36,571 nt of DNA from Acidimicrobiia bacterium (GTDB lineage Bacteria > Actinomycetota > Acidimicrobiia > Spongiisociales > UBA5794): positions 1 through 36,571 of the forward strand of contig JASJEG010000029.1 in the NCBI GenBank assembly GCA_030064765.1. The letters are read 5' to 3'. Under the pieces are notes generated by a model that saw only the letters and a program-made list of their open reading frames with translations, had not been told where the DNA came from and searched no databases. This document shows positions 1-36,571 of this stretch, one piece after another. Every line of letters starts with the position of its first letter. Positions within the stretch are counted from its first letter, which is position 1. The position numbers and the translations under genes were made by a program.

Positions 1-613
1 CCACGCTTGGATTGACGAGCGCGCCCAACCAGCGCCCGTCAGGGTGGCGCAGCGCACGCATGAGGTCGGTTTCGGTATCGAGGTCGAGGGCGAGGCGAGG
101 ATGGCGGATGACGCGAGCGCTCGGGTAGTGGGCCATGTGGGCGCGAAAGCTGGCCGGCCCGTACGCAAACCGGAAGCTGGCGCGATTTCCTGCGATGACG
201 TTCGTTCCGCCGTCATGAGACGGGACGAAAACGACGTCGCGCTCCGCGGCGGCGAATATGGGTGTCAGGGACGCCGGCGTGACGAGCGGTAGGTCGGCGT
301 GAACGATCGCCCAGCAACGTTGCCGCCGGGCTGCCTCGAAAACCGCAGCCTCGGCTGCGCCGTTCAGGCCACTCTGCGACGAGTCTTCCTCGTCGATTGT
401 GAGGTAGCCGTTGCTGCGGGCCCACGATGCCACGCCCGAGTCGCCGGTGACGATCGCCACCAGGGCTCCAGCATCCGTTGCAGCAGCAGCCGTCCGCGAC
501 GCCACGGCCCTGCCCAGTCGGGATCTGCTACTCGCATCGAGTTTCCCCGCCAAGCGGGCCTTGGCGACGCCAAAGGGCTTGATCGGGATTGCAGCGAGGA
601 TTGCCTTACCCAC
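1..613 (-). CDS. cofC: CofC/FbiD-type guanylyltransferase of coenzyme F420 biosynthesis (partial at window edge)
   Basis: Reading the minus strand from a GTG at 613 gives 204 residues open to the window edge, close to the usual full length. Family motifs appear in order: IPIKPFGVAKARL at 9-21 (nucleotide-binding lysine region), GLNGA at 82-86, HADLPLVT at 105-112 with a metal-binding Asp, PSHDGGTNVI at 131-140, SFRAHM, and LALDLDTETDL near the end. These identify the enzyme that activates 2-phospho-L-lactate or, in actinobacteria, phosphoenolpyruvate with GTP for F420 assembly. A GGAG lies about 6 nt before the GTG. The gene is divergent from pyruvate kinase, which uses the same metabolite PEP. 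Only the last few residues can be missing. A MobA-like nucleotidyltransferase is the alternative, but the PIK and DGGTN motifs favour CofC. Confidence 0.85.
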   Translation of the reverse strand, partial: MGKAILAAIPIKPFGVAKARLAGKLDASSRSRLGRAVASRTAAAATDAGALVAIVTGDSGVASWARSNGYLTIDEEDSSQSGLNGAAEAAVFEAARRQRCWAIVHADLPLVTPASLTPIFAAAERDVVFVPSHDGGTNVIAGNRASFRFAYGPASFRAHMAHYPSARVIRHPRLALDLDTETDLMRALRHPDGRWLGALVNPSV

Positions 614-706
614 GCGCGGCTCCGCTGGCTCGATTGGTGACCCCAGGTCGCTTCATGACGGGGAGCCTACAGACCAGATTCGTCGCGTCCAGGCATGTCG
701 TTTCGG

Positions 707-712
707 TATGGT
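707..712 (+). promoter_or_regulatory. -10 box TATGGT for leaderless pyk mRNA
   Basis: TATGGT lies exactly 6 nt before the GTG at 719. No Shine-Dalgarno sequence precedes that GTG, so transcription probably starts at or next to the start codon. The same TAnnnT arrangement recurs before many genes in this window. No clear -35 box is visible. Confidence 0.5.
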
Positions 713-718
713 GCTGCC

Positions 719-2128
719 GTGCGAAAAACGAAAATCATTGCGACATTGGGTCCAGCCGTGGCCAGCTACGAGGCGATTCGCGACCTCATCGAGGCCGGCA
801 TGGACGTGGCGCGCCTCAACTTCTCTCACGGTGACTACGACAGTCACCGCCAGCTGTCCGACTGGGTGCGCAAAGCGGCAGCCGAACAGAATCGGCCGGT
901 TGCGGTGCTGCAGGACATCCAGGGACCCCGCATTCGGGTCGGTACCTTCCCCGGCGGCGCAATTCGCCTCGATCCTGAAGCCGAAGTGGTGCTCCACTCC
1001 GGCGAAGCCGAGGGGACCGAATCGCAGGTCTTCATCGAGAACTTGGACGCGGCGCAACTGGAGCCCGGCGCCCGGGTCCTGATGTCAGACGGCCTCATCA
1101 CGGTCCGGGTGATCGACTGGGACGGTGAATCTGCCAAGGCGGCTGTTGTGGAGGGCGGCGTCCTGCATGATCACAAGGGCGTGGCTTTCCCGGGGTCGGT
1201 TGTCGACGTTCCGGCCGTGTCCGAGAAGGACGTCGCCGACTTGGCCTTCGGGCGAACCCTCGGTGTCGACTACGTGGCGGCTTCTTTCGTCTCCTCAGGT
1301 CTCGATGTGAAGCGCGTCAAGAATCTGATTCCGGGAACTCCGGTTATCGCCAAGATCGAGAGCGTCGTCGGCTATCAGAACCTCAACGACATCCTCGCTG
1401 AGGCGGCAGGAACCATGGTGGCGCGGGGCGATTTGGGGGTTGAGCTCTCCTTTGAGGCAGTCCCGCGCGCCCAACGCGAGATTCTGCAGCGCAGCAATGC
1501 CAAGGCCAAAGTCTCCATAACCGCAACCGAAATGCTCGAGTCGATGAACTACTCGACCCGTCCCACTCGCGCGGAAGTAAGCGACGTCGCGGCTGCCGTG
1601 CTTGATGGCAGCGATGCCGTCATGCTCTCATCTGAGACCGCGGTCGGCAGGTATCCGGTGCGAGCGGTGCAGGCAATGGCACGCATCTGCCGGGAGGCCG
1701 AGGAGAGTCCTGACTATGGGCGCGGCCCGGAGATTCACTTCTTGGAGGACCGGGCTCGGTTTGCCTCGGCAACTGCCCAAGCATGTGTCGATGCTGCGGA
1801 AAACCTGGATTTGCGAGCGATCGTGGCCTTCACCGAGTCGGGCAGCACGGCCCGTCTCATTTCCAAGTACCGGCCTCACTCGGACATCTTCGCCTACACA
1901 CCACATGAGGCGACATATCGACGCATGGCCTTGTATTCGGGCGTTACGGCTCTCCGATTTGCGGCAGAGGATTCGACCGACAAGATGATCGCCCATGCGG
2001 AGCGCAATCTGCTCGAGCTCGGCATTGTCGAGCCGGGTGACGGAGTGGTCATGGCAGCAGGGATCCCGCCAAATCAGGCGGCTACGACCAACCTGATGAA
2101 GCTGCACTCGATTGGGAGCACCGCCTAG
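719..2128 (+). CDS. pyk: Pyruvate kinase
   Basis: This is the last enzyme of glycolysis, transferring phosphate from phosphoenolpyruvate to ADP. From the GTG at 719 the protein is 469 residues, the normal length, and opens with the family's typical (M)RKTKIIATLGP. Visible motifs are LNFSHG (substrate-binding region), IQGPRIRVG, VIAKIES with the catalytic lysine, MVARGDLGVEL (metal/phosphate loop), and the signature TATEMLES followed by RPTRAEVSDVAAAVLDGSDAVML. The C-terminal regulatory domain is present. An ATG at 695 is also in frame, but the GTG is preferred because it matches family N-termini and has a TATGGT box 6 nt upstream. The next gene begins 36 nt downstream and could be co-transcribed. 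Confidence 0.95.
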   Translation: MRKTKIIATLGPAVASYEAIRDLIEAGMDVARLNFSHGDYDSHRQLSDWVRKAAAEQNRPVAVLQDIQGPRIRVGTFPGGAIRLDPEAEVVLHSGEAEGTESQVFIENLDAAQLEPGARVLMSDGLITVRVIDWDGESAKAAVVEGGVLHDHKGVAFPGSVVDVPAVSEKDVADLAFGRTLGVDYVAASFVSSGLDVKRVKNLIPGTPVIAKIESVVGYQNLNDILAEAAGTMVARGDLGVELSFEAVPRAQREILQRSNAKAKVSITATEMLESMNYSTRPTRAEVSDVAAAVLDGSDAVMLSSETAVGRYPVRAVQAMARICREAEESPDYGRGPEIHFLEDRARFASATAQACVDAAENLDLRAIVAFTESGSTARLISKYRPHSDIFAYTPHEATYRRMALYSGVTALRFAAEDSTDKMIAHAERNLLELGIVEPGDGVVMAAGIPPNQAATTNLMKLHSIGSTA

Positions 2129-2164
2129 AGTGCTTTCGACTTCGCAACGTAGCGAGGAGAGGCG

Positions 2165-2461
2165 ATGGGTCAGTCCATAACTGTGGAATCGAGGCAGCTC
2201 GACGGCTTCTGCGTATTCACCACCGACCGGAGCATCAGCGGGCAAGACGGGTCCGCCTTCGAGTCCATCGCAGTTGCCGAAGGAGACGAGAGTTTCCCGG
2301 CGGTGCTCGCAAAGCGACTGTTCGCTGCCGATGAGGGCATCGATCACGTCTATGTTGCTTCGAACGATGTGGTGGTACGACGCTCGGCGGGCTGGGATGC
2401 AGACCAGGTTGCTCTCGCTTCTCGGGTGATCGAGGAGCTCTTCCGCTTCTACCCGGACTAG
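2165..2461 (+). CDS. Stand-alone NifU/Nfu N-terminal-domain protein
   Basis: This 98-residue protein has a strong ribosome site (GAGGAGAGG) just before the ATG. The central stretch FPAVLAKRLFA, then GIDHVYVASNDVVVRRSAGWD, matches the Nfu N-terminal domain, which in larger Nfu proteins precedes the CxxC Fe-S scaffold domain. There is no CxxC domain and no cysteine triad here; the only cysteine is in GFCVF near the N-terminus. It therefore cannot be a complete Fe-S scaffold, and its role is unknown (adaptor or partner of another Fe-S factor is a guess). It follows pyk by 36 nt. Its stop codon shares a CTAG with the stop of the convergent VanW gene. Confidence 0.75.
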   Translation: MGQSITVESRQLDGFCVFTTDRSISGQDGSAFESIAVAEGDESFPAVLAKRLFAADEGIDHVYVASNDVVVRRSAGWDADQVALASRVIEELFRFYPD

Positions 2462-4476
2462 GTTTCCTCTCCCGAGTCGTCCGGTGGCGGAACGTACACC
2501 GCGACGTTGACCGTAACCTCGCTACCCGGTTCGATCCACTCACCACCGCCCGGGCTCTGCTCGACGATCAAGCCGCTTTGAGCTTCGTCGTTGACCTCGA
2601 CTGCCGTACCTTCGACCAGAACGAGACCTAGCGCTTCGAGGGCGCTGCGGGCATCGGCAACCGACCAACCCGCCAGTGCCGGTACCTCAACCGGGCAATC
2701 CGAGGTGTCCAGTTCCTCACCCTCTTCTTCGGGCACCAGACACGGGTGCACCTCGATGATCTTGGGTGCTGGCTGGTAGGTCCACTGGTAGTCCTCTTCG
2801 ATAACTGTTCCGTCCGGCCACGTCATGACGCGCTTCACGGTGTTGCTGAAGCCGCCCCAGCCATTCTGAGTCACCTTTTGCTCGTCCGGGTTCAGGTCCT
2901 CATTTGCCTCGAATTCCTCGGGTGGTTGGGTGAACGCATAGCGACTTCCCAACTGGCGCTCGGCTACACAGCCGCCGTTGTTGCCGTAGAACTGGACCGT
3001 GATGTCGGTCTCGGTGTAGTTGGTTTTGATGATGACCATCGTGTCGGTGTTGTTGCGGAAGATCAGGTGCGGCGACGGCCAGGAAATCGTCGCCTCATTG
3101 ACCTCCGGATAGCGAGAGAAGTAATAGCTGTGGGGCTTGTGATCGATCGGCTCGTAGCAGCCGTAGAAGATGGCGTTGTAGAAGGTCGTGGCAAATTGGC
3201 TGACCCCGCCCCCAACGTCGTCGACCAACTCCCCGTTGAAGATCATCGGTGCGGGCACGTAACCCTTGTCCGTGGTGCGCTGCCCAACAAACTCATTGAG
3301 TGAAAACTCTTCGCCGGGCTCTACGATCGCGCCGTCCACCGCGTCGGCCATCAAATGGATGTTGGTGACTCGTCTCTGTCCCGCCGGGTGAGAGGTGGTG
3401 AACTCCGACACGAAACCGATGTCGCCAAGTGCCTGGGCGTCCTCGGTAGTGAATGCCGGGGCGGCCCCTTGGGCGTACGGGAACTCGCCACTGTTTCCTG
3501 AACGCGCCGCGGCCTCTAGTAGTGCGTCTGTGACCAGCGCCGTGTCCAGCACGGTGCCGTGACGCGATGGGATGAGCGTGACCTCTTTGGCTTCCTCATC
3601 GATTACGAGCTCGGCGTCGCGTGGTGGCTGTTCGATTTCCGGTCTCAATGGTGTCAGCAGGGGCACCAGTGCTTGCTCATCGAACTCGAGCAACACCAGA
3701 GGGCCCGATTCGTAGCGGACGTCGCTTATCAGCGCCCCGGCGAGGTCCTCTCTGCTGAAGACGACTTCGAATTCAGGGTCTTCGGCGCGCAGGGTTACGG
3801 GGGCGTCGATGAGGCGAGCCGCTTCGGCAGTGGCCTCATCGATGTCTGCGTTGGTGAGCTCAGGCTGTATCTGAGCCGTTCCCAGGACCACGAGCTCGCG
3901 ATCGATCCCTTGTACGCTGGCCAAGACCGCTTCGTGTGCAGGGTCTCGATCGATACCTTCCCCGGGTCGGGGATAGTCGGGAAGAGCGCGTGTGTCACGG
4001 ATGATCACGCCGCCTTCATAGGCGGGTGAGTCGATCGCTTCGCCTTCCCAGCTGTCGAGCACATCGTCGAGCAGAACCGTGTCGATCGTGACCGGGACAT
4101 CGAGCTCAATCTGGTCGCCAAAGCTTCCAAACCATGAGAAGAAGCCGGCTACGAAGCCCTTGTCGCGGCGTTGTTCCATCGCCTCCGCAACGACCGCCTC
4201 CTCGTCAACCTCCAAGCCAACATCACGAGGATCTAGCAGAAACTCGGTTCCGCTGACTTCGAAGTACGCAGGCTGACTCGCCAACTCGGCCTCGTACACA
4301 CGAAGCGCCTCGGACGCTTCCTCTTCACCCAATCCGCCGAGGTCGACACCTGCGGCGGTGACGTTGCGAGCAATCTCCCCGCTACCACGGATGGTGTCGA
4401 AGGTATAGATGAGAACGGGCAGCACGATGATTGCGGCTGCACCGATCAGGATCCATCGTCGAACGTCTTTAGTCAT
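2458..4476 (-). CDS. Membrane-anchored VanW-family protein with C-terminal PASTA domain
   Basis: The 672-residue protein starts with a short basic N-terminus and one transmembrane segment (about 8-25), so the rest should lie outside the membrane. Residues about 40-340 hold two repeats resembling the YoaR/PG_binding_4 domains that usually precede VanW. The VanW domain spans about 357-500, with the signature VGGGVSQFATTFYNA at 421-435 and FRNNTD near 473. Residues 596-662 form a PASTA domain (VPALAGWSVADARSALEALG... IVEQSPGGGEWIEPGSEVTV), known to bind peptidoglycan or muropeptides. The likely place of action is the cell wall; the biochemical function of VanW is not established. No Shine-Dalgarno sequence precedes the ATG. 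Instead the leader carries CCTCCTTTCT, the same sense as the 16S rRNA tail. Confidence 0.88.
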   Translation of the reverse strand: MTKDVRRWILIGAAAIIVLPVLIYTFDTIRGSGEIARNVTAAGVDLGGLGEEEASEALRVYEAELASQPAYFEVSGTEFLLDPRDVGLEVDEEAVVAEAMEQRRDKGFVAGFFSWFGSFGDQIELDVPVTIDTVLLDDVLDSWEGEAIDSPAYEGGVIIRDTRALPDYPRPGEGIDRDPAHEAVLASVQGIDRELVVLGTAQIQPELTNADIDEATAEAARLIDAPVTLRAEDPEFEVVFSREDLAGALISDVRYESGPLVLLEFDEQALVPLLTPLRPEIEQPPRDAELVIDEEAKEVTLIPSRHGTVLDTALVTDALLEAAARSGNSGEFPYAQGAAPAFTTEDAQALGDIGFVSEFTTSHPAGQRRVTNIHLMADAVDGAIVEPGEEFSLNEFVGQRTTDKGYVPAPMIFNGELVDDVGGGVSQFATTFYNAIFYGCYEPIDHKPHSYYFSRYPEVNEATISWPSPHLIFRNNTDTMVIIKTNYTETDITVQFYGNNGGCVAERQLGSRYAFTQPPEEFEANEDLNPDEQKVTQNGWGGFSNTVKRVMTWPDGTVIEEDYQWTYQPAPKIIEVHPCLVPEEEGEELDTSDCPVEVPALAGWSVADARSALEALGLVLVEGTAVEVNDEAQSGLIVEQSPGGGEWIEPGSEVTVNVAVYVPPPDDSGEET

Positions 4477-4512
4477 AGCGGCAGAAAGGAGGGAGGGGAG
4501 TAGCGGACCCAG

Positions 4513-4518
4513 ATTGTA
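4513..4518 (-). promoter_or_regulatory. Candidate -10 box (TACAAT) for the VanW gene
   Basis: On the minus strand TACAAT lies 36 nt upstream of the VanW start codon, implying a short leader of about 30 nt. No good -35 hexamer is seen at the expected spacing, so the call rests on the hexamer alone. Confidence 0.35.
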
Positions 4519-4632
4519 CCGCTACTTGGCGCCAACCTGGTGGTTGGCAAACTCTCGTTGAAAACGCAGCGTAGCAGTAGTTCCACCCAGCGTAGCGTAG
4601 GGCGATGAACCCGCAATCGAGGCGTTGCCGGA

Positions 4633-4638
4633 TAGCAT
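4633..4638 (+). promoter_or_regulatory. -10 box TAGCAT for leaderless nuclease mRNA
   Basis: TAGCAT is 6 nt before the ATG at 4645 and no Shine-Dalgarno sequence is present. This is the same arrangement as at pyk and several other genes in the window. Confidence 0.45.
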
Positions 4639-4644
4639 CTGCCC

Positions 4645-5421
4645 ATGATCGACTTCCCTGAGGTAGCACCGGGCGAGCCGCTGACAGTGAGCGCCACGCT
4701 GTTCGTCACCTATTCGAAGTGTCCCGACCAGGCGCTGGGGCGGATGCGCGGTTTCTACCCGCCGGAGAGCCGGGCGTCCTTCAGGGGCGGCCTGGCACAC
4801 CGTGTATTTGCCCGGCATCTGGTTGGCGGTGAAATCGGCGCCGGAGACTTCGACAAGGTGTGCAAGGAGGAGATCGGGTCGTCGATGAATCCGAAGCTTG
4901 GATCACTCGGGCTCAAACCCTCGCAGCTGGACGGCGTCATCCGTGAGGTGGGCGACCTATATCAACGATTCAAGACCATCTCGACTGAGGGTTTTCGCAG
5001 CTCAGAGGTACTGCTCGATGTCGAGCCCGTCGAGGACCTGACACTGCGCGGATCGGTCGACGCCATATTCGACGACAGCCGCGGAGTGCGGCTCGTCGAC
5101 TGGAAGACGGGCGGCCTTTACGAGGTCGAGCAACAGCTCGGCTTCTATGCGCTGCTTTGGGTACTCGATAGGGACGAGTTGCCGGGTCGAGTGGAGGCGG
5201 TATCCGTCAGCTCCGGCGAGAGGGTTAGCGCAACGCCGAGTGTGGAGACCGTGATGGCGACAGCCACCGCAACCGCAGCTCTGGTCACTGAACTGCGGGC
5301 CGCCTTCGATACCGGTCGCGAGCGCCTTGCCAGACTCGCCGGACCCTGGTGCCGCTATTGCGCCTTGCTCGATGGTTGCGACGAGGGACGTGCCGCAGTC
5401 AAGGTGAGCGACGCCGGCTAA
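4645..5421 (+). CDS. RecB/Cas4-like PD-(D/E)XK nuclease with four-cysteine cluster
   Basis: The 258-residue protein has the RecB-family nuclease layout. A Gly-rich helix has His52 in RGGLAHRVF, Asp139 lies in LRGSVDAIF, Asp152-Trp-Lys154 in VRLVDWKTG, and the helix QQLGFYALLW at about 163-172 carries the Gln/Tyr motif. Cys26 (YSKCPDQ) and Cys236, Cys239 and Cys245 (WCRYCALLDGC) form the one-plus-three cysteine pattern that binds a 4Fe-4S cluster in Cas4 and AddB. A DNA exonuclease or endonuclease role is therefore likely; the substrate is unknown. No cas genes or repeats are nearby, so this is not a CRISPR Cas4 on present evidence. It converges with the coiled-coil/nuclease-like gene at 5449-6723, 27 nt away. 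Confidence 0.8.
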   Translation: MIDFPEVAPGEPLTVSATLFVTYSKCPDQALGRMRGFYPPESRASFRGGLAHRVFARHLVGGEIGAGDFDKVCKEEIGSSMNPKLGSLGLKPSQLDGVIREVGDLYQRFKTISTEGFRSSEVLLDVEPVEDLTLRGSVDAIFDDSRGVRLVDWKTGGLYEVEQQLGFYALLWVLDRDELPGRVEAVSVSSGERVSATPSVETVMATATATAALVTELRAAFDTGRERLARLAGPWCRYCALLDGCDEGRAAVKVSDAG

Positions 5422-5448
5422 CGCCCGTTCGCCCCTTAGGGCGCGACG

Positions 5449-6723
5449 CTAAGCAACCCGCTTGTCGGCTGCCGGCGGTCGCAAGGCGCGTGCGATGTCG
5501 TCCACCAACTCGATCAGCTGGGAGCGGAGTGAGTCGAGGTCGTGCCGCACGGACTCCAGCCCGTCTTGAGCAGCCGCCAAGGCTCGCTTGCTGCGGGAGA
5601 AGTGCTGCGCGAGATCGCGAACCCGATTGAGCCTCTCCTGAGCCGTGGCCGTGTCGACGCGATCGGACTCCTGTGCCGCGGCCACGGCGCACGAATTGAT
5701 CCAGCGAAGCGCCACGCCGGTCAGCGTTCCTTCACCAGGATCGACTACCAACACCCGATTGCCGTAGACCGCAAACGCGCCGACCTCGCCCGGGAAAGAG
5801 TCGGTGCGCGATACACAGATTGCCCACGAAGCGTTGCGGTTGTCCATTGCCTGGTCGAGTTCGTTGAGAATGCCGGTCTTGCCGTTCAGGGGCATTCTTC
5901 CCACGTTCTTGGCCTCGACAGCCACCCGGGTCCCGTCGGCGAGGGTAAGGACGAAGTCGCCGACCTTGGAATTGAGCCCCAGAGTCCCTTTGGTGAGGCC
6001 CGTGCGTTCGACGATACATCCTCCGATTGCGCGCGCTTGAGAGCGGAGGACCTCCTCGACCGTGTCTTCGTATGCAAGGCCCTTCGCAGTTCCCCGGGCC
6101 GCTTCCTCGACTCGATGTTGCTCGCCGACAACTAGATCGCGCAGTTCTTGGAAGCGACGTTCGAAGGTTTCGACAACACGGCCCAGGCCGCTGCCGGCAT
6201 CGCTCGAATCGAGGGCCGCTTCGAGACGCTGCGACAGTTGCCCGCCGGGCCCGAGCAGCTCAGTGATCGCGGCTACCAACCGGCTGGTGTGGCTGTCGGT
6301 GCGATCGGGGTCGAGCCGCGCCAGTACTGAGGCATGGAGCTCCTCTAGCTCGGCAAAGGTACGCGCCGTCAGGGAGGTGCGCACGTCGGGGTCGAGGTGG
6401 GCGGCGAGTTGAGTCTTGCCCGAATCGACTGCATCACTGAGGTGCTGCTCGGCGGCGGTCGTAGCCGATTCCAGGATCCGTTGCACTGCTTCCTTCACAT
6501 CGTCCAGCGTTGCTCTCATGTTCGTTGTTGCCATGGCGTGGATGCCCAGCGCAACTGCGCGGCTCGCATGATCGGCCCGCTGTGCGGCAGGGAGTGCCAG
6601 CAGATAGCCGGCGACTGCGGGGTCGTTGATTTCGAGTCTCGCAATGGTCACCGTCGAGCCGCTTATTACGATCGTCGGCTCTGCATCTGTCATGTGGCCT
6701 GGGGAAGCTTCTTTTTGTTCCAT
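5449..6723 (-). CDS. Coiled-coil protein with PD-(D/E)XK-like core
   Basis: This 424-residue protein has no signal peptide. Residues about 65-215 and 355-415 are Glu/Arg/Ala-rich helical stretches likely to form coiled coils. Between them, residues 215-345 look like a restriction-endonuclease fold: YEDTVEEVL (Glu219), KVGDFVL (Asp256), then VAVEAKN (Glu270-x-Lys272), followed by a helix and strand-rich tail. This D-x13-ExK order is shared by PD-(D/E)XK nucleases and by DUF2130/RmuC-like proteins. The ATG at 6723 is favoured over longer frames because TAGCGT sits 7 nt before it. The gene is divergent from two GTPases, which share its 118-bp promoter region. Function is unknown; a nucleic-acid or scaffold role is inferred. 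Confidence 0.65.
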   Translation of the reverse strand: MEQKEASPGHMTDAEPTIVISGSTVTIARLEINDPAVAGYLLALPAAQRADHASRAVALGIHAMATTNMRATLDDVKEAVQRILESATTAAEQHLSDAVDSGKTQLAAHLDPDVRTSLTARTFAELEELHASVLARLDPDRTDSHTSRLVAAITELLGPGGQLSQRLEAALDSSDAGSGLGRVVETFERRFQELRDLVVGEQHRVEEAARGTAKGLAYEDTVEEVLRSQARAIGGCIVERTGLTKGTLGLNSKVGDFVLTLADGTRVAVEAKNVGRMPLNGKTGILNELDQAMDNRNASWAICVSRTDSFPGEVGAFAVYGNRVLVVDPGEGTLTGVALRWINSCAVAAAQESDRVDTATAQERLNRVRDLAQHFSRSKRALAAAQDGLESVRHDLDSLRSQLIELVDDIARALRPPAADKRVA

Positions 6724-6730
6724 GGATCCG

Positions 6731-6736
6731 ACGCTA
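6731..6736 (-). promoter_or_regulatory. -10 box TAGCGT for leaderless mRNA
   Basis: On the minus strand TAGCGT is 7 nt before the ATG at 6723. This sets the start of the coiled-coil/nuclease-like gene. The identical hexamer and spacing occur before the sugar dehydrogenase at 30082. Confidence 0.5.
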
Positions 6737-6841
6737 TCTCGCCCCTGTGACAAGAAACGGATCCGCCACACAATCGCTACGAGACAGGTTTCCCGCAGCC
6801 GGTTGCAGGCCAACGGGGCGCAATGTGGTGTAATCGGTCCC

Positions 6842-8491
6842 ATGCAGGCAAACGCGACAGCGATTGCGGCGCTACGGCCGCTGCTCGAGAGACTTGTCGA
6901 GCTACTTCGTGAAGTCGAGTTGAGCTTGCCAACCGGCGATCACGAGGAGGCCGAGAGCGCTCGCGAAGCCGTGATTCGCACCGTCACCGAGTACCTGATA
7001 CCGCGCCTCGACGAACCAGATGCCCCGGTCGTCGCCGCCGTCATCGGTCCCAGCGGAACGGGCAAGTCAACCGTCGTGAACTCGCTTGCCAATGACCGGA
7101 TCTCCGACGTAGGGCCACTACGACCGACAACGCGCAACCCCGTTCTGTGGGCACATCGCGACCACGGGAGCCGGTACTGGTCCGAGTTTGTTGCGCGAGT
7201 TCGCGAACGGGTCGGGCCAACTGTGGAGGTAGTCATCGGCGACGACGAGCTGACAACAGAGCTCACGGTTGTTGATACACCCCCCACTGAGCACGTTGGG
7301 CCGTCCGGGCGACGGGCGGCACTCGATGCCCTCGCCCTGGCCGATCTATGCGTGTTCGTCACCAGCCCTAGTCGATACGCAGACATCTCCGCGTGGAACT
7401 TTCTCAGAGAGATTCGCTGGCGCGGGGTTCCGATGCTGTTCGTGCTCAACCGGCTACCTCCCGACCGTGAAGAGGCAGTTGCGCTGCTGAACGACTTCGC
7501 CTCCCGGCTGCACAAACATGGCCTGCTGCTCGAGCCAGACGCCGCCATGGTGTTCGGCATCAACGAGGCTCTCGGTGACCGTTGGCACGGTGGCTTGGAT
7601 CCGGCGGCCGTCGGTGCGCTCCGCAATGAGCTGGGCGCCGTGTCCAACTCCGGCTATCGCAAGACGCTCGTCTCGACGACCGCCTACACAACAGGACGCA
7701 ACGTTGTCGACCGAAGCCGGGCGATTACAGCTGAGGCGAGGCGAGCAGCGGGGATCGCCGCAGAACTGGACAGCGCAGTCACCCACTCTTACCGATCCGA
7801 AAGCCGCGCCATCGCCAAGATGATCAAGGGGGGAGAGCTCAGCGACATGGCGCGCCACAAGAGTTGGTCCGAGGCGGCGGTCGATCTCACGGCGATCATC
7901 ACCCGACGCGCCGGCGTTGCCGCACAGGAAACGTCCAGTCTCTGGACGAGCGATCGGACTGGGTCGCAGCTCCTCGAAGGGGAGGGCACCTCGCTGTGGC
8001 GCCACACTGAAGACACTTCCTGGGATGTGCAGGGTCGGCTCGAGGATTGGGAAACCACCCTCAGTGAGGTTGCGATAAAGAAGGCTCCCGGCCGGCTACG
8101 AGCCCGGGCGGCGAAGCGGATAGCCGCTCGATCTTGGCGACTGGTCATCGATTCCAATGCACAACCCCCATGGCGGGTACGTCGCAAGTTCCGGGAGGGC
8201 CTCTCCTCCTTCATAGCGGCAGCGCAGGACAGTCTCGGCAACGTTGTCGCTGACGCGCTCGAGTTCGACGCAAGACGCTTCCGCAATCACTTGGCGACCG
8301 ATGAAGCCCTGCTCTTAGAGCTGGAGCGAACCATCGATTCGATTGCCGTGCTGCTTCTGGGGGATGCTCCCCAGCTGCAGGCCGTGCCCGCGGCAGGTGA
8401 CGAAACTGCGCCGCCATCCGAAGCTGCAGGGGCGGAGGAGGCAGCCGGGGCGGCAACCAACAACGAGCTGGTGGAGCCGTCAGATGCGTGA
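6842..8491 (+). CDS. Dynamin/Era-like GTPase, first of a tandem pair
   Basis: The protein is 549 residues from the ATG at 6842. The P-loop GPSGTGKST is at 69-77 (G1), a Thr-rich switch follows, VVDTPP is the G3 Asp, and VLNRLPPD stands where G4 (N/TKxD) is expected, with Arg in place of Lys. Long helical regions rich in Arg, Glu and Ala follow the G domain, as in bacterial dynamin-like proteins, and the tail is Ala/Glu-rich. No clear transmembrane hairpin was seen. TGTAAT lies 7 nt before the start codon, so the mRNA may be leaderless. The last 8 nt overlap the second GTPase gene, which implies translational coupling and perhaps a heteromeric complex. Its function is not known. Confidence 0.75.
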   Translation: MQANATAIAALRPLLERLVELLREVELSLPTGDHEEAESAREAVIRTVTEYLIPRLDEPDAPVVAAVIGPSGTGKSTVVNSLANDRISDVGPLRPTTRNPVLWAHRDHGSRYWSEFVARVRERVGPTVEVVIGDDELTTELTVVDTPPTEHVGPSGRRAALDALALADLCVFVTSPSRYADISAWNFLREIRWRGVPMLFVLNRLPPDREEAVALLNDFASRLHKHGLLLEPDAAMVFGINEALGDRWHGGLDPAAVGALRNELGAVSNSGYRKTLVSTTAYTTGRNVVDRSRAITAEARRAAGIAAELDSAVTHSYRSESRAIAKMIKGGELSDMARHKSWSEAAVDLTAIITRRAGVAAQETSSLWTSDRTGSQLLEGEGTSLWRHTEDTSWDVQGRLEDWETTLSEVAIKKAPGRLRARAAKRIAARSWRLVIDSNAQPPWRVRRKFREGLSSFIAAAQDSLGNVVADALEFDARRFRNHLATDEALLLELERTIDSIAVLLLGDAPQLQAVPAAGDETAPPSEAAGAEEAAGAATNNELVEPSDA

Positions 8492-9830
8492 CGTCCCAGA
8501 GCTCCTGGATGCAATCGATCTGGTGATCGCCCGATCCCAGGGGGTGATTCCTGAGGACATCGCCGATTATGCGGCGCAGCTGGCTGGTGAGATCCGCGAA
8601 CGGCGCGGCTTTCTCGGGGAAACACTCGTGCTGGCAATCGCCGGGGGTACCGGCACGGGCAAATCGAGCCTCGTGAACGCGCTTGCCGGCGAGATCATCA
8701 CGTCGGTGAGTGTTCTCCGCCCCCACACGGACGAACCGTTTGCCGTCGTTCCGCAAGACCCCGAGCCGGCGGTGACGGTGCTGCTCGATACCCTGGGGAT
8801 TGCGTACCGCCACGAGCATGCCGCATTCACCAGAACCGCAATCATCGACCTCCCAGATATCGATTCCATTGCTGACTGGCACCGGGAACGGGTCGAAGAT
8901 CTGATCCCTCGCGTTGACGGCGTCATCTGGCTCTTCGACCCAGACAAATACAGAGATCCGATAGTCCACGACGAGTTCCTGGCACAGCTCTCGGAGCACC
9001 GCAGCCAGTTCATATTTGCGCTGAACAAGATCGACAAGCTGCGACCCGACGATCTCCAGACCGTTCGCCAAGACCTTCTCGACACCCTGGCTGCAGATGG
9101 CTACACACGTCCAGCGTTGTTTGCCATGGCCGCCGATCCGCCGGGAGTGGCGCCGCGGGGAATCGATCTGTTTCGCGAGCACGTCACGGAGCGCATTGAC
9201 ACCAAAACGGTGATGCTCCGCAAGGTGATCGGGGATGCGGCCCGCATCGTTCGCATGGTGGGTGATGCTGCCGGCGTGTGGAAGGGGTCCTCGGTAGGTT
9301 TCGAGCGGAGTTGGGCCCGGGTGCGATCCGAGGTGCTTGCGGGAATCGGTCCCAACTCGAGTCAGGCCGACCGAGAGGATGCCCTGTGTCGCTTGGAGGA
9401 CCTGACCGCCCTGATCGCCGTCAAGGCGGGGCCCATTCTCGGTGATGGGGTTCGGAGCCTTGCTGATCGTGCCACGATCGAGGCCGCGGTGGCAGAATTG
9501 GCCGCTGCCGGCAGTTCGCTCCCGGTCGAGTCCACAGGGGGTCTGTGGGGGCGACTGACGGGCGCCGAGCCCGACGAAGGTGAGGACCCGCGTGCTGGTC
9601 TACTGGAAGCGCGGTTGGGACAGCCGCTGCGTGACCTGTTGTGGCGACGCGCCCTCCTCGGTGCAACAGTGGTGCATGCCGCTGTCGGCGCAGTACAGCT
9701 CGATGACCGAATCAGCCTTCTAGAGGACGACACGGCGGGCGTATCGGTAGAAGCTGAATCGCCCGAGGAAGAGCCGCAGCCTTTGCCGGATGATACGGGG
9801 GAGAACGTCAGTCCCGTCCCGGAGCGATGA
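8484..9830 (+). CDS. Dynamin/Era-like GTPase, second of a tandem pair
   Basis: The 448-residue protein starts at an ATG inside the end of the upstream GTPase gene (overlap ATGCGTGA). GGTGTGKSS at 54-62 is the P-loop, IIDLPDID carries the G3 Asp (DLPD instead of DTPG), VDGVIWLFDPDKY is the following strand, and ALNKIDKL is a canonical NKxD G4 motif. This partner therefore has the more standard guanine-recognition motif, while the first has a variant. The C-terminal half is helical and contains no obvious membrane segment. Paired GTPases of this type occur in actinobacteria (compare IniA/IniC and DynA/DynB); orthology to either is not claimed. The final 23 nt overlap the convergent lipid kinase gene. 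Confidence 0.75.
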   Translation: MRDVPELLDAIDLVIARSQGVIPEDIADYAAQLAGEIRERRGFLGETLVLAIAGGTGTGKSSLVNALAGEIITSVSVLRPHTDEPFAVVPQDPEPAVTVLLDTLGIAYRHEHAAFTRTAIIDLPDIDSIADWHRERVEDLIPRVDGVIWLFDPDKYRDPIVHDEFLAQLSEHRSQFIFALNKIDKLRPDDLQTVRQDLLDTLAADGYTRPALFAMAADPPGVAPRGIDLFREHVTERIDTKTVMLRKVIGDAARIVRMVGDAAGVWKGSSVGFERSWARVRSEVLAGIGPNSSQADREDALCRLEDLTALIAVKAGPILGDGVRSLADRATIEAAVAELAAAGSSLPVESTGGLWGRLTGAEPDEGEDPRAGLLEARLGQPLRDLLWRRALLGATVVHAAVGAVQLDDRISLLEDDTAGVSVEAESPEEEPQPLPDDTGENVSPVPER

Positions 9831-10731
9831 TGGAGAGCGCGTCGTAGGCGGGTGTGATCTCGACGGATTCGGCCTGGCCCAGCAACTCACCATCCGCTTG
9901 GAAGGCAGAGGATGGCTCGGCGTGGACAATGAGCTTTTCGAACTCGCGAAAGACGCGAGTCCGCCTCTGCTTGCGAATCCGACCGCGGAGCAGGCTGCGA
10001 GCCGCCAGGCCTGCGGCCGTCGGGACGGAAACGCGCTCGACCACCAGCGCGGTGGGGCCGTCTCCGGGATCAGGTGTGAAGCGCAAGGGGAGCCGACCCC
10101 AGTAGGTATACGGGTCGTGAACTTGGACCAGAACCGATGCTGCGTGCACCCTTTCGCCGGCGCACTCGACGAGCATCGTTGCGGGGCGAGAGTGATAGTT
10201 GCGGATCACCTGGTTGGCCGCGATGCCTGCAAAGGTGACTGAAGCGAAGTAGTACTTCGATGTGGGGCGGCGGTCCGACATAGCAACGACATCTGCATCC
10301 AGCCCCATGCCTAGCGAGAACACGGCATACTCAGACCGGGCGGCAAGGGGACTCTCGGTGGCGATATGGGCCAGACTCATCAGCTGCCGATGCCCGGATA
10401 CCAGCCGGGCTGCGGCCGTCTTTGCCTTGAGAGGGATGCCGAGGATCCGGGCGACAACGTTCGTCGTTCCCGTCGGAATCACCCCCAACGAAGTGCCGGT
10501 GAATGCCAATCCGTTCGCTACGTGATGCACAACCCCGTCGCCACCCATCGCAGCGACGACCGAGTAGCCCTCAGCCGCGGCGTCTGCCGCCGCCTGGCGC
10601 GACTCTGCCGGTCCGTTGGGCCAGGCGGTAGTCACGGCATAGGCCTCTCCCAGGGTGGCTTCGACATCACGCAAGCTGGCACCGGTGAATCCGGAAGCCG
10701 ACGGGTTGGCGACGAGGAGGAGGCGTTTCAC
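9808..10731 (-). CDS. Diacylglycerol kinase/YegS-family lipid kinase
   Basis: The 307-residue protein starts at a GTG. It has the family's N-terminal VANPSASG, the catalytic AMGGDGVVHHVANGL (GGDG at 63-66), and GVIPTGTTNVVARILGIP, where the family usually reads GTxND/ar. The C-terminal beta domain ends with FQADGELLG (canonical DGE). It phosphorylates a lipid, probably diacylglycerol or a sphingoid-like base, at the inner membrane face; the exact substrate cannot be told. The single-domain response regulator lies 72 nt upstream on the same strand. TAGCCT is 9 nt before the start codon, so it may have its own promoter. Confidence 0.85.
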   Translation of the reverse strand: MKRLLLVANPSASGFTGASLRDVEATLGEAYAVTTAWPNGPAESRQAAADAAAEGYSVVAAMGGDGVVHHVANGLAFTGTSLGVIPTGTTNVVARILGIPLKAKTAAARLVSGHRQLMSLAHIATESPLAARSEYAVFSLGMGLDADVVAMSDRRPTSKYYFASVTFAGIAANQVIRNYHSRPATMLVECAGERVHAASVLVQVHDPYTYWGRLPLRFTPDPGDGPTALVVERVSVPTAAGLAARSLLRGRIRKQRRTRVFREFEKLIVHAEPSSAFQADGELLGQAESVEITPAYDALSIIAPGRD

Positions 10732-10803
10732 GATGCCGTAAGGCTAGGTGCGGGCGCGACGCTATCGGCGGATTGCGATTGAGGGAGGATCGTCGCTTTG
10801 TGC

Positions 10804-11172
10804 CTAAGAGGCGATCATCTTGGCGACACGGTCCCGCAGGTCCGTCGGCCGAAACGGTTTCGTCATGAAATCGTCGGCGCCACCTTCCTGTGCCTGAACG
10901 GCAACCTCAGGTTGGGCGTGGGCCGTGAGAATCAAGACCTTGGTCTCGCGGGTCGCCTCGTCGGCGCGGAGACGGCGCAACACCTCCCACCCGTCCATAC
11001 CGGGAAGGCCGATGTCCAGCACGATGGCGGTGGGAAGTATCTCCCGAGCAGCCTGCAGACCCGCAACACCGTCGGCAGCGCCCACGATGTTGACACTGAG
11101 CTCGCGGAGACAGACTTCGATAAGGCGTCGCACGCTCGCCGAGTCTTCGACAATCAGGATTGATTCCGTCAC
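10804..11172 (-). CDS. Single-domain (CheY-like) response regulator
   Basis: From the GTG at 11172 the protein is 122 residues and is only a receiver domain. It shows the acidic pocket IVEDS, phospho-acceptor Asp53 in VLDIGLPGMDG, Thr83 in LILTAHAQ, and Lys105 in DFMTKPF. There is no output domain, so it must act through a partner. A longer frame begins at 11220, but the GTG is favoured because receivers normally begin a few residues before ILIVED and because GATACT lies 6 nt upstream. No histidine kinase adjoins it; the lipid kinase follows 72 nt downstream. Confidence 0.85.
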   Translation of the reverse strand: MTESILIVEDSASVRRLIEVCLRELSVNIVGAADGVAGLQAAREILPTAIVLDIGLPGMDGWEVLRRLRADEATRETKVLILTAHAQPEVAVQAQEGGADDFMTKPFRPTDLRDRVAKMIAS

Positions 11173-11178
11173 GTAGTC

Positions 11179-11184
11179 AGTATC
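11179..11184 (-). promoter_or_regulatory. -10 box GATACT for leaderless response-regulator mRNA
   Basis: On the minus strand GATACT lies 6 nt before the GTG at 11172 and no Shine-Dalgarno sequence is visible. It deviates from TAnnnT only at the first positions. Confidence 0.35.
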
Positions 11185-11419
11185 GGCGGAAATCACTGGC
11201 ACTGCAGGAGTTTTGTTCACGCGTGTGCAGGAAGCCTTGCATCACGCCCACAGGCTCAACACTCCGATTTCGTGCTCCGAGCATATGGGTTTCAGAGAAC
11301 CCAGAGCCGGAGTCCTGTTGAGGTCGTACCTCTGGCCGGGGCGCCGAGCGACTGAATGGCACTGTGCATTGCTTCGGCGTAGCCTCAAGTGTGGAACACC
11401 GGAGAGCAAAGGAAGTGTC

Positions 11420-12967
11420 ATGGAGCCTTTCCGCAATGAGCCCTACTCGGACTTTTCCGCCCCGGAGCCTCGTGCCGCCTATCTCGAAGCCTTGGAGACA
11501 GTCGCGACCAAACTGGGTGGGCACGTGCCGCTGATCATCGATGGCAAACCGGTGGCTACCGATGATCGAATCGTGAGCATTGATCCGGCTCAGCCTGAGG
11601 TGGTCGTTGGTACTACCGGGTCCGCATCGGGGGCGGAGGCGCAACTGGCGATCGACGCTGCTTCCCGTGCCTTCCTGGATTGGTCGCGGCGCCCCGCCAC
11701 GGAGCGGGCCGAATACGTCCATCGGATCGGCGACCTCATGGCCGAGCGGAAGTTCGAGCTCTCGGCATGGATGACGCTGGAAGCCGGGAAGAACTGGGTG
11801 GAGTCCGAAGCGGATGTTGCTGAGGCAATCGACTTCTGTCGCTTCTACGCCCACCAGGCGGTGCGTCTTGCAGAGCCGCTGCCGGTAGTGCCATATCCGG
11901 GAGAGAAGAACGAATCATTCCTCATACCGATGGGTGTCGGGGTAGCCATACCGCCGTGGAACTTCCCGCTGGCGATCCTCGTCGGCATGACGGTTGGCCC
12001 GGTGGCCGCTGGAAACACGGTTGTGTTGAAGCCTGCTTCGAATACTCCGGTGCTCGGGGCGCACTTCATGGACATCGTGTCCGAGGCCGGTTTGCCGGAC
12101 GGCGTCATCAACTATCTCCCCGGCCCGGGCTCCGTGGTCGGCGACTTCCTGGTCGACCATCCCGATACCCGATTCATCAACTTCACCGGCTCCAAGGAAG
12201 TGGGGTTGCGGATCTCTTCCCGTGCTGGTGTCGTCCAACCCGGGCAGCGCTGGCTGAAGCGGGCCTTCATGGAGATGGGCGGGAAAGACGCCCTGATCGT
12301 GGATGAGACGGCCGATCTGGATCTGGCCGCCGACGCCATCGTCAAGAGCGCCTACGGATATCAAGGTCAGAAGTGCTCCGCGTGCTCTCGCGCCATTGTC
12401 GTCGGCTCGGTGCACGATGCCGTGCTCGACCGCGTGCTAGATAGAGCCGCAGAACTCGAACTGGGCCCCGGTGCGGAGAACAAGCCTGTTGGTCCCGTGA
12501 TCTCCGCGGCGCAACATCGGTCGATCCTCGAGGAGATAGAGCAAGGCAAGAACGAAGCCGGACTCGTTCTCGGAGGGAGCCCGGTAGATCTCGACGGCGG
12601 CTATTACATCCAGCCAACCGTCTTCAGCGGGGTTCTTCCCGAGCAACGACTTGCCCAGCACGAGATCTTTGGCCCTGTGCTGTCATTCATCGCGGCGGCT
12701 GACTTCGATGAAGCACTCGAGATCGCCAACGGAACTGAGTACGGATTGACCGGCGGGCTGATCTCATCGGACGGGGATCGGATTGAACGGGCGAAACGCG
12801 AGTTCCATGTCGGCAACTTGTACATCAATCGCAAGATCACGGGCGCCCTGGTGGGCGTGCAGCCCTTCGGGGGTTTCAAGATGTCTGGTTCGAATGCCAA
12901 AGCCGGTGGCCCCGACTACCTGCGCCTCTTCATGGAGATGAAAACGGTTGCCGAGTACCTCCCCTGA
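11420..12967 (+). CDS. pruA: L-glutamate gamma-semialdehyde (P5C) dehydrogenase
   Basis: This enzyme oxidises glutamate semialdehyde (from proline or ornithine) to glutamate with NAD+. The 515-residue protein has the aldehyde dehydrogenase fold: IPPWNFPLAI, LKPASNTPV (cofactor lysine), FTGSKEVG (Rossmann loop), general base Glu285 in MEMGGKD, and nucleophile Cys319 in GYQGQKCSACSR, a stretch typical of P5C dehydrogenases. QPFGGFKMSGSNAKAGGPDYL closes the family signature. The ATG at 11420 is chosen because AAAGGAAG precedes it; the open frame extends further upstream without support. No proline dehydrogenase gene is in the window, so the partner enzyme is encoded elsewhere or lies outside. 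Confidence 0.92.
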   Translation: MEPFRNEPYSDFSAPEPRAAYLEALETVATKLGGHVPLIIDGKPVATDDRIVSIDPAQPEVVVGTTGSASGAEAQLAIDAASRAFLDWSRRPATERAEYVHRIGDLMAERKFELSAWMTLEAGKNWVESEADVAEAIDFCRFYAHQAVRLAEPLPVVPYPGEKNESFLIPMGVGVAIPPWNFPLAILVGMTVGPVAAGNTVVLKPASNTPVLGAHFMDIVSEAGLPDGVINYLPGPGSVVGDFLVDHPDTRFINFTGSKEVGLRISSRAGVVQPGQRWLKRAFMEMGGKDALIVDETADLDLAADAIVKSAYGYQGQKCSACSRAIVVGSVHDAVLDRVLDRAAELELGPGAENKPVGPVISAAQHRSILEEIEQGKNEAGLVLGGSPVDLDGGYYIQPTVFSGVLPEQRLAQHEIFGPVLSFIAAADFDEALEIANGTEYGLTGGLISSDGDRIERAKREFHVGNLYINRKITGALVGVQPFGGFKMSGSNAKAGGPDYLRLFMEMKTVAEYLP

Positions 12968-12984
12968 TGGTCGATTGCCTAGGG

Positions 12985-13012
12985 TTGCATAGGCACGGGA
13001 TGGAAATACCCT
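12985..13012 (+). promoter_or_regulatory. Candidate promoter of the tandem amidase genes
   Basis: TTGCAT (12985-12990) and TACCCT (13007-13012) are separated by 16 nt in the 97-nt gap before the first amidase, giving a leader of about 45 nt. It is the only reasonable -35/-10 pair in the gap. Confidence 0.35.
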
Positions 13013-13064
13013 AAGTAGCGAGGACTGGGTGGGACAATCTCGTCACTGCCTTCCCCGGTGACCG

Positions 13065-14222
13065 ATGCAGATGCTTATGAAGGGCCAGCGCCGAAACATT
13101 GTGATTGCCGTCGCGGTAACTGCCGCGATAGCTACCGCTGCGGCCGGCGTCGCTCTCATGGGAGTGAGGACGGCGCAGGCTGAGTTCGCCGCGCCGACGT
13201 TTGCTCCGACGCCGGCAGCCAAGGTCGTAGTGCCAGCCACCGGCGTCGCGCTGGTTCCCGAAGGCGGAGCCGACCTTTGGCTCGGGCCGGACCGCGATCC
13301 CTACTTCCGAATCCACGAAGGAATGGCGCTTCCTTTCCTTCACCGCTACGAGGATTGGCTGCTGGTCACTACCAACTGCGATGACACCGCGTGGGTGCAC
13401 GATGGCGACGTGCAGGTCGTTGCCGCCGGCGAGCCGCAGCCGGCGGGTAGCAGCTTCGATGTGGCTGAGGCGGTGATCGTTCTCGACCCGGGTCACGGGG
13501 CGCGCGATTGGGGCGGTGTCGGGCCAAGTGGTCTGGCGGAGAAGGCCGTCAATCTCGATATCGCCGATCGGGTACGCCAGCTGATGGAGTCCCCCCGTGA
13601 CATCGATTGGAGTTCCGGCGCGGTGACCGCCGGGAGCACCGTTCCCAGTTTTCGCGACGTTGTGCTGACCCGGGATGTGGCTGGCCCCGACGACGGTGAC
13701 TTCGAAGCCAACCTCTCATTCCGGGCGACGATGGGAACCGCCGCCAGCGCCGATGCATTCGTCTCGATCCACAACAACACCGTCCCCCGGCTCGATACGG
13801 AGCTTCCGGGGTCAGAGGTCTACTACTCGACTGCTGTGGAAGGTTCGGATCGACTGGCCGGCATCATCTACGAGGAATTACTGCTCAGCCTGGCTTCGTT
13901 CGATGCGGACTGGAAAGGTGGAGAGTTATTGGGAGCGCGTGCCCGGCTCGATCCCGACACCGGGGAGGACTACTACGGCCTTCTGCGCCGCGCCACCGTG
14001 CCTTCGGTGATAGTCGAAGGTGTGTACATCTCGGAGCCGGATGAAGAAGCGCTGCTTGCGTCGGGTGAGTTCCGACAGGCGTATGCCGAAGCGGTCTACC
14101 GTGGCGTAGTCCGGTTTCTGACTACAGCCGATCCGGGAGCGGAGCCGAACCGTCCCGAGTACTTCGAGTACGACGCCGGAACAGTCTCGGGCAACGTCTG
14201 CACGGTTCCTGAGCAGCCTTAG
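13065..14222 (+). CDS. Secreted N-acetylmuramoyl-L-alanine amidase (Amidase_3)
   Basis: This enzyme cleaves the bond between N-acetylmuramic acid and the stem peptide of peptidoglycan. The 385-residue precursor has a basic N-terminus, a hydrophobic core at about 12-32 and a likely cleavage site after AQA (39). Residues 55-120 look like a small SH3-type module (TTNCDDTAWVHDGDV). The Amidase_3 domain shows zinc ligands His144 (DPGHGARDWGG), Glu159 (SGLAEKAVNLDIA) and His236 (SIHNN), and catalytic Glu318 (VIVEGVYIS). Three in-frame ATGs (13065, 13071, 13077) compete; none has a strong ribosome site, so the exact start is uncertain. A close paralogue follows after 10 nt, so the two are almost certainly one operon. 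Confidence 0.9.
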   Translation: MQMLMKGQRRNIVIAVAVTAAIATAAAGVALMGVRTAQAEFAAPTFAPTPAAKVVVPATGVALVPEGGADLWLGPDRDPYFRIHEGMALPFLHRYEDWLLVTTNCDDTAWVHDGDVQVVAAGEPQPAGSSFDVAEAVIVLDPGHGARDWGGVGPSGLAEKAVNLDIADRVRQLMESPRDIDWSSGAVTAGSTVPSFRDVVLTRDVAGPDDGDFEANLSFRATMGTAASADAFVSIHNNTVPRLDTELPGSEVYYSTAVEGSDRLAGIIYEELLLSLASFDADWKGGELLGARARLDPDTGEDYYGLLRRATVPSVIVEGVYISEPDEEALLASGEFRQAYAEAVYRGVVRFLTTADPGAEPNRPEYFEYDAGTVSGNVCTVPEQP

Positions 14223-14232
14223 AGTCCTGTAG

Positions 14233-15522
14233 ATGCGTCGTTTGAGCTTGATTGTCGGTGCCGTGCTCTTTGCTGTGTCGTGCACCGCCGGCGAAGCGGA
14301 TACAACCACGGCCCCGTCTGCACCGGTCACGACATCACCGCCGAACACGACAACCTCGACCGTTGTGACCCCCACCACGACCACCACGACCACCACAACG
14401 ACGACGACCACCACCACTACCACCACGCTCCCTCCGACACCGTACGGCGTGCCCGCCGAACCGAGACCGGATCCAATCGCCCCTGATCCGGGTGTCTCCG
14501 ACGGTTTCGACGGGGTCGGAGTGGTCACCGTCGGTGCCGGCGGTGCCCCGCTGTACGAGGCTCTGGACGACGAAGAACCGTTTGTCCTGGCGCGCGAAGG
14601 GCTGATGTTCTCCGCTCAGCAACGGCAAGGGGAGTGGATCGAGGTCTATACGACTTGCGATGAACTGGCGTGGGTCAAGGCGGACACTGTGGTCGCACGG
14701 CCCCCGGCTGAAGCCGCCAGCATCGGGGCTGGGTTTGACTTTGCCGAGGCAACCATCGTTGTCGATCCGGGACATGGTGGGCCTTGGAACATCGGGGCCG
14801 CAAGCCCATCGGGTCTCGCAGAGAAGACCGTGAACCTCGACATCGCCCGCCGCGTCAGAGATCTCCTCAGCGAACCTCGTTCGGTGGACTGGTCCACGGG
14901 AGTGATCCTCAATGGCACGGATATCCCGAGCGCCGGTTGGGTGATACTCACCCGAGCCGGTGCGGGTGATGCGGGTGACTACGAGGCGGGCCTGTTCTAT
15001 CGATCCAACCTGGCAAACGCAGCCAACGCACATGCCATGGTGGCTATCCACAACAACGCCGGCTGGGAGATTCGGATGGACTCGCCGGGGAGCGACGTCT
15101 ACTACCAATCCCAGATTCCTGAGTCGCGCCGCTTCGCCAAGATCATGGTTCAAGAGCTACTGCGGGGCTTCACCCCATTCGATGCCAATTGGGTCGGCGC
15201 ACTGGAAACCGGGGCCAAATCCCGTCTCAGTCCGCGGGCCGACAACCCGCAGTACTACGGGATCTTGCGGCGTAGTGATATGCCGACGGTGATCACGGAG
15301 GGTGTCTACATCTCCAACCAATCGGAGGCAGATCTGCTTGCCACCGCTGAATTCCGTCAGGCCTATGCCGATGCGGTCTATCGGGCGTTGGTGCGATTCT
15401 TGACCACCGATGACACGGGTGACGGTCGGGACAGTGACCCGGTGATTTGGTACGGCGACGCCGGCCGCGGTGACGCACGGCCGAGCTGTGTCATTCCGAG
15501 CCAGGACCCGACCGATCAGTAG
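14233..15522 (+). CDS. Lipoprotein N-acetylmuramoyl-L-alanine amidase with poly-Thr linker
   Basis: This paralogue of the upstream amidase is anchored differently. The 429-residue precursor has a lipobox ending FAVSC (Cys17), then a linker with 18 consecutive threonines (48-65). A module with TCDELAWVKADTV (compare TNCDDTAWVHDGDV upstream) follows, and then the Amidase_3 domain. The zinc ligands His181 (DPGHGGPWN), Glu197 (SGLAEKTVNLDIA) and His in AIHNN are present, as is catalytic Glu in VITEGVYIS. Both should therefore be active cell-wall hydrolases. The poly-Thr linker probably spans the outer wall layers and may be O-glycosylated (inference). The gene converges with the HD-GYP gene, 6 nt away. 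Confidence 0.9.
   Translation: MRRLSLIVGAVLFAVSCTAGEADTTTAPSAPVTTSPPNTTTSTVVTPTTTTTTTTTTTTTTTTTTLPPTPYGVPAEPRPDPIAPDPGVSDGFDGVGVVTVGAGGAPLYEALDDEEPFVLAREGLMFSAQQRQGEWIEVYTTCDELAWVKADTVVARPPAEAASIGAGFDFAEATIVVDPGHGGPWNIGAASPSGLAEKTVNLDIARRVRDLLSEPRSVDWSTGVILNGTDIPSAGWVILTRAGAGDAGDYEAGLFYRSNLANAANAHAMVAIHNNAGWEIRMDSPGSDVYYQSQIPESRRFAKIMVQELLRGFTPFDANWVGALETGAKSRLSPRADNPQYYGILRRSDMPTVITEGVYISNQSEADLLATAEFRQAYADAVYRALVRFLTTDDTGDGRDSDPVIWYGDAGRGDARPSCVIPSQDPTDQ
14374..14427 (+). repeat. ACN codon repeat encoding 18 threonines
   Basis: Eighteen successive Thr codons use a mix of ACC, ACG, ACA and ACT. The run is low-complexity but not a perfect microsatellite, which suggests selection for the amino-acid tract. 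A shorter Thr/Ser/Pro-rich linker occurs in the sugar dehydrogenase lipoprotein at 30082. Confidence 0.85.
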
Positions 15523-15528
15523 TCGCCG

Positions 15529-16902
15529 CTAGCCGCGGAACACCCAGCCACGTTCCTCGGCCAGTTGTCGCGCTTCCTCGTCGGTCATGCGGACGAGGGC
15601 TCCGTAAGTGAGGCCGCCCCGCTTGATCATGCCGATGAACGCCTCGACGAGCTCCGGATCGAACTGAGTGCCCGCTCCATTGCGGAGCTCCCGAAAAGCT
15701 TCCTCCTGAGTCAGCGCCATCCGATAGGGTCGGTTGCTGGTCATGGCGTCGAACGCATCGGCGATGGCCAGCACCCGCGACTCGACTGAGGGCACCTCGC
15801 CGTCCTCGCTGTGTCTGCCGCGATAGCCACCGCCGTCGTAGTGGGCGTGGTGATCCGAGGCGATCTCAACCAATGGGTGGAGCCAGTCGACGTCCTTGAG
15901 CAGATCGTCGATGTGGTGGACGTGACCCCGCATTGCCTGCGTTTCGGCGGTGGTGAGCCGGCCGCGCTTCTTGAGCAACTCGCGCGGCACCGCCAGCTTG
16001 CCGAGGTCGTGGATGAGCGCGGAGTGCCGGATCCGTTCCTGCATATCACCGGACAGCTTGAGTTCCTGAGCCAGTTGCACCGCAAAGATGGCAACCCGCT
16101 CGGTGTGCCCGCGGGTATAGAGATCCTTCGCCTCGAGCGTCTTGACCAAGGTGGCAAGCATGCTCTCCCGAGCCACCCGCAGCCGCCCCAAGGAGGCAAA
16201 GAACAGGTGGCTGATCAACAGGGTGGCGATCACGAGGAGCAGCATTGCATTGAAGGTGCCGTTTTCGGCCGAGTACTGAACGTACGCATAGCCGAGGAAA
16301 CCGCCCATCGCTCCGAGTCCGACAAAGCCGATGAGAATCTGTGCCAGGTTCGACCACGGGCCGGCAAGCTTGGAGCCGAAGACCTGGCGAATCACGAGGC
16401 GGGTCAGCGCCGTGCTGACGAAGTCTGCTGTGGCGGCCGCTATCGCCCCGGCGGCCACGACATGTATGAGGCTGGCGGTCCCCACGTCACTTGGGAGCAG
16501 CAGGACCAGGGTAAGGGCGGCTGTGGCCGCATTGAGCGTTCCGATCCCGAGGTTCGCCAGTGGCTGGAACAGCCTGCGGTCGGCAAAGTCGCGGGGTTGG
16601 AGGAAGCCGATGAGCGCCATGGCGAGCAACCCACCGATGGCGTCGTCCGGGCCCAGGGCAACACCGGCCGCAACCAGGACTGCGATACCTGGTGAGGTCA
16701 TCATCAGGTCATTGACTTCGACGGCGTAGAACTCGAGAACGAAGAAGGCGAGGGCGAAGGCTGCCCACAGCAACAGCTTGTCGGGCAAGCCGTAGACATA
16801 GAAAGCCGCAGCCGGAAGAGCGATACCAATGATGCCCAACAGCGCAGCGTAGATGCGCTTGCGCCGTTGCTGAATGGGATATGGGGTTTCGTAGTAGGCC
16901 AT
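15529..16902 (-). CDS. Membrane-bound HD-GYP-type phosphohydrolase
   Basis: The 457-residue protein has a membrane sensor part with about six to eight hydrophobic segments between residues 17 and 236, then a C-terminal HD-GYP-type domain. Visible are RGHTERVA (265-272), HSALIHDLGKLAVP with the metal pair His298-Asp299, RGHVHH (325-330), HHAHYDGGGYRG (351-362), and RVLAIADAFDAMTSNRPYR. HD-GYP domains hydrolyse c-di-GMP or related nucleotides. Here the diagnostic GYP reads GYR and the canonical HHE reads HHA, so specificity may differ. No diguanylate cyclase is in the window. A 29-codon ORF lies 57 nt upstream in a long leader region. Confidence 0.85.
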   Translation of the reverse strand: MAYYETPYPIQQRRKRIYAALLGIIGIALPAAAFYVYGLPDKLLLWAAFALAFFVLEFYAVEVNDLMMTSPGIAVLVAAGVALGPDDAIGGLLAMALIGFLQPRDFADRRLFQPLANLGIGTLNAATAALTLVLLLPSDVGTASLIHVVAAGAIAAATADFVSTALTRLVIRQVFGSKLAGPWSNLAQILIGFVGLGAMGGFLGYAYVQYSAENGTFNAMLLLVIATLLISHLFFASLGRLRVARESMLATLVKTLEAKDLYTRGHTERVAIFAVQLAQELKLSGDMQERIRHSALIHDLGKLAVPRELLKKRGRLTTAETQAMRGHVHHIDDLLKDVDWLHPLVEIASDHHAHYDGGGYRGRHSEDGEVPSVESRVLAIADAFDAMTSNRPYRMALTQEEAFRELRNGAGTQFDPELVEAFIGMIKRGGLTYGALVRMTDEEARQLAEERGWVFRG

Positions 16903-16959
16903 GGCTGGATCGGTAGGGACCGACAGAGTTGGGGAAGATGTGGAGGGCCGGGTCGGGCT

Positions 16960-17049
16960 TTAGCCAATCTTGACGCCGGCAGCACTGCTCATTAGGGCGG
17001 CTGCGAGACTTCCAAGTGCCAGCAGGATCCTTGCCATCTTGTTACGCAT
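16960..17049 (-). CDS. Possible 29-residue hydrophobic peptide upstream of HD-GYP gene
   Basis: An ATG at 17049 opens a frame that ends in TAA at 16960. The peptide begins MRNKMARILLALGSLAAAL and ends MSSAAGVKIG. The basic start plus one hydrophobic stretch of about 14 residues looks like a short membrane or exported peptide or a leader peptide. There is no cysteine, which argues against an AgrD-type thiolactone. The ribosome site is weak (GGATCGGACGTGATCC). It lies 57 nt upstream of the HD-GYP gene on the same strand. No relative is recognised, and the frame could be chance. Confidence 0.35.
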   Translation of the reverse strand: MRNKMARILLALGSLAAALMSSAAGVKIG

Positions 17050-17077
17050 TGGATCACGTCCGATCCGGTGTTTTCTC

Positions 17078-17096
17078 TGCTCAACATGGTTGAGCA
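17078..17096. promoter_or_regulatory. Perfect inverted repeat TGCTCAAC-ATG-GTTGAGCA
   Basis: This is an 8-bp perfect dyad with a 3-bp spacer, 29 bp upstream of the small ORF. It could be a repressor operator or, in RNA, a stem with a tight loop. No poly-U follows in either direction, so an intrinsic terminator is unlikely. Confidence 0.45.
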
Positions 17097-17306
17097 CGAA
17101 GGGTATTGCGCTTCGCTCGGGGGATCACCCGGCCCGGACCGCTCCACAAACCTGTGTTGTCTAGGTGCCGATCTTGCCCCATGCCGGATGACTCAGCGTC
17201 ACCGGTCCGCCCAAAGACCACAGTCTGTAGGCACGACATTAAGGGATCCCCGACGCCTAATGCAAGAACGGTTTTCGCGACTATCCAGGTTCTGGCGGAC
17301 GAGAGC

Positions 17307-18155
17307 TCAGAAGACGCCGTCGTAACGCTCCCAGTCGACCACGGTTCCGTCCGGCAATTGCAGGACGATTGTGTCCCCACCGTTGGACCAGACGGGATCG
17401 CGCGCACACCAGTACAGGTCGCTTGCCGTGTCCGAACCGCATCCCGAATGCACGACTACGGACTGTCCCATTTCAAGGCCAAAGCCTTGCGGAAACACGA
17501 ATCGGTTCTGGGTGGACTCATCTCGCAAGATCCATCCCGACATGTCGGTGCTTCCGGAGTCACTGACGATTTCCACCCATTCGTCGTTCGCTCGTTCGGA
17601 GTCACGACCCGGGGGATTAAAGACAAAGTCGGCGATCACGGCAGCAGGTAGGGGCGCCGGCGGGCCACAAGCGGACTGAGACCACATGCCGAGGCGTGCC
17701 GCTGCTGCCGCATCGACCGCCGCAACGAACTCGGTTTCGAGGCTGTGCCCGGTCTGCAGCGCAAGGGCGTCTCCGGCCACGACGAGGGCAAGGTTGGCGT
17801 TGACGCCGTCGACAAAGACGTAGCGCAGCAGGCGACCGAACTGGTCCGTGTCTTCCTCGTCACCGACGAGAGTCAGTTCGCTCTCCCCGAGCAACGAGCC
17901 AAGGGTGTCGCGGGCGGCGTCGCCGTGGCACTCCTCACCCTCGGGCGCGTTGATCCCGATCAGCCGCACCTCGGCGAAGCTCCCGTCGTAACGTTCCACT
18001 TCGATCGAGTCGCCATCCAACACGCGGCGAAGTACGACGCGCTCCCCGGGTGATTCCGCATTCTCCGCACCAACACCATTGGTCGAACCGCCACCAGTAG
18101 TCCCGGTGCAGGCAGATGTGGCAACCACCAGGCCGGCGATGATGAGTCGGTACAT
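17307..18155 (-). CDS. Lipoprotein with staphylococcal-nuclease and lamin-tail domains
   Basis: From the ATG at 18155 the protein is 282 residues. A signal sequence ends in ATSAC, so Cys16 should be lipidated and the protein anchored outside the cell. The SNase domain runs about 40-150: VLDGDSIEV (Asp47/Asp49), VRLIGINAPEGEE (Arg64, Glu72), and DQFGRLLRY (Arg108). The usual acidic residue of DTPE is Asn69 here, a change also common in SNase-like homologues. Residues about 170-280 form a lamin-tail (LTD) domain (DFVFNPPG, NDEWVEIV, GWILRD, SNGGDTIVL). Extracellular DNA or RNA cleavage is the likely activity. The start is supported by TACATT 7 nt upstream of the ATG. Confidence 0.82.
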   Translation of the reverse strand: MYRLIIAGLVVATSACTGTTGGGSTNGVGAENAESPGERVVLRRVLDGDSIEVERYDGSFAEVRLIGINAPEGEECHGDAARDTLGSLLGESELTLVGDEEDTDQFGRLLRYVFVDGVNANLALVVAGDALALQTGHSLETEFVAAVDAAAAARLGMWSQSACGPPAPLPAAVIADFVFNPPGRDSERANDEWVEIVSDSGSTDMSGWILRDESTQNRFVFPQGFGLEMGQSVVVHSGCGSDTASDLYWCARDPVWSNGGDTIVLQLPDGTVVDWERYDGVF

Positions 18156-18162
18156 CTTTCGC

Positions 18163-18168
18163 AATGTA
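18163..18168 (-). promoter_or_regulatory. -10 box TACATT for leaderless SNase-LTD mRNA
   Basis: On the minus strand TACATT is 7 nt before the ATG at 18155. There is no Shine-Dalgarno sequence. Confidence 0.45.
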
Positions 18169-18237
18169 GTGGCCGTCGGTGGCGCTAGCCCCAGAGCTGC
18201 AGTGTCTCGAACTCGTCGTTGCGGGCTGTGTGGGGGA

Positions 18238-18648
18238 TCACTCGGTCGGCAGCCCGGCGCCAAACCAAGCCTGGATCCCGCCGTCGAGCTCGTATACCTC
18301 GGAGAATCCGATCGAGTCCATCAACGGCAGCGTGTTCGATGAACGATTGCCCGAATTGCAGTACATGACGTATGGGACGTCGAGGTCGAGTACCCCGAGC
18401 CGCTGCTCGAAGTCGCCGGCGTAGTAGTCAATGTTGATAGCCCCCTCGATATGGCCTGCGGCGAACTCCTCGGGAGTACGAATGTCGAGGATGACCAGAC
18501 CATCAGGCGGATTGCTGATGATCTCCGATACCTCGTCTACCGGGGTCAGCTGAAGGCCAGCCTCGGTAGACGTCGAGCCTCCACACGAGGCCAGTAGCGC
18601 CGCACCGGCGAGAATGACTGCGACGATTCGGATCCGATGACGGCTCAT
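18238..18648 (-). CDS. Rhodanese-domain lipoprotein
   Basis: The 136-residue precursor begins at an ATG that overlaps the stop of the upstream rhodanese gene (ATGA). A lipobox LLASC gives lipidated Cys22, so the domain lies outside the membrane. The rhodanese fold shows ILDIRTPEEFAAGHIEGAINI and an active-site loop CNSGNR with Cys97, then the C-terminal YELDGGIQAWFGAGLP. The loop keeps Cys and the closing Arg, so sulfur transfer or persulfide chemistry is possible. Its pair encodes a soluble rhodanese, suggesting sulfur handling on both sides of the membrane (inference). Confidence 0.85.
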   Translation of the reverse strand: MSRHRIRIVAVILAGAALLASCGGSTSTEAGLQLTPVDEVSEIISNPPDGLVILDIRTPEEFAAGHIEGAINIDYYAGDFEQRLGVLDLDVPYVMYCNSGNRSSNTLPLMDSIGFSEVYELDGGIQAWFGAGLPTE

Positions 18649-18959
18649 GCCATACCTATCTGCTTGAGTCCCCCCGTCAGGTTGGCGACCTGGCTGAACC
18701 CGTTGTGTACCAGGAACTGTGCCGCCAGCTGGCTGCGGTTGCCGGCGCGGCAGATGACCAGGACGGGTTGCTCCGGGTCGAGTTGGTCGAGACTCGCCGG
18801 AAGGTGGGAGAGAGACAGGGTCACGCTGTCCGGCAGAGTCCCGTGCGCCCATTCCAAGGGTTCGCGGACATCGAGAAGAATGCCACCGGTGGTCTGCTGC
18901 CACTCGCGCCAACCGGCAGCGGGCACCTGCTCTACGGCGGTCTGCTGAGCTGGGATCAA
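18645..18959 (-). CDS. Cytoplasmic single-domain rhodanese (GlpE/PspE-like)
   Basis: A TTG at 18959 preceded by GAGGAG is the best start and gives 104 residues. The frame extends further upstream, but that part has no family similarity. GILLDVREPLEWAHGTLPDSVTL is the rhodanese N-terminal motif, and VICRAGNRSQLAA carries the active-site loop CRAGNR with Cys70. LTGGLKQIG near the end is also typical. There is no signal peptide. The stop codon overlaps the start of the lipoprotein rhodanese by 4 nt, so the two are translationally coupled. Confidence 0.82.
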   Translation of the reverse strand: MIPAQQTAVEQVPAAGWREWQQTTGGILLDVREPLEWAHGTLPDSVTLSLSHLPASLDQLDPEQPVLVICRAGNRSQLAAQFLVHNGFSQVANLTGGLKQIGMA

Positions 18960-19132
18960 TGGAACTCCTCGTCTGGATGGTGCTGCGGGGCGGCAATCTA
19001 TCACAGATGCATGCGTAGATCTGCATGTTTTCTTTCTGCACTGCGCGGAGTTCCTCAGATCTAGGATCCGGCGCCCGGTCAGATGCGCAAGAATGAGCGG
19101 GGAAGCGGCAGAACCCGACCAGAGGAGAAGTG

Positions 19133-19924
19133 ATGGCTCTGCAGTACCACCTTCAGATAGACAGCGGTGATGTGGCGCCCTATGTCCTCCTGCCGGGGGA
19201 CCCGGGACGGGTGGAGACGATCGCCTCCTTCTGGGATGAGGCGCATCATGTCGCAACCAACCGTGAGTACGTGACCTACACGGGAACCTACAAGGGCGTC
19301 CCCATCAGTTGCACGTCGACCGGGATCGGGGCCCCTTCAACGGCAATCGCAATCGAAGAGCTTGCCCGCTGCGGCGTGACGACCTTCTTCCGAGTCGGCA
19401 CATGCGGAACCTTCCTCGATCATGTCGCCAATGGGGACCTGGCGATCTTCGACTCGGCGATGCGGCTCGATGGCGCGTCCCACGGCTATGCACCGCCGGA
19501 GTATCCCGCAGTGGCCGACCACCGCGTGGTTGCCGCCGCCGCAGCTGCTGCCGAAGGCCTCGACTACGCGTACCACATCGGCACCACGCGTACCGCCGAC
19601 ACCTTCTATGCCCGCCATCCTCGGCCGGGTTCCTCGTTCGGTGATTTCTGGCAGAGCTGGTGGCGACATCACTTCGAAGATCTGAAGCGTCTCAATGTCG
19701 TTGGGGCAGAGATGGAGGCGAGCCTGATCCTGGTTCTAGCCCGGGTCTGGGGGCTGCGAGCCGGCGGTGCCGCCGTCGTTGTTGACAACGTCCTCGAAGT
19801 GAGCGGCGAGTCGGGGGAATTCGACCCCGAAGAACAGTTCGTGCACGGCGCCGAGCCAATCGAGAAGCTGGCGCGCCTCGGCAACGAGACGATTCGACAC
19901 CTCTACGCAGCAGACCACGCCTAA
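19133..19924 (+). CDS. Uridine phosphorylase-type nucleoside phosphorylase
   Basis: The 263-residue protein is a PNP_UDP_1 family enzyme that cleaves a nucleoside with phosphate into base and (deoxy)ribose 1-phosphate. Visible motifs are LLPGDPGRVETI (phosphate loop, about 19-30), STGIGAPSTAIAIEEL, RVGTCGT (87-93), and VVGAEMEASLIL (189-200), whose Glu-Met-Glu contacts the ribose. The general layout fits uridine phosphorylase better than hexameric purine enzymes, but base preference cannot be settled. AGAGGAGAAG precedes the start; a GTG one codon earlier (19130) is also possible. A strong hairpin terminator follows immediately. Confidence 0.85.
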   Translation: MALQYHLQIDSGDVAPYVLLPGDPGRVETIASFWDEAHHVATNREYVTYTGTYKGVPISCTSTGIGAPSTAIAIEELARCGVTTFFRVGTCGTFLDHVANGDLAIFDSAMRLDGASHGYAPPEYPAVADHRVVAAAAAAAEGLDYAYHIGTTRTADTFYARHPRPGSSFGDFWQSWWRHHFEDLKRLNVVGAEMEASLILVLARVWGLRAGGAAVVVDNVLEVSGESGEFDPEEQFVHGAEPIEKLARLGNETIRHLYAADHA

Positions 19925-19927
19925 CAA

Positions 19928-19959
19928 GGAGGGGCGAGCACCGATGTGCTCGCCCCTCC
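19928..19959. terminator. Strong GC hairpin terminator between convergent genes
   Basis: GGAGGGGCGAGCAC, loop CGAT, then GTGCTCGCCCCTCC form a perfect 14-bp stem. It sits between the phosphorylase stop (19924) and the convergent aceA stop (19979), so it can serve both strands. There is no long T-tract, as is common for actinobacterial hairpins. Confidence 0.85.
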
Positions 19960-19978
19960 CCGTTCTACCCTGGGTGAC

Positions 19979-21259
19979 CTAGTGGAACTGCTCTTCTTCG
20001 GTTGATCCTTCGAGTGCCAGCGTGGAGGCTGTTCCGCCGCTGATTGTCGTCGCAACCGTGTCGAAATAGCCGGCTCCAACCTCGCGCTGGTGGCGGGTGG
20101 CCGTGTAGCCCTCGCCCTCCATGCCGAACTCGTGCTCCTGCAACTTGACGTATGCGGTCATGCCGTGGTCGGCATAGCCTCGTGCGAGCTCGAACATCGT
20201 CGCGTTGAGAGCATGGAATCCGGCCAGGGTGATGAACTGGAAGCGATAGCCCATGGCGCCGAGTTCCTTCTGGAACGCAGCGATAGTGGTGTCATCGAGA
20301 TGTGCCTTCCAGTTGAACGACGGCGAGCAGTTGTACGCCAGCATCTTGTCCGGGTATTCGCTCTTCATTGCATCTGCGAAGCGGGCGGCCTCATCGAGAT
20401 CCGGATGTGAGGTCTCACACCAGATGAGGTCGGCGTATGGCGCATAAGCCAGACCGCGGGCAATGGCGGCATCCATGCCGTTCCTCACTGTGAAGAACCC
20501 CTCGCTGGTGCGTTCTCCGGTAACGAATTGCCGGTCGCGCTCGTCGACATCGTTGGTCAGCAGAGTTGCCGCCAGCGAATCGGTACGGGCAACGACGATT
20601 GTTGGAACGTCGAGCACGTCGGCTGCAAGGCGCGCTGCCAGCAATGTCCGGATGTGTTGCGAAGTCGGGATGAGTACCTTTCCACCCATGTGACCGCACT
20701 TCTTCTCGGCGGCGAGCTGGTCCTCGTAGTGGATGCCGGCAGCGCCCGCGGCGATGAAGTTCTTGGCCAATTCAAAGGCATTGAGAGTGCCGCCAAACCC
20801 GGCTTCGGCATCGGCCACGATCGGAAGCATGTAGTCATGTTCGCGGCTTCCCTCCGACCATTCGATCTCGTCCATGCGGAGGAATGCGTTGTTGATGCGC
20901 CGCACCAGCGCCGGGGCCGAGTTGGCCGGATACAGCGACTGATCCGGGTAGATCTGTTCACCTAGATTGGCGTCTCCGGCAACCTGCCAGCCCGACAGAT
21001 AGATCGCCTTCAATCCGGCCTTGGCCATTTGCACCGCCTGCATGCCGGATATGGCTCCGAGTGCGTTGATGTAGTCCTCGGTCTCGAGCAGATGCCACAG
21101 GCGTTCTGCTCCCTTGCGGGCAATGGTGTGCTCGACGTTGAACGAGCCCTGCAGGCGAACGACCTCCTCAGCCGTGTAGTCGCGCTTCACATCCTTCCAA
21201 CGGGGATTGGTTTCCCAGTCTTTGCGGATCTCCTCTGCTCGTTGCTCAAAGCTGGTCAC
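19979..21259 (-). CDS. aceA: Isocitrate lyase
   Basis: This enzyme splits isocitrate into glyoxylate and succinate, the first step of the glyoxylate shunt, allowing growth on acetate and fatty acids. The 426-residue protein has the catalytic [11 protein letters not shown] with Cys188, the metal-binding [25 protein letters not shown] near the N-terminus and [10 protein letters not shown]. Length and motifs match the short actinobacterial form. The start is a GTG with GGAGGAGAGA upstream. aceB lies 30 nt upstream on the same strand, so the operon is aceB-aceA. Confidence 0.96.
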
Positions 21260-21289
21260 GGTGTCTCTCCTCCGTGTCGGGGTCGGTCT

Positions 21290-22873
21290 TCAGTCGATCA
21301 ACTCGTATGCGGGCAGTGTCAGGAACTCGGGGAAGTCAGAGCTGATTGCCACTTCTTCCAAGAGCTTGCGGGCCTCCTCGAATCGTCCGTTCTCGTAGTT
21401 GTCATCACCAAACTCGCGGCGCATCCGCGCCAGTTCCTCGTCGGCAATCTCGTGAATCGTCTCTGCGGTGACCGGCGTACCCTCTACCGTTGTCACATCG
21501 TTGTGGAGCCATTGCCACAGCTGAGAGCGTGAGATCTCGGCCGTTGCTGCATCCTCCATCAGGTTGTAGATGCCGGCCGCACCGTTGCCCCGCAGCCATG
21601 AGGCGAGGTACTGGATGGCGACGTCGACGTTCATCCGTACCCCGGCGTCGGTGATGGTTCCGCCTGCGACGGAGACGTCGAGCAGAGCGGCTGCGCTCGC
21701 TTCCACGTCGTCGCGCTGCTTGTGGAGCTGATTCGGGCGGTCACCGAGGACCTCGTCGAACACCTCGGTTGCAAGAGGGACCAAGTCGGGGTGAGCGACC
21801 CAGGTGCCGTCGTGGCCGTTACGCGATTCCAACTCCTTGTCCTCTCGCACCTTGGCGAAGGCGCGCCGGTTGATCTCCTCGTCCCGGCGGCTCGGAATGA
21901 ACGCTGCCATGCCACCCATTGCGTGAGCGCCACGCTTGTGACACGTCTTGATCAGCAGTTCCGTATACGCCTTCATGAAAGGGACCGTCATTGTCACCTG
22001 AGCGCGATCTGGGAGGAGCATGTCTGCGCGGTTGCGGAACTTCTTGATCAGAGAGAACTGGTAATCCCAGCGGCCGGCGTTGAGCCCTGCGGAGTGTTCG
22101 CGCAGTTCGTAGAGGATCTCCTCCATCTCGAACGCGGCCAGGATCGTCTCGATGAGGACGGTCGCTCGAATCGTGCCCTGGGCAATGCCAAGTAGGTCCT
22201 GGGCCGCAATGAAGACGTCGTTCCACAAGCGTGCTTCGAGATGACTCTCGAGTTTGGGGAGGTAGAAGTAGGGTCCGCTGCCCCGTGCCAGCAGCTCGGC
22301 CGCATTGTGAAAGAAGTAGAGGCCAAAGTCGAACAGGCTTCCCGACATTGGCGTCCCGTCGATGAGAACGTGCTTCTCTACCAGGTGCCAGCCGCGCGGT
22401 CTCACGAGCAGCGTTGCGGTTACGTCGTTGAGGCGATATTCGCGTCCGTCGGGTGCGTCGAACTCGATGGTGTGGCGCACTGCATCCATCAGGTTGACCT
22501 GCCCGCCGACCATGTTTGCCCAGGTGGGGGAGGCGCTGTCCTCGAAGTCGGCCATGAAGACCCGGGCTCCAGAGTTGAGCGCGTTGATCATCATCTTGCG
22601 CTCAACAGGTCCCGTGATCTCGACCCTGCGGTCCTGCAGATCAGCAGGTGCGGGCGCTACCTGCCAATCGGCGCTGCGCACCTCGGCAGTTGCGGTGAGG
22701 AATCCCGGCATGTCGCCGGCGTCGATCCGCGCTTGCCGATCGCGGCGGGCCGCCAGCAGCTCCCGACGGCGGCCATCAAAACGACGGTGCAACTCGGCTA
22801 CAAACTCGAGCGCCTCCTCGGTCAATACCTCAGCAGAGCGCTCAACCTCGGCACCCAGGATCTCAACGGCCAT
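21290..22873 (-). CDS. aceB: Malate synthase A
   Basis: This enzyme joins glyoxylate and acetyl-CoA to malate, the second step of the glyoxylate shunt. The 527-residue length is that of the A isoform. Motifs include [67 protein letters not shown] and [13 protein letters not shown]. Isoform A is uncommon in mycobacteria, which use malate synthase G, but it is found in other actinobacteria. GGGAGCGAAG precedes the ATG. The gene is divergent from the RamB-like regulator across 115 bp. Confidence 0.96.
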
Positions 22874-22921
22874 CTTCGCTCCCTATCCGGCGTTTCGCTC
22901 AATTCCACCACTACACCACCA

Positions 22922-22941
22922 GAGTTCAAACCAGTTGACTC
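22922..22941. promoter_or_regulatory. Imperfect inverted repeat in the aceB/ramB promoter region
   Basis: GAGTTCAA and TTGACTC form an inverted repeat (one extra T in the left arm) with a 5-bp spacer, midway in the 115-bp divergent promoter. The right arm could also be a -35 hexamer (TTGACT) for the regulator gene. It is a candidate operator for the RamB-like protein or a partner, but it does not match the published RamB motif well. Confidence 0.3.
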
Positions 22942-22974
22942 GTAAGATCGTTAGAAATTATCTGTCAGAGCATG

Positions 22975-22980
22975 TATCGT
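22975..22980 (+). promoter_or_regulatory. -10 box TATCGT upstream of the RamB-like gene
   Basis: TATCGT ends 8 nt before the ATG at 22989, consistent with a leaderless or nearly leaderless mRNA. The same hexamer lies 7 nt before the DevS-like kinase start. Confidence 0.4.
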
Positions 22981-22988
22981 CAGGATTC

Positions 22989-24434
22989 ATGGTACAAGAC
23001 AGCATTGATCCATTAGTTCTTGGACACCGGGTTCGATACTACCGAAGAAGGTTGGGGATGACCCTCGACGAGCTCGGCGAAGCCGTAGGCAAGCCGGCTC
23101 CTTATCTGTCGATGCTCGAAAACGGGAAGCGCGAGCCACGTTTGGGTCTAATCAATGCCCTCGCGGAGGCGCTTGACGTCGGGGCCGGGGACCTGTTGCT
23201 TCCGGATGCGCCGACGAAGCGAGCTCGCCTAGAAATCGGGATCGTCAAAGCGCAAGAGGATCCGGTCTACCGCGAACTGGAGTTGCCTCTGCTCAAGCCG
23301 AACGCCAAGTTGCCCGACGTGGCGCTCGAGCACATCCTCGGGCTCTACAACGAACTGAAGGGGCGTGCTCAAGCCACGATGGCGACTCGGGAGGAAGCCA
23401 GGATCGCCAACGCGGAGCTCAGAGCGGAGATGCGAGCACGGGGCAACTACTTCGCTGAGATCGAGCAGATCGCAGCCGATGCTGTGGTTGGGGCCGGCTA
23501 CAGCGGTGGAGGCTTCACCGAAGGAACGATCCAGGCTATGGCGGCGCTCTTCGGCTTTACCGTCCATCGGTCACGCGAATTGCCTTCGGCTGTCCGTTCG
23601 CTGACCGACCTGCGCAACCGCCGGATCTATATCCCGCAACGTGACTCGATCTCGGTCCGGGCGAGCCGTTCTGTCGTTCTGCAGACCCTGGGCCACTTTG
23701 CGCTAGATCATCCCGAACCAAAGGACTTCGCACAGTTTCTGCGGCAGCGGGTCGAGGCCAATTACTTTGCGGGGGCGACGCTGATGCCTGAGGTGTCGCT
23801 GGTCCCGTTCCTGCAGAGAGCCAAAGCGGACCGGGACCTTGCCGTCGAGGACATTCGCGACGCCTTCTACGTCTCCTACGAAATGGCGGCCCATCGCTTC
23901 ACCAATCTGGTCAGCCATCACCTCGATCTGCCAGTCCACTTCGTGCGCTCCGACGAGCTTGGCATCATTTGGAAGGCCTACGAGAACAACGGGGTCCCAT
24001 TCCCGCGCAATTCTGTTGGTGCCATCGAAGGGCAGCGACTGTGTCGGGAATGGGGAACCCGACAGGTGTTCCGTTCCGAGGATCGCTACTCGATCCATCA
24101 TCAGTACACGGACACGCCCGGTGGTACGTTCTGGTGCAGCACGCGAGTCGACGACTCTCGGCAGCCGCCCCATGCCATAACGATCGGAGTCGCTTTCAAC
24201 GACGCGCAGTACTTCCGGGGTCGGGATACAGATCACCGTTCGGTGTCCAAATGCCCGGATGGGATATGTTGTCGCCGCCCCAGCGATGACCTTGCCGACC
24301 GCTGGGAAGGATGGGCATTCCCCTCCGTTCGCCCCAACAGCCACGTTCTCGCTGCCATGCCGGTGGAGACCATTCCCGGAGTCGATACGACAGAGATCTA
24401 CGAGTTCCTCGATCGCCACGCCGGCATGGGATGA
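22989..24434 (+). CDS. ramB: RamB/ScfR-family regulator of acetate and short-chain fatty-acid metabolism
   Basis: The 481-residue protein has an XRE-type HTH at about 10-70 (LGMTLDELGEAVGKPAPYLSM). A middle helical region follows, then an ImmA/IrrE-like segment where the usual HExxH is degenerate (LGHFALDHP), and a C-terminal cysteine-containing domain (about 350-470, CPDGICCRRP) as in DUF2083. This order and length match RamB of Corynebacterium and Mycobacterium, which controls aceA and aceB. Its divergent position next to aceBA supports the same role here. Ligand sensing by the C-terminal domain is inferred. The true start is the ATG at 22989, although the frame is open far upstream. Confidence 0.82.
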   Translation: MVQDSIDPLVLGHRVRYYRRRLGMTLDELGEAVGKPAPYLSMLENGKREPRLGLINALAEALDVGAGDLLLPDAPTKRARLEIGIVKAQEDPVYRELELPLLKPNAKLPDVALEHILGLYNELKGRAQATMATREEARIANAELRAEMRARGNYFAEIEQIAADAVVGAGYSGGGFTEGTIQAMAALFGFTVHRSRELPSAVRSLTDLRNRRIYIPQRDSISVRASRSVVLQTLGHFALDHPEPKDFAQFLRQRVEANYFAGATLMPEVSLVPFLQRAKADRDLAVEDIRDAFYVSYEMAAHRFTNLVSHHLDLPVHFVRSDELGIIWKAYENNGVPFPRNSVGAIEGQRLCREWGTRQVFRSEDRYSIHHQYTDTPGGTFWCSTRVDDSRQPPHAITIGVAFNDAQYFRGRDTDHRSVSKCPDGICCRRPSDDLADRWEGWAFPSVRPNSHVLAAMPVETIPGVDTTEIYEFLDRHAGMG

Positions 24435-24439
24435 GAAAC

Positions 24440-24485
24440 GGCCAGTTGGGCGGTGGAGATATAGCGCCCAGAGCACGATCTGGCC
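24440..24485 (+). terminator. Nested-stem hairpin after the RamB-like gene
   Basis: Outer stem GGCCAG (24440-24445) pairs with CTGGCC (24480-24485), and inner stem TGGGCG (24447-24452) pairs with CGCCCA (24465-24470). It begins 5 nt after the stop codon. There is no T-tract, so a Rho-independent function is only likely. Confidence 0.35.
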
Positions 24486-24506
24486 GGGTAGCTTCGTAAG
24501 TATCGA

Positions 24507-24531
24507 CAGTTCAACTGCCGGTCAGTTCAAC
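24507..24531 (+). repeat. Direct repeat CAGTTCAAC x2 in promoter of the nucleotidase gene
   Basis: CAGTTCAAC occurs at 24507-24515 and 24523-24531, a 16-bp period; the first copy is also part of the palindrome CAGTTCAACTG. GTTCA repeats resemble PHO-box half-sites of actinobacteria, although those repeat every 11 bp. The gene downstream encodes a phosphoesterase. Confidence 0.4.
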
Positions 24532-24634
24532 GTCGTGCTGATTACGAATCGTTAGTTAGCAGGAGGTGACCAGGGAACCGTTCTAGTACGAAGACGGGCC
24601 TCGGCATCGTTCCGGGGCGGAGGAAGGGGATGAA

Positions 24635-27316
24635 GTGAAGAGATCGTTATCTCTTTTGAGTGCGCTGGCCTTGGTAGTACCGCTGCTGGCGCTAGGGCCT
24701 GCGGCAGGGGCCGCGGCCGATTCTGTGGATTTCTACACAACTCTATCCGGTGCCAACGAGACGACACCGGTGACAACCGACGCGTCCGGTGCGGCCGGAT
24801 TTTCGTGGAGTACCGACGGCACCAGTCTCGATTACGTAGTGATCGTGAACAAGCTGGTTGACGCAACCGGAGCCCACATCCATAGCGGTGCCGCCGGAAC
24901 CGACGGCCCGGTATTGGCAAGCTTGTTCGGGCCCCATACGGGTAAGGATGTCGACGGCATCCTGCGGCGCGGCACCATCACGGAGTCCGACCTGGCTTCC
25001 GGCACGATGGCCGACCTCGCACTGGCGATGCGCAACGGTACGACCTATGTGAACGTTCACACCGTTGCCAACCCAGCGGGAGAAATCCGGGGCCAGATCG
25101 AGGGTCTAGCAACATTCACCGGCGACCGTTTCACTGACGACGATGGCAACGTGCATGAGACCAACATCGAGCTGATCGCCGCCGCCGGGATAACCGCCGG
25201 CAACAACCCGCCGGCCAACGATGAGTTCGGCCCGGATGATCCGGTGACCCGTGGTCAAATGGCAGCGTTCCTGACCCGTGCCCTGGGTCTACCAGCGGCT
25301 GCCACCGACTACTTCACCGATGACGACGCTTCGATCTTCGAGGACGACATCAATGCGGTAGCGGCAGCCGGGATCACTGCCGGGTGTAACCCGCCCGCCA
25401 ACGACAACTACTGCCCGGACGACAGTGTGACTCGAGGTCAGATGGCGACCTTCTTGGCACGTGCGTTGGGTCTGGAGGCTGCTCCGCTGGATCTGTTCAC
25501 CGACGACTCGACCAGTGTCCACGAGGCGAACATCAACGCCATTCGCTGGGCAGGGGTCACCGTCGGCTGCAACCCGCCGGCGGCAGACCGCTTCTGTGTC
25601 AACGACAGCATCACGCGGGCGCAGATGGCGACGTTCCTGGCGCGGACCTTCGGGTGGAGTGCCCTCGATCCGCTGCTGGCTCTGACGATCATGCACAACA
25701 ACGACGGCGAGTCCGAGCTGCTCGATGACGACGGTGTTGGCGGTGTTGCCCGCTTCCAGACCGTTCTCGACGATGTGCGCACGGCAACCGCAGGGAACGA
25801 GATCGGCACGATCTTGGTCTCTTCCGGCGACAACTTCCTGGCTGGACCGGAGTTCAGCGCCAGCGAGGCGCTGGGTACGTGGTTCGATCCAATTGCCCTA
25901 GAGGCGTTCGACTACGACGCCATTGCGCTGGGCAATCACGACTTCGACTTCGGTCCGGATGTGCTCGAGGAGTTCATCAACGCCTACACGTCGCCGCCGC
26001 CCTACGTGAGCTCGAACCTCGACTTCACCAACGAACCGGGGCTCAATGCGCTCGTTACGGCGGGGACGATCAAGCCGAGCACGATGGTCGAGGTCAACGG
26101 CTACAAGATCGGCATCGTGGGAGCTACCACGCCGGCGATCACTTCGATCTCGAGCCCGCGCGATGTGATCGTCGACACGGATGTGGCGGGCAACATCCAG
26201 ACAGAGATCGATCTGCTCGAAGGAGCAGGTGCTCAGATCATCATTGTCATCAGCCATCTGCAAGATGTGGATGAGGACGCAGCGCTGGCAGCCGAGCTGT
26301 CCGGTGTAGACGTGATGATTGCTGGCGGTGGTGACGAGCTACTGGCCAACGCCGACACCATGCTCATTCCCGGCGATGAAGAAGACCTGTTCGGTCCGTA
26401 TCCGATCTACGCCGACAATGCCGACGGCATGAAGGTTCCGATCGTTACGACCAGCGGCCAATACCGCTACTTGGGCAACCTCACAGTGGCGTTCACCTCC
26501 AACGGAACGCTCGCAGGTGTGGACACCGGCAGCGGTCCGATCGCTGTGATGGGCCAAGACCAGGATGCGACGCTGCTGGCTGACGTGGAGACCCCGGTCG
26601 CCAATCATCTCTCGGGACTGGCAACCACGGTGATTGGGACATCTGAGGTGGCGCTCGACGGGCGCCGGAGCACCGTGCGGACGATGGAGTCGAATCTCGG
26701 CAACCTGGCTGCGGACTCGTTGCTGTGGCAGGCAGGCGAGCTCGCGGCAAGTTTCGGCGTAGCGGTTCCTGATGTGGCCCTGCAGAACGGCGGTGGGATG
26801 CGCAACGATGCCATCATCCCCGCCGGCAACATCACCGAGCTGGACACGTTCGATGTGCTGCCGTTCCCGAACTTCGTCACTGTGATCCCGGATATCCCGC
26901 GGGCGCAGTTCAAGGAGATTCTGGAGAATGCGGTCTCGCAGGTCGAGAACGTGAGCGGTCGGTTTGCCCAGGTCGCTGGTTTCACCTTCACCTATGACCC
27001 AGATGGCACGGCACAGGTGGTCGACGACGACGGGAACGTTCTCACCGCCGGCACCCGGGTCACAGAGGTGACCCTGGAGGGCGGAACGCAGATCGTCACC
27101 GGCGGCAACGTCGTCGCTGGGGCCGACCTGACGATCGCCACGATCGACTTCCTGGCAAGGGGCGGCGATCAGTATCCGTACCGGGATGCGCCGATCACGC
27201 TCCTTGGTGTCAGCTATCAGCAAGCGCTGAGCAACTACATCCAGGACGAGCTCGGCGGCACCATCGGCGCTGCCGACTATCCCGAGGGTGGCGAAGGGAG
27301 GATCACGGCCCTCTGA
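24635..27316 (+). CDS. Surface protein: CHRD domain, three SLH repeats and 5'-nucleotidase
   Basis: The 893-residue precursor starts at a GTG after GGAGGAAGGGG and has a signal peptide cleaved near AGA/AAA (about 27). Residues 32-157 are a CHRD domain (HIHSGAAGTDGPV, NPAGEIRGQI). Three SLH repeats follow at about 162-219, 225-282 and 288-342, which should hold the protein in the wall or S-layer. The metallophosphatase domain (349-620) has TIMHNNDGES, SSGDNF, GNHDFDFG (433-440) and VISHLQ. The usual GHxH is replaced by IAGGGDELL. A 5'-nucleotidase C-terminal domain (about 660-850; NLGNLAADSLL, QNGGGMRND) completes it. It probably releases phosphate from nucleotides outside the cell. A strong terminator follows. 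Confidence 0.9.
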   Translation: MKRSLSLLSALALVVPLLALGPAAGAAADSVDFYTTLSGANETTPVTTDASGAAGFSWSTDGTSLDYVVIVNKLVDATGAHIHSGAAGTDGPVLASLFGPHTGKDVDGILRRGTITESDLASGTMADLALAMRNGTTYVNVHTVANPAGEIRGQIEGLATFTGDRFTDDDGNVHETNIELIAAAGITAGNNPPANDEFGPDDPVTRGQMAAFLTRALGLPAAATDYFTDDDASIFEDDINAVAAAGITAGCNPPANDNYCPDDSVTRGQMATFLARALGLEAAPLDLFTDDSTSVHEANINAIRWAGVTVGCNPPAADRFCVNDSITRAQMATFLARTFGWSALDPLLALTIMHNNDGESELLDDDGVGGVARFQTVLDDVRTATAGNEIGTILVSSGDNFLAGPEFSASEALGTWFDPIALEAFDYDAIALGNHDFDFGPDVLEEFINAYTSPPPYVSSNLDFTNEPGLNALVTAGTIKPSTMVEVNGYKIGIVGATTPAITSISSPRDVIVDTDVAGNIQTEIDLLEGAGAQIIIVISHLQDVDEDAALAAELSGVDVMIAGGGDELLANADTMLIPGDEEDLFGPYPIYADNADGMKVPIVTTSGQYRYLGNLTVAFTSNGTLAGVDTGSGPIAVMGQDQDATLLADVETPVANHLSGLATTVIGTSEVALDGRRSTVRTMESNLGNLAADSLLWQAGELAASFGVAVPDVALQNGGGMRNDAIIPAGNITELDTFDVLPFPNFVTVIPDIPRAQFKEILENAVSQVENVSGRFAQVAGFTFTYDPDGTAQVVDDDGNVLTAGTRVTEVTLEGGTQIVTGGNVVAGADLTIATIDFLARGGDQYPYRDAPITLLGVSYQQALSNYIQDELGGTIGAADYPEGGEGRITAL

Positions 27317-27332
27317 GAAGACTTGTCGAAGC

Positions 27333-27365
27333 GAGGGGGTGGCGCGCTGCCGGCGCCGCCCCCTC
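27333..27365 (+). terminator. GC-rich hairpin terminator after the nucleotidase gene
   Basis: GAGGGGGTGGCGC and GCGCCGCCCCCTC form a 13-bp stem with one G-U pair and a 7-nt loop, starting 16 nt after the stop codon. A short TTT follows. Confidence 0.8.
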
Positions 27366-27436
27366 CGCCATTTCTGCAACTCGAGCTGGTCTCATTGGGG
27401 GACCGCATTGCCGTGCGAGGAGTCAGGCTTCACCTC

Positions 27437-27442
27437 TACAGT
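27437..27442 (+). promoter_or_regulatory. -10 box TACAGT for leaderless mRNA
   Basis: TACAGT is 7 nt before the ATG at 27450. No Shine-Dalgarno sequence is present, and this placement fixes the start of the unknown protein. Confidence 0.45.
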
Positions 27443-27449
27443 GTCGATC

Positions 27450-27872
27450 ATGGATGCGATGGTCGCAGTTGAGATCCCGCTGGTCGGGGACAACCGTCAC
27501 AAGAACTGGGCGAAGGTCATCGCGCATGTTGACGAAGCCAAGTCGTCCGGATGGGCTTTCGACGGCGAGTTCATCGCCGCCGGCGGTGTCCAGGATGTCC
27601 CGGTCGGCTCGGTAGTGATGGTCTATGGCGAGCGGGGTTCGCGTGCCAACCCTCAGATCGAGGCCCGGGTTTATACGGCAAACGCCGACGGCACGCTAAC
27701 GCATGAGCAGACAGCGACGGGGCGGGCGTGGGCACGGACGCTGCGCGACCGAGTATCAGAGCTGCTGGAGCAAACCGCGAACAATCCGCCCCAGCAAATC
27801 GAGTGGGATCCGGCAATCATGAGGTACAGCGACGACGCCATCCGCGAAGAAGCACAGCGGCGCGGCCTGTAG
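27450..27872 (+). CDS. Conserved-looking hypothetical protein (140 aa)
   Basis: I do not recognise the family. The protein is soluble and has no signal peptide, membrane segment or cysteine. The N-terminal half, about 1-90, looks like alternating strands and short helices (VAVEIPLVGDNRHKNWAKVI, GSVVMVYGERGSRANPQIEARVYTA), then a helix rich in Arg/Glu (about 95-112), and the tail ends in EEAQRRGL. The start is set by a TACAGT box 7 nt upstream; the frame is open further upstream but lacks support. The alpha/beta hydrolase begins 9 nt after the stop with its ribosome site overlapping the stop codon, so the two are probably co-transcribed. Confidence 0.7.
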   Translation: MDAMVAVEIPLVGDNRHKNWAKVIAHVDEAKSSGWAFDGEFIAAGGVQDVPVGSVVMVYGERGSRANPQIEARVYTANADGTLTHEQTATGRAWARTLRDRVSELLEQTANNPPQQIEWDPAIMRYSDDAIREEAQRRGL

Positions 27873-27881
27873 GAGGGAACC

Positions 27882-28682
27882 ATGCCTTACGCAGAGGTCA
27901 ACGGGACACGACTGCACATCCGACAGAGTGGGGAAGGGCCGGTTGCGCTGTTCATACACGGCTTCCCGCTCGATTCTTCGATGTGGATCGAACAGCTCGA
28001 GGATCTCGGATCGCTGCGCCGCTGTATCGCGGTCGATCTGCGTGGTTTCGGTCGTTCGGCTCCTGTAACGGGAGCCCCGTTGACGATGGAGCAACACGCC
28101 GACGATGTAGCGGCTGTGCTCGACCTCGTCTCGGCCGAGCAGGCTGACATAGTCGGACTCTCGATGGGTGGCTATGTGGCGATGGCTTTTGCCGACATGT
28201 ATCCGGACCGGGTTCGTTCGCTGGCATTGATCGACACTCGGTCCGGTGCCGACTCAGAAGAAGCCAAAGCCGGCCGCAACGCGATGGCTGAGCGTTTGAT
28301 CGACGAGGGCCGTATCGCCATCGCCGAGGCAATGGAAAGCGGTTTGCTCGCACCGCAAGCGACGATTGCCGTTCGGGCCAGACTGCGATCGATGGTCGAG
28401 GCCTGTCCCTATGAGACCATCGTGGGTGCGCTTGGCGGGATGAGGGATCGGCCCGATCGCACCGCCATCCTGCGCTCGGTTTCGGTACCGGCGGCAGTGA
28501 TCGTCGGCGAGCAGGATGCCGTTACTCCGCCAACCGAGGCGGAGGCGATGGCAGTAGCTCTGCCGGATGCCGCCCTCACCATCGTGCCCGGCGCCGGGCA
28601 CATGGCCCCAGTCGAACAGCCCGCCGCTGTCAACGAGGCGCTGCGCATCCTCCTGGCACGCGCCAGCGGACAAGTCGACTGA
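27882..28682 (+). CDS. Alpha/beta hydrolase
   Basis: The 266-residue enzyme has the full catalytic set: nucleophile Ser94 in GLSMGG, Asp212 in GEQDAVTPP, and His240 in GAGHMAPVEQP. The oxyanion region is IHGFPLDSSMW, and VDLRGFGRS is the usual strand-loop after it. It resembles 3-oxoadipate enol-lactonase/haloperoxidase-like hydrolases, but the substrate cannot be told. AGGAGGGAA lies just before the ATG and overlaps the stop of the preceding gene. The MFS transporter gene follows after 37 nt on the same strand, so a small operon is likely. Confidence 0.87.
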   Translation: MPYAEVNGTRLHIRQSGEGPVALFIHGFPLDSSMWIEQLEDLGSLRRCIAVDLRGFGRSAPVTGAPLTMEQHADDVAAVLDLVSAEQADIVGLSMGGYVAMAFADMYPDRVRSLALIDTRSGADSEEAKAGRNAMAERLIDEGRIAIAEAMESGLLAPQATIAVRARLRSMVEACPYETIVGALGGMRDRPDRTAILRSVSVPAAVIVGEQDAVTPPTEAEAMAVALPDAALTIVPGAGHMAPVEQPAAVNEALRILLARASGQVD

Positions 28683-28719
28683 GTTACCCTCTGGCACCAA
28701 CGGGACGAGGGAGAGCGGC

Positions 28720-30039
28720 TTGAAGAACGACGAGCGCACCATCTTCGGATGGGCAATGTATGACTGGGCGAATTCGGCCTACATCACCATTTTCGGGGCC
28801 GTGATTGGGGCGTTCTTCACCGGCACCATCATGCCGGATGATCGCTACTGGGGCCTTTCTGGCGAAGCGCTGTTCTCGATACTGGTGGGCATCGGCAGCA
28901 TCCTCCTCATGCTCGCCATGCCGGTGCTCGGAGCGATGGCCGACTATGCGGAAGCCAAGAAACGCTATCTCCGCAGCTTCATGATCCTGGGATCGGCTTT
29001 TGTGCTGATAACCCCGTTCATCCCGGACGGCCAGGTCCCACTGTTCTTGCTGGTAACGCTGGTCGGCCAGTTCGGGTTTGTGGCCGCCAATGTCTTCTAC
29101 GACGGTTTCCTGCCCGAGATCGCCACAGACGAGACGATCGACAAAGTCTCGTCGAAGGGCTTTGCTCTCGGCTATCTGGGTGGCGGCCTCTATCTGGTCG
29201 TTGCCCTCGCACTGATCATGTTCTCCAGCGACGAAGCCGGCGCCACGCTCACCGAGAGTCTGGCGGCTCGCATCGGGATCTTCGGGTCGGGGATCTGGTG
29301 GATCGGCTTCTCCATATTCTCGCTGAGCCGGCTTCCCGCGGACGGGCCCTCACCCGAGGAGCAGATGTCGCTGGCGGACTATATCGCCATCGGATTCGGG
29401 CGGACCGTAAGCACCACGCGCAAACTGAGGAAGTTCCCCCAACTGCTCTTGTTCGTGGTTGCCTTCATCATCTACAACTCCGGTACCGGAACAGTGATCG
29501 CCGTCTCCGGGCCCTACGCCGAAGACACATTGAATCTGGAGCTGGAGACGATCGCGCTGGCATTCCTGATCGTGCAGTTCATCGCATTCTTTGGTGCCCT
29601 CATGTTTGGCGCAATCGCCGGCCGTACCGGCCCGAAGCGGGCTGTGATGATCACGCTCGTTGTCTGGACGGGCCTAGCGGCCATGGCGTTCTTTCTACCG
29701 GAAGGCTCTGCGGCCGGGTTCCTGCTGCTCGCTGCAATCGTCGGGTTCGTCCTCGGTGGGGTTCAGGCGTTATCTCGCTCGCTGTACGGCACGATGATCC
29801 CGGAGGAAGCTTCGGCCGAGTTCTTCGGGTTCTTCTCAGTGTTCTCCAAGCTCTCCGGCATCGGCCCACTCGTGTTCGGCGCCATCAGTGCCCTGACAGG
29901 ATCCGGGCGCACGGCGATCCTGTCGGTCGCTGCCTTCTTCCTCGTTGGACTAGCTCTGCTGGCGCGGGTCGACATTGCAGAGGCGCGAGCATCGCGGGAG
30001 CGTTGGTCGTTCGAGGGGGCGCTCACCGAGGCCGATTAG
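28720..30039 (+). CDS. UMF1-family (Atg22-like) MFS transporter
   Basis: From a TTG at 28720 with GAGGGAGAG upstream, the protein is 439 residues and starts MKNDERTIFGWAMYDWANSAY; MYDWANSAY is the hallmark of the UMF1/Atg22 branch. About twelve hydrophobic segments are visible. Further family features are VLGAMADYAEAKKRY between the second and third segments and YDGFLPEIA, SSKGFALGYLGGGLYL. In yeast Atg22 exports amino acids from the vacuole; bacterial members are uncharacterised, so the cargo is unknown. The frame upstream of the TTG overlaps the hydrolase gene and is unlikely to be translated. Confidence 0.85.
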   Translation: MKNDERTIFGWAMYDWANSAYITIFGAVIGAFFTGTIMPDDRYWGLSGEALFSILVGIGSILLMLAMPVLGAMADYAEAKKRYLRSFMILGSAFVLITPFIPDGQVPLFLLVTLVGQFGFVAANVFYDGFLPEIATDETIDKVSSKGFALGYLGGGLYLVVALALIMFSSDEAGATLTESLAARIGIFGSGIWWIGFSIFSLSRLPADGPSPEEQMSLADYIAIGFGRTVSTTRKLRKFPQLLLFVVAFIIYNSGTGTVIAVSGPYAEDTLNLELETIALAFLIVQFIAFFGALMFGAIAGRTGPKRAVMITLVVWTGLAAMAFFLPEGSAAGFLLLAAIVGFVLGGVQALSRSLYGTMIPEEASAEFFGFFSVFSKLSGIGPLVFGAISALTGSGRTAILSVAAFFLVGLALLARVDIAEARASRERWSFEGALTEAD

Positions 30040-30068
30040 CCGGTGTCGCGATAGAGCCGCGATTCAGG

Positions 30069-30074
30069 TAGCGT
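30069..30074 (+). promoter_or_regulatory. -10 box TAGCGT for leaderless sugar dehydrogenase mRNA
   Basis: TAGCGT is 7 nt before the ATG at 30082. It is identical in sequence and spacing to the box before the gene at 6723. Confidence 0.5.
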
Positions 30075-30081
30075 CGCTGCG

Positions 30082-31323
30082 ATGCGTCTCTACAAGACCC
30101 TCGCTGTGTTGCTTCTCGTGTTCGCTGCTGCATGTGGCGATCCGAGCGGAACCGCAGACGACGAGCCGACCAGTTCGACCGCTACCACGGTTCCGGTGGA
30201 AACAACACTGCCGCCGTCCAGCGTCCCCGAGACCACTGCTCGTGCTCCGGAAACCACTACTACTGCGACTTCGTCCACGACGACCACGTTGCCCTTGGGC
30301 TCGCTAGACGATCTCGAGATAAGGGCGGTGGAGTTTGCCTCGGGGTTCACCCAGCCGGTCTTTCTCGCCGCAGCTCCGGGTGGTGGGGATGTCTTCGTCG
30401 TTGACCAGCCCGGTGTCATCTGGGTGCTCGGCGAAGAAGAGGTAGGCGTATTCCTCGACATCTCGGCCGATGTTGCATTTGGCGGGGAACAGGGTCTGCT
30501 GGGTCTTGCTTTCCACCCGGATTACGCAGCGAACGGCCTCTTCTATGTTCACTACTCGGGCCGCAACGGGGACACGGTCATCGAGCAGGTGACTGCGGTC
30601 GGGGGTGTTCCCGATCCTGCCACCAGGTCCGAAATACTGCGTGTCGGTCAGCCGGCCGGCAATCACAACGGCGGCATGATCGCGTTCGGGCCCGATGGCC
30701 ACCTCTGGATCGGCCTGGGCGACGGCGGGGGAGCGAACGATCAGTTCGGCCAGGGGCAGCGCGCCGACACGCTTCTCGGCGCGATGTTGCGGATCGCAGT
30801 TGGTCCGCAAATCGAGGGCTACACCGTTCCGCCCGGAAACCTGGAAGCGGAGGTATGGGCAATCGGGTTGCGTAACCCGTGGCGCTGGGCGTTTGATGGA
30901 GACGATCTGTGGATAGGCGACGTTGGCCAGAATCGGATCGAAGAGGTCAGTCTCGTCAACTGGACGGCAGGCAACCCCAACTTCGGTTGGTCGATCATGG
31001 AAGGCACGGAGTGTTTCGAGCGGAGTGAATGTGACCGTTCGGGACTGATTCTCCCGCTCTATGAGTATCCTCACTCGGACGGGTGCTCGATCACGGGCGG
31101 GGTTGTCTACCGCGGAGCTGCGATGCCCGAGCTGGCAGGGCATTTTCTGTTTGCGGACTACTGCTCCGGCTGGGTACGGAGTGTCGACAAGGCCGGCGAT
31201 GTGCGGGAATGGCTTCCAGTAGGCAGCATCAGCACGATTACGTCATTCGGCGTCGGATCGGACGGGGAGGCCTATGTGCTCTCGGCCGGCGGAACGGTCT
31301 ACCGGCTGCAGCGCGCCCCCTAG
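30082..31323 (+). CDS. PQQ-type sugar dehydrogenase (GSDH/Asd-like) lipoprotein
   Basis: The 413-residue precursor has a lipobox FAAAC (Cys18), then a Thr/Ser/Pro-rich linker (to about 72), then a six-bladed propeller. Family motifs are GLLGLAFHPDY, AGNHNGGMIAFGPDGHLWIGLGDGG, VWAIGLRNPWRWAFD, GDVGQNRIEEV and GGVVYRGAAMPELAGHFLFADYCSG. In soluble glucose dehydrogenase the His of LAFHP and the Asn/Arg of GLRNPWR help bind PQQ and substrate, so oxidation of a sugar or aldose outside the membrane is likely. PQQ synthesis genes are not in the window. Some homologues (HHIP-like) lack activity, so this is a family call. Confidence 0.85.
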   Translation: MRLYKTLAVLLLVFAAACGDPSGTADDEPTSSTATTVPVETTLPPSSVPETTARAPETTTTATSSTTTTLPLGSLDDLEIRAVEFASGFTQPVFLAAAPGGGDVFVVDQPGVIWVLGEEEVGVFLDISADVAFGGEQGLLGLAFHPDYAANGLFYVHYSGRNGDTVIEQVTAVGGVPDPATRSEILRVGQPAGNHNGGMIAFGPDGHLWIGLGDGGGANDQFGQGQRADTLLGAMLRIAVGPQIEGYTVPPGNLEAEVWAIGLRNPWRWAFDGDDLWIGDVGQNRIEEVSLVNWTAGNPNFGWSIMEGTECFERSECDRSGLILPLYEYPHSDGCSITGGVVYRGAAMPELAGHFLFADYCSGWVRSVDKAGDVREWLPVGSISTITSFGVGSDGEAYVLSAGGTVYRLQRAP

Positions 31324-31344
31324 CGAATCATGGATCGCTCGGTG

Positions 31345-31992
31345 CTACTCGAGATCGTCGATGCCATCGATCGCAGCGCGAAACGCGGCGGCCTCCGCAC
31401 GCCGGGTCATGTCGAGCTTGTGAAGTAGGGCGGACACATAGTTCTTGACGGTCTTCTCCGCCAAGCTCAGTTCATCGGCGATCTGCCGGTTGGTCAAACC
31501 GTCGGCAATGAGCGACAGCACCCGTCTTTCCTGCGGAGAAAGGCGCCGGAGGCGTTCTGCTAGGTGCGCTTCGGCACCGCCGCCATCGAGCGCTGCCTGA
31601 GCCCGGTTGTCGATCACCAGCTCCTCTCCCTGCATGACGCGGCGGATGGTATCTACCAGCGAGCTCAACGCCATTCGCTTGATGACGTAGCCCGACGCTC
31701 CAGCCTCGATCGATGAGCGCAGCAGATCCAGATCGGCGTATGTCGTGAACATCACCACCCGAATCGCCGGGTTGGCTTCTTTGATCGTTCGGCAAGCATC
31801 GATACCCGAGCAATCGTTGAGCCGGATGTCCATCAACACGACGTCGGGTTGCAGGGTGGCGGCTGCGTCTACTGCCTCCTCGCAGTTGCCGGCCTCGCCT
31901 ACCAGCGTCATGTCATGCTGGCTGTCTATGAATGAGGCAACGCCCGCGCGCACCACATAATGATCGTCGACGACGAGTACCCGTATTGCCAT
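31345..31992 (-). CDS. NarL/DevR-family response regulator (second copy)
   Basis: The 215-residue protein (ATG at 31992; an in-frame TTG lies three codons earlier) has a receiver domain with VVDDH, phospho-acceptor Asp55 in LMDIRLND, Thr in VVMFTTYAD and Lys in GYVIKRM. Its LuxR-type HTH reads LSPQERRVLSLIADGLTNRQIADELSLAEKTVKNYVSALLHKL. The recognition helix keeps KTVKNY, the same Lys-x-x-Lys-Asn that contacts DNA in mycobacterial DosR. It lies 53 nt downstream of the DevR-like gene on the same strand, so the two are probably one transcript, and it may share target sites or form heterodimers (inference). It converges with the sugar dehydrogenase gene. Confidence 0.88.
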   Translation of the reverse strand: MAIRVLVVDDHYVVRAGVASFIDSQHDMTLVGEAGNCEEAVDAAATLQPDVVLMDIRLNDCSGIDACRTIKEANPAIRVVMFTTYADLDLLRSSIEAGASGYVIKRMALSSLVDTIRRVMQGEELVIDNRAQAALDGGGAEAHLAERLRRLSPQERRVLSLIADGLTNRQIADELSLAEKTVKNYVSALLHKLDMTRRAEAAAFRAAIDGIDDLE

Positions 31993-32045
31993 TGCATGCA
32001 AGACCCTACTGCGCCCACGACTCGCCTCGTCCCATCAGAGTATTG

Positions 32046-32714
32046 CTACTCGTCGATCCAGTCTTCGGGCGGGTACTTGGCCTCGCGGTCGGCTATGCGG
32101 CGCGCCATGTAGGCGGCCGCCTCGTTGCGGTTTCGCAGGCCGAGCTTGGCAAGGAGGCGAGAGATGTAGTTCTTGACGGTCTTCTCAGCTAGGAAGACCC
32201 GGTCGGCTATCTCACGGTTGGTCAGCCCGTCGGCAATCAGCTCCAAGATTCGGACCTCGCGCTCCGACAACTGGGAGAAGACGGGATCGCCCACGCTCTG
32301 ACCGCGGATCTGATTGAACAGCTTGGCGGTTGCCGCTGGATCGATAACGGAGGCGCCCTCACACACGGAACGAACTGCGTCGACGATTCGGTCGCCATCT
32401 ATGCGCTTCACGAGATACCCCGACGCGCCGGCCAAGATCGCCTCGTGCACGGTCTCCTCGTCGACGTGTGACGACAGCATGAGCACCTTGATCTCCGGGA
32501 AGCGCTCGACAATGGTGCGGCAAGCAGCGACTCCGCTCATATCCGGGAGCCGCACGTCCATGACGACGACGTCGGGCGAGTCGTACCCGGCGCGCCGGAT
32601 GGCAGAGGCCCCGCTAGCCGCTTCGCCGGCGACCTCGATGTCATCCTGGGAAGTCAGCAGGGCACGAAGGCCTTCCCGCACGACCGGATGATCGTCAACA
32701 ACCAGAACTCGCAA
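32046..32714 (-). CDS. devR: DevR/DosR-like response regulator
   Basis: A TTG at 32714 preceded by AGAGGA gives a 222-residue protein starting MRVLVVDDHPVVREGL; longer frames upstream have no family support. The receiver carries Asp53 in VMDVRLPDMSG and Lys in GYLVKRID. AILAGASGYLVK and the HTH LTNREIADRVFLAEKTVKNY followed by ISRLLAKLG are very close to mycobacterial DosR, including the DNA-contacting Lys-x-x-Lys-Asn. In mycobacteria this regulator drives the hypoxia/NO dormancy regulon. It is divergent from the DevS-like kinase, its probable partner, across 116 bp. Confidence 0.88.
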   Translation of the reverse strand: MRVLVVDDHPVVREGLRALLTSQDDIEVAGEAASGASAIRRAGYDSPDVVVMDVRLPDMSGVAACRTIVERFPEIKVLMLSSHVDEETVHEAILAGASGYLVKRIDGDRIVDAVRSVCEGASVIDPAATAKLFNQIRGQSVGDPVFSQLSEREVRILELIADGLTNREIADRVFLAEKTVKNYISRLLAKLGLRNRNEAAAYMARRIADREAKYPPEDWIDE

Positions 32715-32786
32715 TTTGAATCCTCTCGCTTCGCACACGCTAACGAAGGACGCAATCGGAAGAATCCGCCCAATCGCCCCACCCCA

Positions 32787-32802
32787 GGGGCCGTTCGGCC
32801 CC
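32787..32802. promoter_or_regulatory. Palindrome GGGGCCG-TT-CGGCCCC between devR and the kinase
   Basis: This 7-bp perfect dyad lies in the divergent promoter, 28 nt before the kinase start. The outer GGG...CCC recalls the DosR box, but the inner bases and spacing differ. It may be an operator for another factor or for autoregulation. Confidence 0.4.
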
Positions 32803-32817
32803 AAACCAGTGGACGAG

Positions 32818-32823
32818 TATCGT
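32818..32823 (+). promoter_or_regulatory. -10 box TATCGT for leaderless kinase mRNA
   Basis: TATCGT is 7 nt before the ATG at 32831. This favours that ATG over the GTG at 32822, which would fall inside the promoter box. Confidence 0.5.
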
Positions 32824-32830
32824 GCCCCGC

Positions 32831-33943
32831 ATGGATTCCACGGAGTCACGCGACCGCTTCACCGAGCTGCTCGACGCAGCAGCGCAGGTCTCTGAGCAGG
32901 GCGAGCTCCATGGTCTCTTGGAGTCGCTGGTCGAGATAGCAATGGGTCTGACCGGAGCGAGCCACGGTGCTCTGGGAGTCGTTGGGCCCCATGGCTTCCT
33001 GGTTGATTTCATCCACCGCGGGATCGACATGGAAACCGCCCAGCGGATTGGTCACCTCCCCTTGGGCATGGGCGTCCTCGGTGCGATTACTCGCGGGGAA
33101 ACCGTGCGAACCGACGACCTGTCTGCGCATCCGGACTCAACCGGCTTCCCGGTACATCACCCGGCGCTGGGGTCGTTTCTGGGAGTACCGCTGCGCACCC
33201 GCACCGAGCTGTTCGGCAACATCTATCTCGCCGACAAGCCCGGTGGTTTCACTGAGGAGGATCAAGCCACCATTGAGACGCTCTCGATTATCGCCGGCTC
33301 GGCCGTGGCCAACGTGCGAATCCACCGGAGACTGCGCGATGCCGCCGTTGCAGAAGACCGGGCGCGGATTGCTCGCGACGTACATGACGACATCATCCAG
33401 GATCTTTTTGCGGTAGGGCTCTCGCTGCAGGGTCTTGCCGATTCGATGGAGGACATCCCGGAGCAGCAGGACATAGTGCGGACCCAAGTGGCTCGGGTCG
33501 ACGACTGCATCACATCGCTGCGTCAGTTCATATTCAATCTACGGCAGCCGAGTTCCCATACCCGCGACCTCGAGATCGAGGTGAGCGAGCTCGTGGAGGA
33601 GCTCGCCGAGCCATACTCGGCGGAAGTCGAGGTTGCTGTTGACGCGATGGTCGATGGGTTCGGCAATGATTTAGCCGATGCCGTTCTGCACATCATCAAG
33701 GAGGCAACCAGCAACGCGCTCCGTCACTCGGAAAGCCCGGTGGTGCGGGTGCTGGTCACAGGTGGCTTCAACAACCTCTCAGTTTCAGTGATCGATCACG
33801 GCAGGGGTTTCGATGTGGATGCAGACCACCCCGGGATGGGCTTGTCCAATCTCAGGCAACGTGCGGCCGAGGTCGGCGGTGACCTTGCTGTGCAGAGCAG
33901 TGGATCGGGAACAACGGTCACACTGGTTCTACCGATCACCTGA
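32831..33943 (+). CDS. devS: Single-GAF, DevS/DosT-like sensor histidine kinase
   Basis: This is a 370-residue soluble kinase. Residues about 24-160 form one GAF domain closely resembling the heme GAF-A of mycobacterial DevS/DosT: FIHRGIDMETAQRIGHLP, SAHPDSTGFPVHHPALGSFLGVP, LFGNIYLADKPGG. His110 aligns with the proximal heme ligand His149 of DevS and Tyr132 with the distal Tyr171; both pairs are 22 residues apart. The HisKA_3 helix has phospho-His185 (ARDVHDDIIQ). The ATPase domain has the N box (KEATSNALRHS), DHGRGFD and GMGLSNLRQRA. DevS has two GAF domains; only one is present here. It probably senses O2, NO or CO through heme and phosphorylates one or both divergent regulators. Confidence 0.87.
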   Translation: MDSTESRDRFTELLDAAAQVSEQGELHGLLESLVEIAMGLTGASHGALGVVGPHGFLVDFIHRGIDMETAQRIGHLPLGMGVLGAITRGETVRTDDLSAHPDSTGFPVHHPALGSFLGVPLRTRTELFGNIYLADKPGGFTEEDQATIETLSIIAGSAVANVRIHRRLRDAAVAEDRARIARDVHDDIIQDLFAVGLSLQGLADSMEDIPEQQDIVRTQVARVDDCITSLRQFIFNLRQPSSHTRDLEIEVSELVEELAEPYSAEVEVAVDAMVDGFGNDLADAVLHIIKEATSNALRHSESPVVRVLVTGGFNNLSVSVIDHGRGFDVDADHPGMGLSNLRQRAAEVGGDLAVQSSGSGTTVTLVLPIT

Positions 33944-33987
33944 GCACCACGACTCGGTTGAAAGAAAAGGGACCCAAAAAGGGACTT

Positions 33988-34007
33988 TTCGGGACCTTCG
34001 TCCCAGA
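33988..34007 (+). promoter_or_regulatory. DosR-like box 1 upstream of the oxidase operon
   Basis: The 20-mer TTCGGGACCTTCGTCCCAGA agrees at 16 of 20 positions with the mycobacterial DosR consensus TTSGGGACTWWAGTCCCSAA, including the full GGGAC-N4-GTCCC core. Its centre is about -64 from the start site predicted by the TACGAT box. It fits the adjacent DevR-like regulator. Confidence 0.65.
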
Positions 34008-34008
34008 G

Positions 34009-34031
34009 TGTCGGGACTATGGGTCCCGACA
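34009..34031 (+). promoter_or_regulatory. DosR-like box 2 (perfect inverted repeat)
   Basis: TGTCGGGAC, 5-nt spacer, GTCCCGACA is a perfect 9-bp dyad. The half-sites match the DosR box but the core spacer is 5 instead of 4 nt. Its centre is about -42 from the predicted start site, where proximal DosR sites usually lie. As RNA it could also form a hairpin, so a terminator for the kinase gene is the alternative. Confidence 0.55.
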
Positions 34032-34049
34032 TCTGTTAGCGAGTCGCTC

Positions 34050-34055
34050 TACGAT
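34050..34055 (+). promoter_or_regulatory. Candidate -10 box TACGAT of the ba3 oxidase operon
   Basis: TACGAT lies 71 nt before the cbaD start and 18 nt after box 2. It would give a start site near 34062. No -35 hexamer is seen, as expected for a promoter that depends on an activator. Confidence 0.4.
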
Positions 34056-34126
34056 GGCGCCAGCCGGTGTTGTATGCACGACCGGCGATATGAGCTTGCA
34101 TAACCGTTGAGTGAGTGGGGAGGACC

Positions 34127-34276
34127 ATGACCAGCGAAGGCGAGAGCGACGGCGCGGTCGAGGCTGAGTTCAAGCCCCGCGGGACCGTTGCGTTTGCGGT
34201 TGCTTTTGTGGTGGTGCTGCTGCTGATGTGGTTCAGCATCTACATCATCATGTTGACGCGAGGCACGACGATATGA
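34127..34276 (+). CDS. cbaD: ba3-type cytochrome c oxidase subunit IIa (CoxIIa)
   Basis: This small 49-residue gene starts at an ATG preceded by GGGGAGG. After a short acidic N-terminus the protein reads FKPRGTVAFAVAFVVV, then a single membrane helix (about 20-43), and ends IIMLTRGTTI. Thermus subunit IIa has the same layout (KPKG..., one helix, ...FFARG). The helix is thought to replace the missing first transmembrane helix of subunit II in ba3 oxidases. The stop overlaps the subunit II start (ATGA), so they are translationally coupled. Confidence 0.85.
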   Translation: MTSEGESDGAVEAEFKPRGTVAFAVAFVVVLLLMWFSIYIIMLTRGTTI

Positions 34277-34779
34277 GCGCTCCAGAGAGTGCCGAGACAC
34301 TCACGATGCACGTCGATCCAACGGAGCGGGCGTGGATCCGGACTGCGATCGTGATTCTCGTCGTATTCGCCGTGTCGGTCACGATTGCTGGTTTCATGCT
34401 CGGTATCCAACTACCGACGACCGAGCAGCGGGTGAACCCCCAGACCGTGCAAAACGCTCTTCCGTGGTCGGAGCCCGGTATCCGTGAGATCGTCGCCGGC
34501 GAGCAGTACGACGTTTACATAGTCGCCAAGCGTTTCTTCTACGAGCCCGGTACTTTCGAGGTCCCTGCCGGCGCCGAGGTCACCTTCTACGTGACTGCAA
34601 CAGATGTGCAACACGGCTTCAAGATCCAGGACACCAACATCAACTTCATGGTGATTCCCGGGCAGGTGTCGACGCTCACGCACACATTCGAAGATCCCGG
34701 TACCTATGACTACATCTGCACCGAGTATTGCGGTCTCGGGCATGCGGTCATGTTCGGCTCTCTGACGGTCACCCCGTAG
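34273..34779 (+). CDS. cbaB: ba3-type cytochrome c oxidase subunit II
   Basis: This subunit takes electrons from cytochrome c (or another donor) at its CuA centre. The 168-residue protein has one membrane helix (about 23-44) and a cupredoxin domain. The CuA ligands are all present: His114 (DVQHGFKI), Cys149 and Cys153 (CTEYCGLGH), His157 and Met160. The numbers are the same as those known for the Thermus ba3 enzyme. The short length and single helix separate it from aa3-type subunit II. The gene starts inside the stop of cbaD and lies 12 nt before cbaA. Confidence 0.93.
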   Translation: MSAPESAETLTMHVDPTERAWIRTAIVILVVFAVSVTIAGFMLGIQLPTTEQRVNPQTVQNALPWSEPGIREIVAGEQYDVYIVAKRFFYEPGTFEVPAGAEVTFYVTATDVQHGFKIQDTNINFMVIPGQVSTLTHTFEDPGTYDYICTEYCGLGHAVMFGSLTVTP

Positions 34780-34791
34780 GAAGGAGACAGC

Positions 34792-36480
34792 GTGGTTACA
34801 GAGACAACAGCGGCTCCTGTCTACGAGCTGACCAAGTCGGACAAGCGGTTTATCGGGTGGCACATCCTCTTCGCAGTGGTAGCACTGACGATTGGCAGCC
34901 TCTTTGGGCCGCTGCAAGCCCTGCAGCATGCCGGGGTTGATTGGTATCCGAGCATCGATTTTCTCTTCATCGAGGTCAACGGTGTCAACTCCTACTACCA
35001 GGGCCTGACGCTGCACGGGGTGCTGAACGCTCTCATCTGGACAACGTTCTTCATAACCGGGTTCTCCACTCTTGCAGTGATTCGGGGCCTGAAGCGGCAG
35101 CTAGCGATTCCGCTACTCAATCGAGTCGGATTCTGGATGATGGTCGTTGGCCTCGTGGTTGCTGCCATCCCGTTGCTGGCCAATGACGCCAGTGTGCTCT
35201 ACACCTTCTACCCGCCGATGGAGGCCGACTCCTTGTTCTACATCGGCCTCGTACTGGTCGTGGTGGGTAGCTGGATCGAGGGTTGGGGCTTCTACGTAAC
35301 CCTGTACCGCTGGCGCAAGGAGAATCCCGACACCAGAACGCCGCTGATTACCTTGGCCGTCGTCATCAACATGGTGATGTGGCAAATCGCAACGTTGGGG
35401 ATCGCGGCCGAGGTTCTGGCCCTGATCCTGCCTTGGTCCTTCGGCTGGGTTAGCGGTATCGATCCCCAGCTATCGCGGACGTTCTTCTGGTTCACCGGCC
35501 ACCCGCTGGTGTACTTCTGGCTGCTCCCGGCCTACGCGTCGTGGTACGGCATGCTTCCCAAGCAGGCCGGCGGCAAGCTGTTCAGCGATTCGCTGGCGAG
35601 GTTGGCCTTCTGGCTGTTCCTGCTGCTGTCGGTGCCCCTCGGGTTCCACCACCAGTTTGTCGACCCTGGTGTCCCCGCCGGCTGGAAGTACATCCACTCG
35701 ATTCTGACCTTTGCGGTCGGCTTCCCGTCCTTGCTGACGCTGTTTACCGTCGTAGCCTCGCTCGAGTATGCGGCGCGGCGCCGCGGCGGCAAGGGCCTTT
35801 TCGGTTGGATCAGGAAGCTCCCGTGGGGCGATTCGTCGGTTACCGCGCAGTTGCTGGCGGGAATCCTGTTCCTATTTGGTGGAATCGGCGGTATCGCCAA
35901 TGCGTCCTACAGCCTCAACCTCGTGCTGCACAACACCACTTGGGTGCCCGGCCACTTCCATCTCACGGTCGCTTCGGCGGTCACCTTGTCGTTCTTCGGT
36001 ATCTCCTATTGGCTGGTGCCGCACATCACCGGCAAGCCGCTGTGGCGGCCCAAGCTGGCGTTGGCCAGCTCCTGGACGTACTTCGCCGGCATGCTGATCT
36101 TCTCGAACGCCATGCACACGGTGGGTCTGCTCGGGGCGCCGCGGCGGACTCCGCTCGGATTGGCCCCGTACGTGCCATCCGAATGGAACGGGCACCTGTT
36201 CCGGGTCGCTGTCGGCGGAGCGATCATGTGGGTCGGCTTGATGCTCTTCGTGGTAGTTGTTGCAGTTACCGCCTTCCAGCGGAGGCGGTTCGCTCCGGGC
36301 GAGTTTGTAGACGTTCCGGTCGCCGAGTCCGTCGAAGACCCGCAGAAGACCCCGGTGTGGCTGGACCGCTGGAAGCCGTGGCTGGTGGCTACCGTCGTGC
36401 TGATAATCCTCGCCTACGGTCCCCAACTGATCGACCAGATCTTCGGCATAGAATCGACCTCCCCGGGAGTGATCCCCTAG
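34792..36480 (+). CDS. cbaA: ba3-type cytochrome c oxidase subunit I
   Basis: This catalytic subunit reduces O2 to water and pumps protons, typically with high O2 affinity. The 562-residue protein (GTG start after AAGGAGA) has about thirteen membrane helices. His75 (TLHGVLNA) and His390 are the likely low-spin heme ligands, His388 (WVPGHFH) the high-spin heme ligand, and His237, His286 and His287 (GHP, GFHHQ) bind CuB. Tyr241 (HPLVYFW) is placed to form the His-Tyr crosslink. These lie 3-4 residues from the Thermus ba3 positions, supporting type B/ba3. A DosR-like site cluster precedes the operon. Confidence 0.95.
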   Translation: MVTETTAAPVYELTKSDKRFIGWHILFAVVALTIGSLFGPLQALQHAGVDWYPSIDFLFIEVNGVNSYYQGLTLHGVLNALIWTTFFITGFSTLAVIRGLKRQLAIPLLNRVGFWMMVVGLVVAAIPLLANDASVLYTFYPPMEADSLFYIGLVLVVVGSWIEGWGFYVTLYRWRKENPDTRTPLITLAVVINMVMWQIATLGIAAEVLALILPWSFGWVSGIDPQLSRTFFWFTGHPLVYFWLLPAYASWYGMLPKQAGGKLFSDSLARLAFWLFLLLSVPLGFHHQFVDPGVPAGWKYIHSILTFAVGFPSLLTLFTVVASLEYAARRRGGKGLFGWIRKLPWGDSSVTAQLLAGILFLFGGIGGIANASYSLNLVLHNTTWVPGHFHLTVASAVTLSFFGISYWLVPHITGKPLWRPKLALASSWTYFAGMLIFSNAMHTVGLLGAPRRTPLGLAPYVPSEWNGHLFRVAVGGAIMWVGLMLFVVVVAVTAFQRRRFAPGEFVDVPVAESVEDPQKTPVWLDRWKPWLVATVVLIILAYGPQLIDQIFGIESTSPGVIP

Positions 36481-36515
36481 GGGCCAGGATCTGAACAGCT
36501 AGCGAGAAAGCACCC

Positions 36516-36571
36516 GTGAGCGAACCGGGCGAGCCCCCGTCGTCGATCGACGGGCCGTCAGTCGACTGGCA
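36516..36571 (+). CDS. Start of a further gene after the oxidase operon (partial)
   Basis: A GTG at 36516 opens a frame that runs to the window edge: MSEPGEPPSSIDGPSVDW. Only about 18 residues are visible, with no family signal, and the ribosome site is weak (GCGAGAAAG). Genes after ba3 subunit I often encode assembly factors or small membrane proteins, but nothing here identifies one. Confidence 0.35.
   Translation, partial: MSEPGEPPSSIDGPSVDW

Follow-up and report, generated by a model that had tools for sequence, protein, structure and literature searches.

Results

A small ORF and several hairpins precede an HD-GYP gene

The DNA analysed here (the window) is a 36,571-nt stretch from an Acidimicrobiia bacterium and makes up a single contig; the assembly to which it belongs is fragmented and incomplete (242 contigs, 78% complete). 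On the minus strand, a 404-nt gap (16903-17306) separates the stop of a gene for an SNase/lamin-tail-domain protein (17307-18263) from the start of an HD-GYP gene (16902). The original prediction placed a stem, a perfect 8-bp dyad and a 29-codon ORF in this gap and proposed a new regulatory RNA or peptide. All of these features are present on the minus strand where they had been placed, and we additionally find a short motif and a helix that encloses the ORF (TGTGGA..GGGCCGGGT with ACCCGGCCC-TCCACA; Table 1).

Table 1. Features of the leader and its downstream gene, in window coordinates.
Feature	Position	Strand	Remarks
P0, upstream hairpin (CCGGTGAC, 17205-17198; GTCATCCGG, 17192-17184)	17184..17205	-	predicted stem; two-sided changes at 3 of 6 counted pairs within the genus
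P1, 5′ arm (TTTGTGGA..GGGCCGGGT)	17127..17150	-	pairs with 16953-16939
R1 covariance-model match	17041..17129	-	17.7 bits, E = 0.0053; a modest score
Core motif (AGCGAAGCG)	17109..17117	-	consensus AGCGRAGCGGA; near-invariant
P3, hairpin (TGCTCAAC-CAT-GTTGAGCA)	17078..17096	-	predicted dyad; two-sided changes
smORF (MRNKMARILLALGSLAAALMSSAAGVKIG, then stop)	16960..17049	-	29 aa; stop 57 nt ahead of the HD-GYP ATG; supported by translation, HMM and pN/pS
P1, 3′ arm (ACCCGGCCC TCCACA)	16939..16953	-	begins 6 nt past the smORF stop
HD-GYP-type phosphodiesterase gene	15529..16902	-	N-terminal multi-helix membrane domain related to MASE9; Pfam HD_5, 2.6e-32

The HD-GYP enzyme carries HDLGK and has HHAHYDGGGYR in place of HHExxDGxGYP, a change common to many of the orthologues in the order. 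Since this motif departs from the usual one, phosphodiesterase activity is assumed here. A relative with 73% identity comes from an Acidimicrobiia metagenome-assembled genome, and no close full-length copy of the enzyme was found in plasmid records.

Profile searches show the N-terminal domain to be homologous to MASE9-bearing proteins. The window protein falls below the curated cut-off of the MASE9 model (PF20972), so we refer to it as MASE9-like; among 16 aligned homologues, matches at E <= 0.1 were obtained for 9, the best being 6.8e-13. An AlphaFold model of the membrane domain is confident and multi-helical (pLDDT 86.8). Its closest predicted fold in the PDB, by Foldseek, is that of ECF-transporter S components such as RibU, ThiT and BioY (probability 0.8-1.0, TM about 0.5-0.59 by target length), at a best E of 0.025 and about 13% identity, which is not significant alone. 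Unlike those components, the sensor domain lacks ECF partners and is fused to signalling outputs. A PDB sequence search with the sensor-domain profile gave no match.

The 29-codon ORF is a conserved gene

Orthologues or homologues of the enzyme occur in 117 of 149 relatives. Where an orthologous HD-GYP gene had upstream sequence, an intact smORF was found shortly 5′ of it in 57 of 67 relatives, and in most orthologues the smORF stops 35-80 nt before the enzyme gene. The peptides share the consensus MKxxLxRxxxxAGSLAAxxxAGAAxxKIG. An HMM built from 29 relatives matches across the order in about 65 genomes (E 1e-7 to 1e-14 per genome, with values down to 4e-14), with matching positions. Pfam and NCBIfam searches with the peptide returned no family.

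We then considered selection on the codons. Over 11 taxonomic groups, pN was 0.12 and pS 0.47 (pN/pS about 0.25), and changes were concentrated at the third codon position (539/268/1162 for the three positions). The ratio within the window's own genus was 0.24; the exception to purifying selection was group f75, with three members and a pN/pS of 1.06. The 29-codon ORF is therefore a genuine conserved gene under purifying selection.

The peptide resembles a signal peptide, with a basic N-terminus, a hydrophobic core and a short tail. Across units its length is 24-30 aa. Ala-24 is its only invariant column; a small residue stands two positions earlier, an arrangement like a signal-peptidase site. 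By these sequence features it could be a pheromone precursor, that is, a short secreted precursor.

Some lineages depart from this pattern. One family probably uses CTG as the smORF start. In another observation confined to one family, the RNA motif persists beside a degenerate peptide core (L034, L043, L046, L048 and L051) or a shifted frame (L035); several of these loci retain the start and the end in RIG followed by a stop, which may reflect decay or a changed role. Thus the RNA can outlive the peptide. In family f8, no unit was found upstream of the two orthologues examined (L067 and L071).

The leader is a structured RNA absent from Rfam

The original prediction had recognised no known riboswitch core, and this was borne out. 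At the gathering threshold, Rfam 15 had no match in the window or in 20 relatives, and with lax thresholds the leader alone and nine distant loci gave chance-level matches only. No Rfam family, GEMM-I, GEMM-II and ydaO included, matches the window or 29 related loci.

Sequence and structure of the leader are both kept in relatives, which clearly contradicts the condition of absent conservation that the original prediction had named as a refutation; the ORF is under purifying selection (above) and the RNA covaries. The motif AGCG[A/G]AGCG(GA) lies 61-79 nt 5′ of the smORF start in 71 of 73 motif-bearing loci; an exact match to the core is absent in 7 of 80 loci. In a 28-row alignment spanning Actinomycetota and Bacillota, the core motif is invariant and forms, together with UAGCGG in the loop of P3, the hairpin that follows, the conserved blocks. 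The P3 loop carries UAGCGG in most other lineages and is without it in the window's own genus. Separately, we observed that the roughly 60 nt 5′ of the motif (17121-17181, minus strand; GGGGCAAGATCGGCACCTAGACAACACAGG...GGGCCGGGTGATCC) are nearly invariant in the genus, exceeding what P1 pairing needs, and that GACAA from this region recurs in other families.

The folding energy of the leader was unremarkable against expectation (z = -0.63), so we took the evidence from covariation instead. Within the genus, P3 has two-sided changes at 5 of 9 pairs. In the 28-sequence alignment it shows 52 two-sided compensatory cells, compared with 26 in shuffles (0 of 500 reached this number). When P3 was refitted on 82 sequences, there were 168 such cells vs 68 in shuffles (0/500), and 74% of cells paired, compared with 41-50% for slid controls. 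For P0 and P3 together, six members of the genus gave 12 two-sided compensatory cells, compared with 4.4 in shuffles, none of 500 shuffles reaching 12; 88% of their cells pair, compared with 37-46% in slid controls.

To follow the RNA by itself, we used a covariance model (R1) trained without the window's genus. R1 matches 32 of 297 Actinomycetota genomes, nearly always with one copy per genome. Thirty R1 loci were fetched. In 28 of them the element is followed by a gene for a recognisable MASE9-like protein or, at L274, for another membrane protein; of the remainder, L267 runs off its contig and L270 has a downstream gene that the profile did not recognise. The three loci found by RNA only (L270-L272) have a divergent yet similar hydrophobic smORF, e.g. 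MKKRVQVRRVLARVSGGLVAVIGAIPALLSGWQW, together with P1. Copies of the unit are present in Bacillota as well (L129, L131 and L169), and an Eisenbacteria genome has a diverged version (L174). Immediately 5′ of the unit, distant lineages carry a gene for a protein family ending in A(V/A)xRATLDAINRRL (L129, 1683-2339; L132, 1825-2484; L169, 1513-2154), for which Pfam gave no match.

A long-range helix encloses the small ORF

Sequence 5′ of the core motif pairs with sequence right after the smORF stop. The resulting helix, P1, encloses the motif, P3 and the whole ORF, and in the minimum-energy fold it lies outside every other helix around the ORF. In 59 dissimilar representatives, the mean P1 energy was -39.9 kcal/mol for a locus's own arms vs -28.1 kcal/mol for arms swapped between loci (P = 7e-16). 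Against dinucleotide shuffles the median z was -3.1, and all 60 shuffles were beaten in 37 of the 59. Ungapped cores in 18 loci are 9-28 bp long, and P1 starts 0-35 nt past the stop. In low-GC relatives, a U tract follows the 3′ arm (L169, GTCGGCCCTTTTTTTT; L215, GTCGGTCC-TCTTTTT), and P1 with its U tract resembles an intrinsic terminator whose loop is an entire gene.

The Shine-Dalgarno region can also be paired within the leader. The flank immediately 5′ of the motif pairs with it in many lineages, which is supported and not universal; in others, judged by eye, sequestration is by the 3′ strand of P3, which pairs with sequence just before the AUG. When a helix between Shine-Dalgarno and anti-Shine-Dalgarno was subjected to the swap test, own arms gave -9.7 and swapped arms -7.7 kcal/mol, and the own pairing ranked in the top 5% in only 12 of 86 cases. 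We therefore rejected a uniform helix of this kind as universal, although it looks real in many lineages. The mode of sequestration thus depends on the lineage.

Conserved structure with covariation, the mark of a cis-regulatory structured RNA, was found for P3, for P0 and P3 within the genus, and for P1 in the swap and shuffle comparisons. These data indicate that the leader is a structured RNA absent from Rfam. The original prediction had left the choice between a new RNA and a new peptide; purifying selection on the ORF and covariation in the RNA support both at once, and what had been noticed at this locus is real and was understated.

The peptide tracks MASE9-like sensors

When the phylum was searched by the peptide alone, some neighbours were GGDEF-EAL proteins or histidine kinases instead of HD-GYP proteins. 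L238 encodes a GGDEF-EAL protein behind the AGCGRAGCGGA RNA and L240 another GGDEF-EAL protein; at L233, L235, L245 and others, histidine kinases lie beside the peptide ORF. An HMM of the N-terminal domain, built from the window protein and its orthologues, matches those neighbours with E values of 1e-18 to 1e-43. Several of the HD-GYP proteins and kinases linked to the peptide match the MASE9 model itself or come close to doing so (E = 1.4e-06 for L169 and L245).

A MASE9-like protein lies within about 1.5 kb in 26 of 27 usable peptide-only loci. It is near the peptide in all 18 extended loci, at a distance of 0.8-3 kb in the array loci L239-L242. The single exception to the linkage is L229 (about 1500-2350), where a similar peptide ORF, with neither the motif nor a MASE9-like neighbour, is followed by a small membrane protein. 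Two findings go beyond what the original prediction described: the ORF is enclosed by the RNA, and the peptide family goes with the MASE9-like sensor domain and not with HD-GYP as such.

Beside histidine kinases, the peptide ORF and the kinase genes are usually on opposite strands, and the RNA motif is missing. L233, L234, L235, L236, L243, L244 and L250 have tandem pairs of histidine kinases, MASE9-like where checked, with one opposite-strand peptide ORF between them. We also observed arrays of two to four related peptide ORFs (L239, 5610-5780; L240, 1382-1840; L241, 4968-5556; L242, 3243-5026), which are without the AGCGRAGCG RNA, have the tails ARWKPN, AGWKPY and ARFKNH, and sit 5′ of MASE9-like genes (GGDEF-EAL where checked).

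Discussion

Peptide and RNA recur in distant bacteria, nearly always beside the same type of sensor. This suggests a module for sensing peptides that is so far undescribed and has an RNA control of its own. Conservation, coding selection, covariation and genomic linkage are established here. The locus can be read as one copy of a widespread three-part signalling unit. Its parts would be a structured 5′ RNA, with the AGCGRAGCGGA core, P3, a Shine-Dalgarno region open to sequestration and a long terminator-like P1 around the ORF; a gene for a signal-peptide-like peptide of 24-30 aa inside that RNA; and a protein, usually of the HD-GYP type, whose membrane sensor domain is MASE9-like.

As to the most likely mechanism, we infer secretion or trimming, contact between peptide and sensor, and an RNA switch with its trigger. 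The peptide would be inserted in the membrane or secreted across it, and perhaps trimmed after Ala-24 to free a tail of 4-6 residues (GVKIG, SFRVG or GWRW). The MASE9-like domain would sense the peptide or form a complex with it and so set c-di-GMP phosphodiesterase activity. The RNA would probably gate translation of the peptide through Shine-Dalgarno masking, and P1, which begins where a terminating ribosome would sit, may couple this translation to read-through into the enzyme gene. Feedback by c-di-GMP is one guess for the trigger of the RNA. That a secreted or membrane peptide signals to, or partners, the MASE9-like sensor, its synthesis being gated by a new cis-regulatory RNA, is our preferred reading, to which we would give about an even chance.

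Three other readings were weighed. The ORF could be only a leader peptide whose translation controls the downstream gene in cis, by coupling or by attenuation through P1, its product having no role of its own. The HD-GYP units fit such an attenuator by position, with 35-80 nt between ORF stop and enzyme gene for most orthologues, P1 0-35 nt past that stop and a U tract after it in low-GC members, and the RNA is retained in lineages in which the peptide core has degenerated. However, the ORF of an attenuator always lies upstream on the same transcript, and this peptide family has members encoded between or beside MASE9-like histidine kinases on the other strand, where the RNA motif is missing; these peptides therefore cannot be only leader peptides. 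Conservation of amino acids in the core and tail (pN/pS about 0.25) also goes beyond what a coupling ORF needs, and we consider this reading unlikely. A reading in which the leader serves the enzyme operon mainly as a riboswitch or a protein-binding RNA, with an incidental peptide, draws on the strong covariation, the near-invariant AGCGRAGCGGA across phyla and the single copy per genome at these operons only. It is hard to square with the strong coding selection on the ORF, with the peptide-like ORFs present even at loci found through the RNA alone, and with the peptides that accompany MASE9-like proteins where the RNA is absent; we regard it as highly improbable.

The peptide might instead be a membrane-resident subunit or chaperone of the MASE9-like sensor and not a diffusible signal, as its one hydrophobic segment, basic N-terminus, very short tail and strict linkage to a membrane domain would allow. 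Ala-24 with the small residue two positions before it resembles a signal-peptidase site, and the tails, short and variable, have the look of a released product, which argues against a resident subunit and is not proof in either case. We consider such a subunit unlikely.

For a signalling peptide linked to a MASE9-like sensor, the closest known precursors are those of pheromones. Streptococcus SHP peptides and Enterococcus sex pheromones have short signal-peptide-like precursors and cytosolic receptors, Rgg and PrgX. The peptides described here are like these precursors in having 20-30 aa, a basic start, a hydrophobic core, a short C-terminal tail and an adjacent signalling protein. They differ in their candidate partner, which is not a cytosolic Rgg or PrgX but the membrane domain of a fusion with HD-GYP, GGDEF-EAL or a histidine kinase, and in that a structured RNA contains the gene in the HD-GYP cases. 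The RNA is like GEMM-I, GEMM-II and ydaO in being a structured leader 5′ of a c-di-GMP enzyme operon that can mask the Shine-Dalgarno. Unlike them, it has no Rfam match, carries the AGCGRAGCGGA core and a UAGCGG hairpin loop, and has a helix that encloses a complete ORF. In the open-access literature searched we found no text on a ligand or a partner peptide for MASE9, and nothing on point on HD-GYP small ORFs or HD-GYP RNA motifs.

The linkage puts forward a concrete candidate ligand for the MASE9 family in the tiny peptide whose gene is adjacent, and the leader adds a new class of structured RNA that apparently controls peptide synthesis. In the broadest form of this proposal, which we advance tentatively and hold to be rather less probable than the preferred reading at this locus, tiny messengers derived from signal peptides would be the cognate inputs of MASE9-like sensors with HD-GYP, GGDEF-EAL or histidine kinase outputs in Actinomycetota, Bacillota and others, an undescribed class of peptide signalling, and the mRNA of the c-di-GMP branch would carry a new riboswitch-like element around the gene. 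If true, peptide communication would be joined to c-di-GMP signalling in poorly studied Actinomycetota, and directly testable pairs of peptide and receptor would be predicted in several phyla.
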